Of a stretch of 64,000 bases of DNA, positions 1 to 64,000 are shown piece by piece. The stretch is taken from positions 1 through 64,000 of the forward strand of contig CALCCF010000098.1 of NCBI GenBank assembly GCA_937899905.1, given 5' to 3'. Position 1 is the first letter of the stretch. Each line of letters starts with the position of its first letter. The notes below the pieces were generated by a model, which did not search any database, was not told the DNA's origin, and was given only the letters and a program-made list of their open reading frames with translations. Made by a program: the position numbers and the translations under genes. Origin of the DNA: an uncultured Phycisphaeraceae bacterium. GTDB lineage: Bacteria > Planctomycetota > Phycisphaerae > Phycisphaerales > UBA1924.

Positions 1-1268
1 CCGCGGGCGGGCGCCTCGACCAGGCTACCGCGCAGGCCTCGGCTCGGCCGCGTCGGCTCAGCCGCAACCGCGCGTTCGGCAATCGCGATCAGCCGGCGCT
101 TCGCGTCGTCGAGTTCCTGGTCGGTGAAGCCGTGGAGCGTGGCCCGCCGGACCTCTCGCCCAATCTCCTTCAACACGTCTTGCCAACGGCCGTTCTCGCT
201 GCGGCCGGTCGCCTGCGTCCAGCGGATAGCGCCGGCGAAGTCGCCCGTGCTCACGTTGCCGCTGAGCATGCTGAGCCGGCCGTCTTGCACGCCCTCACTC
301 AGCCGATCGTTCATCATCGAGTTGCCCAGCGACTGCACCAGGTCGTCGCGGTACTGACCCACCGTCGTCGTCGACTCGCCCGGCACATCGATGAAGTTGA
401 TCCCAACCTCTTCGCGCGTCTCCTCGGGATCGCTGGCCACGATGGCACGGAGGCCGTCGGTCGCACGCACGCCGGCATCCCGAGGCTCGGGGCGCGGCAC
501 GAACTCGCGCTGCCCAAACATCGTCTCGACCATCGGCCTTACGTCCTCGGCGATAACATCTCCAACGACGAGCAGCGTCATGTTACTGGGCACGTACCAC
601 GTGTCGTAATAGCGCTTGATGGGCTCGCGGCCGGCGGTCGTCAGAACTTCCATCGTGCCGATCGGGATGCGCTGGCCGAACTGGCTCTCCGGCGCGATGC
701 GCTCGATCACCTCATATAGCACGCGCTGCTGCGGCGACAGTGATGCGCGGCGTTCTTCAAGGATGATCGCCCGCTCCTGCTCGATGACCTCCTCGGGCAG
801 GAGCAGATTGCTCGCAACATCGCTCAAGAACGTGAGCCCGGCTTCCAACGTGGCCGCCTCGTTGTCTGGCAGGCTGATCGTGTAGCCCGTGCGGTCAAAG
901 CCGGTGACGGCGTTCTGGTGGCGACCAAAGGAGAGGCCCAGCCCCTCGAAGAACGGGCGGACCGTGCCGGGCGGAAAGTTCGTGCTGCCACCGAAGGCCA
1001 CGTGCTCGAGGAAGTGCGCCAGGCCGCGTTGGTCGTCGTCCTCGTTGAGCGACCCGCTATGGACGTGCAGCCAGAGCTCGACGCGGCCGGGCGGCTCGGC
1101 ATTGGGCAGGATGGCCCAGTCGAGGCCGTTCTCGAGCGTGCCACGGATGAGCCGCGGATCCTCGGGCAGCGACTGGTAAGGGGCGAATTCCTGTCCGATC
1201 GCGACCGAGGCGAGGGACAGGGCTGCGACGGTGGCGCTGCGGGCGAGACGGGCGGCGGTGCTAGTCAT
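1..1268 (-). CDS. M16 family zinc peptidase (insulinase-like), C-terminus cut by window edge
   Basis: The reading frame starts at an ATG at 1268 and stays open to the left edge, so about 422 residues are visible and the C-terminus is missing. The first 25 or so residues look like a signal peptide ending in AIG before QEF, so the protein is probably exported. The inverted zinc motif HFLEH lies at about residues 84-88, within GLAHFLEHVAFGGS, as in processing-peptidase and PqqL-type M16 proteins. Downstream acidic residues in VIEQERAIILEE fit the remaining zinc ligand. M16 enzymes degrade or process peptides and usually have two homologous halves; only the first is in view. The divided cupin gene lies just upstream on the same strand. 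The family call is firm; the substrate is unknown. Confidence 0.9.
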   Translation of the reverse strand, partial: MTSTAARLARSATVAALSLASVAIGQEFAPYQSLPEDPRLIRGTLENGLDWAILPNAEPPGRVELWLHVHSGSLNEDDDQRGLAHFLEHVAFGGSTNFPPGTVRPFFEGLGLSFGRHQNAVTGFDRTGYTISLPDNEAATLEAGLTFLSDVASNLLLPEEVIEQERAIILEERRASLSPQQRVLYEVIERIAPESQFGQRIPIGTMEVLTTAGREPIKRYYDTWYVPSNMTLLVVGDVIAEDVRPMVETMFGQREFVPRPEPRDAGVRATDGLRAIVASDPEETREEVGINFIDVPGESTTTVGQYRDDLVQSLGNSMMNDRLSEGVQDGRLSMLSGNVSTGDFAGAIRWTQATGRSENGRWQDVLKEIGREVRRATLHGFTDQELDDAKRRLIAIAERAVAAEPTRPSRGLRGSLVEAPAR

Positions 1269-1298
1269 GGCACACCATAGGGATGCGCCACGAACGCC

Positions 1299-1658
1299 TC
1301 ACCCGCCTGCGTCGACGCCTGTCTTCTCGCTCACCGGGCTGAACAGATCCAGCAACTTGCACCCCTCGGCTACGCGGCAGGCGTGCGGCAGATGCGGCGG
1401 CAGCACCAGCACCTGGCCGGCCTCGACCACAACCGTCTCGGCCGCATCGCCCTGACCAACCGTGAACTCCGCGCTGCCCTCGAGCATGACCACCATCTGC
1501 TCGTTCTCGTGGCTGTGGCTGGCGACCTCGAAGCCCGCGTGCAGCGTGATCGCACTGATCATCATCCGCTCGCCGATGATGCGCTGGCGGTCGATGTGCA
1601 GCATGGGCTGGTCGACGGGCAGGTCAGAAACGGTGCAGAGCGTGTGGGCATTGGCCAT
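1299..1658 (-). CDS. Small cupin-domain protein
   Basis: This is a 119-residue single-domain cupin if the ATG at 1658 is used. The frame extends further upstream, but that extension runs into the promoter region of the divergent dockerin gene and has no cupin character. The first cupin motif is visible as HSHENEQMVVMLEGSAEF and the second as LVLPPHLPHACRV, so the metal-binding histidines and glutamate are present. Stand-alone cupins of this size bind a metal and often small ligands, but the sequence does not give a specific reaction. It lies 30 bases upstream of the M16 peptidase on the same strand and could be co-transcribed with it. Confidence 0.8.
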   Translation of the reverse strand: MANAHTLCTVSDLPVDQPMLHIDRQRIIGERMMISAITLHAGFEVASHSHENEQMVVMLEGSAEFTVGQGDAAETVVVEAGQVLVLPPHLPHACRVAEGCKLLDLFSPVSEKTGVDAGG

Positions 1659-1766
1659 GCGCGAGCGTAGCGCGGACGGGCATTCCCCATCGGATTGGGC
1701 CACGGTTTCGGGTATCGTGGAAGATGGCGGCGATGCGAATCGAACCGCCGCCGGAAGGGGAACATC

Positions 1767-3020
1767 ATGATCAGGCTCGTTGCTGCCGCCGCGTGTCTCG
1801 CTCCGCTCGCTGTCTGCCCGACTGTGCTCGGACAATTCGTTGGGTCGGCCGCGCCACCCGGCACGCAATTCTCCTCGAACGTGAAGGTCTCTCGCCAAAA
1901 CCAGATCGTGGCCGTGGGCATCAGCGCCTCGGCCGTCACAATCTGGGATCCGGCAGCTGGCGTTGTCCTTGGTGCGACACCCGCGCCAGGGTTCTCGACC
2001 ATCTTTCCCGAAGCTCTGACCGCTGATGGAACCGGGCTGATTGGTTCAATGAACGTCTCGGGTGGCACCCGTGCACCGTTCTTCTGGACGCCTACCGCCG
2101 GCACGATCGATCTCACCGGGCTGATCGCCCCGGCCTCGGCGCAACCACGCTTGTCGGACGTGTCGGTGCCATCTCCAGGAATCCCGGGCGCGCTCGTCGG
2201 CGATCTGATCGTTGCGACCCCGATGGGCAACGCCGTCCAAGCATTCACGCTGCCCATCGGCGTTGGCCCGATCGTGATCGGCGATCTTCCGGGAGGACCC
2301 AACTCGTCCATCGCTGTCGCAGTTGATGCCTCTGGGCAGTTCACGGCGTGCGATGGAAACACCGCATCTGGCCCCGAAGCGTTCAGGCACGACCTCGCGA
2401 CCGGGGCGCTCACACCACTGGGCGTCCTGAGCACCGCGACCTCCGTGTCGAACGCCGCGGACATCAGCTCGGACGGATCGACCGTCGTGGGCTTCAGCCT
2501 TGATGCTGCCGGGCTTCCGCAAGCCTTCCGCTGGACGGCGGCGACGGGCATGGTCTCGCTGGGCACGCTGCCCGGCGGCCTCTTCTCGTTCGCGATGGCA
2601 ACCAACACGGACGGCTCGATCGTCGTCGGCCTTGGCGACGATGCGACAGGCACGACGCGCGCGTGGATCTGGACCCAACGCTGCGGCGCGATGCGTGACC
2701 TGCAGACCGAGATCATCACCGTCTACGGGCAGACCAATGCCGCGGGCTGGACGCTCACGAGCGCGGATGGCATGAGCGACACCGGGTTCGTTGCCGGCAT
2801 CGGCACCGATCCGGCCGGCAACATCCAGGTCTGGACCAGCCAGATCGCTCGGTGCTGGGCAGACTTCAATGGCGATGGCATGCTCAGTCCCGCCGACGTC
2901 GTCGCGTTCAATGCGGCGTTTCTTGCCGGATCGTTGCGAGCCGACTGCGACTGCGATGGGTTGCTGACGGTGGCAGACTTCACGTGCTTCAACGCGGAGT
3001 TCGCAGCGGGGTGCCCCTAG
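1767..3020 (+). CDS. Secreted HAF-repeat protein with C-terminal GC-type dockerin-like domain
   Basis: The ATG at 1767 is preceded by a strong ribosome site, GGAAGGGG, at 1753-1760, which sets the start. The product has 417 residues. Residues 1-22 form a signal peptide (LAPLAVCPTVLG before QF). The middle carries repeated units of the HAF type, such as AFRWTAATGMVSLGTLPGG, each with DGSxVVG-like strands, suggesting a beta-propeller. The last 60 residues contain two calcium-loop-like segments, ADFNGDGMLSPADVV and DCDCDGLLTVADF, with paired cysteines. That matches the dockerin-like tails common on secreted Phycisphaerae proteins, where a surface-anchoring role is assumed. No catalytic motif is visible. 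It diverges from the cupin gene. Confidence 0.85.
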   Translation: MIRLVAAAACLAPLAVCPTVLGQFVGSAAPPGTQFSSNVKVSRQNQIVAVGISASAVTIWDPAAGVVLGATPAPGFSTIFPEALTADGTGLIGSMNVSGGTRAPFFWTPTAGTIDLTGLIAPASAQPRLSDVSVPSPGIPGALVGDLIVATPMGNAVQAFTLPIGVGPIVIGDLPGGPNSSIAVAVDASGQFTACDGNTASGPEAFRHDLATGALTPLGVLSTATSVSNAADISSDGSTVVGFSLDAAGLPQAFRWTAATGMVSLGTLPGGLFSFAMATNTDGSIVVGLGDDATGTTRAWIWTQRCGAMRDLQTEIITVYGQTNAAGWTLTSADGMSDTGFVAGIGTDPAGNIQVWTSQIARCWADFNGDGMLSPADVVAFNAAFLAGSLRADCDCDGLLTVADFTCFNAEFAAGCP

Positions 3021-3029
3021 ACCGGTGCC

Positions 3030-4439
3030 CTACATCTTGAGCCGCGCCGCAAGTTCCTCGAAGCCCGGCTTGCCCATCAACGCGAACGTCGCCTTCTTGC
3101 CAAGCTCGACGGCGGGCTGGTCGTACGCATCAACACCCAGCATCAGGCCGGCGTACGCGGTGGCGACCTGCCAGAGCATCATGAACTGGCCGACGGTGTG
3201 GGGCGTGACTTCGGGGAACCTGATGGTCAGGTTCGGGCGGCGGCTCTCGGTTAGCGCGAACTCGGTGGCCTTCTTCTCAGCGCTCAAGAGCTTGGCGAGG
3301 CTCGAGCCCTCGAGGTAGGCCAGTGCGTCCTCGCCGAGGCCGGCGGGAATCGTGACGTCGCTCGAGAACTTCTCGACCTCGAGGAAGATGATGGCCTTGT
3401 CGTTGGGCCCCTCGCGGTACAGCTGCACTTGGCTGTGCTGGTCGGTCGCACCGAGCGCCTTGACGGGCGTAAAGCCGGCGTAGGTCACGCCCTGCACGCC
3501 GCGAACGATCTTGCCCAGGCTCTCGGCCCACAGCTGCCGCCACCAGTCGGCCATGAGGTAGAGCTGGTTGGCGTAGGGCATCATGACGTGGACTGTCTTG
3601 CCCTGCCGCTGGCCGAGCTCGACGAGCACGGTCGCCAGCAAGGCAGCGGGATTGCCGTGCAGGTCGCCGCTGCGGCACGCCTGTTCCATCGCGGCGGCGC
3701 CGTCGAGCAGCTCGTCGATGTCGATGCCGCAGAGCGCGCCGCTGATGAGCCCCACCGGGCTGAGCGCACTGAAGCGGCCGCCGACGCCTTCGGGCACGGG
3801 AAGCGTCGCATAGCCCGCGGCGTCGCAGAGGCGTCGCATCGTGCCCTTCTCGGGATCGGTCACCGCGATCAACCGATCGGCGTGGCCATCGCCGCGGGCC
3901 TTCTGGAGAATGTCGCGCACGATCAGGAACTGGGCGGCCGTCTCCGCGGTCTCGCCGCTCTTGGAAATGACGACGAAGAGCGTGCGATCGAACTTAGGAT
4001 CCTCGCTGGTGATGAGCGACATCGTCTCGTGGAACGGCACCGGGTCGGCGTTGTCGAGCACGAAGAGGCGTGGGTTCGTGCGATCACCCTTCAGGTTGTG
4101 CGTGAGCGGGTTGAGCGCGCTCTGCAGCGCGATGTTGCCAAGGGCGCTCCCGCCGATGCCCAGAACGACGACGTTATCGAGCATGCCGGCGTACTTCTCG
4201 GCGATGGCCTTGACGCCCTTCACATGATCTTCACGCATCGGGCCCTCGGCCAGCAGCCGCCAGCGCTCCCAGCCGGTGCCTCGGGTGCTCTCCAGACGCT
4301 CGGTCAGCGCTGCGGCCGCCTTGGCCGCCGGGCCATTGGGGGCGAGAAGGTCGGGGTCGAGCCCGTGTTCGTGAACCGCTGTAGAAAGGCAGCGTGAAGT
4401 GTCGAGTGAGAGGTTCCTGGCGTGCGTCTCATTGGGCAT
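3030..4439 (-). CDS. pgi: Glucose-6-phosphate isomerase
   Basis: This 469-residue cytoplasmic enzyme interconverts glucose-6-phosphate and fructose-6-phosphate. The sugar-phosphate-binding segments VVLGIGGSALG and VVISKSGETAET are clear, and the family signature appears as VPEGVGGRFSALSPVGL. The length fits the shorter bacterial PGI type rather than the roughly 550-residue E. coli type. It ends only 9 bases from the convergent dockerin gene, with no obvious hairpin in that gap. The start at 4439 has no strong Shine-Dalgarno sequence, so the exact N-terminus is uncertain. Other sugar-phosphate enzymes in the window are rpe at 25171 and eno at 51444. Confidence 0.95.
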   Translation of the reverse strand: MPNETHARNLSLDTSRCLSTAVHEHGLDPDLLAPNGPAAKAAAALTERLESTRGTGWERWRLLAEGPMREDHVKGVKAIAEKYAGMLDNVVVLGIGGSALGNIALQSALNPLTHNLKGDRTNPRLFVLDNADPVPFHETMSLITSEDPKFDRTLFVVISKSGETAETAAQFLIVRDILQKARGDGHADRLIAVTDPEKGTMRRLCDAAGYATLPVPEGVGGRFSALSPVGLISGALCGIDIDELLDGAAAMEQACRSGDLHGNPAALLATVLVELGQRQGKTVHVMMPYANQLYLMADWWRQLWAESLGKIVRGVQGVTYAGFTPVKALGATDQHSQVQLYREGPNDKAIIFLEVEKFSSDVTIPAGLGEDALAYLEGSSLAKLLSAEKKATEFALTESRRPNLTIRFPEVTPHTVGQFMMLWQVATAYAGLMLGVDAYDQPAVELGKKATFALMGKPGFEELAARLKM

Positions 4440-4532
4440 GGCGGGAGGGTAGATACCTCACGCTTGGTTCCCATCGAAATGAAGCCTTCGCGCCATCTTT
4501 GCAGGCGTATCGATCCCCTATCCTCCCCGTTC

Positions 4533-6770
4533 ATGCCCCGCCCCACTCGCGTCGGCATCCTGCACAACCGCTTCTCCGGCAAGGGCCGGGGGCCAGACTT
4601 CGTCGCCCGGCTGCGCGCCCGCGTGGCGGGAGGTGCAGAGCTTCGCGAACGCTACGACCTGACCGACCTGCCGCTCGATCTGGCGACCGCCGAGGGCGCG
4701 CTCGATCGGCTTGACGCGGTCGTTCTGGTTGGCGGCGACGGCACCATCCATCACGCGCTGCCCGCGCTCACCGCCGCGAACGAGGGCCGCGGCATCCCCA
4801 CGTTGCTGGCGCCGCTGGGTACCGAGAACGTGATCGCCCGCGAGCTCGGCCACAAGCCACGCGTGTCGAGCACGCTCGACGCTCTGGACGCGTTCCGCGA
4901 AGGCGCGTCGACGATGCGGAGCGATCTCGGTACGGTGCACCACCCGGATGGCTCTGGAAGCGTCCACTTTGCGCTCATGCTGACGACGGGTCCCGACGCC
5001 GCAATCCTCCACCGTGTCGCCCGCGCACGCACCGGCACCACGAGCAAGCTGCTCTTCGTCCGCCCTACCGTCGAGCGCGCATTCCGACCAAAAATCGGCC
5101 GACTGAGTGTGGCCGTGGATGGCACCGAGCTTGCCAGTGACCGCCGCGGGTGCCTCATCGTCGCGGTCGGCCCGCGCTATCCGCTCAAGCTCGACCTTGC
5201 CCGCCACGCCACACGCACGGACGGCCTGCTGGACGCGATGTTCCTGCCCGCCAGCAACACCGCAAGCCTGCTCGGCTGGGTCGCGCTCGCCCGCCTGGGC
5301 CTGCACGTGAAGCACCCGCAGGCCCGCTACGCCCAGGGCCGACGCATCGAATTCACGATGCACGATCATGATCCGAGCGACGAGATGCTCGAGGACCTGC
5401 AGATCGACGGCGAGATCGAGCGCGCGGCCTGCGATGGCCAGGGCCGCATGGTCATCGAGAGCGTGCCCAGCGCGTTGCCGCTGATCCTGCCCGCGCCGAC
5501 CGAGGTGCGAGCCCGCCGTGGACAACCCGCCATCGCCGGGTGCTACCCTTTCCTCAACATGGTGTTCGCGAACCTCGTCAACGTGCTCGTGGGCGTGCTC
5601 GGCCTGGCCGTTCTGGGCGTGGGCATGTTGGTCTGGCGGGGCCGGAGGGTCGAAGGTCCACACTGCCGCCGCTGCTGGTACGACCTGTCAGGCGTTGAGC
5701 AAGACCAACACCCACCCTGCCCCGAGTGCGGCTACCAAGCGCGGCACACGCTCGACCTACACCCCAGGCGTCGGCGATGGAAGGCACTGGGCGTCTTCGC
5801 CGCATCGGCGGTCGCGATCATCGTCCTGCCCTGGCCGACGGATCTCGGGCAGCGCACGTACCCGTTGCTGCCCGATCACGCCCTGGCGATCATCTACGCC
5901 AACAGCAACGACCAGGAGGTGCGTAGACGCTTGGCGATCAAGCTCGTCAACCACGCGCAAGCAGGAAGCCCATTCCCAGACCACACGCTCCGCGTGATGA
6001 CCGAGGGCGCGATCAAGAAGGCGACTGGTTCCGGACGCCATCGATTGGCCGAAATGGATGTGCACGTGCTCATGAGCGCGCGCTGGCAGTTCGACAACGC
6101 GACAGATTCGGCACGCCTGGCCGCATTAGGCCAGAGCCTGTACGGCCACCCCGACCGGTCCGTACGCGAGACCGGCGGCCGCCTGTCCGCCGATGCGCAC
6201 GACCCGGCCTCGACCGCTCCGTTCGCCATCGAGATGTCCCAGAGCCCCGCGCTCGAGCGGCGACAGGCCGCGCGCGAGGCCATCATCGAGCACCTCGCGC
6301 GCATCGGACCGATCTACGACGACACCGAGAACGCCCTGTACCAGGCGTACGTAGCCATGCTCAACGACCCGGACTACGGGATCCAGCAGCTCACCGAATC
6401 GGGCATCAACCATCTGGTCGCGTTGGACGACGACCGTCCCGACCTGGCGGCCGCGCTCCTGGACCTCGCGCCCCGCACGAGGTACGCCAGAGCGTGCCGC
6501 GCCGAACAGTTGGCCTTGCTGCTACGCAACACCCGACTCGAGGCGTTCGCGCGCGACATCGTGCTGCATGGCGACGAGGGCGAACGTGAAGCCTTCCTGC
6601 ACGAGCTTGAAGACCTCTATCGCGACGATGCGATCCGCGCGGCAGAGGCCATGCCCGTCGTATTCGAGCGGCTCGAACGCCGTGGGCTCGACCAATTTGA
6701 CATCAGCGACTGGCTCCACGACGCCGAGGACTTCTGCACCAACCGCTGGGCCCACGAGCTCGGCCCATAA
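4533..6770 (+). CDS. Diacylglycerol-kinase catalytic domain fused to membrane zinc-ribbon/HEAT-like module
   Basis: The product has 745 residues from the ATG at 4533; the frame is open upstream but overlaps the pgi promoter region. Residues 1-330 form a lipid-kinase (DAGK/YegS-like) domain with HNRFSGKG at 11-18 and the nucleotide motif GGDGT at 67-71. After a short linker, an ATG-headed module begins at residue 343: a membrane segment (344-368), a zinc ribbon with C378, C381, C396 and C399, a second membrane segment near 415-432, and an alpha-helical HEAT-like region to the end. The next gene encodes the same module without the kinase. The join lies at 5500-5560, where the DNA looks like intergenic sequence but has no stop. 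Kinase function is likely from family membership; the role of the second half is unknown. Confidence 0.75.
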   Translation: MPRPTRVGILHNRFSGKGRGPDFVARLRARVAGGAELRERYDLTDLPLDLATAEGALDRLDAVVLVGGDGTIHHALPALTAANEGRGIPTLLAPLGTENVIARELGHKPRVSSTLDALDAFREGASTMRSDLGTVHHPDGSGSVHFALMLTTGPDAAILHRVARARTGTTSKLLFVRPTVERAFRPKIGRLSVAVDGTELASDRRGCLIVAVGPRYPLKLDLARHATRTDGLLDAMFLPASNTASLLGWVALARLGLHVKHPQARYAQGRRIEFTMHDHDPSDEMLEDLQIDGEIERAACDGQGRMVIESVPSALPLILPAPTEVRARRGQPAIAGCYPFLNMVFANLVNVLVGVLGLAVLGVGMLVWRGRRVEGPHCRRCWYDLSGVEQDQHPPCPECGYQARHTLDLHPRRRRWKALGVFAASAVAIIVLPWPTDLGQRTYPLLPDHALAIIYANSNDQEVRRRLAIKLVNHAQAGSPFPDHTLRVMTEGAIKKATGSGRHRLAEMDVHVLMSARWQFDNATDSARLAALGQSLYGHPDRSVRETGGRLSADAHDPASTAPFAIEMSQSPALERRQAAREAIIEHLARIGPIYDDTENALYQAYVAMLNDPDYGIQQLTESGINHLVALDDDRPDLAAALLDLAPRTRYARACRAEQLALLLRNTRLEAFARDIVLHGDEGEREAFLHELEDLYRDDAIRAAEAMPVVFERLERRGLDQFDISDWLHDAEDFCTNRWAHELGP

Positions 6771-6776
6771 TCCACT

Positions 6777-7991
6777 ATGAGCCTCGCCGGCCTGATCAGC
6801 ATCGCGGTCGTCCTCGTCGGCATGGCGATCGTCGTGCTGGGCGTAGTCATGGTTGTCGGCCGCCGGCGTTCGACGGACCCCGAGTGCCCGCGGTGCCGAT
6901 ACGCGCTGGCGGGGCTGCCAGGGGCGGATGCGCCCCTGGAGCGCTTCGAGCCCATCACCTGCCCGGAGTGCGGGCACACCGCGCAGAAACGCAAGCTTCT
7001 ATATCGACGCAAGCGCCGGCCCGCATGGATTGTCGCGGTCGTCCTGGGCGCGGCGATCGCCGCCGAGCCGCTGTTCGTGGGTTCGGCCAATCGCGTGTAC
7101 GACGGGCTGTCGGACTCTTCGATCGCGTGGCTCTACGCCAGCTGGGCCGACCCCGCCGCCATGGGCATCGTCGAGGATCGCCTGGGCCAGCGCGGCGCGC
7201 AGAACCAGCCGTTCCAGGATGCGGACCTGCGTGTCATGGCCGAGGGTGCGCTCGGGCGCATCGAGCGCGGGCGTGTCGGTGACCAGACGGTGTACCTCGA
7301 CGTGCTGATCCTGTTCGAGTACGACCATCGCGCACCCGATCCCGAGTTCACGGCCCAGGTTGCCGAGGCCATGCCGTCGCTGTTCGGCCACTTCTACGAA
7401 CAACTGCGGCTGGCCGCGGCGGAGCTCTCGTCCGATCGGCACGACCCCGAGGGCTCGGCCGGCCCCGCGGTCGAGGCGATCGACGACGAGGACTGGGTAG
7501 TGCGCCAGACCGCGGCGATCGCGCTGTTCACCGCGCTCGCGCGCGGCGCCGAGGTCGGCGAGGCGTTTGTCAAGGCGCTCGAAGATCCCGACGCCCGCGT
7601 CCGCGACCGAGCGGCGCTGCTCCTACAGCGGCACGCGGAGGTGGAACTCCTGCCGGAGCACTTCCGTGAGCCGGTCCGGTCGGTCGAGCCGATGAACGCC
7701 ACCGTGGCGTGGGCTCGGACCCTTGGCATCCTGGCGACCTATCACGGCGAGGATCGGGCGATCGAGCTCGAACGCCGCCTGCGTGAGGGCGACCGCGACA
7801 CGCAACTGCTGGCGATCGAGGCGATCCTGATCGAGCCCAACCTGCGAGACCGCCTCATGCCCAACGCACGCCAGGCCATCGGCTCGATGCCCCCGCTCGA
7901 GTGGCTCCGCCAGAACCTGCGGGGCTATCGACCGATCGAGGACCTGCTGGACGAGCTGGGATTCTCCGCCGCGGCGGACGGCCCGGGCTGA
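6777..7991 (+). CDS. Membrane zinc-ribbon protein with HEAT-like repeats (paralogue of preceding C-terminal half)
   Basis: This 404-residue protein begins 6 bases after the previous stop, with no clear ribosome site, so translation is probably coupled. Residues 3-28 form a membrane segment. Cysteines 37, 40, 62 and 65 form a zinc ribbon (CPRC and CPEC). A second membrane segment follows near 80-95, then an alpha-helical region with HEAT-like repeats, for example DPDARVRDRAALLLQRHAE. It aligns by eye with the preceding protein after residue 343; compare DLRVMAEGALGRIE here with TLRVMTEGAIKKAT there. This points to tandem duplication. No enzymatic motif is visible; a scaffold or interaction role at the membrane is only a guess. 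Confidence 0.75.
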   Translation: MSLAGLISIAVVLVGMAIVVLGVVMVVGRRRSTDPECPRCRYALAGLPGADAPLERFEPITCPECGHTAQKRKLLYRRKRRPAWIVAVVLGAAIAAEPLFVGSANRVYDGLSDSSIAWLYASWADPAAMGIVEDRLGQRGAQNQPFQDADLRVMAEGALGRIERGRVGDQTVYLDVLILFEYDHRAPDPEFTAQVAEAMPSLFGHFYEQLRLAAAELSSDRHDPEGSAGPAVEAIDDEDWVVRQTAAIALFTALARGAEVGEAFVKALEDPDARVRDRAALLLQRHAEVELLPEHFREPVRSVEPMNATVAWARTLGILATYHGEDRAIELERRLREGDRDTQLLAIEAILIEPNLRDRLMPNARQAIGSMPPLEWLRQNLRGYRPIEDLLDELGFSAAADGPG

Positions 7992-8465
7992 TCACGGCAC
8001 GGCGGCCCGCCTTCTCGGACCACCCAGGAGTGCGAGCGGCCCGGAACGGCGAGAATCGGCCTGGTATGGGCATTCCTGGCGTAGCCCGGTCCGGATAATC
8101 GGGCGGCCGGGTCTTTCAACCGTCCCGCCGGGCTCCCCGACCGCTCCACCGGGCTCTTCGACCGTGCCGCCGGGCTCTCCGGCCGCCCCGCTGCGCTCTC
8201 CCACCGCCCCGTTGCGCTCCCCGACCGTGCCGCACGATTCCGCGCCCGGGCCGGCGCGGGCCGTGATCGCACCGCCGGGACGACCGGGCGTGGGTCCGCG
8301 TGCTCACGCCCGCGGCTCGGAAGGACGAGCACCCCCTCTGCTCCACTTCCGCTCCGCCCTGTGTTGATCTTGTCTGTGCCCCAGTCGCGCTGTGGTGAAC
8401 TTCTCCCCTCCCCTACAGTTGCCGCCCGATCGAACTCGGGGGCCATTCCGAGGAAGGGAATCACC
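7992..8465 (+). other. 474-base intergenic region upstream of aspS
   Basis: No convincing gene is present on either strand. Frames on both strands stay open, but their products are low-complexity runs of Arg, Pro, Gly and Ala that follow a 21-bp repeat at 8098-8244. The aspS ribosome site, GAGGAAGGG, is at about 8450-8458. I could not identify a convincing sigma-70 promoter, T-box or other leader for aspS. Confidence 0.6.
8098..8244. repeat. Seven-unit degenerate 21-bp tandem repeat
   Basis: Seven consecutive 21-base units begin at 8098, 8119, 8140, 8161, 8182, 8203 and 8224. The best-conserved units read roughly ACCGTSCCGCCGGGCTCYCCG; the first and last are the most diverged. The period is an exact multiple of three, so it would encode a heptapeptide repeat if translated (for instance GGTVEEP-type units on the minus strand), but no start site or neighbouring domain supports a protein. 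There are no unique spacers between units. Confidence 0.85.
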
Positions 8466-10352
8466 ATGCTCCAGCGCACGCACGCCTGCGGCGAACTCCG
8501 CATCGAACACGCCTCCGAGACCGCGCACCTGGCCGGCTGGGTCAACAACTACCGCGACCACGGCACCGGCCTGGTCTTCATCGACCTGCGCGACCACACC
8601 GGCCTGACCCAGCTGGTTTTCGATAAGGAAGACGTGCCCGCCGACGTTCGTGACGAGATCGTTGAAGCCGCCGACAAGCTGCGGGCCGAGGACGTGATCG
8701 CCGTGAAGGGCGTCGTCCGCAAGCGCGACGGCGGGCCCAACCCAAAGCTGCCCACCGGCGAGATCGAGCTGGTGGTCGAGAAGCTCGAGGTGCTGGCCAA
8801 GGCCGACACGCCTCCCTTCCAGCCCGGCGACGAGCAGAATTTACCGGGAGAAGAGCTGCGCTTGCGGCACCGCTACCTCGACCTGCGCCGCCCGGCGATG
8901 CAGAACATGCTGCGCACGCGGCATCGCGTGACCAAGGTCGCGCGCGACTTCTTCGACACGATGGGCTTCATCGAGGTCGAGACGCCGAACCTGTGCCGCA
9001 GCACGCCCGAGGGCGCGCGAGACTTCCTCGTGCCCAGCCGCCTGCAGGCCGGTGAGTTCTACGCGCTGCCGCAGAGCCCGCAGCTGTTCAAGCAGATCCT
9101 CATGGTCGCCGGCGCCGACCGGTACATGCAGATCTGCCGCTGCTTCCGCGACGAGGACCCGCGTGCCGATCGGCAGGCCGAGTTCAGCCAGATCGACCTG
9201 GAGATGGCCTTCGTCACGCGCGAGGACGTGCTCAACACGATGGAGGCCTTCGCGCGCACGCTGTGGAAGGAGGTCCTCGGCGTCGAGGTGCCCAGGTTCC
9301 CACGCATGACCTGGCAGGAGGCGATGGACCGCTACGGCAGCGACCGGCCCGACCTGCGGTTCGGCCTCGAGCTCGTGGACATCAGCGACCTGGCGGCCAA
9401 GACCGACTTCAAGGTCTTCCAGCAGGCGCTCGCGAAGAACCCCGATTCGTCTGGAACCGGGGGGCACCCGTCCACACGCGACGGCGGCGTGGTCAAGGCG
9501 TTCCGCGTGCCCGGCGGTGCCGAGAAGCTCACACGCAAGCTAACCGACGGCTACGCGGAGTTCGTCAAGCAGTTCGGCGCGGGCGGCGCACCGGTGACCA
9601 AGGTGACCGACTCGGGCTTCGAGACCGGCATCGCGCGGTTCATCGAGCCGATCACCGCCGAGCTCAAGGAGAGGCTCAAGCTCGAGCCGGGCGACTCCGT
9701 GATCTTCGGCGCCGATGGCTACAACACCGCGTCCAAGGCGCTGGGCGAGCTCCGCCTCAAGGTCGCCAAGGACCTCGACCTGATCGAGGACGGGCACTGG
9801 GCGTTCCTGTGGGTTGTCGACTTCCCGATGTTCGAGTACGACGAAGGAGACGGTCAGTCGGGTGGGCGGTACAAGGCTCTGCACCACCCGTTCACCGCGC
9901 CGAGAGACGATCAGGTCGATCGGTTCCTCGGTGCCGACGCGGGCGACACGCAGACGCTGCTGGGCATCCTCAGCGATGGGTACGACATGGTGTGCAACGG
10001 CAGCGAGATCGGCGGCGGATCGATCCGTATCCACCGCCGCGACGTGCAGCAAAAGGTCTTCGGCCTGCTCGGGCTCGACGATGCCGAAGCGGAGGCCAAG
10101 TTCGGCTTCCTGCTCGAGGCGTTGCGCTTCGGTGCTCCGCCCCACGGCGGCATCGCGTTCGGCCTCGATCGCGTGGTCATGCACCTCGCCGGCACCGACA
10201 ACATCCGCGACGTCATCGCCTTCCCCAAGACGCAGACCGGGGCTGACCTGATGACCGAGGCCCCGTCCTCGGTGGACGAGGCCCAGCTCCAAGAGCTGCA
10301 CGTGCGGTCGGTCGAGCCCGAGGCCACGGCGAGCACCTCCCCGGCGGTCTAA
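8466..10352 (+). CDS. aspS: Aspartate--tRNA ligase
   Basis: This 628-residue class II aminoacyl-tRNA synthetase starts at the ATG at 8466, behind the ribosome site GAGGAAGGG. It charges tRNA-Asp in the cytoplasm. An N-terminal OB-fold anticodon-binding domain (about residues 1-110) is followed by the catalytic core. Class II motif 2 is seen in CFRDEDPRADRQAEFSQID and motif 3 in GIAFGLDRVVMHLAG near the end. The roughly 100-residue GAD insertion of bacterial AspRS is present between the motifs, around residues 300-420. The sequence alone does not tell whether it is discriminating or also charges tRNA-Asn. Its cognate tRNA gene lies at 18835-18908 on the opposite strand. Confidence 0.95.
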   Translation: MLQRTHACGELRIEHASETAHLAGWVNNYRDHGTGLVFIDLRDHTGLTQLVFDKEDVPADVRDEIVEAADKLRAEDVIAVKGVVRKRDGGPNPKLPTGEIELVVEKLEVLAKADTPPFQPGDEQNLPGEELRLRHRYLDLRRPAMQNMLRTRHRVTKVARDFFDTMGFIEVETPNLCRSTPEGARDFLVPSRLQAGEFYALPQSPQLFKQILMVAGADRYMQICRCFRDEDPRADRQAEFSQIDLEMAFVTREDVLNTMEAFARTLWKEVLGVEVPRFPRMTWQEAMDRYGSDRPDLRFGLELVDISDLAAKTDFKVFQQALAKNPDSSGTGGHPSTRDGGVVKAFRVPGGAEKLTRKLTDGYAEFVKQFGAGGAPVTKVTDSGFETGIARFIEPITAELKERLKLEPGDSVIFGADGYNTASKALGELRLKVAKDLDLIEDGHWAFLWVVDFPMFEYDEGDGQSGGRYKALHHPFTAPRDDQVDRFLGADAGDTQTLLGILSDGYDMVCNGSEIGGGSIRIHRRDVQQKVFGLLGLDDAEAEAKFGFLLEALRFGAPPHGGIAFGLDRVVMHLAGTDNIRDVIAFPKTQTGADLMTEAPSSVDEAQLQELHVRSVEPEATASTSPAV

Positions 10353-10358
10353 GCGGGC

Positions 10359-11087
10359 GTGATCGAGAGATCCATCCAGAGCGGCGACGCCCGGATCTGG
10401 ACGGCGTCGGAGGGCAAAGGCCCGCCACTGCTGCTGTGCAACGGCGGGCCGGGCTGTTGCGACTATCTCGGACCGGTCAGCGCGATGCTCTCCGATCGCT
10501 TCCGGGTGATCCGCTTCGAAGAACGCGGCTGCGGCCGCAGTTCGTTCACGCCGCCGTACGACTTCGGCCAGACGGTCATCGACCTGGAAGCGGTCCGAAA
10601 CGCGTACGCCGTCGATCGCTGGATCATCGTCGGCCACTCCGCTGGCGTCGATCTAGCGCTCCTCTATGCGCTGACAAAACCACAGCACAGCCGAGCCATC
10701 ATCGGACTCGCCGGCGGCCGCTTGGTGAATGACCGTGAGTGGAGCACCACATACCGACACAATCGCGAGACCATCGGCGAGCCTCTACCCGAGCAGCCGC
10801 ACCCGTGCGATCCTCGCGTCAATGCGGAGAGCAACGCATGGTGGAGGCGGTCCATCACCCGGCCGTCCCTGCTCGCCGACCTCGCTCGGCTGGAGACACC
10901 AACGCACTTCGTCCTGGCCGAGCGCGACATCAGGCCCGCCTGGCCCACGCTCCAGCTTGCGGAACTGCTGCCACGCGGCTCATCGGAGACGATCCCTGGA
11001 GCACAGCACATGATCTGGCTCGATCAGCCCGAGCTGCTCAGGAGGGCGCTGCGTTCGTTCCTCGATTCGATGCAAGCCAACGCGTAG
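10359..11087 (+). CDS. Alpha/beta-hydrolase, proline-iminopeptidase-like
   Basis: The 242-residue product starts at a GTG 6 bases after the aspS stop, which suggests co-transcription. The oxyanion-hole region (CNGGPGCCDYLGP) and the strand IRFEERGCGRSS resemble prolyl iminopeptidase and related S33 hydrolases. The nucleophile elbow is GHSAG, and the catalytic His is probably in IPGAQHMIW near the C-terminus, after an acidic residue in LAERDIRP. It is somewhat shorter than typical S33 peptidases because the cap region is small. The substrate cannot be assigned. Confidence 0.8.
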   Translation: MIERSIQSGDARIWTASEGKGPPLLLCNGGPGCCDYLGPVSAMLSDRFRVIRFEERGCGRSSFTPPYDFGQTVIDLEAVRNAYAVDRWIIVGHSAGVDLALLYALTKPQHSRAIIGLAGGRLVNDREWSTTYRHNRETIGEPLPEQPHPCDPRVNAESNAWWRRSITRPSLLADLARLETPTHFVLAERDIRPAWPTLQLAELLPRGSSETIPGAQHMIWLDQPELLRRALRSFLDSMQANA

Positions 11088-11139
11088 GCGACTTGACGTG
11101 TGGAAGGGCCCTCTGTGACGACCGTCCAGCCACGTGCCG

Positions 11140-11655
11140 CTATCGGCGCCCGGAGCTCCGTTCAGCCTCACGCTTGGCCAGAGGCGAGAAGTTCGCTCGT
11201 TCGAGAACCCCGTAGGTCAGCGTCGCGGACCACGCGATCAGCATGAGGCCAGTGATGGACTCGACGGCGACCAACAGGCGGAGCGGCCCGAACGGCACGA
11301 TGTCGCCGAAGCCGAGCGTTGAGAACACAACACCCGAGAAGTAGATCCGCTCGGTGAGCGAACCGTCGGCGGCCATGCTCAGGATCCCGACACGCTCGCC
11401 GTAGATCTTCTCGACAACGAAGTGGACGAGCGCGAAGATGTGGACCTGCACGATGTGCGTGGCCAGCAAGACCAGCACACAGCTGGGCAGCACGAGCCGC
11501 AACGACCGCTTCGTCGCGTCTCCCCACGCCGCCAGCCGGCATACGACCTCCGCGTGCAACCCCACGCATGCCACCGCGGCGATGGCTGCGGCGACAATCA
11601 CCGGCAGCACGGCGGCATCGGTCTCCCACACGGGCGCAACGGTGTCGGGTGTCAT
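11140..11655 (-). CDS. Two-TM potassium-channel-type ion channel
   Basis: The 171-residue product uses the ATG at 11655; an upstream ATG at 11709 in the same frame would add a charged, unlikely N-terminus. It has an N-terminal hydrophobic helix (about residues 15-35), another near 55-80, a pore helix, and the filter sequence STLGFGDIVP, a variant of the TVGYGD potassium filter. A final membrane helix (LLVAVESITGLMLIAWSATLTYGVL) follows. Ion selectivity is inferred from the filter; phenylalanine replaces tyrosine, as in a minority of K+ channel relatives. No cytoplasmic RCK or cyclic-nucleotide domain is attached. Confidence 0.8.
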   Translation of the reverse strand: MTPDTVAPVWETDAAVLPVIVAAAIAAVACVGLHAEVVCRLAAWGDATKRSLRLVLPSCVLVLLATHIVQVHIFALVHFVVEKIYGERVGILSMAADGSLTERIYFSGVVFSTLGFGDIVPFGPLRLLVAVESITGLMLIAWSATLTYGVLERANFSPLAKREAERSSGRR

Positions 11656-11723
11656 GGCAGATCTCGGCTGGGTTCTTCGAGCATCAACGAAGCGTAGTCG
11701 CGTCCGCATCGGTCGCCCGCTCG

Positions 11724-12626
11724 TTACTCAACGACACGCTCGCCCTCGTGGGCCGTGAGCTTCCCGAAGAGTTCGGACAGCCGATCGGTCATTGGCCCCA
11801 TGCCGCCGTCGCCAATCCGCCGACCATCGATCTCGACCACCGGCGCGATCTCGCCCATGGTGCCCGTGCAGAACACCTCATCAGCCCGATACGCCTCGGC
11901 GAGCGTCATGTCCGCCTCTTCGCACGCGATGCCATTGGCGTGGCACAGCTCGAGAATGACCGAACGCGTGATGCCCTCGGGGCACGCCGCCGTCGTTGGA
12001 GTGCGGATCGCGTCGTCTTCAACGAAGAATAGATGAGTCGCATTCGTCTCAGCAATGAACCCGCGCGTGTCCAGCATGAGGGCGTCGTCAGCGCCGGCCG
12101 CGTTCGCCTCCAGCTTCGCGAGGATCGATGTCAGCTGGTTACACGAGTGGATCTTCTGGTCGAGGACATCCGACGGCGGGCGCCGGTGCGCGGCCGTCGC
12201 CAGCCGGATGCCACGCTTGTCGTACACCTGCGGCTTGTGCTCGGCCAGCACAATAAGCGTGTGCCCGGCCGTGTTGATACGCGGGTCGAGACCGGATGTG
12301 TACTTCTCGCCGCGCGAGAGCGTGAGGCGGATGTGCACGCCATCGCGCATGCCGTTCGCCTCGAGCGTCCGCCTGACCTCGGCGATGATCTCGTCATCGC
12401 TCGGGATGCTCGCGTACGCGAGCGCCATCGCCGACCGCCTCAGCCGAGCGAGGTGCTCGCGCAGCCGAAAGATCCGCCCGTCGTAGACCCGCAACCCTTC
12501 CCAGACGGCATCGCCGTTCTGCACGGACGAGTCGAACGGGCTCACGCGGGCCTCGTCGCGCGGCGTGAGCGTGCCGTTCACGTTCACGAAGATGTCGTGA
12601 TTGAGCGGGTTCTGCTGCTGGAGCAT
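11724..12626 (-). CDS. Class IV PLP aminotransferase (branched-chain aminotransferase-like)
   Basis: The 300-residue product starts at the ATG at 12626. It belongs to the fold-type IV family that includes IlvE, D-amino-acid transaminase and aminodeoxychorismate lyase. The PLP lysine is probably K158 in DQKIHSCNQ, and the cofactor-binding glutamate is E193 in GFIAETNATHLFFV. EGLRVYDGRIFRLREHLARL is the usual N-terminal strand-helix region. The gene starts 4 bases after the sulfotransferase-like gene, so the two are almost certainly one transcript. Substrate choice within the class IV family is not resolved. Confidence 0.85.
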   Translation of the reverse strand: MLQQQNPLNHDIFVNVNGTLTPRDEARVSPFDSSVQNGDAVWEGLRVYDGRIFRLREHLARLRRSAMALAYASIPSDDEIIAEVRRTLEANGMRDGVHIRLTLSRGEKYTSGLDPRINTAGHTLIVLAEHKPQVYDKRGIRLATAAHRRPPSDVLDQKIHSCNQLTSILAKLEANAAGADDALMLDTRGFIAETNATHLFFVEDDAIRTPTTAACPEGITRSVILELCHANGIACEEADMTLAEAYRADEVFCTGTMGEIAPVVEIDGRRIGDGGMGPMTDRLSELFGKLTAHEGERVVE

Positions 12627-12630
12627 GCGG

Positions 12631-13392
12631 CTAGTCCTCCCCGGCCGGAGTAAGGGCGTGCGCCACGAGCCGGTCGTACAGCGCCTCGCACGAGCGGAGC
12701 AGCGGCAGGTGCCGTCTGGGGACCTCCACGTCCTTGCGTTTGTAGGGGCCGAAGCCCGTGGACCGCTCGACGCTGCCGTACCAGTGCCGCGCCCAGACGC
12801 CATCGGTCGCACGCGGGCCCGGCTCCCACGCCAGCATCCGCTCCGTGAACGGCACTCCAAGGGACTCGCAGAGGGCACGCAGCATCGCGCCGGGATCCAT
12901 CAGCACGGCCTTCGAGTCGACCACCGGCAGCGCGCCACCAAACCGTTCAAGCAGCCCAACCTGGGCCGGCAGACCGGTCGAGTCGAGATCGGGATTCGGC
13001 AGCACCTGCAGCAGCGACGTCAGCATCTCGCGCGGCTCGCGAACCAGCAGTGCATTACTCAGCCCATCGACCCAAGACAGGTCCGTGCCCGGCAGCAGAT
13101 GGTGGGCCATGTGCTTCTGGTACACCAAGGCGAACGGCTCGGGAGGCAAGGCCGTCAGTTGGCTGACCACCACGCCGAGATCGGTCTCGCCCGCTTCGAT
13201 CACCTCGTCGGCAGCGGGATGGTCCAGCCCGGTCTCAGACAAGTGGTGCGCATACAGCGGCTCGTCGATCACCAGCGTGTCGCCGCGAGCCTCCCACGAT
13301 CGCATGAGCGCCGTAGAGATGTTCCGCGGACCGGACCACATCGCGATCTGGCTGGTTTCGTGTGCTCGATCGTCATTCGATCCACTGGTCAT
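12631..13392 (-). CDS. Sulfotransferase-like P-loop protein paired with the class IV aminotransferase
   Basis: The 253-residue product is taken from the ATG at 13392; an in-frame extension to 13509 lacks conserved character. A P-loop-like start appears as MWSGPRNISTALMRSWEARGDT, with DEPLYAHHLSETG after it. This resembles the sulfotransferase-like N-terminal region that I recall from plant branched-chain-aminotransferase-like proteins. The paired gene order with only 4 bases between them supports a joint function. Whether it binds PAPS and transfers sulfate is unproven. The neighbouring upstream gene is divergent. Confidence 0.7.
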   Translation of the reverse strand: MTSGSNDDRAHETSQIAMWSGPRNISTALMRSWEARGDTLVIDEPLYAHHLSETGLDHPAADEVIEAGETDLGVVVSQLTALPPEPFALVYQKHMAHHLLPGTDLSWVDGLSNALLVREPREMLTSLLQVLPNPDLDSTGLPAQVGLLERFGGALPVVDSKAVLMDPGAMLRALCESLGVPFTERMLAWEPGPRATDGVWARHWYGSVERSTGFGPYKRKDVEVPRRHLPLLRSCEALYDRLVAHALTPAGED

Positions 13393-13528
13393 TGCAGCCC
13401 GCTCCCGCCAGACCGGGTGAGTGTCCAATGCCGGAGAGCACCCGCGCAGCGGCACGATAGCCGAAGCCCACAGCCTCGAATCGGGTCTACCAACCCCACT
13501 CGCAATCACGAGGGCGAGATCGACGCAC

Positions 13529-13556
13529 TTGGGGACTCAGACTTTTTCTGTATGCA
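13529..13556 (+). promoter_or_regulatory. Possible sigma-70 promoter upstream of 13642 gene
   Basis: TTGGGG at 13529-13534 and TATGCA at 13551-13556 are separated by 16 bases in a locally T-rich stretch, about 85 bases before the start codon. Both boxes are imperfect, so this is tentative. Confidence 0.3.
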
Positions 13557-13641
13557 GCGCAACCGGCCGGTCCGGGCTTCGACTGGAGTGTGTCGATCGC
13601 ATGAGCGGTGGCAGCACCCTTGCAAACAACGGAGAATCCCA

Positions 13642-14562
13642 ATGTGCACGTCCAGTCTCTACGCCTGCCTCGCCATCTGCCTAGCCGGAATCGCGGGCCC
13701 CAATCCCAGCAACGCCATCCAGGGGACCACCGAGACGGGTGCAGCGCTCGGGACGGCTCTTTCGCAATCGGCCTCTGGCGAAGAACGCGTCCCCATCCGT
13801 GAGTTCGCGCTGTCCTTCGCCGATCCGTCCAAAGCCGGACACCTCGACATCGACATCAAGCGCGGCGACATCCTGGTCACGGCGCACGACAGCGACGAGG
13901 TGCTCGTGCGCCTCTCGGTCCCGAAGGCAAAGACACCGGTTCACGCCGACCGGGCGCCCGGCTTGCAAACCATCTCGGCACGGCCCCTCGACTTCAACGT
14001 CCGCCAGAACGGCAACACGATCGAACTCGACGGCAATTCCTACGACGCGATCACGCACATCGAGGTGTTGGTGCCAAGGCATACAGACCTGACCCTGGAC
14101 TCATACCGGTCGGGCGAGATCCGAGTCGATGGCGTGCGAGGGCACGTCAACGCACGAAGCCAGAACAACACCATCACCCTGACCAAGATCACAGGCTCCG
14201 CCCGCATCATCGGACGCAACGGAGACATCTCCGCCAGCTTCCACCAGGTCACGGGTGCCGTGACCATCGAGACCTACAACGGCAACATCGATCTCGCAAT
14301 CCCCGCAGACACGAAAACCACGGCACTCATCCGAGCCGTGAAGGGCAACGTCCAGAGCCAGTTGAGCATCGTCGAGAGGCCGGCCCGACTTGTCATCGCC
14401 AACCCCAAGGATGGAACACGCTCGTTCGAGCTCGGCGAGTACTTCATCGGCGATATCAATGGCGGCGGCGTGCAGTCCGTGCTCGAGACGACCAATGGCT
14501 CGGTACGGATACGCAAGTACGACGCACCCGCGACCGACGTTCGCCCGTTGTCTTTCGATTGA
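13642..14562 (+). CDS. Exported DUF4097-type beta-helix-like protein
   Basis: The 306-residue product starts at the ATG at 13642 with GGAGAA at 13631. A signal peptide (LYACLAICLAGIAGPNPSNA) is followed by a long beta-rich region with short repeating strands such as YRSGEIRVDGVRGHVNARSQNNTITLTKITGSARI, here cut into motifs: GEIRVDGV, HVNARSQNN, TITLTKITG and GDISASFHQ. This pattern is typical of DUF4097 and putative-adhesin families. No catalytic residues are apparent. It precedes the serine hydrolase gene by 27 bases on the same strand, so the two may form an exported-protein operon. Confidence 0.7.
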   Translation: MCTSSLYACLAICLAGIAGPNPSNAIQGTTETGAALGTALSQSASGEERVPIREFALSFADPSKAGHLDIDIKRGDILVTAHDSDEVLVRLSVPKAKTPVHADRAPGLQTISARPLDFNVRQNGNTIELDGNSYDAITHIEVLVPRHTDLTLDSYRSGEIRVDGVRGHVNARSQNNTITLTKITGSARIIGRNGDISASFHQVTGAVTIETYNGNIDLAIPADTKTTALIRAVKGNVQSQLSIVERPARLVIANPKDGTRSFELGEYFIGDINGGGVQSVLETTNGSVRIRKYDAPATDVRPLSFD

Positions 14563-14589
14563 ATCTACCGACCACTTGGAGGAACCACC

Positions 14590-16275
14590 ATGCCTCTCCC
14601 CACGCTTGTACGACTCTCGTGCTTGGTTATGCTCAGCGGGTTCCCGAGCACCGCAACCGCGACGCAAACGGGCTGCAACTCACCGAACTTCATGACCCGA
14701 GCCGACATCCGGGGCCTTGGGCTCGCCGAGGTCCGAGGGCAGGAGATCGAGGTCTCGCCCTTCGGATTCGCGGAGTATCCAACGCGGTGCGTCACCGAGG
14801 ACACGATCTTCGAGGCGGCGTCGCTTACAAAGCCAGTGGTCGCCTACCTCGCGATGCGGTTGGTCGATCAGGGCCGACTCGGGATCGATGACGCCCTCAT
14901 CGACCACCTTCCCTCGCTCCCACTACCCAAGGACGACCCTCGCAGCCCACGGGTGACCGTTCGCATGGCCCTGGCCCACACGACCGGCCTCGATGGACCC
15001 GATGATCAAGAACTCGGCTTCGTCACAGATCCGGGCGCGACGTTCAGCTACTACCCCGCCGGCTACCGCCTCGTGCAGCGCGTGGTCGAGCACATCGAGG
15101 GTGAGTCTCTCGAGGCGATTGCCCAGCGCGAGGTCTTCATTCCACTGGGCATGACCAGCAGTTCGCTCGTGTTCCGCGAAGACCTGCTCGATCGCATCGC
15201 AACCCGACACCGCATGCTCGGCGACGCGTTCGAACGCACACGCGACCCCGCTCGTGCGGCCAACGCCGCCGCGAGCCTGATCACCACATCAGGGGACTAC
15301 GCGAGGTTCCTCCGGGCCATGCTGGATGGCGAGGGCCTAACAGAAGAGTCGCGCCGAGTGATGCTCACGCCGCAGATCGACGTCCCGGACACGAATGGCA
15401 GCGTTGCGTGGGGCCTTGGCTGGGGTCTGGAGCCAACGCGTGGCACCTTCTTCCACTGGGGGGACGACGGCGCTGCCAAGAGCTTCACGATCGGGTCGCT
15501 CGAGCAGGATCGCGCACTCGTGTACTTCGCCAACAGCTACTACGGCATGGCGATCGCCGGAGAGATGGCCGAGCAACTCGTCTCCGGTCCGTCGCCAGCG
15601 GTCGAGTGGCTCGGCTACGCCTCATGGGACGACGCGAAGAGGCTCGCACGCCGCGATACGCTCCGAGCATTCGCCGAGGGTGACGCCGATCAAGGCATGG
15701 AGACCTTCGAGCGGTACGAACGAGAGTACCCCGACCTGGACATGGACAACCTTGCCTCGTTTCTCTCGTGGGTCCTGGAGGGACGGGGGCTGAACGAGGG
15801 AAGGGCACGCGTCCTCGCGTGGCAGATCGAGAGGCGACCGGACAACGTCGACCTTTATCTCAACCTCGCCCGGTCGTATCAGGCCCAAGGCAACCCCCAG
15901 TCGGCTGTGGCGACACTTCATCAAGCGCGTCCATATGCGGACGAGTCGACTGCCGCTCTCATCGATACGCAGCTCGATTGGCTCGAAGATGACGTGCTCG
16001 CCTCACGCGAGGTCGGCAATGAGCCCAAGCATCGCGCCGAGTCCATCGAAGGCACATATGGAACGTGGCGTGTATTCAGCGCCAAAGGCCGCCTCGTGTT
16101 CCAGCCCGGCAGCACCCGCCAGTACCAATTGCGCTGGATGCACGGAACGACATACGCCCTCGAAGACCTCGATTGGTTCCGCCTCCGATTCATCATTAAA
16201 GATGGAACCGCCTCCAAGGTCATCGGGCGATACTCCGACGGCCGAACCGACGAGAACGCCCGCGGCGACGGCTAG
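14590..16275 (+). CDS. Exported serine hydrolase, class C beta-lactamase fold, with TPR-like C-terminal region
   Basis: The 561-residue product starts at an ATG behind GGAGGAACC at 14578. Residues 1-25 look like a signal peptide. The penicillin-binding-protein/beta-lactamase nucleophile motif SLTK is at 78-81. The second motif, normally Y-S-N, reads YYP at 154-156, and the third is seen as HWGDDG. After the roughly 340-residue hydrolase domain comes an alpha-helical TPR-like section (VDLYLNLARSYQAQGNPQSA) and a C-terminal beta domain. Such proteins are usually esterases or D-Ala-D-Ala peptidase relatives rather than true beta-lactamases. A hairpin follows at 16314-16346. Confidence 0.8.
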   Translation: MPLPTLVRLSCLVMLSGFPSTATATQTGCNSPNFMTRADIRGLGLAEVRGQEIEVSPFGFAEYPTRCVTEDTIFEAASLTKPVVAYLAMRLVDQGRLGIDDALIDHLPSLPLPKDDPRSPRVTVRMALAHTTGLDGPDDQELGFVTDPGATFSYYPAGYRLVQRVVEHIEGESLEAIAQREVFIPLGMTSSSLVFREDLLDRIATRHRMLGDAFERTRDPARAANAAASLITTSGDYARFLRAMLDGEGLTEESRRVMLTPQIDVPDTNGSVAWGLGWGLEPTRGTFFHWGDDGAAKSFTIGSLEQDRALVYFANSYYGMAIAGEMAEQLVSGPSPAVEWLGYASWDDAKRLARRDTLRAFAEGDADQGMETFERYEREYPDLDMDNLASFLSWVLEGRGLNEGRARVLAWQIERRPDNVDLYLNLARSYQAQGNPQSAVATLHQARPYADESTAALIDTQLDWLEDDVLASREVGNEPKHRAESIEGTYGTWRVFSAKGRLVFQPGSTRQYQLRWMHGTTYALEDLDWFRLRFIIKDGTASKVIGRYSDGRTDENARGDG

Positions 16276-16313
16276 TCAGTCCACTGCCGACCGACCCAAC
16301 ATCTCATTGAGAG

Positions 16314-16346
16314 GGAACGCCCGGGGCACAACACCTCGGGCGTTCC
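16314..16346 (+). terminator. Strong hairpin after serine hydrolase gene
   Basis: GGAACGCCCG at 16314-16323 is a perfect inverted match to CGGGCGTTCC at 16337-16346, and the stem can extend inward by three more pairs (one G-U). No T-run follows, so it may act as an RNA 3' end or an imperfect intrinsic terminator. Confidence 0.5.
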
Positions 16347-16485
16347 GCGATTGAGGCAGCACAACTCGAAACCGAAATCACCGGCATCAGGCTCGCGACA
16401 GAACATGCCCGCCCCGGGCCCGTGATGTACCATCGGCCGAAACCAACGGCGTGCTGGTACAGGGCACGCCCCGAGGAGCCCGCCG

Positions 16486-17805
16486 ATGATCCGAACCACC
16501 GCGGCCGCAACCATCCTCGTGGCGACGTCCGTGCTCGCCGCCGACCCTGGCGTCATCCTGCCGATGCGCGAGCGAGCCGAGGTCATCGACAGCCTGCTCC
16601 GACAGCGCCTCGACACGATCGTGCCCGACCTCATGCGCGAACACGACATCGATATGTGGATCGTACTCGGCCGCGAGTACAACGAGGACCCGGTCCTCAA
16701 GACCATGCTGCCCGCCACGTGGCACTCGGCCCGTCGGCGGACGATCCTCGTCTTCCACGATCCCGGCGCCCCGGCAGAGGTCGAACGGCTCGCCGTCTCG
16801 AGGTACCCGGTAGGAGACTCCTTCGCGTCATCATGGGACCCAAGCAAGCAGCCCAACCAGTGGGCCAGGCTCACCGAGATCATCGAAAGCCGCAATCCGA
16901 AACGCATCGGCCTGAACATCTCAGAGACCTGGGCCCACGCCGACGGGCTTTCGCACTCGCAATTCGAGGCGCTTCACGCGGCCCTGCCGACCGAGTTCCA
17001 AGCCCGCATAGTCTCGGCCGAGCATCTGGCCGTCGGTTGGCTCGAGACGCGCCTTCCGGCGGAGATGGACATCTATGCCTCGGTCTGCCGCATCGCGCAC
17101 GAGATCATGGCCGAGGCCCTCTCGGAGCGGGTCATCCAGCCGGGCGTCACCACCACCGACGACGTCAAGTGGTGGTGCCGCGAGCGTGTGAACGAACTGG
17201 GGCTGCAAGACTGGTTCCACCCCATCGTCTCCGTGCAGCGGCCGGCCGCCGAGGGAGACTTCCTCGACATGATGGCCGGCGGCGAACAGATCATCCGGCG
17301 TGGCGACTTGATCCACCTTGACCTCGGGATCGAGTACCTCCGCCTGCACACCGACACACAGCAGATGGCCTATGTCCTTAAGCGCGGCGAGTCGGAACCG
17401 CCCGAGGGCATCCAACGCGCGTTCCGTCGAGGCAACGAAATGCAAGACATCCTCACCTCGCACTTCGCTCAAGGCCGGACGGGCAACGAGGTACTCAAGC
17501 TCGCATTAGACGAGGCCAAGTCACGCGGCATCAACGCGATGGTCTACACACACCCGGTCGGTTCCCACGGCCACGCCGCAGGCCCGGCCATCGGCATGTG
17601 GGACAAGCAAGGCGGCGTGCCGGGCAGCGGCGAGTACCCAATACGCGACAACACCGCCTACGCGATCGAACTCAGCATCCTCGAGCCCATCCCCGAGTGG
17701 GACGGCATGGAGGTGCGGTTCATGCTCGAAGAGGACGCGGTGTTCGAGGTCGGCCGAGTTACCTACATCGATGGACGCCAAACCAAGCTGCACGTGATCA
17801 GGTGA
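16486..17805 (+). CDS. Exported M24-family metallopeptidase (Xaa-Pro aminopeptidase-like)
   Basis: The 439-residue product has a signal peptide of about 18 residues (ATILVATSVLA before ADPG). The creatinase-type N-terminal domain (20-200) is followed by the pita-bread catalytic domain. The two-metal ligands are seen as the aspartates of HLDLGIEY and HTDTQQ, the histidine region HPVGSHGHAAGP, and the glutamates of YAIELS and LEEDAVFE. All five metal positions seem intact, so it is probably an active exported dipeptidase or Xaa-Pro peptidase. It stands alone between a hairpin and a 358-base gap. Confidence 0.88.
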   Translation: MIRTTAAATILVATSVLAADPGVILPMRERAEVIDSLLRQRLDTIVPDLMREHDIDMWIVLGREYNEDPVLKTMLPATWHSARRRTILVFHDPGAPAEVERLAVSRYPVGDSFASSWDPSKQPNQWARLTEIIESRNPKRIGLNISETWAHADGLSHSQFEALHAALPTEFQARIVSAEHLAVGWLETRLPAEMDIYASVCRIAHEIMAEALSERVIQPGVTTTDDVKWWCRERVNELGLQDWFHPIVSVQRPAAEGDFLDMMAGGEQIIRRGDLIHLDLGIEYLRLHTDTQQMAYVLKRGESEPPEGIQRAFRRGNEMQDILTSHFAQGRTGNEVLKLALDEAKSRGINAMVYTHPVGSHGHAAGPAIGMWDKQGGVPGSGEYPIRDNTAYAIELSILEPIPEWDGMEVRFMLEEDAVFEVGRVTYIDGRQTKLHVIR

Positions 17806-18163
17806 CGAGGATCAATCGCCCAGACAACGACAGAGGCGGTGAATTCGCGTGGTCCGTTCTGGCGAGGCCGACAGTACTTCGAGTCCGCAAACGCCGGATC
17901 TACAAGACTGCTCAATGGACCGGCGCACCCCGCTGAGGGAGCAAGTATCCGCTCGCTTGAGGCCGTCCGCACGCTCGCGCGTACGCGTGCACGGGAACCG
18001 TGGGACTCGCGTGCCACTCCGTTGAGCACGCATGCGCTGGCCCCAGCTGTCGATCTTCTCGACCCGATAGTGCTCGCCTCGCTTCAGACTCTGTCGTTCG
18101 AGGCTTCTTGGATCCTCGCCAGGAACGGCATCGATCCTCTTTCCCACGCTACGCTGTCGTGCC
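17806..18163. other. 358-base intergenic region without recognisable genes
   Basis: Both strands have open frames here, but their products lack domain character, signal peptides or ribosome sites, and the longest ones run into the neighbouring reductase gene in another frame. I see no hairpin with a T-run and no repeat. Confidence 0.5.
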
Positions 18164-18742
18164 ATGACCAGCGTGCTGATAATCCAGGGCCATCCGGAAG
18201 CCGACTCGTTCGGCACAGCACTCGCCGACGCGTACGCCGCGGGTGCGCGAGACGCGGGTCACGAGGTTCGTGAGTTGCGGCTGCGGGAGCTTGAGTTCGA
18301 CCCGCTACTGAGAAGTCGCGAGGCACGCGGCGGCGAGGCCGAGCCGTGCATCACCGAGGCCCGCGACTCGATCGTCTGGGCGGAGCACCTGGTCGTCCAG
18401 TACCCGACATGGTGGGCGTCGACGCCGGCTCTTCTCAAAGGCTTCATCGACCGAGTGTTCGTGCCGGGATTCGCGTACCGCCCGCACGAGACGGGAAACG
18501 GCTGGGACAAGCTCCTGAAGGGCAGATCGTCCCGGCTGCTGATCACGATGGACGCCCCGGTCCTCTACGACTCGCTGTACTACTACGCGTCATCGCGACG
18601 GGCGATGAGCAAGGGAGTGATGGGCTTCTGCGGCATCAGGCCGACGAGGGTCACGACATTCGCGCCCATCCGAGGCTCGACGGAACGGAAGCGTGCCAAC
18701 TGGCTGGTGCGCGCCCGAGAGCTCGGGTCGCGCGCCAGCTAG
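18164..18742 (+). CDS. Flavodoxin-fold NAD(P)H-quinone reductase-like protein
   Basis: This 192-residue protein has the Flavodoxin_2 (NQO1/KefF-like) fold. The N-terminal phosphate-binding region is VLIIQGHPEADSFGTALADAY. The typical QYPTWWASTPALLKGFIDRVF segment is present as HLVVQYPTWWAS followed by PALLKGFIDRVF. FMN- or FAD-dependent reduction of quinones or other acceptors is the family role; the substrate is not predictable. It is monocistronic and convergent with the tRNA-Asp gene. Confidence 0.85.
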   Translation: MTSVLIIQGHPEADSFGTALADAYAAGARDAGHEVRELRLRELEFDPLLRSREARGGEAEPCITEARDSIVWAEHLVVQYPTWWASTPALLKGFIDRVFVPGFAYRPHETGNGWDKLLKGRSSRLLITMDAPVLYDSLYYYASSRRAMSKGVMGFCGIRPTRVTTFAPIRGSTERKRANWLVRARELGSRAS

Positions 18743-18788
18743 CGCCGCAGTCGGATGATCGGGCGCGACAACGCGACAGCTCGGTACC

Positions 18789-18826
18789 AAAACAAACGAC
18801 GGCCCCCGAGAGCTTCTCAGAGGCCG
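18789..18826 (-). terminator. Rho-independent terminator of tRNA-Asp
   Basis: On the minus strand, CGGCCTCTGAG and CTCGGGGGCCG form an 11-bp stem (two G-U pairs) around a 5-base loop, at 18800-18826. A T-rich tail follows, seen as AAAACAAAC on the plus strand at 18789-18797. It starts 8 bases after the tRNA 3' end. Confidence 0.8.
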
Positions 18827-18834
18827 CCTTCAAG

Positions 18835-18908
<74 letters not shown>

Positions 18909-18962
18909 AAATTGTCGGCCAGGCATTCCTGCGACGGTTACCGGCCTCCGACAAGGGTGACA

Positions 18963-18990
18963 AGCATAGCCACCACCCAAGTGCGGTCAA
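18963..18990 (-). promoter_or_regulatory. Sigma-70 promoter of tRNA-Asp
   Basis: On the minus strand TTGACC (18985-18990) and TATGCT (18963-18968) are separated by 16 bases, placing the start of transcription about 45-50 bases before the tRNA 5' end. Confidence 0.7.
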
Positions 18991-19054
18991 CATTGTACCT
19001 TGTTCACCAAGCGACGCCAGGGGCGGCTCGGCTTCGATCACCCAGAAAGTCGGG

Positions 19055-19264
19055 TTAGTCGGGCAACACGACGGGCGTGCTCGGATCGTTGTCCTGAAGC
19101 TCCAGAACGTTGCCGTTCGGGCTCACCGCCGCCGCGGCCTGATAAACGAAGTAGCACCCAAAACCCATCGCCACGATCGCCAGCAGCAGCAGGGCGTCGA
19201 TCACGCTCAGGCTGGGGCCGCGGTTGGCTCGTCCGCCGGGCATCTGCATTCCGTATTGGCTCAT
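19055..19264 (-). CDS. Small single-pass membrane protein
   Basis: This 69-residue protein begins with MSQYGMQMPGGRANRGP, followed by one membrane helix (VIDALLLLAIVAMGFGCYFVYQ, about residues 20-42) and a short acidic tail. AAGGGAGC lies about 6 bases before the ATG, which supports real translation. The family is not recognised. It follows the coiled-coil membrane protein gene by 29 bases on the same strand, so the two probably form an operon and may work in the same membrane complex. Confidence 0.6.
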   Translation of the reverse strand: MSQYGMQMPGGRANRGPSLSVIDALLLLAIVAMGFGCYFVYQAAAAVSPNGNVLELQDNDPSTPVVLPD

Positions 19265-19293
19265 GCCAGTGCTCCCTTGGTGCCTTTGGCGGC

Positions 19294-20142
19294 TTAGCGG
19301 CGGATGTCCGAGACCACGATGTCGCCACGCTGGGGCGTCAGGCCCAGGCCGAGCGTGTCAACCACGCCCTCGGCGAACTGCAGGTCGGTCGACTGCACGT
19401 TGAAGTGGCCAACGAGGCGACGGTTCCCGCCCTCGTTGCGGATGATGAAAAGACGCTTGCCGCGTGCCAGGCCATCCTGCGAGCCCAGATCCACGCGGGC
19501 AAGCGTGGCGCCCGACTCGTCACGGCCTGTCTCCATGATCATGCCGGTGACGAACGTCGTGATGTCCGGCGATCCGGCGAGCGTATCGCCCGTGCCACCC
19601 TCGTCGTTCTCCATGCGGGCGATCTGCTCGCGGAGGCCGCGGACCGTGGCGGTGAGGGCCTCGTTGTTGCTCTGCAGGTCGGAGATGCGATCGAGCAGAT
19701 CAATCTCGTTCTGACGGAGGGCCAACTCGGTGCCGCGAAGCTCGGTAACCTCGCCGGCGAAGCGATCGCTCAGCTCGGTAAGCATGCGGTTGGTCTCGTT
19801 GAGCTGCGAGATCTGGTTCTGCAGCGTCGTCACCTGCTGGCCGGCCGTCAGCTTGTCGCGACGGAGCTCAGCACCCTCGCCGCGGAGGCGGAGCAGTTCG
19901 GACTGGTTATCGCTGATCTGCTGACGCAACGCGTCCTGCTCCTGGCGGAGCAAGTCGGCCTGGGCCGAAGCGCTGGCGGCGGCTTCCTGCTCACGGGCCT
20001 GCAGCGCGGCGTTGGCCGACAGCAGCCGGTCATAGTCGGTCAGCACGGCACGGTTGTTAATCGCAAACGCGATCGTGAGCGAGGACAACGCGATGCCCGC
20101 GACCGCGGCCGCGACAACGAGGATCTTGGTGATTGTGTGCAT
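19294..20142 (-). CDS. Membrane-anchored coiled-coil protein
   Basis: The 282-residue protein has an N-terminal membrane helix or signal anchor (ILVVAAAVAGIALSSLTIAFA, residues 8-28), then a heptad-rich coiled coil from about 30 to 170. A compact beta-rich C-terminal domain covers about 185-282, with VTGMIMETGRDESGATLARVDLG and GDIVVSDIRR. The architecture is MreC-like (anchor, coiled coil, beta domain), but the sequence is not clearly MreC and no MreB or MreD is nearby. It is probably co-transcribed with the downstream small membrane protein. The function is unknown. Confidence 0.65.
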   Translation of the reverse strand: MHTITKILVVAAAVAGIALSSLTIAFAINNRAVLTDYDRLLSANAALQAREQEAAASASAQADLLRQEQDALRQQISDNQSELLRLRGEGAELRRDKLTAGQQVTTLQNQISQLNETNRMLTELSDRFAGEVTELRGTELALRQNEIDLLDRISDLQSNNEALTATVRGLREQIARMENDEGGTGDTLAGSPDITTFVTGMIMETGRDESGATLARVDLGSQDGLARGKRLFIIRNEGGNRRLVGHFNVQSTDLQFAEGVVDTLGLGLTPQRGDIVVSDIRR

Positions 20143-20518
20143 CGTTTGAAAACCCGTGTTCTGGCCCCGTGATGGGCCCGTGTGAAGGCCGAAGTCCCGG
20201 CCTGGTGCTCGCCCGCTACGCCCGAAGGTCGCGATCCGTTTCCGGCCGCCCGGGCCGGTGACTCATTCCCGTTCGAAGCCCACCAAAACGCCTCGCGACG
20301 CTGGGAGCCCCATGCTTGCCTTCGAAAGAGTCGTCTCTCAAAACGCCAACCGGCGATGGATAGCGCCGCCGGATAAGGCTCCAGACCGGGGTGCCGATAC
20401 GCTCGCGGGCCCGAACAGGTTGCTCGCGAACGCCCAGGTTAGCCCCAGAACGCCCCGTTCATACCTCCAAATCGCCGCCAAGACCGTCCGGGCGGTTTTC
20501 CGGAGAGGGCACAGGTTA
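20143..20518. other. 376-base intergenic region
   Basis: This lies between the coiled-coil gene and the HEAT-repeat lipoprotein gene. It should carry the promoter of the coiled-coil gene, but I could not pick one with confidence. No structured RNA, repeat or plausible small gene was seen. Confidence 0.4.
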
Positions 20519-21571
20519 TCACGGTCGTGTCAGCCGGACAACAGCCGCCGAGGCGTGAACCCGCACACCGGGGTCTGGGTCGGCCATGAGCGGCTCGAGC
20601 CGAGCCAGGTGCTGGGTCTTGCCGATCTCGCCCAACGACAGCGCCGCCAGGCCCCGCACCGGTGCCCGAGGGTCGCTCAGGTACGCGATAGCGAACACAT
20701 CGCCCTGCGTCCGGCCGAGCTGTGCCAGGGCGTAGATGGCCGAGAGCCTGACCTCGGGCGGCAGCATGTTGCCCTGCTCATCGAGTCGGGCGGTGAGCAA
20801 GGCAAGCTGGTTTTCGGACGCATGGTCCCCCACCTCGCCCAGGATCCGAGCGGCCAGCGCCGTGGCCTCCAGATCCTCGGGCCGAGCCGGATAGAGCGCC
20901 GCTCGGATCGGCTGGACCTGCTCGGCCTCGCCGAGCTTCACCATGGCCTCGCTCATCTGGAGCACCATCAGCCGGCGCTGGCCCGCCGGCGCAAGGGGCA
21001 TGTCCCTCAGCAGCGCCTCCCGCAAGAGCGGAACCGCCGAGTCATTGCCGAGCTCACCCAGCACGAGCGCCGCCTGGGCGCGCAACCTCGGATCGTCAGA
21101 GTTCAGCAGCGTCGAGGCAATCACCGGCATGCCACGCGTATCACCATTCGCCGCCAACGCGTACGCCGCGCTAAGCCGAACCCACGGCGATCGATCGCGG
21201 AGGAGGAATGCCGCCTGCTCGGCCAGATCCGCCCGCTGCGTGCGACCCACACCCATCAACGCGATCGCGCGCACGCCGGGGCTGGAGTCCTGCAGCCCGC
21301 GGCGGAGCCACTCGCTCGATCGGCCGGGCGCTTCCAACAGCCCCTCGAGCGCATTGCCGCGAACTTGTGGGTCGGCGTGCTGGGCCAACGTCTCAAGGCT
21401 GAGGATCGCGCCTTCTCGGGCTTGGGACAACTGGATCGCATCGGGAGCCGGGCCCTCGGCGAGATCGAGCTGCGGGGATCCAGTCCCAGACGAACAGGCG
21501 GCCATCGCGAAAACGAGCACCACCGACGCCCCAGCCATACCAATCCTCGCCCGACGTCCCGATCGCTGCAT
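20519..21571 (-). CDS. HEAT-repeat lipoprotein
   Basis: The 350-residue product is taken from the ATG at 21571 because GGAGAAGG sits 5 bases before it; an ATG at 21583 is the alternative. A lipoprotein signal is visible as VVLVFAMAAC, with Cys at about residue 26, so the protein is probably anchored to a membrane. The remainder is a solenoid of HEAT/PBS-like helical repeats, for instance DPQVRGNALEGLLEAP, SPWVRLSAAYALAANGD and DPRLRAQAALVLGELGND. Such solenoids bind proteins; no partner is evident. It is followed by lnt on the same strand after a gap of more than 100 bases. Confidence 0.75.
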   Translation of the reverse strand: MQRSGRRARIGMAGASVVLVFAMAACSSGTGSPQLDLAEGPAPDAIQLSQAREGAILSLETLAQHADPQVRGNALEGLLEAPGRSSEWLRRGLQDSSPGVRAIALMGVGRTQRADLAEQAAFLLRDRSPWVRLSAAYALAANGDTRGMPVIASTLLNSDDPRLRAQAALVLGELGNDSAVPLLREALLRDMPLAPAGQRRLMVLQMSEAMVKLGEAEQVQPIRAALYPARPEDLEATALAARILGEVGDHASENQLALLTARLDEQGNMLPPEVRLSAIYALAQLGRTQGDVFAIAYLSDPRAPVRGLAALSLGEIGKTQHLARLEPLMADPDPGVRVHASAAVVRLTRP

Positions 21572-21674
21572 CGCCTTCTCCATCGTCTCTGAACCGCCCG
21601 CAAGAACCGACCGCGTGCCAGCCAAGCATCGGCAAGGCGGGGCTCCCCTCGCTACGTGGTGGATGTGTACGGGT

Positions 21675-23447
21675 TCAGGCCCGCGGGGCGCGGGGGCCGG
21701 TTACCAAACCGTGCAGGAGGACCCAGAGGCCACCGAGCACCAGGAGCCACGGAAAGAGGTGTCCGACGCGAGCAAAGGGCGTTGCCGACCGCGTGCGAGG
21801 CGGCACGTCGCCGATCACCACCGCCGCAGTGCGTGTCGCAAAGGTCTGGCCTCCCGTCGAGGTCCGGTGCGTGCCCTCACCCTCGGGATGCTCAACGGCA
21901 ACGGGCACCACGCCCCCCCGGGCATCGATGATCGTTGAGATGCCGGTGTTCGCCGCACGCACCATGGGGATGCCGGTCTCCAGCGATCGCCATCGCGCGA
22001 GCTTGAGATGCATGGCTCGACCGGCATCGCTGGTGCCGAACCACCCGTCGTTGGTCAGGTTCACGAACGCGTCGATGCGATCGCCACCACCACCCGCGAG
22101 CCTACGGCAAACGCCCGAGTAGGCCACCTCAAAGCAGATCGGCGTCGCCACCCGCAGCGGCGTGCCGCCACGTGAGGGCAGGTTGAACCACACCGGCGCG
22201 CGGCCCGCGTCGAGGTCGAAGGCCATCCCGCCCGCTCCGATCAGCAGCAGCTTTTCCTCGAGCCAGTCCCAACGCGACACCAGCGGCAGCACCTCGCCGA
22301 AGATCGTGAGCCTCAGCTTGTCGTATCGCTCTCCAGCAAGCCCACCCCCAACAAAGACGTGGGCGCTGTTGTAGAAGCCGTCGTCATCTTGACTCACCAG
22401 TCCTTCGGGCGACACCGACAACCGCAGGTTGTCCACGCCGGTCGCGCCCACGATCATCGGCACGCCCACGTCCTGCTGCAATGCGATTGCTTCGTCCGCA
22501 AAGAAGGTCGCCTCAATTCGATCGCGATCGGGCAGGTCGACCTGGTACGCCAGCCCAAAACGCTTCATCTCGGCAATCGCCTGGGGGCTGATGGGCGGGC
22601 CGGGAAGCATGGTCTCGGGCCAGACGATGAAGTCGGCACGATCGCCCACGGCCCGCGTCATCGATGCGAAGCGATCGAAGCCGGCGACCTGGTCCTCGAT
22701 GCTCCAGGCGATGCGGTTGTCCTGCGGCACGTTGGTCTGGATGATCGCGGCGCGCGCACCCGACGGCTCGGCGAGGCCCGGCACAAGCCAGCCGAGCCCT
22801 GCAAGCACCAGCCACGGAACGACGGCGAGGACGACCGTGTTCACACGGCGCTCGGACGTGCCACCGAGGCTGATGAGCGCACCCATGCTCAGCGCGAGCG
22901 CAAAGCCGACTCCGTAGGCCCCCACCACCGCGCCCGAGCGCGCGATCCAAGCGGCCTCGATCATCGGGTGGCCCACGAGCAGCCACGCGTACCCGCCGAA
23001 GAGGATGCTGCCCCGGAAGATCTCGACGAACGACCACACCAGCGCAAGCGTCATGGCGATGCCCAGAGGCTCCTGCCTGCTGCGCAGAGCCGAGCAAGCC
23101 AGCAACACGAACAACCCCGCCCACGAGCCCTGGAGCAGCATGCCCGGCACGAAGCCGACCGGCGAGACGCCGGAGATCCAGGCGTGCGTGATCACCCAAA
23201 GCGGCAGCGAACCCACCCACACGCCAGCGGCGACTCGCCAACTCGTGCGCCTCGGTGCACGCGACCCAACCAACGCGATCGCGAACAGCGGCAATAGCGA
23301 CAACGGCGCAAAGGGCCACCACGAGAGCGGCTCCGTCGCCAGGAAACCCAAGAACGCGTACAGCAGCCCGGCGGCGAGGCCGAGCAGCGCCCAGTGCAGG
23401 CCCGTGCGCGGCCGCAGCAGCGCCTGGTTGCGGGTCCGGCCGGTCAC
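21675..23447 (-). CDS. lnt: Apolipoprotein N-acyltransferase
   Basis: The 590-residue protein acylates the N-terminal cysteine of lipoproteins in the inner membrane, the last step of lipoprotein maturation. An N-terminal block of membrane helices (about residues 18-225) is followed by a nitrilase-fold domain and a final membrane helix. The catalytic triad is readable: E278 in WPETM, K377 in YDKLRL and C438 in PICFEV. It is longer than the roughly 510-residue E. coli enzyme. Its start codon overlaps the accD stop by 4 bases, so the two are translationally coupled. A HEAT-repeat lipoprotein gene lies directly downstream. Confidence 0.9.
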   Translation of the reverse strand: MTGRTRNQALLRPRTGLHWALLGLAAGLLYAFLGFLATEPLSWWPFAPLSLLPLFAIALVGSRAPRRTSWRVAAGVWVGSLPLWVITHAWISGVSPVGFVPGMLLQGSWAGLFVLLACSALRSRQEPLGIAMTLALVWSFVEIFRGSILFGGYAWLLVGHPMIEAAWIARSGAVVGAYGVGFALALSMGALISLGGTSERRVNTVVLAVVPWLVLAGLGWLVPGLAEPSGARAAIIQTNVPQDNRIAWSIEDQVAGFDRFASMTRAVGDRADFIVWPETMLPGPPISPQAIAEMKRFGLAYQVDLPDRDRIEATFFADEAIALQQDVGVPMIVGATGVDNLRLSVSPEGLVSQDDDGFYNSAHVFVGGGLAGERYDKLRLTIFGEVLPLVSRWDWLEEKLLLIGAGGMAFDLDAGRAPVWFNLPSRGGTPLRVATPICFEVAYSGVCRRLAGGGGDRIDAFVNLTNDGWFGTSDAGRAMHLKLARWRSLETGIPMVRAANTGISTIIDARGGVVPVAVEHPEGEGTHRTSTGGQTFATRTAAVVIGDVPPRTRSATPFARVGHLFPWLLVLGGLWVLLHGLVTGPRAPRA

Positions 23448-24316
23448 AGGCCGGCGTAGTCGATCAGGCGTGCGAGCTCGTTACGCAACTCGGCCCGGTG
23501 CACGATCTTGTCGATCAGCCCGTGGTCGAGGCAGAACTCGCTGCGCTGGAAGCCCTCTGGGAGCTCCTGGCGGATCGTCTGCCGGATGACCCGCGGACCG
23601 GCGAAGCCGATGAGCGCCCCCGGCTCGGCGATGATCACGTCGCCCAGCATCGCGAACGATGCCGTCACGCCGCCGGTGGTCGGATCGGCCAGCACACTGA
23701 TGAACAGCCCGCCGGCCTTGTCGTGGCGCGCGAGCGCGGCGCTGGTCTTGGCCATCTGCATCAGGCTGAGCGTGCTCTCCTGCATGCGAGCGCCGCCGGA
23801 GCAGCTCACGACGACGAGCGGCAGCGACCGCTCGGTGGCCAGCTCGATCGAGCGCGTCACCGTCTCGCCGACCACGCTGCCCATCGAGCCCATCATGAAC
23901 CCGAGGTCGAGCGAGCAGAGCACGGCCTGGCGACCCTTCACAAAGCCGACGCCCGAGACCACCGCGTCGTGCCGGCCCGTGCGCTTCTGCTCGGCCGAGA
24001 GCCGACCGGCGTACGGCTTGAGATCCTCGAAGCCCAAGGGGTCCTTGGGGCGCAACTCCTCGAACATCGCCTCGAACGTGCCCTGGTCGGCCATCTGGTC
24101 GATGCGTGTCTGCGCCTGGATGCGGAAGTGGTGCCCGCACTCGGGACAGACGTGGAGGTTGGCCTCCATCTGCTTGCGGTAGATCAGTTGCTCGCAGCTT
24201 GGGCAGCGGAGCCAGAGGCCCTCGGGCACGGCACTGCGGCGCTCGGGGCGGAGGTCCGACCAGGTGCGCGCGGCCTTGGCGGTCGTGGTTGCAGCCATGG
24301 GAGCATTGTTAGGCAT
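23444..24316 (-). CDS. accD: Acetyl-CoA carboxylase, carboxyltransferase beta subunit
   Basis: The product has 290 residues from the ATG at 24316, which has GAGG 7 bases upstream; ATGs at 24331 and 24298 are alternatives. The N-terminal zinc ribbon has C38, C41, C57 and C60 (CPSC and CPEC), as in bacterial AccD. The crotonase-like carboxyltransferase core includes SCSGGARMQES and the acyl-CoA-binding GLIGFAGPRVIRQT-like region ALIGFAGPRVIRQT. It works with AccA, which is not in this window, to form malonyl-CoA. Coupling to lnt links fatty-acid synthesis to lipoprotein acylation. Confidence 0.95.
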   Translation of the reverse strand: MPNNAPMAATTTAKAARTWSDLRPERRSAVPEGLWLRCPSCEQLIYRKQMEANLHVCPECGHHFRIQAQTRIDQMADQGTFEAMFEELRPKDPLGFEDLKPYAGRLSAEQKRTGRHDAVVSGVGFVKGRQAVLCSLDLGFMMGSMGSVVGETVTRSIELATERSLPLVVVSCSGGARMQESTLSLMQMAKTSAALARHDKAGGLFISVLADPTTGGVTASFAMLGDVIIAEPGALIGFAGPRVIRQTIRQELPEGFQRSEFCLDHGLIDKIVHRAELRNELARLIDYAGL

Positions 24317-24361
24317 CGCAGGCCTCGACATGCACGGGGCGTCGGATTCGCAAATCGGGCC

Positions 24362-24970
24362 TCAGACCGCCCGGGCGGGGGCGATCTCGTCGGGCTTGAC
24401 CCGAAGGCCCAAGAGCATCGGGCCCGAGGCGGCCGGATCCCAGCCCTCGGACGGCTCCATGCCGCGGAGCCGGTTGGCCACCACGTGGAACGCCACGGGG
24501 CGCAGGACAACCGCGACGTGGCGGCCCTTGCCGTTGAGCTTGTCCATGGCCTTGGCGAGCGCGCCAAGCAGGCGGTACTCCGCGTCGGCCAGCGGCTCGG
24601 CCTCGGGCGGCACGATCGACGACGGGTCCTCTTCCCACTGCGCGAAAGCGCCGCGGAAGCGGTCCTTGAGTTCGTCGAAACGCTGTCCCTCCCAGAGGCC
24701 GAGATCGACCTCGCGCAAGTCGTCGATCTTGCGGACCTTGGTATCAACGAGGCGACCGATGTGGTCGGCGGTCTGGGCCGACGCCTCGTCCGGGCTCGTC
24801 AGGATCGCGGTGATCGTGGACAGTTCGCGGTCGTGCAGGGCTTGGGTGAGCTCCTCACCCCAGGCCTTGCAGGCAGGCAGGTCGCAATCACCACCCAAGC
24901 GGCCGGCCTCGTCCCATTCGGTCCGAGAGCACCGCACCAGCAGTAGATCCACTTCGGCAGGCGTAGCCAT
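24362..24970 (-). CDS. Histidine-phosphatase-fold protein lacking both catalytic histidines
   Basis: The 202-residue product starts at the ATG at 24970, with GAGGAA 5 bases upstream. The fold is recognisable from LLLVRCSRTEWDEAGRLGGDCD (compare LVRHGET..N in active enzymes), TSPDEASAQTA (for SSPLxRAxQTA) and LREVDLGLWEGQRFDEL. The nucleophile RHG motif is R13-C14-S15, and the second catalytic histidine position reads R157-P158 in VAVVLRPVAF. It is therefore unlikely to be a phosphatase or mutase and may be a regulatory or binding relative. It lies 45 bases upstream of accD on the same strand. Confidence 0.7.
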   Translation of the reverse strand: MATPAEVDLLLVRCSRTEWDEAGRLGGDCDLPACKAWGEELTQALHDRELSTITAILTSPDEASAQTADHIGRLVDTKVRKIDDLREVDLGLWEGQRFDELKDRFRGAFAQWEEDPSSIVPPEAEPLADAEYRLLGALAKAMDKLNGKGRHVAVVLRPVAFHVVANRLRGMEPSEGWDPAASGPMLLGLRVKPDEIAPARAV

Positions 24971-25170
24971 GCATTCCTCGCAGCGGCCAGAGCGGCCCGG
25001 ACATCGGCCCGTCTCGCTCCGGCGTGGGTGCCCGGTCGCAACCCCGGGAACCCAAACTGTACCGGGCAGATTCGCCCGGATGGCACCCCAAGCATCGCAT
25101 TCCTGTGAATTCCTGATGCAGGAATCGGGCACCTGTGACCGGATAACCGTTCTGGGCGGCCTCGTGTTCG

Positions 25171-25917
25171 CTACGACCCGCTCGCCGGCCCGCGCATCTG
25201 GGTGATCACCGTCACCCGTTCTGGTGGGGAAACCCTAAATACCGCCGACGCCGCGGCGAGTACATCGGCACCCGCCTGCAGCAGATCGGCGGCGTTCGCC
25301 GGTCCTACGCCGCCGTCGACCTCGATCCGGGTTGTCTCGGGCACGCGTTCGCGCACGTAGCGGATCTTGTCGAGCGCGCCGGGGTCGAAGGCCTGCCCCG
25401 AGAACCCGGCGCGGATCGCCATGATGAGCACGAGGTCGGCGTGCTCGAGCAGCGCGTCGGCCTTCTCGACCGCGGTCGGGCCGTCGATGGCGATGCCTGC
25501 GGACATGCCCAACCCACGGATGGTGTCTATGAGGGCTCGGCCACGATCGCCGGCCATCTCGCCATTCATGGCCTCGATGTGGAATGTCAGGTGCCCGGTG
25601 CCGGCCTGGGCGAACGGCTTGGCGAACACGTCGGGCCGCTCGATCATGAGATGGGCGTCAAAGAACGCGTCGGGCATGGCGGCCTTCAGCGAGGCGAGCA
25701 TGTCGACACCCAATGCGAGATTTGGCACGAGGTGGCCGTCCATCACATCGAAGTGGAGCAGGTCGCCGCCGGCTTGGAGCGCGCTGCGGCACTCCTCGCC
25801 AAGCTTCGTGTAATCTGCTGCCAGGATCGACGGGGCGATCAACGGCAGTTGCGGCGGGTTGGTCAGCACGTTGGTGATCGGTCGGCTCGTCGCAGGCTGG
25901 CTCGCGTGGCTGGGCAT
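25171..25917 (-). CDS. rpe: Ribulose-phosphate 3-epimerase
   Basis: The 248-residue TIM-barrel enzyme of the pentose-phosphate pathway interconverts ribulose-5-phosphate and xylulose-5-phosphate. Motifs APSILAADY, HFDVMDG, DAHLMIE and EVDGGV give the expected metal and catalytic residues. The phosphate-loop region, normally MSVNPGFGGQ, reads MAIRAGFSGQ, an unusual variant. About 20 extra N-terminal residues precede the conserved start near LPLIAPSILAADY, so the true start may be later. The gene is divergent from the UDP-sugar pyrophosphorylase gene. Confidence 0.88.
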   Translation of the reverse strand: MPSHASQPATSRPITNVLTNPPQLPLIAPSILAADYTKLGEECRSALQAGGDLLHFDVMDGHLVPNLALGVDMLASLKAAMPDAFFDAHLMIERPDVFAKPFAQAGTGHLTFHIEAMNGEMAGDRGRALIDTIRGLGMSAGIAIDGPTAVEKADALLEHADLVLIMAIRAGFSGQAFDPGALDKIRYVRERVPETTRIEVDGGVGPANAADLLQAGADVLAAASAVFRVSPPERVTVITQMRGPASGS

Positions 25918-26001
25918 GATGCATGGTAAAGCGCCCGCTGGGCTCTACCATCATTCGGACGAGATTTCGCGGCACAAACACGCCAGAGAGAGGACCGGTC
26001 G

Positions 26002-27438
26002 ATGACGACAACGCCCGCCGAGACGAGCACGATCGAGGACCTGCGGCCGGCCATCGAGGCGGCCGGCCAAGCGCACGTGCTGTCGTTTGTCGGCGAGCTG
26101 TCGTCTGCGGAGGTTGAGGCGTTCCAGGCGCAGCTCGTATCGATCGATTGGGCAAGTCTGCCGGGGGTCATCGAGCGGTATCGCGGCGCGGCGACGGCAG
26201 AGACAACGGGCGACCTAGAGCCAGCTGTGGTGTGCTGCCCGTGCGGCACGCCGGGCGATGTCGCCGTCGATGCGAGCGAAGCGCGGGCGGCCGGGCTGGA
26301 GTTGATCCGTTCTGGCAAGGTCGCGGCGCTGACCGTCGCGGGCGGGCAGGGCACGAGGCTGGGCTTTGATGGCCCAAAGGGCACGCTGCCAATCGGGCCG
26401 GCGAGCTGTCGCACGCTCTTCGAGGTCTTCGCCGACCAGCTTTCGGCGGCCAGCGCATGGGCGGGGCGACCAATCCCCTGGCTGCTGATGACCAGCCCAC
26501 AGAACCACGGGCAGACACTTCGATTCTTCGAGGAGCGCCATTGGCTGGGGCTCGATCGCGAGCAGGTGCGCTTCTTCACCCAGGGTGTTATGCCGAGCTT
26601 CTGCCCTGAATCCGGTCGCCTGCTCCTTTCGAACAAGGGAACGCTCGCCACAAACCCAGACGGTCACGGCGGCGTGGTGCGGGCGTTGGTGGGCAGCGGC
26701 GAGCTCGAGTGGCTCGAGCGCCGGGGCGTGGAACACCTCAGCTACTTCCAGGTCGACAACCCGCTTGTGCCACCGGTCGACCCGGTGTTCCTTGGCGCGC
26801 ACATCGGTGCCGGTGGCGCGCCAAGCTCGGGTCAGTTCTCGAGCAAGATGGTCGCCAAGGCCGACGCGAGCGAGAAGGTCGGCGTGTTCGCGCGGCGAAA
26901 CGGACAGACGAGCGTCGTGGAGTATTCCGACCTGCCAGCGGATGTTGCCCGATCCACCGATGAGCATGGTCGCTTGCGATTCGAGGCCGGCTCGATCGCC
27001 ATCCACGCCGCGTCGGTCGCGTTCTTGCGATCGATCGATGAGGCCGGCGAGTCGGCCCTGCCATTCCATCGCGCGTTCAAGAAGGTGCCGCATGTTGACT
27101 TGGCATCGGGCGAACGGATCGAGCCAAGCGAGCCCAACGCGGTGAAGCTCGAGCGATTCGTATTTGACGCCATCCCGGTGGCCGACGAACCGATGGTGAT
27201 GCGCGTGGCCCGCGAGCGCGAATTTGCCCCGACGAAGAACGCCACCGGCGTGGACAGCGTCGAGAGCGCGAAGAAGTTGCAGCACGATCGGGCGGCAGCG
27301 TGGCTTACCGAGCGAGGCCAGGCGTGCCCAGATGGCTGCACGCTGGAGCTTTCGGGCGAGGCGGCATGGGCTGACTGTGCGGAGCTCGAGTACACGCCGC
27401 GGACCACGCCCGAGGCCGGCTCGAGCGCGGTGCTGTAG
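26002..27438 (+). CDS. UDP-sugar pyrophosphorylase (UDPGP type 1 family)
   Basis: This 478-residue cytoplasmic enzyme couples UTP with a sugar-1-phosphate. The nucleotide-binding loop VAGGQGTRLG is at about 113-122, followed by GFDGPKGTLPIGP, which is characteristic of the eukaryotic-type UAP1/AGX family rather than bacterial GalU or GlmU. YFQVDNPLVPPVDPVFLG and the metal/sugar site further on are intact. N-acetylglucosamine-1-phosphate is the commonest substrate of this subfamily, but glucose or galactose cannot be excluded. Its stop overlaps the GTG of the next gene by one base, so the two are coupled. Confidence 0.85.
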   Translation: MTTTPAETSTIEDLRPAIEAAGQAHVLSFVGELSSAEVEAFQAQLVSIDWASLPGVIERYRGAATAETTGDLEPAVVCCPCGTPGDVAVDASEARAAGLELIRSGKVAALTVAGGQGTRLGFDGPKGTLPIGPASCRTLFEVFADQLSAASAWAGRPIPWLLMTSPQNHGQTLRFFEERHWLGLDREQVRFFTQGVMPSFCPESGRLLLSNKGTLATNPDGHGGVVRALVGSGELEWLERRGVEHLSYFQVDNPLVPPVDPVFLGAHIGAGGAPSSGQFSSKMVAKADASEKVGVFARRNGQTSVVEYSDLPADVARSTDEHGRLRFEAGSIAIHAASVAFLRSIDEAGESALPFHRAFKKVPHVDLASGERIEPSEPNAVKLERFVFDAIPVADEPMVMRVAREREFAPTKNATGVDSVESAKKLQHDRAAAWLTERGQACPDGCTLELSGEAAWADCAELEYTPRTTPEAGSSAVL

Positions 27439-28280
27439 TGGCTGGTGCTGCCCAATACCCCGGATCGGCGTTGCGCCTCGCGCGCGCGCTCGACGAGCGG
27501 ACCAAGCGTGAGACGCTGGCCGGTGATGTGCCCGCACTCATCGCGCACCCGGACTGGGAAACACCCTCGCCGCTCGTGCTCTGGATGCACGGCCGCACCA
27601 GCCGCAAAGAGATCGACTCGGGCCGGTATTTGCGACTGATCCGCGCTGGCATCGCGGTGTGCGCCATCGATCTACCTGGCCATGGCGATCGCTACGAGCA
27701 ACGCTTGCAGGAGCCGCAGGGGACAGTCGATCTGATCGCGAACGCCCGGCCCGAGGTCGACGCCGTTCTTGAATCGCTGCTCGACGGACCGCACCGGGCC
27801 GTGCTCGATCGCGATCGTCTGGGCATCGGCGGGATTTCGGCAGGCGGCATGGTCACGCTGCGTCGGTTGTGCGCCCCGCACGGCTTTTCGTGTGCGGTTG
27901 TCGAGGCCACTACCGGATGGCTCGAGGGCCTGTACTTCCCGGAGCAAGCCGATCAGCGGCGTTGGCCTGTCGAGCACCCGCGAGAAGCCGTGGAGGCCAT
28001 TGACCCGATGGCGCACCTGGACGGCTTCGAGCCGCTGCCGGTGCTCGCCCTGCACAGCGAGGCCGACGAGTTGGTGCCGTTCCAGGTGCAGGCGCGGTTC
28101 ATCGATCGGCTGCGCGAGCACTACCAGGCTCGTGGTGCCGATCCGGAGATGGTCGAATTGGTTACGTGGCCCGAGACCGGAGCACCCCAGGAGCATCTGG
28201 GATTCGGTCGGCATTCCAACGAGGCCAAGAACCGCGTCGTTGAGTTCTACTCGCGGCATCTCATCGGTGCGCACGCGTGA
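27438..28280 (+). CDS. Alpha/beta-hydrolase, prolyl-oligopeptidase-like (esterase)
   Basis: The 280-residue protein starts at a GTG that shares a base with the preceding stop. The oxyanion region WMHGRTSRKEID is followed by IDLPGHGDR. The nucleophile elbow is GISAGG, the acid is probably in HSEADELVPF, and the histidine in PQEHLGFGRH is a likely third member. The family includes carboxylesterases and acyl-hydrolases; no substrate is evident. The 3' end overlaps the MFS gene by 4 bases. Confidence 0.75.
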   Translation: MAGAAQYPGSALRLARALDERTKRETLAGDVPALIAHPDWETPSPLVLWMHGRTSRKEIDSGRYLRLIRAGIAVCAIDLPGHGDRYEQRLQEPQGTVDLIANARPEVDAVLESLLDGPHRAVLDRDRLGIGGISAGGMVTLRRLCAPHGFSCAVVEATTGWLEGLYFPEQADQRRWPVEHPREAVEAIDPMAHLDGFEPLPVLALHSEADELVPFQVQARFIDRLREHYQARGADPEMVELVTWPETGAPQEHLGFGRHSNEAKNRVVEFYSRHLIGAHA

Positions 28281-29725
28281 AGCTCAATCCGTTCCATGGC
28301 CTGCCCAACCCGCGCGAGGTGTGGGCCTGGGGCATGTTCGACTTCGCCAACCAGAGCTTCACGCTGTTGATCATTACGCTGCTATTTAGCGTGTATGTGA
28401 CGCGGGTGGTCGTTCCGCAGCCGGTCGTCGATCCCGCGATCGCCGAGCAGATCGCACTCATCCAGGCCAACGAACTCGCCAAGGAGCAGGCGCCGCAGGA
28501 CGTTCAGGACGCGCTCGTGCAAGCCCAAGCCGCCGAAGCACGCGGTAAGTTCGTGTGGTCGCTCATGCAGGGATCATCGCTGCTTGTCGTCGTGATGCTC
28601 AGCCCGTTCGTTGGCGCATGGGCCGACATCCGTGGCAAACGCAAGATGCTGCTCATGGGAACGGGTGTCGCGTGCGGCGTGCTGACGTGCTCGCTCGGAT
28701 TCGTCGGGCCGGGCATGGTCATACTCGCTGCGAGCCTCTACATACCCGCCAACATCTGCTACCAGATCGGCGAGAACTTCCTGGCATCGTTCCTCCCCGA
28801 TGTCTGCTCGCGGCGCACTATCGGCCGGGTCAGCGCGATCGGCTGGACGATGGGCTATGTCGGCGCACTCTCGTTGCTGGCGATCGTGGTCACGGCGATG
28901 CTCGTCTTCGGCTTGAAAGACCCCACGCATTGGCGGGCGTTCTTTGTGTTCGCCGGCGTGTGGTTCCTGCTCGGGATCATCGCGCCCGGCGTGATCCTGC
29001 GGAAGGACCAGGCTCCATCAAGCCGGACGGAGCGGCCGCTGCGTGAGGCGGCGCGCCGCGTGCGCCGGACGCTTGCTGGCGCGAGCGAATTCGGCCAGCT
29101 GCGGCGATTCCTCATCGCGTTCCTTGTGTATGGGTTCGGCGTGCAGACGTTCATCGCGTTCGCGGCGATCATCGCGCAGGACTTCAACTTTACCGACGTG
29201 CTGCTCGTTGCTTTTACCGCGCAGCTGACGATCACGGCGGGCATCGCGGCCGTGGTGACGAGCACGTTCCAGGACCGCGTGGGTGCGAAGGCGACGGTGC
29301 TGTTCTACCTGTGCGTGTGGGTGGTCAGTTGCCTGGCGATGGTGGCGATGAGTGTCATCTGGCCGCACGGTGGCCCGCAGTGGCCGGTGTGGGTCGTGGG
29401 CAACGGTTTGGGATTTGCGCTCGGTGGCATCGGCACGGCGTCGCGATCCATGGTGGGCCGACTCACGCCCGGGCACCGGACGGCCGAGTTCTTCGGCCTC
29501 TGGGGCATGGTGTACAAGTTCGCGGGGGCTCTCGGCGTGCTGGGCTTCGGGGCGGTGGCACGATTCGCCGGTGAGACCGCGTCTTTGGTGCTGCTGGCGT
29601 GCTTCTTCGCGGGCGGCTTGATTCTGATCCTGCGGGTCAACGAGACGCAGGGCGTTCGGCAAGCCCGGCGGGCCGAGCGGCTGCACGCGGCCGAGGTTCG
29701 TACGCTCGCGCAGGCTGGCGACTGA
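28277..29725 (+). CDS. MFS-type transporter (UMF1/Atg22-like)
   Basis: The 482-residue polytopic membrane protein starts at a GTG that overlaps the hydrolase stop (GTGA). MFDFANQSFTLLI near the N-terminus is typical of the UMF1/Atg22-like MFS branch. About 12 membrane helices can be drawn, and the MFS loop motif is seen as GAWADIRGKRKML. A charged helical insertion (residues about 50-90) lies between helices 1 and 2, rich in Gln and Ala. The substrate is unknown; its position in an operon with a pyrophosphorylase and a hydrolase hints at a small organic solute. Confidence 0.8.
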   Translation: MKLNPFHGLPNPREVWAWGMFDFANQSFTLLIITLLFSVYVTRVVVPQPVVDPAIAEQIALIQANELAKEQAPQDVQDALVQAQAAEARGKFVWSLMQGSSLLVVVMLSPFVGAWADIRGKRKMLLMGTGVACGVLTCSLGFVGPGMVILAASLYIPANICYQIGENFLASFLPDVCSRRTIGRVSAIGWTMGYVGALSLLAIVVTAMLVFGLKDPTHWRAFFVFAGVWFLLGIIAPGVILRKDQAPSSRTERPLREAARRVRRTLAGASEFGQLRRFLIAFLVYGFGVQTFIAFAAIIAQDFNFTDVLLVAFTAQLTITAGIAAVVTSTFQDRVGAKATVLFYLCVWVVSCLAMVAMSVIWPHGGPQWPVWVVGNGLGFALGGIGTASRSMVGRLTPGHRTAEFFGLWGMVYKFAGALGVLGFGAVARFAGETASLVLLACFFAGGLILILRVNETQGVRQARRAERLHAAEVRTLAQAGD

Positions 29726-29784
29726 GCCCAAGGCTACGGGAAACCACGCAGTTATATCCGGGAAATGCCTCCCTATGCTGCGGT

Positions 29785-32700
29785 ATGAACAGATCTGTGT
29801 GCATGGCCGCGCGCCGCGCGGTGGTTGTTGGGCTCGCGCTGTTGCTTGGTTCGAGCGCGTTCGCACAGCCCTCGAGCCAATCGACAAGCGACTCGCCGCT
29901 GGTAGACCGCCCCAACGGACCAAAGCGGGCCGAGGTCGAGAGGTTCGCGCTCGTCGGCGGCACCATCCACGCCGCGGCGGGCCAAGAGCCGTTCGAGGGC
30001 ACCGTCTACATCGAGGGCGGCCGGATCACGCTGGTCGATCGCATTGGGGGCGAGCCGCCGGCTGGCTTCGCGATCATCGATGCCACCGACCTGCACCTGT
30101 ACCCGGCGTTCGTTGAGGCCTTTTACGAGGTCGGTGCGCCGGCACCCGGTTCGCCCGGCTCACCGGGCACGCACTGGAACCCGCTTGTAACACCGCAACG
30201 CAGCGCGCTCGATGCAACATGGCCGGACGAGGGCGCGCGCAGCGGTTTGCGCAAGCTCGGGTTTGGCGTGGTCGCGATCGCGCCCGACGGGGGCATCTTC
30301 CGCGGCTCGAACGCGGTGATCTCGCTGGCCGAGCCGAGTGACGACGCCAGCGGGCATCGCCCTCTCGTGCTGCGTGATCGGGTCGGGCAGGTCATGGCCT
30401 TTGAGAGCAGCGGCTGGGGAAGCAATCGTCAGTATCCCACGAGCCAGATGGGGTCGATCGCGCTCGTTCGGCAGACACTTCTGGACGCCCGATGGCAGTC
30501 TCGGCAAGAGGGCATCGCGTCCAACGCGTTGACGCCCCTCGAGGACGAGGGGGTCGCGCTGTGGTTCGATGTACCGACAGAGCTCGAGGCCATCCGTGCG
30601 TCGTCCATGGCGCGCGAGTTTGGCCGCTCCGCCGTGATCGTCGGCAGCGGCACCGAGTACCAGCGGCTCGACGCGCTGCGACGCGAGGCCGACCAGGGTG
30701 ATCTGACGCTCGTGGTCCCGTTGAGATTCCCCAAGGCCCCGCGCGTGAAGTCGCTCGCGGAATCCGAGGCGATCGACCTTGGCACGCTCATGGCCTGGGA
30801 GCAGGCACCGACCAATCTCCGGCGTGTTCAGGCCGCCGGCTTCGATCTGGTGCTGACGACGAGCAAGCTTCCGAGCGGCATCGGCGGTCGAAGCGGCTTC
30901 CACGGCCACCTGCGGACCGCCATCGAGCACGGCTTCGACGAGCAGGACGCGCTCGCGGCGCTCACCACTCGGCCGGCCGCGCTGCTTGGCATCGAAGACC
31001 ACGTCGGAACGATCGAGCCCGGCAAGCTCGGCAACCTGATCGTCACGACGGGCCCAATCTTCGACAAGGACACGACCATCCTGGATGTCTGGATCGAGGG
31101 CCACCGCCACGAGATCGGCCAGCCAGAGGCCGAGAGCCTCGAGGGCATGTGGGAGCTCACGCTGGCCGGCCGTTTTCGGCTCGACCTGGATATCGACGCG
31201 AAGGGCAAGGGCGTGATGTCCGACCCGGGCATGGAAGTGGCCGAGGGCGAAGAGGCCCCCACTACAAAGGCCACGCTCGACCGCACGCTCGACACGCTCA
31301 CCGTGAACTTCGATCATGAGCCGTTCGGCATGCCCGGCGTGTTCACGCTCACGGGGACTGTGACCGGCGACGAGATTGTCGGTGTGGGCGCTCGGCCCGA
31401 TGGTGTTGCGTTCGAATTCACGGGCGCGAGAATGGCGCCTGAAGAAGAGGTCGAAGAAGATTCAACGGACGAGGACGCGACCGAAGACGACGACGATGGC
31501 CCGCCGGAAGACCTTGGCGGCTATCCCTTCGGCCCGTACTCGGTCGCGCAAATCCCCGAGCAAGAGACGCTCGTGATCACCAACGCCACAGTCTGGACCG
31601 TGAGCGATGCGGGCACGATCGTCGGTGGCTGGGTTGCTGTCGCCGACGGGCGCATCGTCGGTGTTGGTGAGGGCTCGCCACCGATGCTCGAGGGTGTTCG
31701 CGTCATCGACGCGCAGGGTCGGCACGTGACGCCCGGGCTCATCGACGCGCACAGCCACACCGGCACGTGGAGCGGCGGCACCAACGAGGCCGGACAAGCC
31801 GTCACCGCCGAGGTTCGCATGGGCGACACGACCGACCCGGACCCGGTCAATTGGTATCGCCAGCTGGCCGGCGGCGTGACGACCGTCAACACGCTGCATG
31901 GCTCGGCCAACCCGATCGGCGGTCAGAACGTCATCCAGAAGGTCCGCTGGGGTGCCGTGCATCCGACGGACATGCACTTCGAGGACGCGCGCCCGGGCAT
32001 CAAGTTCGCGTTGGGCGAGAACGTCAAGCAGAGTAACTGGGGCGATCGCTTCACGACCCGTTATCCGCAGACGCGCATGGGCGTGGAGACGATCATCCGC
32101 GATCGGTTCATCGCCGCCCGCGAGTATGCGGCGAATGGCATGAAGACGCCAACAGGCCGGACCGACCTCGAGCTCGAAGCGCTCGCCGAGATCCTCGCGG
32201 GCGATCGGCTGATCCACTGCCACAGCTACCGGCAGGACGAGATCCTGATGCTGTGCCGCGTTGCCGAGGAGTTTGGCTTCAAGATCGGAACGTTCCAGCA
32301 CGGGCTGGAGTGTTACAAAGTCGCCGAGGCGGTGAGGGAGCACGCGATCGGCGCGAGCATCTTCAGCGATTGGTGGGCGTTCAAGGTCGAGGTGCAGGAC
32401 GCGATCCCTTATGGTGGGCCGATCTTGCACGCGGCTGGAGTCAACGTCAGCTTCAACAGCGATAGCGACGAGCTTGCGCGACGCATGAACATCGAGGCGG
32501 CCAAGGCCATCAAGTACGGCGGTCTCTCGCCCGAAGAGGCCATCCGCTTCATCACGATCAACCCGGCGATCCAGCTGGCGATCGACGATCGCGTCGGCTC
32601 GATCGAGGCCGGCAAGGATGCGGACCTCGTGATCTGGAGCGGCAACCCGCTCTCGACGATGTCGCGTTGCGAGCATGTGTTCATCGACGGCCGCGAGTAC

Positions 32701-32997
32701 TTCTCGCTAGAGACGGACATGGCCCACCGCGAACGCATCGCCAGCGAACGCGAGCGACTGATCCAGAAGCTCATGCGCGAGCAGGCCAAGCTGCCCGAAC
32801 GCGAGGTTGGAGCTGGCACCGACGACGCCGAAGAGCGGCCACGCGACCCACACGGCGTGGACGGCCCGACCCGCCTGGGCGTCTACGCGTGGTTCTATGG
32901 GCACGACGGCCGCATGGCCGCCGGAGCGAGCATGTGCGGCGCGTGCGGCGTGCTGCCGGCCGAGTATCTCGAGATGATCCAGCAGGAGGGCCGCTGA
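29785..32997 (+). CDS. Exported double amidohydrolase-family protein
   Basis: The 1070-residue product starts at the ATG at 29785 with a signal peptide of about 26 residues (LALLLGSSAFA before QPSS). It contains two amidohydrolase (imidazolonepropionase/dihydroorotase-like) units. The first (about 45-450) has the composite beta-domain but no HxH metal motif. A lipocalin-like section and an acidic run near 553-575 follow. The second unit has H656 and H658 in DAHSHTG, further ligands in HCHSYR (811, 813) and FQHGLE, and an aspartate in NSDSDE, so it is the catalytic half. The next gene overlaps its stop by one base. Confidence 0.82.
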   Translation: MNRSVCMAARRAVVVGLALLLGSSAFAQPSSQSTSDSPLVDRPNGPKRAEVERFALVGGTIHAAAGQEPFEGTVYIEGGRITLVDRIGGEPPAGFAIIDATDLHLYPAFVEAFYEVGAPAPGSPGSPGTHWNPLVTPQRSALDATWPDEGARSGLRKLGFGVVAIAPDGGIFRGSNAVISLAEPSDDASGHRPLVLRDRVGQVMAFESSGWGSNRQYPTSQMGSIALVRQTLLDARWQSRQEGIASNALTPLEDEGVALWFDVPTELEAIRASSMAREFGRSAVIVGSGTEYQRLDALRREADQGDLTLVVPLRFPKAPRVKSLAESEAIDLGTLMAWEQAPTNLRRVQAAGFDLVLTTSKLPSGIGGRSGFHGHLRTAIEHGFDEQDALAALTTRPAALLGIEDHVGTIEPGKLGNLIVTTGPIFDKDTTILDVWIEGHRHEIGQPEAESLEGMWELTLAGRFRLDLDIDAKGKGVMSDPGMEVAEGEEAPTTKATLDRTLDTLTVNFDHEPFGMPGVFTLTGTVTGDEIVGVGARPDGVAFEFTGARMAPEEEVEEDSTDEDATEDDDDGPPEDLGGYPFGPYSVAQIPEQETLVITNATVWTVSDAGTIVGGWVAVADGRIVGVGEGSPPMLEGVRVIDAQGRHVTPGLIDAHSHTGTWSGGTNEAGQAVTAEVRMGDTTDPDPVNWYRQLAGGVTTVNTLHGSANPIGGQNVIQKVRWGAVHPTDMHFEDARPGIKFALGENVKQSNWGDRFTTRYPQTRMGVETIIRDRFIAAREYAANGMKTPTGRTDLELEALAEILAGDRLIHCHSYRQDEILMLCRVAEEFGFKIGTFQHGLECYKVAEAVREHAIGASIFSDWWAFKVEVQDAIPYGGPILHAAGVNVSFNSDSDELARRMNIEAAKAIKYGGLSPEEAIRFITINPAIQLAIDDRVGSIEAGKDADLVIWSGNPLSTMSRCEHVFIDGREYFSLETDMAHRERIASERERLIQKLMREQAKLPEREVGAGTDDAEERPRDPHGVDGPTRLGVYAWFYGHDGRMAAGASMCGACGVLPAEYLEMIQQEGR

Positions 32998-34340
32998 TGC
33001 GCATTGCCACTGCACTTTCCGTTTCGCTCTTGGCCGCTGCGTCCGCGTTCGCTCAGGACCTGACGCCCCGCGGCGAGGTACCCGACCACCCAATCGCGAT
33101 CACCGGCGCGACGATCCACACGATGGTCGAGGGTGCGGACCCGATCGAGGGCGGCTATGTCCTGTTTGAGGACGGCCGCATCACCGACATCGGACAGGGT
33201 GATCGCATGTTCATCGCCACGACGCGCATCATCGATGGCGCCGGCATGCACGTGTATCCGGGCCTGATCGCCGCCGGCACGAGGCTGGGACTCGCCGAGA
33301 TCGGCGCCGTACGCGCTATGCGGGACTTCGCCGAGGTCGGAAGCATCAAGCCCGAAGTACGCGCCGTCGTCGCGGTAAATCCCGATTCGACGCTGCTCCC
33401 CGTCGCGCGTACCAACGGCATCCTGCTCGTCGGCACGTTCCCGTCGGGCGGGCTCGTGAGCGGCCAGGCGGGCGTCATCCGGCTCGATGGCTGGACATGG
33501 GAAGATATGACAGCGAACGCGAATGCCGGCATCGTGATGAGCTGGCCCAGCGTTCGGCAGGGCTACCGCGCGTTCGGCGGCGGCCAGCCGCTCACCGAGG
33601 CCGCGGTTCGCCAGCGTCTTGAAGCGATCGATCGGCTGTTCGATACCGCCGAGGCGTACCGCGACGCTCGCGCTGCCGACCCGAGCACGCTGATCGACCT
33701 CCGGCTCGAGGCGATGCTGGACCTGTTGCCCGGTGTCGAGGACCAGAAGCCGCTCATCATCACCGCCGACGACGTCGAGCGCATCCAGTCGGCGGTCACC
33801 TGGGCGGCTGGCCGAGGGCTCAAGGTCATTATCCGCGGCGGCCGCGATGCACCCATGCTCGCCGAACTGCTCAAGAAGCACGACGTTCCGGTGATCGTTC
33901 GTGGCGTTCACGCCTTCCCCAGGCGCAACGACAGCCCCGTCGATGAAGCGTTCACTCTGCCGGCTCGCCTTGATGCCACCGGCGTGCGCTGGTGCCTTGC
34001 GCCGCGAGACGTCGACGAGCACGTGCGCAATCTGCCGTACGAGGCCGCGTTGGCGGTGGCGTATGGTCGCGGCTTGGGGTTCGACGAGACCGATGCCATG
34101 GCGGCCATCACGCGGAGTGCGGCGGACATCTTGGGTATCGGCGATGATTACGGCACGCTGGAGGTCGGCAAGAGCGCCACACTCCTGCTCACCGACGGTA
34201 CGCCACTGGAGATGACCACCCGGCTCGATGCGGCGTTCATCGATGGTGCACGGGTCGACCTGAGCAACAAGCAGACCGTGCTGCGGGACAAGTACACCGA
34301 GAAGTACCACCGCCAAGGTCTGATCGAGCGGGACAATTGA
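32997..34340 (+). CDS. Exported amidohydrolase-family protein without HxH motif
   Basis: The 447-residue product starts in the stop codon of the previous gene (TGATG). A signal peptide ends near ASAFA before QDL. The fold is amidohydrolase-like: IAITGATIHTMVEGADPIEGG, an HVYPGLIAAGTRLG segment where active enzymes have PGLIDAHTH, and a C-terminal LGIGDDYGTLEVGKSATLLL region. The metal-binding HxH is absent. It resembles the N-terminal half of its neighbour and may form a complex with it. Its own activity is doubtful. Confidence 0.75.
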   Translation: MRIATALSVSLLAAASAFAQDLTPRGEVPDHPIAITGATIHTMVEGADPIEGGYVLFEDGRITDIGQGDRMFIATTRIIDGAGMHVYPGLIAAGTRLGLAEIGAVRAMRDFAEVGSIKPEVRAVVAVNPDSTLLPVARTNGILLVGTFPSGGLVSGQAGVIRLDGWTWEDMTANANAGIVMSWPSVRQGYRAFGGGQPLTEAAVRQRLEAIDRLFDTAEAYRDARAADPSTLIDLRLEAMLDLLPGVEDQKPLIITADDVERIQSAVTWAAGRGLKVIIRGGRDAPMLAELLKKHDVPVIVRGVHAFPRRNDSPVDEAFTLPARLDATGVRWCLAPRDVDEHVRNLPYEAALAVAYGRGLGFDETDAMAAITRSAADILGIGDDYGTLEVGKSATLLLTDGTPLEMTTRLDAAFIDGARVDLSNKQTVLRDKYTEKYHRQGLIERDN

Positions 34341-34362
34341 GCCCAATGGTGTGCCACCAGCG

Positions 34363-34950
34363 TCACCCAGGGGCGAGGACGAAGTCGTTGCTGGCCACCA
34401 TGGTCTCGCGTTCGCCCGTCGTGAGTTCATGCACGACACGAAGCGTGAGCTCGCCGGCGGAGGTTCGGTATGCCTCGTCGGGCTGGTCCTTCTTGCTCTC
34501 CAGTTCGGCGAGCGAACGCTGGAGCCATTCGGGCATGGCCGATTCGGGAACTTCGAGGACGTACGTCCGGGTCACGGGGTCGTAATGCCTGCGGTTCGAG
34601 GCCAGGTCGTTGAGGTTGATCTCTTCCCACGCGACGGGCTCGATGCGCCTGCCCTCCCACTGCCCATTGGCGAACAGCTGCACCTGCACGCGGCCGAGCC
34701 CCTTGACCTCGTCGTTCCAGGCGTCGACGAAGAAGAAGTGCACTCGCAGCCGCCATCGGCCGTCGCGATCGGTGCTCGCCCGCGTGAGCGGGTGGATGAC
34801 CACGCGATTCGGCACGAACGGATAGTCCGGGGACTCCTTAGCCCACAGGCCGTCGGTCCAGTGAGACTTGGGATGCGGAGCGCAGCCAAGCCCAACGACC
34901 GCACAGGTGATCATCATGGCTAGCACAGAGACGAGGCGGCCAACGCTCAT
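34363..34950 (-). CDS. Predicted lipoprotein of unknown function
   Basis: The 195-residue product uses the ATG at 34950; longer in-frame ATGs (to 34989) add a poor N-terminus. A lipoprotein signal is readable as MMITCAVVGLGC, with Cys near residue 23, then APHPKSHW. The mature part is a mixed domain with FFFVDAWNDEVKGLGRVQVQLF and ASNDFVLAPG, reminiscent of small beta-sandwich proteins, but no family is recognised. The gene is convergent with the amidohydrolase gene and overlaps the 5' region of the divergent class V aminotransferase. Confidence 0.6.
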   Translation of the reverse strand: MSVGRLVSVLAMMITCAVVGLGCAPHPKSHWTDGLWAKESPDYPFVPNRVVIHPLTRASTDRDGRWRLRVHFFFVDAWNDEVKGLGRVQVQLFANGQWEGRRIEPVAWEEINLNDLASNRRHYDPVTRTYVLEVPESAMPEWLQRSLAELESKKDQPDEAYRTSAGELTLRVVHELTTGERETMVASNDFVLAPG

Positions 34951-34969
34951 GACGCAACCATACCCGCGC

Positions 34970-36304
34970 ATGGCCACGCACGAACGCACCGGGGGCCTCC
35001 CGGCGGCACATCCGCGATCGCGGTACTGGATCCATGAGCCCGGTGTGGTCTACCTCAATCACGGGTCGTTCGGCGGGTGCCCGGCCGCGGTGCTCGAGAC
35101 GCAGGCGGCGTGGCGTGCTCGGCTCGAGGGCGAGCCGGTTCGGTTCTTCGTTGAGGACCTGTTCGACCTCTTCGATTGGGCTCGAGAGGATACCGCCCGT
35201 TTCCTCGGTTGCGACCCTGCAGGATTGGTTTTCGTACCGAACGCGACCACGGGCGTCGCGACGGCGATCCACAACCTCATCGCGTCCGGTCAGGCGTCGG
35301 CAGGCGACGAGCTGCTGGTCACCGATCACGAGTACAAGGCGTGTGTCAACAACGCCCGCCAGATGGCCCAGAATGCGGGCCTGTCGGTCGTGGTGGCAGA
35401 GCTGCCGTTCCCCGATCCAACGCCGAGCTCGGTACTGGAGGCCGTGCTCGGCGCCGTCACGCCCAGGACACGGATCGCACTCGTCAGCCAGATCACCAGC
35501 GTGAGCGGGATGCTGCTGCCCGCGCACGACCTCGTGCGCGAGCTGGAGTCGCGAGGCGTCCGGGTCGTGCTCGATGGCGCGCACGCCCCGGGGCATGTCC
35601 GCATGGGCGTCGATGAACTGGGCGCGAGCTACTACACCGCGAATCTGCACAAGTGGGTGTGCTCGCCCAAAGGCTCGGCCGTCTTGCACGCGCATGCTGA
35701 TCAGCGCGAGCGCTGCCGGCCCATGATCCTCTCGAACATGGCCAATTCGCCCATGCCAGGGCGATCGCACCTGCACACCGAGTTCGACTACGTGGGAACC
35801 GCGGACCCGACGGCCGTGCTGTGCGTGCCGGCGGCGCTGCGCATCATGGCGTCGATCGCGCGCGGCGAGCCGCCGAAGCGAGGCCTTCCCGAGGCATTCA
35901 ACACTCGTGTGGGCGTCGATGCCCTCGATAACGCATGGGCAGCGATCCGTGCCCAGAACCGATCACTCGCCCTGCGTGCCCAGGCATTGATCTGCGAGCG
36001 GCTCGGCGTCGGCCCGCCCGTGCCGCCCGGCATGACGGCATGCCTTGCCATGATCGGGCTTCCAAATCTCGGAGATGCCGGTTGGGCCCAGATGGCAACG
36101 CGACCGGCACGGTACGACGATCCGATGCAAGATCGGCTGGTCGATCGATGGGGCGTGCAGGTTCCGATTGTCCATCCGTCCGGTGGCTCGCGGTCACGCT
36201 GCGTGCGGGTCTCCGCCCAGCTGTACAACAGCCTGGCCCAATGCGACTATTTGGCCGATGCGCTCGCGGCCGAGCTTGAAAACGAACGGAACGAGCAGGG
36301 CTGA
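34970..36304 (+). CDS. Class V PLP aminotransferase (isopenicillin-N-epimerase-like)
   Basis: The 444-residue product is taken from the ATG at 34970; an ATG at 34949 is an alternative, and the gene starts inside the divergent lipoprotein leader. The fold-type I, class V pattern is clear: YLNHGSFGGCP near the start, DELLVTDHEYKACVNNARQ, VLDGAHAPGH with the cofactor aspartate, and the PLP lysine in NLHKWVCSPKG. This group includes isopenicillin-N-epimerase-like and cysteine-desulfurase-like proteins. The stop at 36304 is followed 17 bases later by the cysteine dioxygenase gene, so a shared role in cysteine or sulfur amino-acid metabolism is possible. Confidence 0.8.
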   Translation: MATHERTGGLPAAHPRSRYWIHEPGVVYLNHGSFGGCPAAVLETQAAWRARLEGEPVRFFVEDLFDLFDWAREDTARFLGCDPAGLVFVPNATTGVATAIHNLIASGQASAGDELLVTDHEYKACVNNARQMAQNAGLSVVVAELPFPDPTPSSVLEAVLGAVTPRTRIALVSQITSVSGMLLPAHDLVRELESRGVRVVLDGAHAPGHVRMGVDELGASYYTANLHKWVCSPKGSAVLHAHADQRERCRPMILSNMANSPMPGRSHLHTEFDYVGTADPTAVLCVPAALRIMASIARGEPPKRGLPEAFNTRVGVDALDNAWAAIRAQNRSLALRAQALICERLGVGPPVPPGMTACLAMIGLPNLGDAGWAQMATRPARYDDPMQDRLVDRWGVQVPIVHPSGGSRSRCVRVSAQLYNSLAQCDYLADALAAELENERNEQG

Positions 36305-36321
36305 CACCCGTATACTGCTCC

Positions 36322-36852
36322 GTGCCCGTGCAACAGACCCAGTGTGGGATATCGCCGCCCCTGGCCGACATCGTCGGGTATCTGGAGGGCCTGCGCGGGC
36401 GTGCCGATCTTGGTGTCCTGGCGGACCTGCTTGAGGAACTCGACATCACGCGCCACGACATCGCCCCAGCGTGCGTGTTCGGCGCGCGGGGCTATCGGCG
36501 GAACACGATCGCACGCGGCGAGTGGTTCGAATTGCTGGCCCTTTGCTGGCGATCCGGCGATTGCACACCCATCCACGACCACGAGGGTTCGAGCTGCGCC
36601 TTCAAGGTCATCGAGGGCCAGGGCACCGAAATCCGCTACGAGCGTACAGCCAGCGGCCTTGTGTGCCCAATCGGCCGTGCCATGCTCGACGAGGGCACCG
36701 TGTGCGCCGCCGAGGACAACGACATCCATCAGGTCGCGAACATGCAGGCAAAGGAAACCGACCTGATCACGCTGCACATTTACTCGCCCCCCATCAAGCA
36801 GATGGGCACGTACGACTTTGCCAAGGGCGAGAGAGCCGACGTCGTTTCATAG
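36322..36852 (+). CDS. Cysteine dioxygenase-like enzyme
   Basis: The 176-residue cupin-type non-heme iron enzyme starts at a GTG. The three iron-binding histidines fit positions H85 and H87 (IHDHEGSSC) and H136 (DNDIHQVAN). The downstream LHIYSPP segment, with H152 and Y154, matches the catalytic histidine and tyrosine of mammalian cysteine dioxygenase. A cysteine at 92 occupies the position that forms the thioether crosslink with that tyrosine in the mammalian enzyme. It converts cysteine to cysteine sulfinate in known homologues. It is probably co-transcribed with the class V aminotransferase. Confidence 0.85.
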   Translation: MPVQQTQCGISPPLADIVGYLEGLRGRADLGVLADLLEELDITRHDIAPACVFGARGYRRNTIARGEWFELLALCWRSGDCTPIHDHEGSSCAFKVIEGQGTEIRYERTASGLVCPIGRAMLDEGTVCAAEDNDIHQVANMQAKETDLITLHIYSPPIKQMGTYDFAKGERADVVS

Positions 36853-36881
36853 ACCCGTGCCGGCCGCGACTGAGCGGTGCG

Positions 36882-37571
36882 TCAGCGGCTGGCCGCGGCT
36901 TCGACGCTGGCCGACCAGCCGAGGGACTCGAGCGCCGTGCACCAGCGTGTGCGCAACGCCTCGGCCCGAGCCGAAACCGCCGATTCCTTGCTCCGCTTGT
37001 TCTGGGCAAGATCCCACCACCACGCCCGCCAGATGGGGACATCCAGGTCCAGGGCCATCTCGGCGACCTGTGCGTCGCTGAGGTCCATGAGCGGGGCCTG
37101 GACCTCGAACACGCTGACGCCGTGCTCGCTCGCGTCGAGTGTGACCAGCCTGGAGACCAGGAGCGTGCGATCGAGCTCTCGCGAGAGCGACTCCACGGTT
37201 GGCGGGGCGTTGCAGTCTCGGATGGCGTCGGGGTCGAAGCCGTCGGCGAGCCACGGGCAGACCAGGGCGGCGTACCCGCCAGAGGTGGCCTGTTGGGCGG
37301 CCTCCGTCAGGTACCTGTTCCGGCGGGCCCCGCTCATCAGCGCGGCGGGGGCGACGGCCGGGAAGTCGGAGCACTCGGCTGCTTGGGCGTCGGCATACTC
37401 GCGGATTCGCGTCGAGACGGCATCGCTGGCGGCCGGCACGATCGGGGCCGATAACACATCGACATCGGCCATCCCGCCAACCGCGTCCTGCGTCAGGCTC
37501 AGGGCGACCATCGACGGCAGGTCTCCATCGCAGAGCACCAGCGACCGCTTCGAGTTCATAGGCGTGGGCAT
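36882..37571 (-). CDS. Degenerate QueC-like (PP-loop) protein
   Basis: The 229-residue product starts at the ATG at 37571 (37559 is another option). Its layout resembles 7-cyano-7-deazaguanine synthase: RSLVLCDGDLPSMVAL at the position of the PP-loop SGGLDS, NRYLTEAAQQATSGGY, and FEVQAPLMDLSDAQVAEMALDLDVPIW at the QueC segment that precedes the zinc cysteines. The ATP-binding motif is changed to CDGDLPS, and the cysteine cluster is missing (WRAWWWD follows). This looks like a remote or non-catalytic relative. It is convergent with the cysteine dioxygenase gene. Confidence 0.5.
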   Translation of the reverse strand: MPTPMNSKRSLVLCDGDLPSMVALSLTQDAVGGMADVDVLSAPIVPAASDAVSTRIREYADAQAAECSDFPAVAPAALMSGARRNRYLTEAAQQATSGGYAALVCPWLADGFDPDAIRDCNAPPTVESLSRELDRTLLVSRLVTLDASEHGVSVFEVQAPLMDLSDAQVAEMALDLDVPIWRAWWWDLAQNKRSKESAVSARAEALRTRWCTALESLGWSASVEAAASR

Positions 37572-37738
37572 GCCCTGATTATCGGCACGCAATCCAATCC
37601 GTGACGCTCCCGAGCTGGGAATTCGGACAGCCGAGTTCCAAGCCGCGACTTGAGTCTTTTTGCCGTTTTTTCTGGCACAACACGCCTTTGGCGGCATGTT
37701 GCAGGTGAGTTTCTATCGAGAAGAGCGGGAGAAAGACA

Positions 37739-38545
37739 ATGAAGAATTCGAACACAATGCTAATTCTGGCCGCCGGCGTGGCCCTCACCGCCTCCCAGGC
37801 GGCGATGGCCCAGTACGTCAGCGGCGATTCGTGGCATCGCTCGACCGACTGGGTCCCCGGCTCGGTTGCGGGCAGCACCGCCAACAACCCCGGCCCCGGC
37901 TTCGACGGCGTCGGTGTGTGGCAGTACGAGTACTCGACCGGTGGCGGCGGCCTCACAGCCGACACGCCGTGGTACGCCTCAGACACGACGATGCTCACGT
38001 GGGACGACAACTGGTGGAACCACGGCTTTGGTGCGTGGACCAAGGGCGACGACTCGGGCACCCCGATCCGCCAGGATCGCATGACCCACAACCTCACCGG
38101 CTCGTACTTCGACGAGGCTCCGATCGTGCGTTGGCTGATGCCCTCGGGCACGAGCGACATGCGTGTGGATATCAACGGCCAGTTCGAGGTCCTCTGGACA
38201 GGCAACGAGCTTCGCGGCGTCTCGATCGACGTTGACCTCGTGATCGCCCGCGAGACCGCCGACGGCATCATCGACGTGCTCTTCAGCGACACGCTTTCGA
38301 AGCCCACCCTTGGCATCAGCGTCGGCGACACCGCGACGAGCGCTGTCGACCTGTCCGAGATCACGCTGGCAGAGGGCGACTCGCTCATCTTCTCCGGCCG
38401 TGGCGTCTCGGGAATCGGCTGGACCGAGGGCCGCTGGATGGCCATCCAGGACGACCTGACGATCAGCGTGAACCCGATCCCCGCGCCGGCCTCGCTGGCG
38501 CTGCTCGGCCTCGGTGGCATGGCCGCCGCTCGCCGCCGCCGCTGA
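37739..38545 (+). CDS. Exported protein with PEP-CTERM-like sorting tail
   Basis: The 268-residue product starts at an ATG preceded by GGGAGAAAG. A signal peptide (MLILAAGVALTASQAAMAQ) leads into a beta-rich domain with many aromatic and Gly residues. The C-terminus, IPAPASLALLGLGGMAAARRRR, is a PEP-CTERM-like tail: a Pro-containing motif, a hydrophobic helix and a basic end. Such tails direct export-linked sorting. No exosortase gene is in the window. A strong terminator follows at 38611-38646. Confidence 0.8.
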   Translation: MKNSNTMLILAAGVALTASQAAMAQYVSGDSWHRSTDWVPGSVAGSTANNPGPGFDGVGVWQYEYSTGGGGLTADTPWYASDTTMLTWDDNWWNHGFGAWTKGDDSGTPIRQDRMTHNLTGSYFDEAPIVRWLMPSGTSDMRVDINGQFEVLWTGNELRGVSIDVDLVIARETADGIIDVLFSDTLSKPTLGISVGDTATSAVDLSEITLAEGDSLIFSGRGVSGIGWTEGRWMAIQDDLTISVNPIPAPASLALLGLGGMAAARRRR

Positions 38546-38610
38546 TCCCGGCCGCCTGACTGGCTACTAGGCCCGACTCCCGCGGGCCGACAAACAAACC
38601 CACCAACAAT

Positions 38611-38646
38611 CCCGTGCTGGATTCGTCCAGAGCGGGGTTTTTCTTT
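38611..38646 (+). terminator. Rho-independent terminator after PEP-CTERM gene
   Basis: CCCG, two unpaired bases and CTGGA pair with TCCAG, two bases and CGGG around a TTCG tetraloop (38611-38634). A run of T's follows (GTTTTTCTTT). It ends the PEP-CTERM transcript about 30 bases before the sirtuin gene start. Confidence 0.85.
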
Positions 38647-38679
38647 CTCGGCCCGCATCGAGCGCGTCTACGTTCGTCA

Positions 38680-39453
38680 ATGGACGACACCGAGCTACGC
38701 GCCGTGGCCAGCCTCATTCGCGATGCCAACCGCATAGCCGTGTTCACTGGGGCCGGCGTCTCTGCCGAGAGCGGCATCGAGACCTTTCGCCAGCCGCAGA
38801 CCGGGCTCTGGGCCCGGTACGACCCCATGGAGCTCGCGCATGTCGACGCCCTCGCGCGGGATCCGGAAACGGTCACGCGGTGGTACCACTGGCGCTTCTC
38901 GAAGTGCGCCGATGCGAAGCCGAATGCCGGCCATCATGCGATCGCAGAACTCCAGCGCTTGAAGCGTGCGCGCGGCGGCGGTGTTGATGTCGTGACCCAG
39001 AACATCGATGGGCTGCACCAAGCCGGCGGCGCGGAGGACGTCATAGAGCTCCACGGCAGCATCTTGCGCTGGCGATGCCAGAAGACCGGGAGTATGCGCG
39101 CGATCGAGGAGGTCGACTTCTCGGCCTTCCCCCCGCGGTCCGAGGCTGGTGGCATCTTGCGGCCGGACATCGTGCTCTTTGGCGAGATGCTTCCGGAGGC
39201 GGCGCTCGAAGCGGCAGAGCGTGCGGTGCTGTCGTGCGATGTCTTCTTGACGATCGGTACGAGTGCGGTTGTCTATCCGGCGGCCGGCTACATCGAGATG
39301 GCAATCTCTCGTGGCGTGCCATCTGTGGAAGTCGATCCGGATGCAACGCCGATGAGCACCCACATGACACACACGCTCGCCGGGCCGTCGGGAGATGTGC
39401 TACCCCGACTGCTCGAGCACATGGGAGTGGGCGATGACACAGAGAGATCGTGA
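38680..39453 (+). CDS. Sirtuin-type NAD-dependent protein deacylase
   Basis: The 257-residue product starts at the ATG at 38680; the frame is open upstream through the terminator. The NAD site is FTGAGVSAESGIETFR (23-38), the acyl-lysine pocket includes TQNIDGLHQAGG, and the catalytic histidine is H125 in ELHGS. Y69 and R72 in RWYHWR fit the Y-x-x-R pair of CobB/SIRT5-type enzymes that remove acidic acyl groups. Only one of the four zinc-ribbon cysteines (C133) is present. It lies 27 bases upstream of malic enzyme on the same strand. Confidence 0.85.
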   Translation: MDDTELRAVASLIRDANRIAVFTGAGVSAESGIETFRQPQTGLWARYDPMELAHVDALARDPETVTRWYHWRFSKCADAKPNAGHHAIAELQRLKRARGGGVDVVTQNIDGLHQAGGAEDVIELHGSILRWRCQKTGSMRAIEEVDFSAFPPRSEAGGILRPDIVLFGEMLPEAALEAAERAVLSCDVFLTIGTSAVVYPAAGYIEMAISRGVPSVEVDPDATPMSTHMTHTLAGPSGDVLPRLLEHMGVGDDTERS

Positions 39454-39480
39454 GCACAAGCGAAGCGGGAGGCCACGTCC

Positions 39481-40653
39481 ATGAACGACTTCGATACTCG
39501 ATCGGTGAAACTCCATGAGCATCATCATGGCAAGATCGAGACGGGCATCAAGGTCCCCCTGGAGACCTCCGACGACCTGTCGATCGCGTACACGCCGGGC
39601 GTCGCGGAACCGTGCCGGCTCATCGCGGAGGATCCGAATCGCTCGTTCGATCTGACATCCCGTGGCAACACGGTCGCCATCCTCACCGACGGGTCTGCCG
39701 TGCTTGGCTTGGGCGACATCGGACCGGCGGCGGCTTTGCCGGTTATGGAGGGCAAGGCTGCGCTCTTCAAGGCGTTCGCCGGTGTCGATGCGTGGCCGAT
39801 CTGTGTGGACACGCAAGACACCAACGAGATCGTCGGCCTCGCTCGGCTGCTCGCCCCAACGTTCGGCGGCATCAATCTCGAGGACATCGCGGCACCCCGA
39901 TGCTTCGAGATCGAGCGGCAGCTCCAGGACCTGGGCATCCCGGTCTTTCACGACGATCAGCACGGCACGGCCATCGTGCTGCTGGCTGGACTCATCAACG
40001 CCGCACGCCTGGTCGGCAAGGAGCTCTCCGATCTCTCGGTCGTCATCTCGGGAGCCGGGGCGGCGGGTACGGCCATCGCGCAGTTGCTGCGGTGCGTGAA
40101 TCAGGATCCAGAACTCTGCGTGCCGGTCCGGGACATCATCGTGTGCGATTCAAGGGGTGCTATTCATGCACGTCGCGAGAGTCTGAGCCCGGAGAAGGCG
40201 GCCGTACTGGCGTACACCAACCGAGCCAATCGCGAGGGCAGCATCCATGATGTGCTGGAGGGCGCCGATGTGTTCATCGGCGTGAGCGTGGGTGATCTGC
40301 TCGACGCCGAAGATGTGAAGCGAATGAACGACGATCCGATCATCCTCGCGATGGCCAATCCGCAGCCGGAGATCCTGCCCGACGTCGCGAAGGCGGCGGG
40401 CGCTGCGATCGTCGGCACGGGTCGCAGCGACTTCCCGAACCAGGTCAATAACGTGCTGGCGTTTCCCGGTATCTTCCGTGGCGCGCTGGACGTGCGTGCG
40501 CCACGCATCACTGCGAAGATGAAGCTCGCCGCTGCTTTTGCCTTGGCCGATGCTGTCGGAGATGCAACGGCGGATCGCATCCTTCCAGATGCGTTAGACC
40601 GTTCGGTACCCCCAAGGGTGGCGAGTGCGGTAGCCGCCGCTGCGGCCGGTTGA
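39481..40653 (+). CDS. Malic enzyme (NAD(P)-dependent)
   Basis: This 390-residue short bacterial malic enzyme oxidatively decarboxylates malate to pyruvate. LSIAYTPGVAEPC, SRGNTVAILTDGSAVLGLGD and PVFHDDQHGTAIV are the diagnostic segments, and a Rossmann NAD(P) site follows as VVISGAGAAGTAI. It has no C-terminal phosphotransacetylase domain, unlike MaeB. Cofactor preference is not clear from the sequence. It is convergent with the epimerase gene, with only 10 bases between them. Confidence 0.93.
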   Translation: MNDFDTRSVKLHEHHHGKIETGIKVPLETSDDLSIAYTPGVAEPCRLIAEDPNRSFDLTSRGNTVAILTDGSAVLGLGDIGPAAALPVMEGKAALFKAFAGVDAWPICVDTQDTNEIVGLARLLAPTFGGINLEDIAAPRCFEIERQLQDLGIPVFHDDQHGTAIVLLAGLINAARLVGKELSDLSVVISGAGAAGTAIAQLLRCVNQDPELCVPVRDIIVCDSRGAIHARRESLSPEKAAVLAYTNRANREGSIHDVLEGADVFIGVSVGDLLDAEDVKRMNDDPIILAMANPQPEILPDVAKAAGAAIVGTGRSDFPNQVNNVLAFPGIFRGALDVRAPRITAKMKLAAAFALADAVGDATADRILPDALDRSVPPRVASAVAAAAAG

Positions 40654-40663
40654 GGCGCCCCGG

Positions 40664-41635
40664 CTAGTAGTTCGGCGTCGGCGCTCGGAAGCTCTCGATA
40701 TCGATCGAACGGACGTACTCGATGGTCTTCTGCAGACCCTCGCGCAGTGCCACGGTTGGCTCCCAATCAAGCTTGGCCTTGGCCAGAGTGATATCGGGCT
40801 GGCGTTGCTGAGGGTCGTCGGCCACGGGGTCTCGCTTGACGATCTCGGAGCTCGAGCCGCTGAGCTCGATGACCATCTCGGCGAGTTGGCGGATGGTGAA
40901 CTCGCCGGGGTTGCCGATGTTCACCGGGCCCGGGAAATCATCGGGCCCGTGCATCATGCGATAGATGCCTTCGACCAGGTCGTCGATGTACTGGAATGAG
41001 CGAGTCTGCTGGCCGTCGCCGTAGATGGTGATCGGCTCACCCTTGAGCGCCTGGCGGATGAAGTTGGAGACCACGCGGCCGTCGAGGGGGTGCATACGCG
41101 GGCCGTAGGTGTTGAAGATGCGAACGACCTTGATGCGCACGCCGTTGTGCCGGTGGTAGTCGAAGAAGAGCGTCTCGGCGGCGCGCTTGCCCTCGTCGTA
41201 GCACGCGCGCGGGCCGATGGGGTTGACAGCGCCACGGTAGCTCTCGGGCTGTGGGTGGACCTCCGGATCGCCGTAGACCTCGCTGGTCGACGCCTGGAGC
41301 ACGGTGGCGTTGCATCGCTTGGCCATGCCCAGCATGTGGATCGCGCCGAGAACGCTGGTCTTCATCGTCTTGATGGGGTTGTATTGATAGTGCCCCGGGG
41401 CCGCGGGGCAGGCGAGGTTGTAGATCTCGTCGACCTCGAGCCACATTGGGTGCGTGACGTCGTGGCGTATGAGCTCGAAGTTGTCATTGTCGAGCAAGTG
41501 GGCCACGTTGCTCTTTTGGCTCGTGAAGAAGTTGTCGACGCAGATGACGTCTTGGCCTTCGTTCACCAGCCGCTCGCACAGGTGCGAGCCCACGAAGCCG
41601 GCGCCGCCGGTGACGAGAATACGACGGATGCTCAA
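40664..41635 (-). CDS. UDP-glucuronate decarboxylase-type NAD-dependent epimerase
   Basis: The 323-residue extended short-chain dehydrogenase matches [16 protein letters not shown] with the glycine-rich NAD loop, [26 protein letters not shown], the catalytic YDEGK, and the downstream [22 protein letters not shown] region. UXS makes UDP-xylose from UDP-glucuronate in known homologues. Its start overlaps the hldD-like stop by 4 bases, making it the last gene of a long co-directional block, probably in surface-polysaccharide synthesis. Confidence 0.88.
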
Positions 41636-42648
41636 CGCTTGTCTCCCGCTCTCTTCTGCAGATAGGACGCGTACTCAGCGATCGCGTTCTGGGGTTCGTA
41701 CGCCGGCAAGAAGCCAAGCCCGTGCTCGGTCTGGGTCATGTCTGCGAGGGTGAAGTCTTGGTAGAACCTTCGAACACTTTCGGGCATGTCAAAGTACTCG
41801 GTTGCCAACTCGCCCGATGCGAGGCCTAGCCCTTGGCGCACGGCGTCGGCGAGCGCGTTGAAGCTCGTTGCGCGGCCGCTGCCGAGGTTGTAGACGCCCG
41901 GGATGGGATCGGTGCGCTCGCCCAGGCCCAAGCCGGCGAGCACGCAACGCACGACGTCGTCCACATACACCTGATCGCGCGCTTGGTTACCCGGCGCAAA
42001 CAGCTTCGGCGGCTGGCCGGCGATCATCTGCTGGGCGAGCTTGTACGCCATCGACGCCATCGCGCCTTTGTTCGACTCGCCAGGGCCGAAGACGTTGAAG
42101 AAGCGCAGCCCGACGATCCAGGCCTCGGTGTCGGCCGCTTGCACGCGCCGGTGGGCGTTCTCCATGACCCACTTGCTAAAGCCGTAGATGTTGTCGGGTG
42201 TGCCAGCGGCGTCGAGGGGGAACGCGACGCGTTCGGCGGCCTGCGGGGGCGTGCCGTACGTCGCGGCGCTGCTCGCGTACACCAGCCGGTGCCCCACTTC
42301 CGCGGTCGCTTCGAGCAACGCGTCCCACGCGGGGCCGGCATTGTCGTCGAGCATCTGGGCCTCGTCCTCGACTGTTGTGTCCGTGATGGCGGCCATGTGG
42401 ACGATGCCGATGGGTCGGTCGCCGATCAGCGTGTGCAGGTAGGTCCAGTCCTGGGCGACGACCTCGCACGAGACCGCGCCAAGGCCGTGGCGGGCGTAGG
42501 CCTCGATGAGGTTTCGGAACGTGCCCACGCGGAAGTCATCGATGCAGATGATCTGGGCGTCGGGACGGGCCTTGGAGAGCGCGGCGCAGCAGTTCGAACC
42601 GACAAAGCCGGCGCCGCCCGTGACGATGTAGGTCGATGGCTCGCTCAT
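41632..42648 (-). CDS. hldD: ADP-L-glycero-D-manno-heptose 6-epimerase-like
   Basis: This 338-residue extended SDR has [18 protein letters not shown] at the NAD site and catalytic [28 protein letters not shown] matches the distinctive HldD segment. HldD supplies heptose for lipopolysaccharide core, so a Gram-negative envelope is implied, but a different sugar-nucleotide substrate is possible. It overlaps the UXS start by 4 bases and lies 37 bases after the LysM protein gene. Confidence 0.8.
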
Positions 42649-42685
42649 GAGGCCAAGGGTAGGTCGGGGTGAACCGCTCTTGGGC

Positions 42686-43414
42686 CTAATTTGGATCCTT
42701 CGGGATGTGCAGCACCTGGCCGGGCCGGATCGAGCGGATCGACCGCAGACTCAGCCGTTCGCGGTTGAACTCGTAGATGGCCTGAGCGTAGCGGGTCGTG
42801 TCGTAGTGCTGCTTGGAGATGCCGCCGAGCGTGTCATTGGCCTTGACCGTGTAGGTCGTGTAGGTGTCGGAGGCCGGTTCGTCTGATGCCGGTTCCGCGG
42901 GGTTGCCGTCGGCGTCGACCACGACACCCTGGATGTTCTCGGGATCGATCGGCACGCGCCAGACCTGGCCCGTAGTAAGCCGGCGTGGATCCTTGAACGG
43001 ATTCGCCCGCTTGATCACTTCTGCGAGGTTCCTGTCCCCGTAGAACCGCAAGGCGATGTCGCCCAGCGTGCGGTCGCGCTCGGTGACCTCGTACGCCCGG
43101 AACTCCGGCTCGATGAGCGTGAGTTGATCGGCCGGGTCGTACAAGATGGGGTCGACAATGAGCGGTGGCTCTGCTTCCTGCTGGGGCGGTTGGGGATCGC
43201 CCATCGTGAGGACCACCGGCGGCGGGGGCTCGGGTTCTTCGACCGCTGGTTCGGTGTCCGGCGTCGTATCCTCATCGATGGCCGCCAGAACCACCGGCGG
43301 CTCGTCATTGGGCTGCCACAGCCAGTACACCGCGTTCCAGAGCGCGGCCAACGCGACGAGCCCCACGGCCGTCCGCCGCAGCGAGCCCCGGGATGGCTGA
43401 CCGCTCGTGGTCAT
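42686..43414 (-). CDS. Membrane-anchored protein with two LysM domains
   Basis: The 242-residue product starts at the ATG at 43414, just 2 bases after the secDF stop. A membrane helix (AVGLVALAALWNAVYWLW, residues 15-32) precedes a Pro- and Glu-rich linker. Two LysM-like domains follow: AYEVTERDRTLGDIALRFYG with QVWRVPI, and TYTVKANDTLGGISKQHY with GQVLHIPKDPN. LysM domains bind peptidoglycan. Translational coupling to secDF suggests shared expression with the export machinery. Confidence 0.8.
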   Translation of the reverse strand: MTTSGQPSRGSLRRTAVGLVALAALWNAVYWLWQPNDEPPVVLAAIDEDTTPDTEPAVEEPEPPPPVVLTMGDPQPPQQEAEPPLIVDPILYDPADQLTLIEPEFRAYEVTERDRTLGDIALRFYGDRNLAEVIKRANPFKDPRRLTTGQVWRVPIDPENIQGVVVDADGNPAEPASDEPASDTYTTYTVKANDTLGGISKQHYDTTRYAQAIYEFNRERLSLRSIRSIRPGQVLHIPKDPN

Positions 43415-43416
43415 GC

Positions 43417-46400
43417 CTATGTCATCGGCTTGTCGGGCTCGGCCTCTCCCGCGTCCGAGGCCGATGGGCCCGAGAACGGGTTGGGCTTGGCCTCGCCATC
43501 CTGATCGCCGCCACGACCCGCCGAGGGATCGGCCTTCGGCGACCACACGAGCGGAGCCGCCACGGCAACCGACGAGTAGGTACCCACGACCATACCGATG
43601 AGCAACACGTAGGCGAACGGACGCAGGCCCTCGCCGCCGAACAGGTAGAGCACGAGGACGGCGAACAGGGTGGTGCCCGAGGTGATGACCGTTCGGCTGA
43701 GCGTCTGGTTCACCGACAGGTTCACCACGCGTTTGTTGGCGTAGGGCAGCCTGCCACGGTTCTCGCGGATGCGGTCCATGATGATGATCGTGTCGTTGAG
43801 CGAGTAGCCGATGATCGTCAGCAACGCGGCCACCGTGTTCAGATCGATGCGGAACGGCAGCACCTTGAACAAGGAGGCAACGTCGGCCCCAGCCGGGAAC
43901 TCGTACACGATCTCGGCGAGCGCGATCATGCCCAGAGCAATCGATACGTCGTGGGCCAGCGCGACCAGTGCTACGAGCGAGTACCGCACCGAGCCGAAGC
44001 GCACCCAGATGTAGATCGTGATCAGCACAAAGCTGATGACGACGGCGAAGATTGCGCGGCCGCGGAATTCCTCGGCGATCGCCGGGCTGAAGTTGTTCAC
44101 GCTGGCGAGCGTGGTCGACGTGCTCAGCGAGTTTCGGACGAGCGTCCACTCGAGCTGCCCCACGTCCTGCCACCAGCGATCGCGGTCGCCGAAATAGGTG
44201 GTCATCGGGTCGTTGACGAGCAGGACGGCGGACTTCACCGATCTGTCGGCATCGTCGTAGCGCTCGAGCACACGCATCTCGCGTGGCCGGCCGAGCGTCG
44301 ATGAGAAGTCGGCCTGGGAGCGAAGCAGATCGACTCGGTCCTCAAGATCCGCGATGGTCTGCCCCGGCGTCAGGTCCTCGATGACGACGGCTAGACCGCC
44401 GACGTAGTCGCCCACGTCGTCACGGAACTGCGGCTTGCCGATGTGTGTGCCGAGAGGCGCGGGATTGGTGATTGGGAACACCGGCGCCACGCGGGCGTCG
44501 GTCGCATCGGCTCGCACGAAATCGAGTGCGGCCTGCACATCCAGTACGTCAGAGAACGCCGTCGCCAATTCCTCCTGAACCTCGGTGGAATTGGTCGCCA
44601 GGGTCTTGATCTGGAAGGTATCGCTCGTGACGCCGTCGTCTTGGGGATCGAGCGGAACGATGTCGGCCTGCTCGAGCAGCCGGATCTGGCTGCCCAGGGG
44701 CGCCGCCTCGGCGACCTCGATGACGCGGTCGTTCACCTCCTGGCGCGTCAGCGTGAAGGGCTGACCGGTGGCCGGGTCCTCTCCGAAGCGGAGGACGACT
44801 TGCGTGCCACCGACGAACTCGGTGTCGAGCATGCGCTCGCGTTGGTTGGCAACGAGGCCGATGCTCCCGACGACGAGGCAAATGGAGATCACCCAAAACA
44901 CGTGCCGCATGCCGACCCAGTTGATCTTGGGCTCGAGCACGCGGTCGATGACCGGCAGGGCGGTCGCCAGCATGGATGTGGACTTGTTGCCAAGCGCCTT
45001 GAGGTTCAAGTCGTCGACAAACACAGACAGCAGAAGACGGCTGATGACCAGCGCGGCGATCATGGTGCAGACAACGCCAACACCGAGCGTGATCGCGAAG
45101 CCCTTGATCTCCTGCGTGCCCACGCCCACGAGCACGACGCACACGATCAGGTTCGTGACGTTGCCGTCGACGATGGCCGACAGGGCTCGCTGGTAGCCGA
45201 GCTTGGCCGACTGGGCGAGATCGAGTCCGTTGCGCAGCTCCTCGCGAATGCGCTCGAAGATCAGAACGTTGGCATCGACGGCCATACCGAAGGTCAGCAC
45301 GACGCCAGCGATGCCAGGCATGGTGAAGGCGGATTGGTTGTGGGCCATCGCGCCCAGGATCAGTGCGGCGTTGCAGCCCAGCGAGATGACGGCCACACCG
45401 CCGTAGGCGAAGTAGTACAGCACCATGAAGATGCTGACGGCGATCAACGCGTAGACGCCGGCGGTCAGGCCGCTCTCGAGATTGTCCTGGCCCAGGCTCG
45501 GGCCGATGGTGTTCTCGCTGATGGGCTCGGGGCTCAGGCGGGCCTGGAGCGCACCGGCGTTGAGCACCTGGATGATGTAGTTCAGTTCCTCGCGGGAGAA
45601 GTCGCCCGTAATGCTGCCGCTGTTGGAAATACGGCCGAGCAGGTTCGGGGCGGTGATGATGCGATCATCCAGGACGACGGCCATGCTGTCGCCCACGTGC
45701 TCGCGGGTCAGCTCACCCAGGCGCTGACCGCCCAGCGTGTCCATATTAAAGATGATGTTGTTGCGGCCGAGTTCATCGCGACCCATGTAGGAGCGTGTGA
45801 CCTGCCAGTCGCCCTCGGCGCTGGTCAGGCGATTCCCCGGCTGGTCCCACGCGAGCATCCAGTACTCGCCGTCGTAGAACTCCACGACGAAGTCGCGTTG
45901 GGCGAAGAACGACACCGGATCGGCTTCGAGCGCTTCGGCCTGCTCGAGCGTATCGAACCAGGATTCGATCTTGGCCAGCTGCAGCCAGACTGCGCCCTCC
46001 GGGTTGGAATTTCGCGGGCCGAGCTCTTGGAGCTCGTCACGCAGGGCGGTCTCGTCGGCGCGGGTGTTGACGTCGACGGTGATGCGGAAGTCCAGCTCGC
46101 CCGAGCCACGCAGGAGTCGCTTGAGGTCCTGCGGATCGTCGAGCGACCGCCGCTCGCTGGTGTAGAGCTCGTAGGCTTCGAGGACGCGCTCGAGCTCGGC
46201 CTGGAGCGAGCTCTGGCCTTCCGCGGTGCCCGTGCCGGCGCGCTCCATGAGGGCCGTCCAGCCACGCTCAAAGGGGCTGGGCAGCGACACGACCTGCTGG
46301 GTCTGCGTGTCGACCTTGCGGGCCTGCTCACGGGAGAACTCGAGCACGCGGCGCACCTCGGCGGGCGTGATCGAGAGCCGCAACGCTTCCTCACGCGCGT

Positions 46401-46992
46401 CGTCGTAGTCGAGCGACGCGAGCGCGGCCTCTTCTTCAGCGGCGACGAACGTTGCCTCATCGGGTTCGGCTTGGGCGAGCAGCTCGCGATATGCCGATTC
46501 GGCCGCCAGCAGGCGGTCGTACGCGCTCGAGGCAGCCAGCAGGCGATCGGCCAGCTCGGGGCTGCTCTGGCGGACTTCGGCGATCGAGGCGCCACGCGTG
46601 ACCGGGTCCTCGCCGACCAGCCGCTCGAAGCGGATGGGGTCGATAGTGAACTGCTCGATTCGGGCGAGCTCTTCGTCAAAGGCTCGCCGCAGTTCCTTCA
46701 CGCGCTCGGTAGGCAGCGGCATCGTGATTTCGAGCTGGTCGCGGCCGACCGGCACGATGCTGATATCCAGCTGGTTGCCCGGATCGATGCGCTCGCCCAG
46801 CACGGTGGCCAGCTGGTTGAGGATCTCTTGGGAGTCCTGCCCGGGCTCGATGAGGACGGAATAGATGAGCGTGACGCCGCCGGCCAGGTCCTTGCCTAGT
46901 CGAAGGTTCTCTTTCGGGGGCACGAAGCCCCAGATGGCGAAGGCGAGCAACGCCATCGCCAGCAAGCCCCATCCCAGTCGGTTACGCATCAT
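43417..46992 (-). CDS. secDF: SecD-SecF fusion, protein translocase accessory subunit
   Basis: The 1191-residue protein combines SecD and SecF, which use the proton-motive force to complete Sec-dependent export. The N-terminal membrane helix and KDLAGGVTLIYSV begin SecD, and the six-helix region contains GMAVDANVLIFERIREEL. After about residue 720 come the second SecF-type N-terminal helix and a C-terminal part with GYSLNDTIIIMDRIRENRG. A long charged helical insertion (about residues 110-300) interrupts the first periplasmic part. It lies 60 bases downstream of yajC. Confidence 0.95.
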   Translation of the reverse strand: MMRNRLGWGLLAMALLAFAIWGFVPPKENLRLGKDLAGGVTLIYSVLIEPGQDSQEILNQLATVLGERIDPGNQLDISIVPVGRDQLEITMPLPTERVKELRRAFDEELARIEQFTIDPIRFERLVGEDPVTRGASIAEVRQSSPELADRLLAASSAYDRLLAAESAYRELLAQAEPDEATFVAAEEEAALASLDYDDAREEALRLSITPAEVRRVLEFSREQARKVDTQTQQVVSLPSPFERGWTALMERAGTGTAEGQSSLQAELERVLEAYELYTSERRSLDDPQDLKRLLRGSGELDFRITVDVNTRADETALRDELQELGPRNSNPEGAVWLQLAKIESWFDTLEQAEALEADPVSFFAQRDFVVEFYDGEYWMLAWDQPGNRLTSAEGDWQVTRSYMGRDELGRNNIIFNMDTLGGQRLGELTREHVGDSMAVVLDDRIITAPNLLGRISNSGSITGDFSREELNYIIQVLNAGALQARLSPEPISENTIGPSLGQDNLESGLTAGVYALIAVSIFMVLYYFAYGGVAVISLGCNAALILGAMAHNQSAFTMPGIAGVVLTFGMAVDANVLIFERIREELRNGLDLAQSAKLGYQRALSAIVDGNVTNLIVCVVLVGVGTQEIKGFAITLGVGVVCTMIAALVISRLLLSVFVDDLNLKALGNKSTSMLATALPVIDRVLEPKINWVGMRHVFWVISICLVVGSIGLVANQRERMLDTEFVGGTQVVLRFGEDPATGQPFTLTRQEVNDRVIEVAEAAPLGSQIRLLEQADIVPLDPQDDGVTSDTFQIKTLATNSTEVQEELATAFSDVLDVQAALDFVRADATDARVAPVFPITNPAPLGTHIGKPQFRDDVGDYVGGLAVVIEDLTPGQTIADLEDRVDLLRSQADFSSTLGRPREMRVLERYDDADRSVKSAVLLVNDPMTTYFGDRDRWWQDVGQLEWTLVRNSLSTSTTLASVNNFSPAIAEEFRGRAIFAVVISFVLITIYIWVRFGSVRYSLVALVALAHDVSIALGMIALAEIVYEFPAGADVASLFKVLPFRIDLNTVAALLTIIGYSLNDTIIIMDRIRENRGRLPYANKRVVNLSVNQTLSRTVITSGTTLFAVLVLYLFGGEGLRPFAYVLLIGMVVGTYSSVAVAAPLVWSPKADPSAGRGGDQDGEAKPNPFSGPSASDAGEAEPDKPMT

Positions 46993-47052
46993 GGTGTCGC
47001 GATTCCTTCATTCGAGCAAAACGGCGTCCCAATCGGACGCCGGGAGAGACGG

Positions 47053-47565
47053 TCAGTTGGCAGCAGCGGGCTCGGCGTCCTCATCGGGGGTCGCCTCGGC
47101 GGGCCCGCCGCGTGACGAGATCACCTGCTGGATGGCCGATCGCGCGAAGCGGATCTTGTTGTGGCCCGCGTCATCGACCTTAAGGATGACCTCGTCATTG
47201 CGCACTTCGGCGACGGTGCCGATGATGCCGCCGATGGTCTGCACCTTGTCGTTGCGCTGGAGCGCGTCGAGCATGCCCTGACGCTCGCGCTGCTCACGCT
47301 TCTGCCGGCGGCTGCCGGTGAAGATCATGACGATCAGGAACGCCGTCATCCCAATAATGATGATGAAGAACGGGTCGAAGCCCTGGCGCGGAGGTGCGCC
47401 ACCGGCAGGCGTCGTGCCCGCCGCTCCGGTTGTACCCGGCTGCGCGGCGGCACCCGCGGGCGCATCACCGCTCAGCGGCGGAGCCTCTTGGAGCGTCACG
47501 CCGGAGGCCACTGGGCCCATGAAGGAGTCGAGAGCGAGGGTGTTCGGCAAGTGCAAGCCTTCCAC
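47053..47565 (-). CDS. yajC: Preprotein translocase subunit YajC
   Basis: The 170-residue protein is longer than usual because of an N-terminal Gly/Ala/Pro-rich stretch. The start is a GTG at 47565, with an ATG at 47520 as an alternative. One membrane helix is seen in FFIIIIGMTAFLIVMIF, followed by the typical cytoplasmic region RRQKREQRERQGMLDALQRNDKVQTIGGI, here split as RRQKREQRE and LQRNDKVQTIGGIIGTVAE. YajC accompanies SecDF. It sits between tgt and secDF, the standard bacterial order. Confidence 0.92.
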   Translation of the reverse strand: MEGLHLPNTLALDSFMGPVASGVTLQEAPPLSGDAPAGAAAQPGTTGAAGTTPAGGAPPRQGFDPFFIIIIGMTAFLIVMIFTGSRRQKREQRERQGMLDALQRNDKVQTIGGIIGTVAEVRNDEVILKVDDAGHNKIRFARSAIQQVISSRGGPAEATPDEDAEPAAAN

Positions 47566-47637
47566 GGTGGCGCGGTCCTGTTCGTTGCTGGGCCCGGTTG
47601 AAGCCGGGCGGATGGAGCATCCTGGTTATTGTCAGCG

Positions 47638-48903
47638 TCAAGAGTTCCCGACATCGGCCTGGCCGGAGCGGGAGGCATGGTAAGCGTCTTGTGGGATGCC
47701 GGCAGCCGCGCTGGGCCAACGATCGGCAAACGAAGCCCAATCGTCGCTGGCGATCGTGGCCCGCAGGTCGGTCATCAACCGCTGGTAGAAGCGGAGGTTG
47801 TGCAGCGAGACCAGGATCGGCCCGAGCATCTCCTGGGACATGAACAGATGCCGTATATATGCCCGGCTGGCGGGGCGACCGGCCGAGGGTGAGCACGCCG
47901 GGCAGTCGCATCCGGGTTCCAGTGGCTCGTGGTCCTCGGCGAATCTTGCGTTGCGGAGCCGGATCTGGCCCTCGGGCACGAACGCGTTGGCGTTGCGGCC
48001 GTTGCGGCCCGGCAGCACGCAGTCGAACATGTCCACCCCAGCGCACACGGCGGCGACGATGTCCCGCGGGTAGCCCACGCCCATGAGGTACCGCGGCTTG
48101 GCGTCGGGCAACAGGGGCGCTGCCAGGCGGACGATCCGAGCGATGTCCTCGCTGGTCTCGCCCACGCTCACGCCGCCGATGGCGTAGCCGGGAAGCTCGA
48201 CGTTGGTCACACGCTCGGCCGACCATCGCCGGGCGTCCTCGTCGGTGCCGCCCTGAACGATGCCGAAGAGGGCCTGGCGATCGGGCCTGGCGTGGGCGGC
48301 CTTGCAGCGTTCGAGCCAACGGATGGTGCGTTCGTTGGCGATCTTGAGGCGTGCGGCGTGGTCGTAGCGGCCGCCCTTGCGGTCGCGATCGTGGGCCGCC
48401 TGGAGCTTGAGGCGCGTCTGCGAGACCGGCCCCTCTCCGAGATCGATCGCCGGCGGGCAATCGTCGAAGGCCATGATGATGTCGGCGCCGATCTTGTTCT
48501 GGATGTCCATCGAGACTTCCGGCGTCATGCGCAGCATGCGCCCGTCGACGATGGACTTGAACGTGACCCCGTCCTCGTCGATGGCGTTCGTATCGGCCAT
48601 CGAGTACGCCTGGTAGCCACCAGAGTCGGTGAGGATCGGTCCGTCCCAACCCATAAATTCGTGCGTGCCGCCGAAGCGGTCGATCAGGTCCGGGCCGGGC
48701 CTGAGCCAGAGGTGGTACGCGTTGTTGAGCACGACCTGCGCGCCGATCTGGCGGAGTTGCTCGTTGGTCACGCCGCGCACAGTGGCACGCGTGCCGACGG
48801 TCATGAACGCCGGCGTGTCAAACTCGCCGTGGGGCGTCGAGACCCGGCCGACTCGGCCGCGAGTGCGCTTGCTTTGGTCGGAAATCTCAAAGGTGATCGC
48901 CAT
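47638..48903 (-). CDS. tgt: tRNA-guanine transglycosylase
   Basis: The 421-residue TIM-barrel enzyme exchanges guanine for preQ1 at the wobble position of GUN tRNAs. The first catalytic aspartate is in ILTDSGGYQ and the nucleophile is probably in FDCVLPGRNGRNAN. The zinc site uses CDCPAC and downstream residues (YIRHLF). The usual TRNARNG sequence is slightly altered here. It is 6 bases downstream of the rhomboid gene and heads the tgt-yajC-secDF group. Its own tRNA-Asp substrate gene is at 18835. Confidence 0.95.
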   Translation of the reverse strand: MAITFEISDQSKRTRGRVGRVSTPHGEFDTPAFMTVGTRATVRGVTNEQLRQIGAQVVLNNAYHLWLRPGPDLIDRFGGTHEFMGWDGPILTDSGGYQAYSMADTNAIDEDGVTFKSIVDGRMLRMTPEVSMDIQNKIGADIIMAFDDCPPAIDLGEGPVSQTRLKLQAAHDRDRKGGRYDHAARLKIANERTIRWLERCKAAHARPDRQALFGIVQGGTDEDARRWSAERVTNVELPGYAIGGVSVGETSEDIARIVRLAAPLLPDAKPRYLMGVGYPRDIVAAVCAGVDMFDCVLPGRNGRNANAFVPEGQIRLRNARFAEDHEPLEPGCDCPACSPSAGRPASRAYIRHLFMSQEMLGPILVSLHNLRFYQRLMTDLRATIASDDWASFADRWPSAAAGIPQDAYHASRSGQADVGNS

Positions 48904-48909
48904 CCGCCG

Positions 48910-49806
48910 CTAGCCCCGGCGTTGCCGCTCGGTCGCGTCACGCAGGATCTCGCGTTCGCGATCGCTCAGGCTGCCGAGGCCCGTTGCCTGCACCTTCGCC
49001 AGCACGGCATCGACCTCGTCCTTGCTGACGCCCCCACCGCCACCACGCGGCCTGCGCGGACCCTTGGGCTGCTTGGGCTTGCGCGAATCGCCGAGCACGT
49101 CGAAGAAATCGATGAGCAGGTGGGTGTTGCGGATGAAGAAGAAGCCCGCGATGGCACCGCCGAGGTGGGCGGCCTGTCCGCCGGCGTTCCGTGTGCCGAA
49201 GAGCAGCAGGACGAACGCCAGGGCCACGAAGCCGTAGGCGAACGTCTTCATCTTCATCGGGATGGGCGGGAAGAGCAGTTGGATCGTCGCGTTGGGCGCG
49301 ATGTAGGCACAGGCCATCACGACGCCATACACGCCCGCCGACGCGCCAATGAGCGGCGTCGCGGGGTCGTTGGGGAGCAGCAGCGGGAAGTTGATGCCAA
49401 CCACGCTGCCGAGGAAGTTCAGAACCAGGTACATCACGCCGCCGAAGATGCCGCACACGAGATAGAACGCCAGGTACTTCTTCGGCCCGAGTTGGTCCTC
49501 CACGAGGCGGCCCAGAAACCAGATGCCCATCATGTTGAACGCGAGGTGCATCAAGTTGGCATGGAGGAACTGGAAGCTCAGGAATCGCCAGAACTCGATG
49601 CCGTAGATCGCCTCGGCCGTCGAGAAATGGCCGTACTGGAACAGGATGCTCCACACGCCGGGGGCAACGTACTTGAACAGCTCGATGATGACGTTGATCG
49701 CGATGAGCAGCGTGGACATCGAGAACGGCAGGCTGCTGCCTCCGCCTGGTCTCAGGCCGCGCGGCCCGTTTTCGCCCTGCATGTACGCCCTGTCGTGCAA
49801 GCCCAT
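48910..49806 (-). CDS. Rhomboid-family intramembrane serine protease
   Basis: The 298-residue protein has a six-helix rhomboid core with catalytic S156 in GASAGVYG and H214 in AAHLGG, both on membrane helices. The family's FLHANLMHLAFNM segment is present. After the core comes a basic Gly-rich linker and a short helical C-terminus, DEVDAVLAKVQATGLGSL then SDREREIL, which recurs in the adjacent M50 protein. Substrates are unknown. It is 60 bases downstream of the M50 gene. Confidence 0.9.
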   Translation of the reverse strand: MGLHDRAYMQGENGPRGLRPGGGSSLPFSMSTLLIAINVIIELFKYVAPGVWSILFQYGHFSTAEAIYGIEFWRFLSFQFLHANLMHLAFNMMGIWFLGRLVEDQLGPKKYLAFYLVCGIFGGVMYLVLNFLGSVVGINFPLLLPNDPATPLIGASAGVYGVVMACAYIAPNATIQLLFPPIPMKMKTFAYGFVALAFVLLLFGTRNAGGQAAHLGGAIAGFFFIRNTHLLIDFFDVLGDSRKPKQPKGPRRPRGGGGGVSKDEVDAVLAKVQATGLGSLSDREREILRDATERQRRG

Positions 49807-49866
49807 CGCGCGTGTCTTCCGTCCTTGGCCTTGAGACTATTGGGAAAGCCGCCGGCAGTGTATCGG

Positions 49867-50871
49867 CTAGCCCGCCCGATCCTGCCGCTTCTTCTGCGAT
49901 ACGCGATCAAGGAACTTGCGTTCGCGCGGCGTGAGCGAGCCCATGCCCTCCTGGGCGATCTTGGCCAGTAGCTTTTCGACCCGGGCCTCGTCTTCCTGCT
50001 GCTTTTTGATGGCGGCCATTTGCGAGCGCGAGGGGCCCTTGCGCTTCTTCCCCCCGTCGTCGGTCGAGTACGCGGTCGCATACTGCGGCTCATAGCCCAT
50101 CATCTTGAGACTCTGCTTCTGCTGCCAGCAGGAGAAGCCACCGAAGAGGGCGATTCCCAGCAGGAGCATCCGCTCGGTCGAGAACGCGACAACAGCGAGC
50201 GCGAGGGCCGCACCGACGCCGATGTTGCACGAGATCCAAAGGCTCTTCTGATAGCCGATCTTGCGCCACATCAGGCACTGGATGACACGGCCGCAGTCCA
50301 TGGGGTACATGGGGACCAGCATGTTGAAGAGCAGCAGCACGAGGTTGATGTAGTGCAAAAGGAAGACGGTGGTCTCGCCCACCCCACCCCTGGGCCAATT
50401 CGGCTGGAAGGGATTGAAGACGGCGTACTCCCACCCACCATTGACCACCATGGACAACGCGCCCAAGGGCACGAGCAGCACGGCGTTCACGCCCGGCCCG
50501 CCGAGCACCGTAATCAGCTCCGCCCGCCAATGGTGAGGCGCACGGCAGTACGCCAATCCGCCTAAAGGCCAGAGCATGATCTCATCGGCCTCTCCGCCAA
50601 CCCAGCGGCATGCGAAGCAGTGCCCGTACTCATGCAGCAGCACGATCCCGAACACGATCGCCAGCATGATGGCCGTGAAGATGAGGCCCAGCGAGTCGCG
50701 GCTGCCCGACGAGATCAGCCTGATCAGGATGAACAGGATGAAGATCAGGTGGAGCTTGACCGTGATGCCCCAGAGGCTGTACAGCGGCACCGCCCAGCGC
50801 ATGGGATTGTCACCGTCGCCGAAGACGCGGGCGAAGAAGCCGCGGACGCCGCCTGGCTGCCACTGGTTCAT
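49867..50871 (-). CDS. M50-family (site-2-type) membrane zinc protease
   Basis: The 334-residue polytopic protein has zinc motif HEYGH at 80-84 and a second ligand aspartate at D192 in MYPMDCGR, both in membrane helices. These are typical site-2 protease features. The C-terminal cytosolic region, EARVEKLLAKIAQEGMGSL then TPRERKFLDRVSQ, resembles the end of the neighbouring rhomboid. The start overlaps the NUDIX stop by 4 bases (ATGA). It may cleave membrane-bound regulators, but none is identified here. Confidence 0.9.
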   Translation of the reverse strand: MNQWQPGGVRGFFARVFGDGDNPMRWAVPLYSLWGITVKLHLIFILFILIRLISSGSRDSLGLIFTAIMLAIVFGIVLLHEYGHCFACRWVGGEADEIMLWPLGGLAYCRAPHHWRAELITVLGGPGVNAVLLVPLGALSMVVNGGWEYAVFNPFQPNWPRGGVGETTVFLLHYINLVLLLFNMLVPMYPMDCGRVIQCLMWRKIGYQKSLWISCNIGVGAALALAVVAFSTERMLLLGIALFGGFSCWQQKQSLKMMGYEPQYATAYSTDDGGKKRKGPSRSQMAAIKKQQEDEARVEKLLAKIAQEGMGSLTPRERKFLDRVSQKKRQDRAG

Positions 50872-51443
50872 GCGCGCACCCCGAGCATGCCTGCACGAGC
50901 CGCCCGCAGGATGGGGATCACGCTCTTGGCGTCCATGAGCCGCCCGTCGTCGATCATCGCCAGCGCCTCGTCGGCCGACACCTCATCCACCTCGATGTGC
51001 TCTCCGTCGTCAAGGTCTTGACCGACGTGGGTCAGGCCGCGGGCCACGAACACGTGCATGACCTCGTTGGTCATGCCCGGCGTGGTATAGAACCGGCCGA
51101 AGGCCTCAAGTGTTGCAGCCTTGTACCCGGTTTCTTCGATCAACTCACGGCCTGCGCACGGCAGCGGGTCCTCACCGGGGTCGATCGTGCCCGCGGGCAG
51201 CTCCCAGAGCGTGGCCCCGACGGCAGGGCGCTGGTTGCGGATCATCACGATCGTCGCGGGTCCGCCCTCGCTGGGCTCACCGAGGATCGGCAGGATGGCG
51301 CACGCCCCGGGGTGGCGGACGACGGCCATCTCGCGTGTGCCGCCATCGCGACCGGACAGCGTCAGCAGCTCGAAATCGAACTTCGGGCCCTTGTACAGCG
51401 CCTTCGTCTCGATCGGCTTGGGCGTGGCATCCGTGCCGGGCAC
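50868..51443 (-). CDS. NUDIX hydrolase (ADP-ribose pyrophosphatase-like)
   Basis: The 191-residue product starts at a GTG immediately after the enolase stop. The Nudix box is complete: G85-TIDPG-E91, then R99-E100, E103-E104 and G106 in GRELIEETGY. The placement of the box and LWELPAGTID are typical of ADP-ribose or other NDP-sugar pyrophosphatases. The gene is coupled on both sides: its start to the enolase stop and its stop to the M50 start. Confidence 0.88.
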   Translation of the reverse strand: MPGTDATPKPIETKALYKGPKFDFELLTLSGRDGGTREMAVVRHPGACAILPILGEPSEGGPATIVMIRNQRPAVGATLWELPAGTIDPGEDPLPCAGRELIEETGYKAATLEAFGRFYTTPGMTNEVMHVFVARGLTHVGQDLDDGEHIEVDEVSADEALAMIDDGRLMDAKSVIPILRAARAGMLGVRA

Positions 51444-52748
51444 TCAGGCGCTCCCAGTCGATTGACCCGCGAACTGGGCGCTCGGGCCGAGCTCTTGGAC
51501 GATCACGAGCAGCCGGTTGTACTTTGCGTTTCGATCGCTGCGGCAGGGCGCGCCCGTCTTGATCTGGCCGCAGTTGGTCGCCACGGCGAGGTCGGCGATG
51601 GTGCTGTCCTCGGTCTCGCCGCTGCGGTGGCTCATGACCGCGCCGAATCCACTACGGCGGGCGAGGTCGACGGCCTCGAGGGTTTCGCTGAGCGTGCCGA
51701 TCTGGTTGGGCTTGATCAGGATCGCATTCGCACAGCCCTCGTCCAGACCGCGCTGCAGGAAGCTGATGTTCGTGACGAAGAGGTCGTCACCAACGAGTTG
51801 TACGCGGTCACCCAGGCGTTCGGTCAGCTTCTTCCAGCCCGCCCAGTCGTTCTCGTCAAGGCCGTCCTCGATGGATCGAATGGGGTAGTTGTCGCACCAG
51901 CCCGCCCAGGTGTCGATGAGCTCATCGCTCGTGATCACAGCCTGGTCGCTCTTGAAGCGCTTGTAGCCTTCCTTCCCGTCCTTCTTCGCCTCGTTCGCCA
52001 ACTCGCTGGCGGCTGGGTCCAACGCGACAAACACCTGGTCGCCCCAGCCGTAGCCGGCCTTTTTGGTCGCCTTTTCGAGGAATTGCAGCGCCTCTTCGGC
52101 GCTCTTGAAGTCTGGGGCAAAGCCGCCCTCGTCGCCGACGGCGGTGCTCAGGCCGGCTTCGTGCAGGAGGCCGCGCAGGGCGTGGTAGATCTCGACGCCG
52201 GCGCGCAGGGCGGTCTCGAAATCGTCGAAGCCCCAGGGCTGGACCATGAACTCCTGGAAGTCGAGGTTGTTGTCGGCGTGCTTGCCGCCATTGATGACGT
52301 TGAGCATCGGCACCGGGAGCGTGCGACCCGCGGCTCCACCGACGCTGCGGTAGAGCGGCAGCCCGGCCTCGGCAGCCACCGCATGGGCCGAAGCGAGGGA
52401 CACGCCGAGGATGGCGTTGGCTCCGAGGTTGCCCTTGTTGGGCGAGCCATCGGCGTCGAGCATCGCGCGATCGAGGGCGGCCTGGTCGCGAGCGTCCAGG
52501 CCGACGACCGCAGGGGCCAGCCGCTCGGTCGCGTTGGCCACGGCCTTGGAGACGCCCTTGCCGCCAAAGACGCTGGTGTCACCGTCACGAAGCTCTACCG
52601 CCTCGTGCTCGCCCGTGCTGGCCCCGCTGGGCACGAGCGCGACCCCCACGGCCCCGCCGGCCAGCTCGACCTCCGCCCGGATCGTCGGGTTGCCACGAGA
52701 GTCCAAGACCCAGCGGGCCCCGAGCGATTCGACGCAAAACTCGTTCAT
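51444..52748 (-). CDS. eno: Enolase
   Basis: The 434-residue glycolytic enzyme is taken from the ATG at 52748, with GAAAGGAAAC about 10 bases upstream; the frame continues upstream without homology. Diagnostic segments are [13 protein letters not shown] at the N-terminus, [19 protein letters not shown] and [12 protein letters not shown], which include metal and catalytic residues; SHRSGETED follows. It dehydrates 2-phosphoglycerate. It is the first gene of the long minus-strand block, and the PhoU-like gene diverges from it across 130 bases. Confidence 0.96.
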
Positions 52749-52878
52749 CGGACGGCTGTTTCCTTTCTCGAGCGTGCTCTTGGCCCGGTACCAAACAGAA
52801 CCGAGGCAGGCTAGGCCCACGATCGGGCGGGTACCCTTCGATATCGGCTAACCACGACCCCTGCCGGAGCCCGATCCC

Positions 52879-53613
52879 ATGCCTGAGTCCCCCGCCGACC
52901 TCACGCCCGCGTCCTACGTCCAGCAGCTCGACGTCCTGGCCGAACGCCTGCACGACCAGGGCACCCTGGTGCTCGAGATGGTCGAGGGCGGCTTCGACCA
53001 TCTGTTTGCGCCCGGGGACGACGGGCTGGCCGCGATGCACGAGGCCGAAGAACGGGTGGACCAGGCGGATGTGGCCATCGAGCAGAGCGCCGTCGATCTG
53101 CTGGGGTCGGCGACCGCGGCAGCGTGCCCACTGCCCGACGTCCAGCTCCGCCGGCTGCTCACGGTCGTGAAGATCAACAACGAGCTCGAGCGCATCGCCG
53201 ACGAGGCCATCAGCTGTGCCACGCTGGGCCAGAGGCTTTCCGAAGCCGGCGCGCAACCTCCCACGACGTTTCGCGTGCTGACAAACAGCGTCGTGGGCCT
53301 GGTGCGCGATGCCACCCGGGCCATGACCAGCGGTGATGATCGGCTGGCGCGAATCGTGTTACAGAGCGATGACGCGGTCGAGGCGTTCAAGGCCACACTC
53401 ATGCAGGGTGCCGAGGCCCGGCTGCGTGAGGGCAAGATCGAGCCCGCCGTGGCATTCATTCTCCTCGAGATCACGACCGCGGCCCATGCCATCGCCGAGC
53501 ACACCGCCAACATCGCCGAGCAACTGCTGTACCTTCACACCGGCACGATCATGCGTCACGTCGAGGGGACGTGGCGCGAGGTCGATCGGGATGGGCCGGG
53601 ATCCGCGCAGTAG
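52879..53613 (+). CDS. PhoU-domain protein
   Basis: The 244-residue product has GGAG about 9 bases before the ATG. It is two helical bundles of the PhoU type, with characteristic VVKINNELERIADEAISCA in the first half and ITTAAHAIAEHTANIAEQLLYL in the second. PhoU proteins modulate phosphate uptake and signalling. No pst genes are nearby; the next gene is an ABC ATPase of the osmoprotectant type, so the PhoU may be an orphan or linked to a different transporter. Confidence 0.85.
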   Translation: MPESPADLTPASYVQQLDVLAERLHDQGTLVLEMVEGGFDHLFAPGDDGLAAMHEAEERVDQADVAIEQSAVDLLGSATAAACPLPDVQLRRLLTVVKINNELERIADEAISCATLGQRLSEAGAQPPTTFRVLTNSVVGLVRDATRAMTSGDDRLARIVLQSDDAVEAFKATLMQGAEARLREGKIEPAVAFILLEITTAAHAIAEHTANIAEQLLYLHTGTIMRHVEGTWREVDRDGPGSAQ

Positions 53614-53657
53614 CGCCAGACCCCCGAACGCTCAGAGCCGTTCGCCTAGCCTCACTC

Positions 53658-54407
53658 GTGTTCCGTCTGTCATCCGTCAGCAAGTCCTTCGGCAACGCCT
53701 CGGTGCTCGCGGGCGTCGATCTCTCGATTGAGCCTGGCACGACCGTTGGGCTCATCGGCCCCAGCGGCTGCGGCAAGTCGACACTGCTGCGACTCATGAA
53801 CGGCCTTCTAGAGCCGGATTCGGGCGCCGTGGAGTTCGACGGCACACCGATGTTGGGCGACGCGCTCACACCCGCGCGGCGGCGCATCGGCTACGTCGTG
53901 CAGGAGGGCGGGCTGTTTGCGCATCTGACGGCAGAGAAGAACGTAACGCTGCTTGGCCGTAGGCTGGGCTGGAGCGCGACTCGGGCGACGCAGCGAGCAC
54001 GCGAATTGGCAGATCTGGTTCGCCTCGACCACGCGCTGCTGGTTCGGTATCCGCACGAACTCAGCGGCGGGCAGCGTCAGCGAGTTGCGCTCATGCGCGC
54101 GCTCGCGAACGACCCCGAGGCCCTGCTGCTCGACGAGCCGCTGGGCGCGCTCGACCCGATGGTGCGTGCCGAACTGCAGGACGAGTTGCGCGAGTTGTTC
54201 GAGCGGTTACGCAAGACCGTGGTCCTGGTCACGCACGACCTGGCCGAGGCGGCATTCCTGGCCCGCCGCATCGTGCTCCTTCACGATGGATCGATCGCCC
54301 AGGATGGGACGCCGGACGAGCTCGTGCGCGAGCCGGCGAGCGACTTCGTACAACGCTTCGTGAGCGCACAGCGGAAACTGCACGGCATTGAGGGGGCCGC
54401 ATCATGA
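53658..54407 (+). CDS. ABC transporter ATP-binding protein (osmoprotectant type)
   Basis: The 249-residue product starts at a GTG at 53658. Walker A is GPSGCGKST, the signature is LSGGQRQR, Walker B is ALLLDEPLGALD and the switch histidine is in VTHDLAEA. The length and sequence fit OpuCA/ProV-like subunits without C-terminal CBS domains. Its stop overlaps the start of the next gene by 4 bases (ATGA), and the neighbour supplies the binding protein and permease. Confidence 0.9.
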   Translation: MFRLSSVSKSFGNASVLAGVDLSIEPGTTVGLIGPSGCGKSTLLRLMNGLLEPDSGAVEFDGTPMLGDALTPARRRIGYVVQEGGLFAHLTAEKNVTLLGRRLGWSATRATQRARELADLVRLDHALLVRYPHELSGGQRQRVALMRALANDPEALLLDEPLGALDPMVRAELQDELRELFERLRKTVVLVTHDLAEAAFLARRIVLLHDGSIAQDGTPDELVREPASDFVQRFVSAQRKLHGIEGAAS

Positions 54408-55900
54408 GGTGGTGCGTGCTGCTGGTGCTCGTTCTGGCATTGACGGCGAGCGCGCAGGACCGGTTCACTGTGGGCTCCAAGAGCTTCACCGAGTCGGTCC
54501 TGCTCGGGGAGATCCTGGCCGAGCGGGCGCGGCGTGAGGGCCTCAATGTCCGGCACACGGCATCGCTGCGCGGCACGCGCCTGGTCTTCGAGGCGGTCAA
54601 GAGCGGCGCCATCGACGCGTACCCCGAGTACACCGGTACGCTGCTCCGCGAGGTGTTCGCCGACCAGGGGCTGTCGAGCGAGGTCGAGTTACGGGCCGCG
54701 CTTGCCGAAATCGGGCTGGCGATGAGCGCGCCAATCGGGTTCAACAACACCTACGCGATCGGTGTGATGCCGGCGACCGCCGAGGAGTTTGGGCTCTCGA
54801 CCATCAGCGACATGCGTCGAGCGCCCAATCTGCGCCTCGGATTTACGAACGAGTTCATCGAGCGCAATGACGGCTGGCGTGCGCTCAAGGGCGCGTATGG
54901 GTTGCCGCACGAGGACGTCCGCGGCATTGACCATGACCTCGGGTATCGCGCGCTGGGCAGCGGCGCTATCGATGCCAAGGAGGTCTACACGACCGACGCC
55001 AAGATCGAGGACATGGGGCTCGTCGTGCTCGAGGATGATCTGGCCCACTTCCCGAGGTACGACGCGGTCTGGGTGTATCGGGCGGACCTGCCCGAGCGTC
55101 TGCCGGCCGCGATTGCGGCCATCGAGGCCCTCACCGGCATACTCGACGAACGCGGCATGTCCTCGCTGAATGCCCAGGTCGACATCGATGGGCGCACTGA
55201 GGCCGAGGTTGCGTTGAATTATTTTGAGACCGGCGGCGCTGCCGAGGGCACGCTGACGTTCGGCGAGCGCACGCGGCAGGCCATCGCCGACATCCCGAGG
55301 ACTACGGCCCAGCACGCGCTGCTCGTCGGCGCTTCGATGCTCCTGGCGATCGTGCTCGCCATCCCGATGGGCGTGCTAGCCGCGCGGTCGAGTCGATTCG
55401 AGCAGGTGGTGCTCGGCGGCAGCGGTATCTTGCAGACTATTCCGAGCCTCGCACTACTGGCATTGCTGGTCAGCGTGCTGGCGATCACTGGGGCCGTGCC
55501 GACGATCGTGGCGCTCTTCGTGTACTCGCTGCTTCCAATCGTGCGGACCACGCACAGCGGGCTCACGCAGATCCCCCAGTCGGTTCGCGACTCGGCTCGG
55601 TCGCTGGGCCTGCCACGCGGACGGATGCTGCTCGATGTCGAGTTGCCGCTCGCGTTGCCGAGCATTTTTGCGGGGATCAAGACGGCCGTGGTCATCAACG
55701 TTGGGACCGCAACGCTCGGCGCATTCATCGCCGCGGGTGGCTACGGCGAGCCGATCCTCGCGGGCATCCGCCGCGGCGACACCATGCTCATTCTGTCTGG
55801 TCTCATCCCGGCGGCGCTGATGGCGATCGTGCTGACGCTCTTGCTCGATCTGCTGGAGCGAGTCATCACGCCGTCGGGCGCACACTCGAATTCGTCTTGA
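54404..55900 (+). CDS. Osmoprotectant ABC importer: binding protein fused to permease
   Basis: The 498-residue protein has a signal peptide (LLVLVLALTASA) and then an OpuC/ProX-like binding domain (about 20-280), starting FTVGSKSFTESVLLGEI and with DAYPEYTGTLLREV. A permease domain follows (about 290-490) with about six membrane helices and the transport motif in ILAGIRRGDTMLILSG-like form GIRRGDTMLI. The binding domain is N-terminal, so it lies outside the membrane while the permease helices follow. Glycine betaine or choline are the usual substrates; none is proven here. Confidence 0.88.
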   Translation: MRWCVLLVLVLALTASAQDRFTVGSKSFTESVLLGEILAERARREGLNVRHTASLRGTRLVFEAVKSGAIDAYPEYTGTLLREVFADQGLSSEVELRAALAEIGLAMSAPIGFNNTYAIGVMPATAEEFGLSTISDMRRAPNLRLGFTNEFIERNDGWRALKGAYGLPHEDVRGIDHDLGYRALGSGAIDAKEVYTTDAKIEDMGLVVLEDDLAHFPRYDAVWVYRADLPERLPAAIAAIEALTGILDERGMSSLNAQVDIDGRTEAEVALNYFETGGAAEGTLTFGERTRQAIADIPRTTAQHALLVGASMLLAIVLAIPMGVLAARSSRFEQVVLGGSGILQTIPSLALLALLVSVLAITGAVPTIVALFVYSLLPIVRTTHSGLTQIPQSVRDSARSLGLPRGRMLLDVELPLALPSIFAGIKTAVVINVGTATLGAFIAAGGYGEPILAGIRRGDTMLILSGLIPAALMAIVLTLLLDLLERVITPSGAHSNSS

Positions 55901-55976
55901 CGCGCTCGCGTACACCTCGAGATTCCTGCATTTTCTCGGAATTCCCGCCCTTCACTTCAAGGGATTCCATCACTTT

Positions 55977-55988
55977 GCGCAATTGCGC
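55977..55988. promoter_or_regulatory. 12-bp perfect palindrome upstream of egtB
   Basis: GCGCAATTGCGC is its own reverse complement and lies about 80 bases before the egtB start, in the only sizeable gap of this gene group. It could be an operator, but it is also a short GC-rich palindrome that may arise by chance. Confidence 0.25.
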
Positions 55989-56067
55989 GGTTGATTCGTG
56001 ACGCGTCCGTGCAGCGGGGCTAGCCTGCAGCGAGACCGCAACGCCCCACGTGGAAGGGAAGGGCGCC

Positions 56068-57372
56068 ATGGGCATCACGAGTATCTCCACTCTCCAGACC
56101 GACGCGTCGCTTGCCGAACGCTACGAGTTCGTTCGTGCGACGACCGACGCACTACGAGCGCCGCTTTCGCCCGAGGACTGCGTCGTGCAATCGATGACCG
56201 ATTGCAGCCCCACGAAGTGGCACCTGGCGCACACAACGTGGTTCTTTGAGGAGTTTGTGCTGTCGGGCGCGGGGCGTGGGGCTCGCTTCGACGAACGATT
56301 CGCGTACCTGTTCAACAGCTACTACACCCAGATCGGCGATCGTCGGCCGCGGCACTCCAGGGGGCTGATGACCAGGCCGAGCTTGGAGAGCGTGCTTGAG
56401 TATCGGTCGCACGTGGATGAGCGGATGCTCGACCTGCTCTCCAGCGATCGGTTGAGCGAAGAGGCGGCGCGCATCACCGGAATCGGGCTGCAGCACGAGC
56501 AGCAGCACCAGGAGCTCTTGCTGACCGACATCCGGCACGCGCTGTGGTGCGGTGCGGCTTGCGAGTGCTACGACGAGTCTGATCGCCACGAGCTGGCCGA
56601 GGTGGCCGAGCGGTCGTGGATCGAGTTCGAAGCCGGGTTGCTGTGGATCGGCTGCGATGGGCCGGACTTCTGTTACGATAACGAGCAGCCCGCGCACAAG
56701 GTGTTCCTCAAGCCGTTTGCGCTCGACAGCCATCCGGTCACGTGCGGCCAGTATCTGGAGTTCATGGCCGACGACGGGTACGGGCGTGAGCACCTATGGC
56801 TCGATGAGGGCGCTGCGGCGGTTCGGGCGGAAGGCTGGGAAGCGCCCATGTACTGGGTGGGCGAGGGTGACGACTGGCGCATCTCGACCATGCACGGGGA
56901 ACGCGGCGTGGACCCCAACGAGCCGGTGACCAACCTGAGCTTCTTCGAGGCCGAGGCCTACGCGCGGTGGGCGGGCGCGCGGCTGCCCACGGAGGCCGAG
57001 TGGGAGGCGGCGTGCCTGCGCGACCTGGAGCGTGCGGCCGTGTCGTGGCGCGAGGTGGTTACGACGGCGCACATGCTCGAGCGCGGCCACTTCCATCCGA
57101 CGATGCCATCTCTGGGACCCGGACGGCTGGCCGGCATGTTCGGCGGGGTCTGGGAGTGGACGCGCAGCGGCTACGACCCATATCCGGGGTACGCGGCCGA
57201 GCCCGGCGCCCTGGGCGAGTACAACGGCAAGTTCATGAGCGGCCAGTACGTGTTGCGTGGCGGTTCGTGTGCGACGCCGGCGGACCACATCCGGCCGACC
57301 TACCGCAACTTCTTCCATCCCACCAAGCGTTGGCAATTCTCGGGATTGCGATTGGCGAAAGACACGGCATGA
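56068..57372 (+). CDS. egtB: Ergothioneine biosynthesis sulfoxide synthase
   Basis: The 434-residue product is taken from the ATG at 56068, with GGAAGGGAAGGG just before it. The N-terminal DinB-like half supplies the iron histidines H52 (KWHLAH), H143 and H147 (HEQQHQE). The C-terminal formylglycine-generating-enzyme-like half ends in RPTYRNFFHPTKRWQFSGLRL, split as RPTYRNFFHP and RWQFSGLRLA. EgtB joins hercynine to a thiol donor using oxygen. It overlaps egtD by 4 bases. Confidence 0.93.
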   Translation: MGITSISTLQTDASLAERYEFVRATTDALRAPLSPEDCVVQSMTDCSPTKWHLAHTTWFFEEFVLSGAGRGARFDERFAYLFNSYYTQIGDRRPRHSRGLMTRPSLESVLEYRSHVDERMLDLLSSDRLSEEAARITGIGLQHEQQHQELLLTDIRHALWCGAACECYDESDRHELAEVAERSWIEFEAGLLWIGCDGPDFCYDNEQPAHKVFLKPFALDSHPVTCGQYLEFMADDGYGREHLWLDEGAAAVRAEGWEAPMYWVGEGDDWRISTMHGERGVDPNEPVTNLSFFEAEAYARWAGARLPTEAEWEAACLRDLERAAVSWREVVTTAHMLERGHFHPTMPSLGPGRLAGMFGGVWEWTRSGYDPYPGYAAEPGALGEYNGKFMSGQYVLRGGSCATPADHIRPTYRNFFHPTKRWQFSGLRLAKDTA

Positions 57373-58403
57373 CCCAGCAGGTCGGATCCATCACCGATCG
57401 CCAGGCCGTTGTGCTCGATCTGACCGTCGAACACTCCGAACAGGCGCAGAGCGAGGCGGCCGGTCGTACGGCGGACGACGCGGCGTTCCGTGCCGATGTG
57501 CTCGCGGGTCTGGCTCGGACCCCGAAGTCGATCCCGAGCCAGTACCTGTACGACACCATCGGCGCGAAGCTGTTCGAGCGGATCACCGAACAGCCCGAGT
57601 ATTACCCGACGCGAACCGAGATCGATCTGCTCCGCGAGCATGCCGCGAGCATCGCTGCGGCTATCGGGCCGCATGCAACCATCGTGGAACCGGGGAGCGG
57701 CGCGGGCGAGAAGGTCGAGATCCTCCTGCGGGCGCTCGACCGGCCTCGTGGCATGGTGCCGGTCGACATCGCTCGAGAGCAGCTCCGCAGCGTTGCCCGG
57801 ACCCTCTCGTCACGGCACCCGGGCCTGAAGATCGCGCCGCTCTGGGCCGACTTCACGCAGCCAATCGAGTTACCGCCCGCGATCGCCGAACTGCATCCGA
57901 GGCTCGTGTTCTTCCCGGGGTCGACGATTGGAAACTTCATGCCCGATATGCAGCGTCGGCTGCTGCGATCGCTGGCCGAGTTGGCCGGTCAGGATGGAGC
58001 GCTGCTCATCGGCTTCGATCGGATTAAGGACGAGACGATCCTCATCCCCGCGTACGACGACCCGGCGGGAGTGACGCGCGAGTTCGAGCTCAACATCCTC
58101 ACGCGGATGAATCGGGAACTCGATGCGAAGTTCGACTTGTCCAAGTTCCGCTACGAAGCTCGGTGGAATGCCGGCGACGCGCGGATCGAGATGTACCTCG
58201 TCGCAACCGAAGCCCACCAAGTGATGGTGGCTGGTGAGCTGATCGAGTTTGCTCAAGGCGAGGCGATCTGGAACGAGAGCAGCCACAAGTACGACGACGC
58301 ACGCATCGATGGCTTGGCCGCGAGTGCGGGCCTGACCGTTGATCGCTCATGGTCGGATGAGCGCGGATGGTTCACACTGGCGCTCTTGCGTCACAAGACT
58401 TGA
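57369..58403 (+). CDS. egtD: L-histidine N-alpha-methyltransferase
   Basis: The 344-residue SAM-dependent enzyme trimethylates histidine to hercynine, the first committed step toward ergothioneine. YDTIGAKLFERITEQPEYYPTRTE and the SAM loop IVEPGSGAGEKVEILL are the main diagnostic segments, with FFPGSTIGNF further on. The start overlaps the egtB stop (ATGA). The egtA, egtC and egtE genes are not in this window, so the thiol donor and final lyase are not seen. Confidence 0.93.
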   Translation: MTQQVGSITDRQAVVLDLTVEHSEQAQSEAAGRTADDAAFRADVLAGLARTPKSIPSQYLYDTIGAKLFERITEQPEYYPTRTEIDLLREHAASIAAAIGPHATIVEPGSGAGEKVEILLRALDRPRGMVPVDIAREQLRSVARTLSSRHPGLKIAPLWADFTQPIELPPAIAELHPRLVFFPGSTIGNFMPDMQRRLLRSLAELAGQDGALLIGFDRIKDETILIPAYDDPAGVTREFELNILTRMNRELDAKFDLSKFRYEARWNAGDARIEMYLVATEAHQVMVAGELIEFAQGEAIWNESSHKYDDARIDGLAASAGLTVDRSWSDERGWFTLALLRHKT

Positions 58404-58411
58404 GGCCACTG

Positions 58412-59413
58412 CTACTCCGGTGGGATCGTGGCCACGATCTCCGGAACCTCTTGTTTGAGGCGAAGCACGCGCAGCCGACCGCCACGATCGGCGATCTCGC
58501 TGACGTAGACCTCTCCATTTGGGCCGCTGGCCACGCCGAGCGGTGCCCAGCGTCGGCCGCTGTCGTGGATCGTCGAGATCGCTCCCTCGGGAGTGATCCG
58601 TAGGACTCGACGGCCGCCGTGGTACGCGACCAGCGCATTGCCATCGGCGTCAACCGCAAGGCCGTACAGCCGGTTCCAGGTGGTTTCCGGCCCGCCACGG
58701 GTGGGCGGGTCCTTTGGCGGCGTGTCGATCAGGCTCGATCCCTGGGTGTGCGTTGTGAACGAGCCGGCCCCATCGGGCACCAAGCGGCGTACGCGGTCGC
58801 GATCGAGGAGCACGATCGTGCCGTCGGCGAGCTGGCGTATGTCGAGGATCATGCGGAAGGTCGCATGCAAGGCAGGGCCGTCGCGATACAACGGCCCCTC
58901 GAGCGATCCCGCGATCGTGCGGACGCGGGAGCCGTCGTGGTCGTCTGGATCTCGCTGCCTGATGATGGCCCGCCACTTCCCGTCGACGCCTCGCACCGTG
59001 TGGGCGAACGTCACGACACCGTCGGGGCCGCGGAAGAAGGCGTTCGAACCGAATCGTGCACGGTCGGGCGGCGGCGGGATGAGGACACGCCGCTCGCCGT
59101 CGGGCAGGATCTGGTTCACCGACTGTGGCGCACGCTCTCTGCCGGTGTGCTCGCGCTCGTAGACAAGCGTCCCTGCGGGTTCACCGTCTGGCCCCTCGCG
59201 ATCCAGGAGGTGGAACTCGTGGGTCCATGCGTGCTGCACCAGCGGCTCAACGGTCCCATCGGGCGCGATCCGCCAGATCGTCTCACGCGCCACATCGGCG
59301 ACGTACACGAACCCCTCCGCCGAGACTTCCAGCCCCGAACCGGGATGTGGTCGTTCGCTGGTGACTGCTGAGATCAGCACGAACGTGACAGCGACCAAGA
59401 ACGATGCGCCCAT
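58412..59413 (-). CDS. Exported NHL/SMP-30-like beta-propeller protein
   Basis: The 333-residue protein has an N-terminal signal or anchor (LVAVTFVLISAVTS) and then repeated beta-blade segments such as GFVYVADVARETIWRIAPDG, LYGLAVDADGNALVAYHGGRRVLRI and GEVYVSEIADRGGRLRVL. These fit an NHL or gluconolactonase-like six-blade propeller. No catalytic site is clear. It is convergent with egtD, with 8 bases between the stops. Confidence 0.7.
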   Translation of the reverse strand: MGASFLVAVTFVLISAVTSERPHPGSGLEVSAEGFVYVADVARETIWRIAPDGTVEPLVQHAWTHEFHLLDREGPDGEPAGTLVYEREHTGRERAPQSVNQILPDGERRVLIPPPPDRARFGSNAFFRGPDGVVTFAHTVRGVDGKWRAIIRQRDPDDHDGSRVRTIAGSLEGPLYRDGPALHATFRMILDIRQLADGTIVLLDRDRVRRLVPDGAGSFTTHTQGSSLIDTPPKDPPTRGGPETTWNRLYGLAVDADGNALVAYHGGRRVLRITPEGAISTIHDSGRRWAPLGVASGPNGEVYVSEIADRGGRLRVLRLKQEVPEIVATIPPE

Positions 59414-59437
59414 GGCACGTTGTACGCTCGCCCGCGT

Positions 59438-60517
59438 TCAGGGTTTCGGGTCGCGGCGCTTCAGCAGTTCGCGCTGCACCATGAGGTTGATCGCTTCGAG
59501 GCTCTTGCGGGCCTCGGCACGCAGTTGGCTGGGTCCGGGGTGGACCAGCACGATTCCGACACGGCAGCGTCGCTGCGTGAGTTCTTCGCTCCGGCGGATG
59601 GCGCCAACAACCTGGATGGCATGACCCTCGATCGTTGTGGAGAGCACAACGCGCTCGAAGCGTTGCAACTGCATGGCCGACACGCCGTACATGGTCATGC
59701 CGATACCACTCGGCGAGATGTCCGCGATGCGAGTACGAGCATGCGGGCGAGACTCTTGCGCGGCGCTGATGATCGATGGCCAATCGACGGCATCAGACGG
59801 CACGAGCGTTCGCCAGCGCAAAGCGATGTCGGATGGCGTCTCGGCCTGCTCGGGCGCCGGGAGCGCGCTCTCTTCGTTCGCGATGGGGTTGCCGTCCTCG
59901 TCGAGCTGCGCCGGGAGCGGCGTTCCGTAGTACTCGGCGATCGCTTCTTCCGACGGCGGCGGGTAGAGCGAAGACATCCTGGCCGCCGCACGGATCGAAG
60001 TGAACAGGGGGTTTGGGTCTTCGGCGATCGTGGAACGCGGATCGAACTCACCGGCCCAGCGATCGAGGAACCAGACGTCGCCCTCGTACTCGCCACCGAG
60101 CACGCTCAGCTGGGCGCGGTATCCCGCTCGGCGGTTGCCGAACTCGACGCCGGTCGGGCCCTGGAGCTTGATGGAACGGACCACGGTGGACTCGTTCAGC
60201 CGCTGCGGGCGGGCCATGTCGAGAACCTTGGCTCCGAACGAAATGACGTCCTCGCCGATGGTCGCGTAGCACTCGAGACGATCGCCGATGCCGAATCGGA
60301 TCTCTCCGCCGATAACCTGCAGTTCTTCGACCTCGAGCCCCTTGTCCCCCCACTTGAGGAGGCGGCCGGTTGCGAGCGGGTCTTGACCGACGTATCCGAG
60401 GCGTGCGAAGCCGGCGGGGCAATTCCGCTCGAAGGCGTCGCGCAGGGCCTCCACGGCACCGGGAGAGCCGTCAACCGTCTTCTCGGACGTCTGCTTCTTG
60501 CCGAAGATGGCCGCCAT
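59438..60517 (-). CDS. PilZ-domain protein
   Basis: The 359-residue protein has an N-terminal YcgR-like segment (GRLLKWGDKGLEVEELQ) and a PilZ-like unit whose elements are widely separated: NRRAGYRAQL around residue 135 for the RxxxR motif and RIADISPSGIGM around 265 for DxSxxG. Between them lies an approximately 100-residue linker with EAIAEYYGTPLPAQ. PilZ proteins usually bind cyclic di-GMP. No flagellar or cellulose genes are nearby, so the output is unknown. Confidence 0.7.
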   Translation of the reverse strand: MAAIFGKKQTSEKTVDGSPGAVEALRDAFERNCPAGFARLGYVGQDPLATGRLLKWGDKGLEVEELQVIGGEIRFGIGDRLECYATIGEDVISFGAKVLDMARPQRLNESTVVRSIKLQGPTGVEFGNRRAGYRAQLSVLGGEYEGDVWFLDRWAGEFDPRSTIAEDPNPLFTSIRAAARMSSLYPPPSEEAIAEYYGTPLPAQLDEDGNPIANEESALPAPEQAETPSDIALRWRTLVPSDAVDWPSIISAAQESRPHARTRIADISPSGIGMTMYGVSAMQLQRFERVVLSTTIEGHAIQVVGAIRRSEELTQRRCRVGIVLVHPGPSQLRAEARKSLEAINLMVQRELLKRRDPKP

Positions 60518-60576
60518 ACGGAAGCTATTCGGCCCAATGGAATCCGGGCTTGTGGAAAATCGGACGCTGGTTCGCC

Positions 60577-60837
60577 CTACCCGTCCCGCCGGATGCTGAT
60601 CCAGACGTCGTCGAGCAGGCCGGACTGCACGGCGAGCCCGGCCTCGGGCTCGTGGACCACCTCGGCGAGTTTGCTGAGCAGCGCCGCCAGCTGATCGGGG
60701 GCAAGCCCCTCGCCCTCGAACAGGCCGGGGACCTCGGGGATGGCGGCGAGGCCGTGGTCCTTGAGTTGAGACACCGGCATGAATGGCTCGGCGTCGGGTG
60801 TGGCGTTGAAGCGGATGGCGATGGCGAAGGTGGGCAT
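60577..60837 (-). CDS. Small protein of unknown function
   Basis: The 86-residue product is taken from the ATG at 60837 (MPTFAIAIRFNATPDAEPF). It has VSQLKDHGLAAIPEVPGLFE and LLSKLAEVVHEPEAGLAVQ, with a DDVWISIRRDG end. No family is recognised. It sits 59 bases upstream of the PilZ gene on the same strand and next to the AT-richer island. An earlier in-frame start at 60906 is less likely. Confidence 0.5.
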   Translation of the reverse strand: MPTFAIAIRFNATPDAEPFMPVSQLKDHGLAAIPEVPGLFEGEGLAPDQLAALLSKLAEVVHEPEAGLAVQSGLLDDVWISIRRDG

Positions 60838-61013
60838 AGCACTATCTGATAAGCAGTTTACGCACAAGCACGGGTTTTTGGCCGACCTAGCGTGCGGTTC
60901 AACCAATCACCAGGCTTAGTGGAGTACCGTCGTCACGACTCCCTCCAAACCCGAATCCCAATCACCAACTCCCAAGATGCAACACAGAACTGGTTCACGT
61001 CAGTCGATCTGTA

Positions 61014-61166
61014 TTACGAACCTTTAGATTCACGTTGCTCGCGCGCTCCAATTCGAGTAGCATCATCACGATCATGCGGTATAAGACTAATGAAGCCACC
61101 GTCTTCCACTTCCATTTCCAAGACAGCCGAAGTGTCTTTATCCTGGTTGCTGGTTGGCTGAACCAA
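61014..61166 (-). CDS. Possible 50-residue acidic protein downstream of coiled-coil gene
   Basis: A TTG at 61166, 8 bases after the coiled-coil stop, begins a 50-codon frame: VQPTSNQDKDTSAVLEME, then VEDGGFISLIPHDRDDATRIG, then AREQRESKGS. It is hydrophilic and protein-like in composition, but there is no ribosome site and no recognised family. It may be a small co-transcribed gene or chance. Confidence 0.3.
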   Translation of the reverse strand: MVQPTSNQDKDTSAVLEMEVEDGGFISLIPHDRDDATRIGAREQRESKGS

Positions 61167-61174
61167 TCAAAATA

Positions 61175-62155
61175 TTACATTTGAAATATAAGCGCCATCA
61201 GACTCACAGCAGTCGCTATGACAGCGATGAGAGTAGTTATTATGTACTTTCGCGCAGATTCTGATTGCTCACGAAGCGCGGATATCTCGCGACCAAAGTT
61301 TGCCTCAGCCTCTTCAACAGCTTTGTGTACAAACTCCCGAAGCTGTAGCACCCTGCGCTCATTTTCAGACGCTTGCAATGGGTGCTGAGATTTTAAATAA
61401 GTGATGACTTCATTTACTTTCTTGTCAAGAGCCAATCGATCCTCTTGATTGGAGGATCGAATCTGTGACAGGTCGTCTTCAAATCGCTCAGTGTTCAGTG
61501 AAATCTGATCTTGCAACTCTCGCTGCATCTCATCCAAGCTGCCATCGATTCGACCGCCCAACGAAGCATACCCATCCTCGGCACGCCTTCGTACCTGCTC
61601 GACCTTTCGCACGAAGTTCCGCTCAACGCGAGACAGTTTCTCGTTGACTGAAGCGTTGAAATGGCCTAGTTGCTTCTCGACTGACGCCTCAACGCGAACA
61701 ACGTTAGTATCCAATTCAGCCGAAACTGAGGTCAATCGCTTCTCAATTGTACCGATCGTCTCACGAACCTCGTCTATTCTTGTCGAGGCTCTACCCATCT
61801 CTTCTCTTGTAGTTTGATCATGTGCTCCAAAAGCCTCAGACAACCGAGAAAGATCTGCTTGAATCTTCTCAGTCTCAGAAATGAGACGAGTATTCACGTC
61901 AGTCAATTCTTTGCGAAGGGCCCTGTTTTCCTTCAATTGCTTTACTTCGGATTGAAGATCTACGATTTGCTTTTTGATGTCTGTAAATTCACCGTAAACA
62001 TCTTCCTGAAAGGACCTGACGGCATTTTCAGCAATTGCCCTTCCAGGATCACTCTCGCCACTAGGTTCAATTACTGACGCTTCAGGGCTTTCCGGATTGA
62101 CACCATCCGAAATCACCAAATCACTGGAGTCAGACTCTGGGGTTTCTCTCGGCAC
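61175..62155 (-). CDS. Tail-anchored coiled-coil protein
   Basis: The 326-residue product starts at a GTG with AGGGGG about 6 bases before it. A disordered, acidic N-terminus (about 45 residues) leads into a long coiled coil (about 50-290) with heptads such as IVDLQSEVKQLKENRALRKEL. A C-terminal membrane helix (YIITTLIAVIATAVSLMALIF) follows, with only a few residues after it, so it is probably tail-anchored with most of the protein in the cytoplasm. It lacks enzymatic motifs. Its promoter is at 62181-62209. Confidence 0.7.
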   Translation of the reverse strand: MPRETPESDSSDLVISDGVNPESPEASVIEPSGESDPGRAIAENAVRSFQEDVYGEFTDIKKQIVDLQSEVKQLKENRALRKELTDVNTRLISETEKIQADLSRLSEAFGAHDQTTREEMGRASTRIDEVRETIGTIEKRLTSVSAELDTNVVRVEASVEKQLGHFNASVNEKLSRVERNFVRKVEQVRRRAEDGYASLGGRIDGSLDEMQRELQDQISLNTERFEDDLSQIRSSNQEDRLALDKKVNEVITYLKSQHPLQASENERRVLQLREFVHKAVEEAEANFGREISALREQSESARKYIITTLIAVIATAVSLMALIFQM

Positions 62156-62180
62156 TCAAGCCCCCTATCAAGAATTCGGC

Positions 62181-62209
62181 AAGATATAGATAACGGGGCT
62201 TTTTGTCAA
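62181..62209 (-). promoter_or_regulatory. Near-consensus sigma-70 promoter of coiled-coil gene
   Basis: TTGACA at 62204-62209 and TATCTT at 62181-62186 on the minus strand are spaced by exactly 17 bases. Transcription would start about 20 bases before the GTG. This is the closest match to the consensus I noticed in the window. Confidence 0.75.
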
Positions 62210-62221
62210 CTCGGGCGCTGC

Positions 62222-62258
62222 AAAAAGGCAGGGGGCTTCCAGTCCCCTAATCGAGGGG
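62222..62258 (-). terminator. Likely terminator after hppD
   Basis: On the minus strand AGGGG (62244-62248) and CCCCT (62230-62234) can pair around a 9-base loop, followed by GCCTTTTTG. A competing small hairpin, CCCCT-CGATT-AGGGG (62244-62258), shares one arm. The T-run suggests intrinsic termination of hppD. Confidence 0.5.
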
Positions 62259-62271
62259 TACACGAAAGATA

Positions 62272-63468
62272 CTACAGATTCCCCCGCTTCTCCTGCTCCA
62301 GCTCCAGCGCCTCGAACAACGCCTTGAAGTTGCCCTTGCCGAAGCTCTGGCTGCCTCGGCGGGCGATGATCTCGAAGAACAGGGTCGGGCGGTCTTGCAG
62401 CGGCTTGGTGAATAGCTGGAGCAGGTAGCCCTCGTCGTCGGCGTCGACCAGGATGCCCAGGTCCTTGACCTTCTCGTGGTCTTCCTTTACGACCGAGTGG
62501 CCGTGCTCGGTGAGGACCTTGTTCACGCGGTCCCACACCAGCTCGTAGTAGGTGTCCGGCAGGCTCAGGAAGTCGACGCCGCGGCGGCGCAGCTCGGCGA
62601 CGGAGTGCATCTCGTCGTCGGTGCGGAGCGCCAGGTGCTGCACGCCTGGGGTCATGCTGTGCCACTCGAGGTACTCGAGGATCTGGCTCTTCTTCTTGCC
62701 CGGGGCCGGCTCGTTGATGGGCATCTTGATGAGGTTGTTGCCGCTGGCCATGACCTTGGACATGAGGGCCGAGTACTCGGTGGAGATATCGGCGTCGTCG
62801 AAGTGCTTGAACATCGCGAAGCCCATGACGTCCTCGTACCACTGCACCCAGTGGTTCATCTTGCCCTCTTCGACATTGCCAACGCAGTGGTCGACAAAGC
62901 GGAGGCCGCAGGGGTTGGCCTTGTTGTAGTCGTTCAGCGAGAACGCGCCGAAAGGCGCGAAGCCCGGCGCGAACGCGCCGCCGCTCTTGACCTTGTCGAG
63001 CTCGTACGCGCCGGTCCGGCTCACGAAGCTGTGCACCGCGCGGCCATAGGCCTTGACGCCCGCCATGGTGACGCTGCCGGTCTCGTCGCTGAGGGTCACC
63101 GGCTCGTAGGCGCTCTCGCCGCCGTTGCGCAGCACCTGCTCGTACGCGGCGGTCGCGTCGGCGACGGTGAGCGCGACGTCCTTGACGCCGTCACCATACT
63201 TGACGAGCTCGTTGTTGATGGGATGGTCCGGCGTCAGCGGCGTGGTCAGCAGCAGGCGGATGTTGCCCTGTGTGAGCAGGTACTGGGCCTGGTCGCGGCT
63301 GCCGGTGGTTAGATCGGCGACCTGCTCGACCTGGAAGCCGAAGAGCTGGGCGTAGAACACGGCGGCCTGCTTGGCGTTGCCGACATAGAAGCGGACGTGA
63401 TCGATGTCGATGAGGTCGAGGGGATCGACGGCCTGCGAGGTGCCGGTGCTGGTGGCGGCGGAGGTCAT
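62272..63468 (-). CDS. hppD: 4-hydroxyphenylpyruvate dioxygenase
   Basis: The product has 398 residues from the ATG at 63468, chosen because GGAG lies 6 bases upstream; an ATG at 63480 is possible. This two-vicinal-oxygen-chelate-domain enzyme converts 4-hydroxyphenylpyruvate to homogentisate in tyrosine breakdown. Iron ligands fit the histidines of VDHCVGNV and VQHLALRT and the glutamate of LFFEIIARRG near the C-terminus. The C-terminal signature SFGKGNFKALFEALE is intact. No other homogentisate-pathway genes are in the window. Confidence 0.95.
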   Translation of the reverse strand: MTSAATSTGTSQAVDPLDLIDIDHVRFYVGNAKQAAVFYAQLFGFQVEQVADLTTGSRDQAQYLLTQGNIRLLLTTPLTPDHPINNELVKYGDGVKDVALTVADATAAYEQVLRNGGESAYEPVTLSDETGSVTMAGVKAYGRAVHSFVSRTGAYELDKVKSGGAFAPGFAPFGAFSLNDYNKANPCGLRFVDHCVGNVEEGKMNHWVQWYEDVMGFAMFKHFDDADISTEYSALMSKVMASGNNLIKMPINEPAPGKKKSQILEYLEWHSMTPGVQHLALRTDDEMHSVAELRRRGVDFLSLPDTYYELVWDRVNKVLTEHGHSVVKEDHEKVKDLGILVDADDEGYLLQLFTKPLQDRPTLFFEIIARRGSQSFGKGNFKALFEALELEQEKRGNL

Positions 63469-63642
63469 GGGGCGCTCCATTTCCTTCGGTTCACCCGACA
63501 CCAAGGGGCACACGCCTCCGCTCGCCGGATCGATTGCCCGGGTCTGCACGGCAGGCGGCCAACGCGGGTGACCGCGTTTGAGCATTATACGCGAACGGAG
63601 CCCAATCGGATGAATCCCCGCACCCCGGGGGTTAGCCTTGTG

Positions 63643-64000
63643 ATGATGGCCGCCGACGATCCATCACGCCACCCACCCAGTCGAGGATTCTGGCACACGG
63701 CCCGAGCCCTGGGCCGCCAGTGGGCCCCGGTGGTGGCCGAGCAGGCGGGCATTCGCAAGGCCGAAGAGCCCGTCGCGGCCTCGGGCGGCATCCCGGAACG
63801 CGACGCGTGGGAGTCGGCGGCGTTCGGTGCCCTGTGGATGGGCCAGGCAACCACGCTGCTGCGTGTCGGCGGGCAGACCGTCTTGACCGACCCACACTTC
63901 GCCGAGCACGCGGGCGTCAGCATCGCCGGCAAGCCAACGGGCCGCCGGCGTTCGATCGCGCTGCCCGGCGAGGTCCACGACCTGCCGCCCGTAGATGTGC
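63643..64000 (+). CDS. MBL-fold metallo-hydrolase, N-acylphosphatidylethanolamine phospholipase D-like, cut by window end
   Basis: The frame starts at the ATG at 63643 and is open to the right edge (119 residues visible). ALWMGQATTLLRVGGQTVLTDP (split as ALWMGQATTLLRV and VLTDPHF) and RRSIALPGEVHDLPPVDV fit the NAPE-PLD/UlaG-like metallo-beta-lactamase group, where HxHxDH follows just beyond this point. The metal motif itself is outside the window. The gene is divergent from hppD. Confidence 0.75.
   Translation, partial: MMAADDPSRHPPSRGFWHTARALGRQWAPVVAEQAGIRKAEEPVAASGGIPERDAWESAAFGALWMGQATTLLRVGGQTVLTDPHFAEHAGVSIAGKPTGRRRSIALPGEVHDLPPVDV

Follow-up and report, generated by a model that had tools for sequence, protein, structure and literature searches.

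Known kinases, leaderless genes and coupled gene pairs

YegS-type kinases act on membrane lipids and phosphorylate lipids such as diacylglycerol. Members of the YegS/DgkB group carry the Pfam domains PF00781 and PF19279 and are represented in NCBIfam by TIGR00147. The kinase studied here comes from a 64,000 nt stretch of DNA of an uncultured Phycisphaeraceae bacterium (contig CALCCF010000098.1, hereafter the window) and shared both domains, the GGDG motif and the fold with these enzymes. Unlike the YegS/DgkB kinases of the 67 other genomes examined, its reading frame ran on into a membrane module. Stop-loss gene fusion is an ordinary, known kind of event; the unusual detail of this locus is that the lost stop overlaps a -10-like element. 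Titles and abstract openings in the open literature gave no lipid kinase joined to HEAT repeats and no diacylglycerol kinase fusion in Planctomycetes, and no paper on Phycisphaerae with a zinc ribbon was found in the open literature.

Leaderless genes are described, in excerpts of the papers cited here, as carrying TANNNT about 10-12 bp ahead of the start codon (PMC3160421). A leaderless-gene signature is described in Deinococcus-Thermus (excerpt of PMC12340547), and a study of 260 genomes, one of them from a planctomycete, placed Planctomycetes among the phyla with leaderless and/or S1-type bias (excerpt of PMC5397173). Like the leaderless genes of these excerpts (PMC3160421, PMC12340547), the genome of the window had a TAnnnT peak close to the ATG. 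The element before ATG 5559 differed from them in lying inside an open frame, in overlapping a lost stop and in its far-edge spacing. The locus also resembles termination-reinitiation pairs as outlined in parts of PMC6728339 and PMC10666635, since in three congeners the ribbon gene began 3 nt past the kinase stop and in frame. Unlike in such pairs, the stop is gone from the window and no termination would occur there.

The joined frame and its kinase module

An open frame of 745 codons (4533-6770, plus strand) contained a lipid kinase followed by P0003, a membrane protein with a zinc ribbon. The stops bounding that frame were at 4407 and 6768. The coding features of the locus were as follows.

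4533..5543, plus strand: YegS/DgkB-type lipid kinase module, residues 1-337, assigned from Pfam domains, fold and congener identity
5544..5546, plus strand: TAC (Tyr338), aligned with the kinase TAG stop codon of four congeners
5547..5558, plus strand: four codons, CCT TTC CTC AAC, between the lost stop and ATG 5559 (3 or 6 nt in congeners)
5559..6770, plus strand: P0003, 403 aa, TM helix, zinc ribbon, TM helix and helical module; a diverged paralog in frame with the kinase
6777..7991, plus strand: P0002, 404 aa, stand-alone membrane zinc-ribbon/HEAT protein; ortholog of the single gene after the congener kinase

The initial annotation had reported an ATG at 5559 and no stop codon at the join, and both were seen in the window sequence, with the ATG in frame. 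Its reading that a kinase gene had run into its neighbour was borne out by the 745-codon frame, in which the kinase domains were followed by P0003. Frameshift and indel errors were ruled out for the junction, as the next stop in the other two frames came only at 5995 and 5696.

Pfam detected DAGK_cat (PF00781) at residues 7-118 with 43.1 bits (cut-off 23.6) and YegS_C (PF19279) at residues 151-317 with 36.3 bits (cut-off 27). The kinase was 67-76% identical to those of five congeners. Residues N12, G16, GGDG 67-70, E98, D131, D230, D234 and DG 292-293 were invariant in 28 aligned sequences, and we take them to include the catalytic signatures. The score against TIGR00147 (39.6 bits) fell below the cut-off of that subfamily (118.65), so the window kinase is a distant superfamily member outside the named subfamily. 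A model of all 745 residues was built from 28 sequences and used in a fold search, which mainly tests residues 2-339. The kinase matched DgkB (2qv7, Z 24.3, 276 residues, rmsd 3.2), YegS (2p1r, Z 23.7) and sphingosine kinase 1 (Z about 24). Over residues 1-320 the pLDDT, in blocks of ten, was mostly 84-97, with 66-76 at 151-190 and 281-300. Beyond a linker, the model had two long helices flanking the ribbon and then helical repeats, with a poor C-terminal end. Since pLDDT was below 50 at the linker residues 324-344, the kinase and ribbon modules look independent in the model.

P0003 and P0002

The initial annotation had aligned the C-terminal 400 residues of the kinase gene with the whole of the next gene. 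The paralogy held (31% identity over 284 aligned columns, E = 9e-23), but the BLAST alignment took in residues 10-272 of P0003 only, the last ~130 residues aligning only in the family alignment. The two CxxC pairs and the TLRVMTEG/DLRVMAEG segment that it listed were present in both copies. The pairs, CRRC/CPEC in P0003 and CPRC/CPEC in P0002, form a predicted zinc ribbon, and all hits to Pfam ribbon models were below cut-off. For the HEAT label there was support in P0002, which passed PF13646 (31.3 bits, cut-off 27.7) and PF02985 (27 bits, cut-off 23.5); in P0003 no Pfam match exceeded a cut-off. The model of P0003 was nearly all-helical (mean pLDDT 67) and weakly armadillo-like, with a best Foldseek E of 4e-4 and TM of about 0.3-0.4. 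A profile of the ribbon/HEAT family matched designed alphaREP chains, among others. Sequence searches of Pfam, NCBIfam and PDB named no function for the ribbon/HEAT protein, and Rfam at gathering thresholds gave nothing but a tRNA in the whole window.

Relatives and the kinase stop codon

Within the family, 163 genomes were searched and the kinase was found in 133 at E <= 1e-10. The genus comprised seven genomes including that of the window, six of them with the kinase; G077 had no kinase match. The kinase was followed by one full ribbon/HEAT gene in G079 and G076, by a ribbon/HEAT gene with its ribbon deleted in G078 and by a 94-codon remnant of the ribbon gene in G074, and no ribbon gene was seen after it in G075. 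The ribbon gene looks to be undergoing loss or reshaping species by species. Wherever a congener had any ribbon gene (four genomes), aspS came next. In other genera the kinase and aspS lay in the same stretch in at least six of the 40 loci L159-L198, where the stretches were short; in L160 the kinase stop was at 3210 and the aspS match began at 3252. From this adjacency the ribbon gene looks like an insertion between the kinase and aspS in the genus of the window. Among the matches listed, the full ribbon/HEAT protein was confined to this genus. Its profile matched 112 of the 163 family genomes, and outside the genus the listed matches lay in the N-terminal TM-ribbon-TM part.

A kinase TAG aligned with the window TAC at 5544-5546 in all four congeners having any ribbon gene here (G074, G076, G078 and G079). 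The kinase ended in ...KPAMAGG-TAG in these four and in ...QPAIAGC-TAC in the window. After the stop the congeners had a spacer of 3 nt (6 in G074) and then a GTG or ATG in frame. The window had 12 nt before its in-frame ATG 5559, and these 12 nt were also unlike the relatives.

Downstream DNA was examined in 68 of the 133 kinase genomes, from the 30 loci with the best matches plus 40 selected loci, with an overlap of two genomes. In 67 of them the kinase stopped before any ribbon module, and the window alone ran on. A search reading through stops covered 400 genomes of the order, including the family of the window, with at most two candidates scored per genome; 291 matched somewhere. The window was matched over residues 1-745 without a stop. 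Reading through one TAG each, G079 and G076 reached residue 686, G078 residue 373 and G074 residue 391. Among the matches listed, none of the remaining ones spanned residue 342, that of the window's own P0002 (343-615) lying wholly beyond it, and only the window had a stop-free match over the junction.

Three further candidates were examined. The G074 open frame (766 aa) was rejected as a second fusion because its extension is upstream and its kinase ends in TAG. In G104 a ribbon ORF follows the kinase in frame, but the protein is a different one, having a ribbon close to each end, and its BLAST scores against P0002 and P0003 were meaningful only in the ribbons. Among 45 loci in genome contigs searched for further congeners, just two gave good matches to most of the kinase (73% and 68%), and these were G076 and G075 again.

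The locus thus shows an aligned stop in close relatives, none in the window and a downstream gene in the same frame. Together with the 67 unfused genomes and the read-through search, the aligned TAG indicates that the fusion is derived and, on present data, unique, having been found in one genome only. A lineage-specific fusion or stop loss had been proposed in the initial annotation, which suggested comparing the junction in relatives; there the modules were separate. It had also set a conserved stop near 5540 in relatives against its own reading. Such a stop exists, but what it points to is a stop codon lost secondarily (or a single wrong base), and it does not contradict the observation. 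That the fusion frame is real in the DNA and specific to this lineage is very probable. If so, a gene fusion has been caught at a single codon, the unfused relatives having kinases 67-76% identical to that of the window.

The internal start and its putative promoter

Upstream hexamers were counted in 560 kb of the genome of the window, with 387 called ORFs. In-frame ATGs in the first 50 codons were taken as start-region ATGs, and those further inside as internal. TAnnnT occurred 5-9 nt before 42 of 549 start-region ATGs and before 6 of 2131 internal ATGs, 5559 being among the six. A smaller sample of congener DNA gave 11 of 122 against 3 of 644 at the same spacings. The hexamer TACCCT starts 15 nt before ATG 5559 (a gap of 9 nt), at the outermost spacing of the leaderless range in this genome: spacing 9 was found at 3 of 549 start-region ATGs and 2 of 2131 internal ATGs, one of them 5559, and spacing 5 at 16 of the 549. 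A weight matrix was then trained on 38 sites, the sites of the window locus being left out. It ranked ATG 5559 second among the internal ATGs, and 14 of the 549 start-region ATGs scored at or above it. The sole internal ATG that outranked it was deep within a long frame that reads by eye like a glycosyltransferase, and looks like a chance match. The hexamers of the locus are listed below.

4519..4524, plus strand: TATCCT, putative leaderless promoter of the kinase, a -10-like hexamer 8 nt upstream of ATG 4533; scores above all 2131 internal ATGs
5544..5549, plus strand: TACCCT, -10-like hexamer with a gap of 9 nt to ATG 5559, covering the lost stop codon
6766..6771, plus strand: CATAAT, weak -10-like hexamer 5 nt before ATG 6777; 68 of the 2131 internal ATGs score as high

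Given the leaderless signature of the genome and the rank of ATG 5559, P0003 probably keeps its own start. We consider it fairly probable, from these sequence patterns, that the internal start has been preserved with its own promoter, the -10 hexamer TACCCT lying over the lost stop. This suggests a route by which a downstream gene may keep its expression after the loss of an upstream stop, namely a promoter inside the joined frame. In leaderless-rich bacteria, one long annotated frame may be two genes.

The promoter-like -10 hexamer before ATG 5559, which includes the lost stop codon, was absent from the initial annotation.

Membrane topology and products of the locus

Both window copies of the ribbon protein had no K/R before TM1, 11 and 14 in the ribbon loop and one after TM2. 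For the congener copies the counts were 6-13 (loop) and 2-4 (after TM2). Under the positive-inside rule this pattern puts the ribbon loop inside and both ends outside. An ATP-requiring kinase is not expected to work outside, so the predicted topology clashes with an N-terminal cytosolic kinase, and a separate start would fit better. The argument is softened by the joined chain, in which the 30 residues leading up to and into TM1 contain 3 K/R, a smaller number than the loop has. A fused chain would have to invert the hairpin, fail in normal TM1 insertion or be a by-product. The conflict favours two products, the short one with the ancestral function.

We lean slightly towards an explanation that combines stop loss with a retained start at 5559, under which the locus would yield proteins of 745 and 403 aa. 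The kinase stop would have been lost in the lineage of the window, with TAG in relatives becoming TAC, and the kinase frame would now run on, through four more codons, into P0003, a diverged paralog of a membrane protein specific to the genus. ATG 5559 would remain a start, with TACCCT 9 nt upstream as in leaderless genes of the genome. Transcription from the kinase promoter would give the 745-aa kinase-membrane fusion, which would anchor the lipid kinase at the membrane, and the internal start would give the 403-aa membrane protein. The rarity of spacing 9, at the edge of the leaderless range (3/549 start-region ATGs), counts against two products. In a more elaborate form, which we hold to be doubtful, both proteins would work, one as a membrane-anchored kinase and the other from a leaderless promoter at the site of the lost stop. 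The mutation that removed the stop may then have helped to shape the promoter, and read-through of the single in-frame TAG in congeners may already have given a low-level fused form.

Alternative explanations

A true fusion with a single product is possible but rather unlikely. Here the 745-aa protein alone would matter, the ribbon would anchor the kinase and the hexamer before 5559 would be a relic or due to chance. The frame is intact over 745 codons, as are the ribbon and the invariant kinase residues (N12, G16, GGDG 67-70 and the others, in 28 sequences), and tethering is plausible for a kinase acting on membrane lipids. The positive-inside charges, however, place both ends of the ribbon module outside, opposing a folded cytosolic kinase, and an upstream score this high is reached by only two of the 2131 internal ATGs, one of which is 5559. 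More improbable is an assembly or base-calling error, in which 5544-5546 would truly be TAG, as in G074, G076, G078 and G079, and the genes would be separate. One base (5546) separates TAC from TAG, so a single consensus error would remove the fusion, and the genome is a draft assembly of 113 contigs. TAGCCT could also serve as a -10 hexamer, being seen three times next to starts in the genome sample. However, a consensus error rarely falls on any one particular base, no nearby indel would help given the distant stops in the other frames, and the junction is diverged in any case, since the 12 nt that follow the codon are unlike the relatives as well.

A further reading is that the joined copy arose by a recent tandem duplication of the ribbon gene and ran into the kinase; the initial annotation had described a kinase gene run into a neighbouring duplicated gene. 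The two copies are adjacent and the congeners have at most one here. The identities argue otherwise: P0002 shared 41-45% identity with each of the G079, G078 and G076 ribbon genes, and P0003 was 28-32% identical to P0002 and to those three genes alike. The G074 remnant, with 23% and 35% over 91 columns, was kept out of both ranges. A tree was built from P0003, P0002, the congener genes and 37 other ribbon rows of the family. It grouped P0002 with the three congener genes (SH-aLRT 98) and left P0003 outside, its own attachment being weakly supported. Fast divergence of P0003 after a recent duplication would be compatible with this one quick tree of 162 columns and no bootstrap, but we regard a recent duplication as very unlikely. 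The position of P0003 outside the clade suggests a duplication older than the split of these species, and the best reading of P0003 is an older paralog that the window retained and the congeners lost.

Ribbon genes beside the kinase

The ribbon/HEAT gene, which encodes a membrane zinc-ribbon protein, decays in two congeners, G078 and G074. The G078 copy has had its ribbon deleted and keeps both hydrophobic segments and the remainder of the protein, while the 94-codon remnant in G074 has lost everything except hydrophobic segment 1 and the C-terminus. In G104, a genome of another genus, the kinase ends in a TGA and is followed, in the same frame, by a gene for a ribbon-bearing protein. Unlike the ribbon/HEAT protein of the window, however, this protein belongs to a different family and has ribbons near both of its ends. 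The three genes are located as follows (coordinates are those of each fetched locus):

L066:4929-6032, ribbon/HEAT gene without the ribbon (G078)
L068:5100-5384, ribbon/HEAT gene remnant (G074)
L168:4567-5766, ribbon-bearing protein gene downstream of the kinase (G104)

A module of about 95 residues, consisting of a CxxC zinc ribbon between two TM segments, recurs in many proteins of the window's family (for example in loci L003, L004 and L038-L064). Profile matches were found in 112 of the 163 family genomes, often with several such proteins in one genome. Outside the module, these proteins match the window's protein nowhere.

Promoter signature and period-21 arrays

The window's genome has a strong leaderless-promoter signature, judged from TAnnnT located 5-9 nt upstream of ATG. 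In the 560 kb sampled, this motif preceded 42 of 549 start-region ATGs vs 6 of 2131 internal ones. A Shine-Dalgarno class of starts is present alongside the leaderless-type class.

Directly 3′ of the promoter-like CCGGATAATC, upstream of aspS, lies a tandem array with a 21-nt unit. Period-21 signals were found at the equivalent place in congeners G079, G078 and G074, with a different unit sequence in G079 and G078, and none was detected there in G076. The window's unit is not dispersed across the genome, since matches with up to 2 mismatches were at background (35 vs 32 for the reversed pattern, used as a control). Besides the window's array, further period-21 arrays occur in L074, L131 and L079, with units that are specific to their loci and differ from that of the window. 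The arrays are located as follows:

Window 8107-8232, about 5 copies, upstream of aspS
L074:9380-9600, window's genome
L131:1345-1600, window's genome
L079:2180-2420, G079

No description of such period-21 arrays was among the papers listed by a literature search. The three strongest clear arrays in the 560 kb all had period 21. When the threshold was relaxed, periods at other multiples of three were equally frequent in the window's genome (period 27, 14; period 12, 7; period 21, 7), and these are perhaps repeats within coding DNA. By eye, the units in L074, L131 and L079 often alternate as 42-mers and have short palindromic cores.
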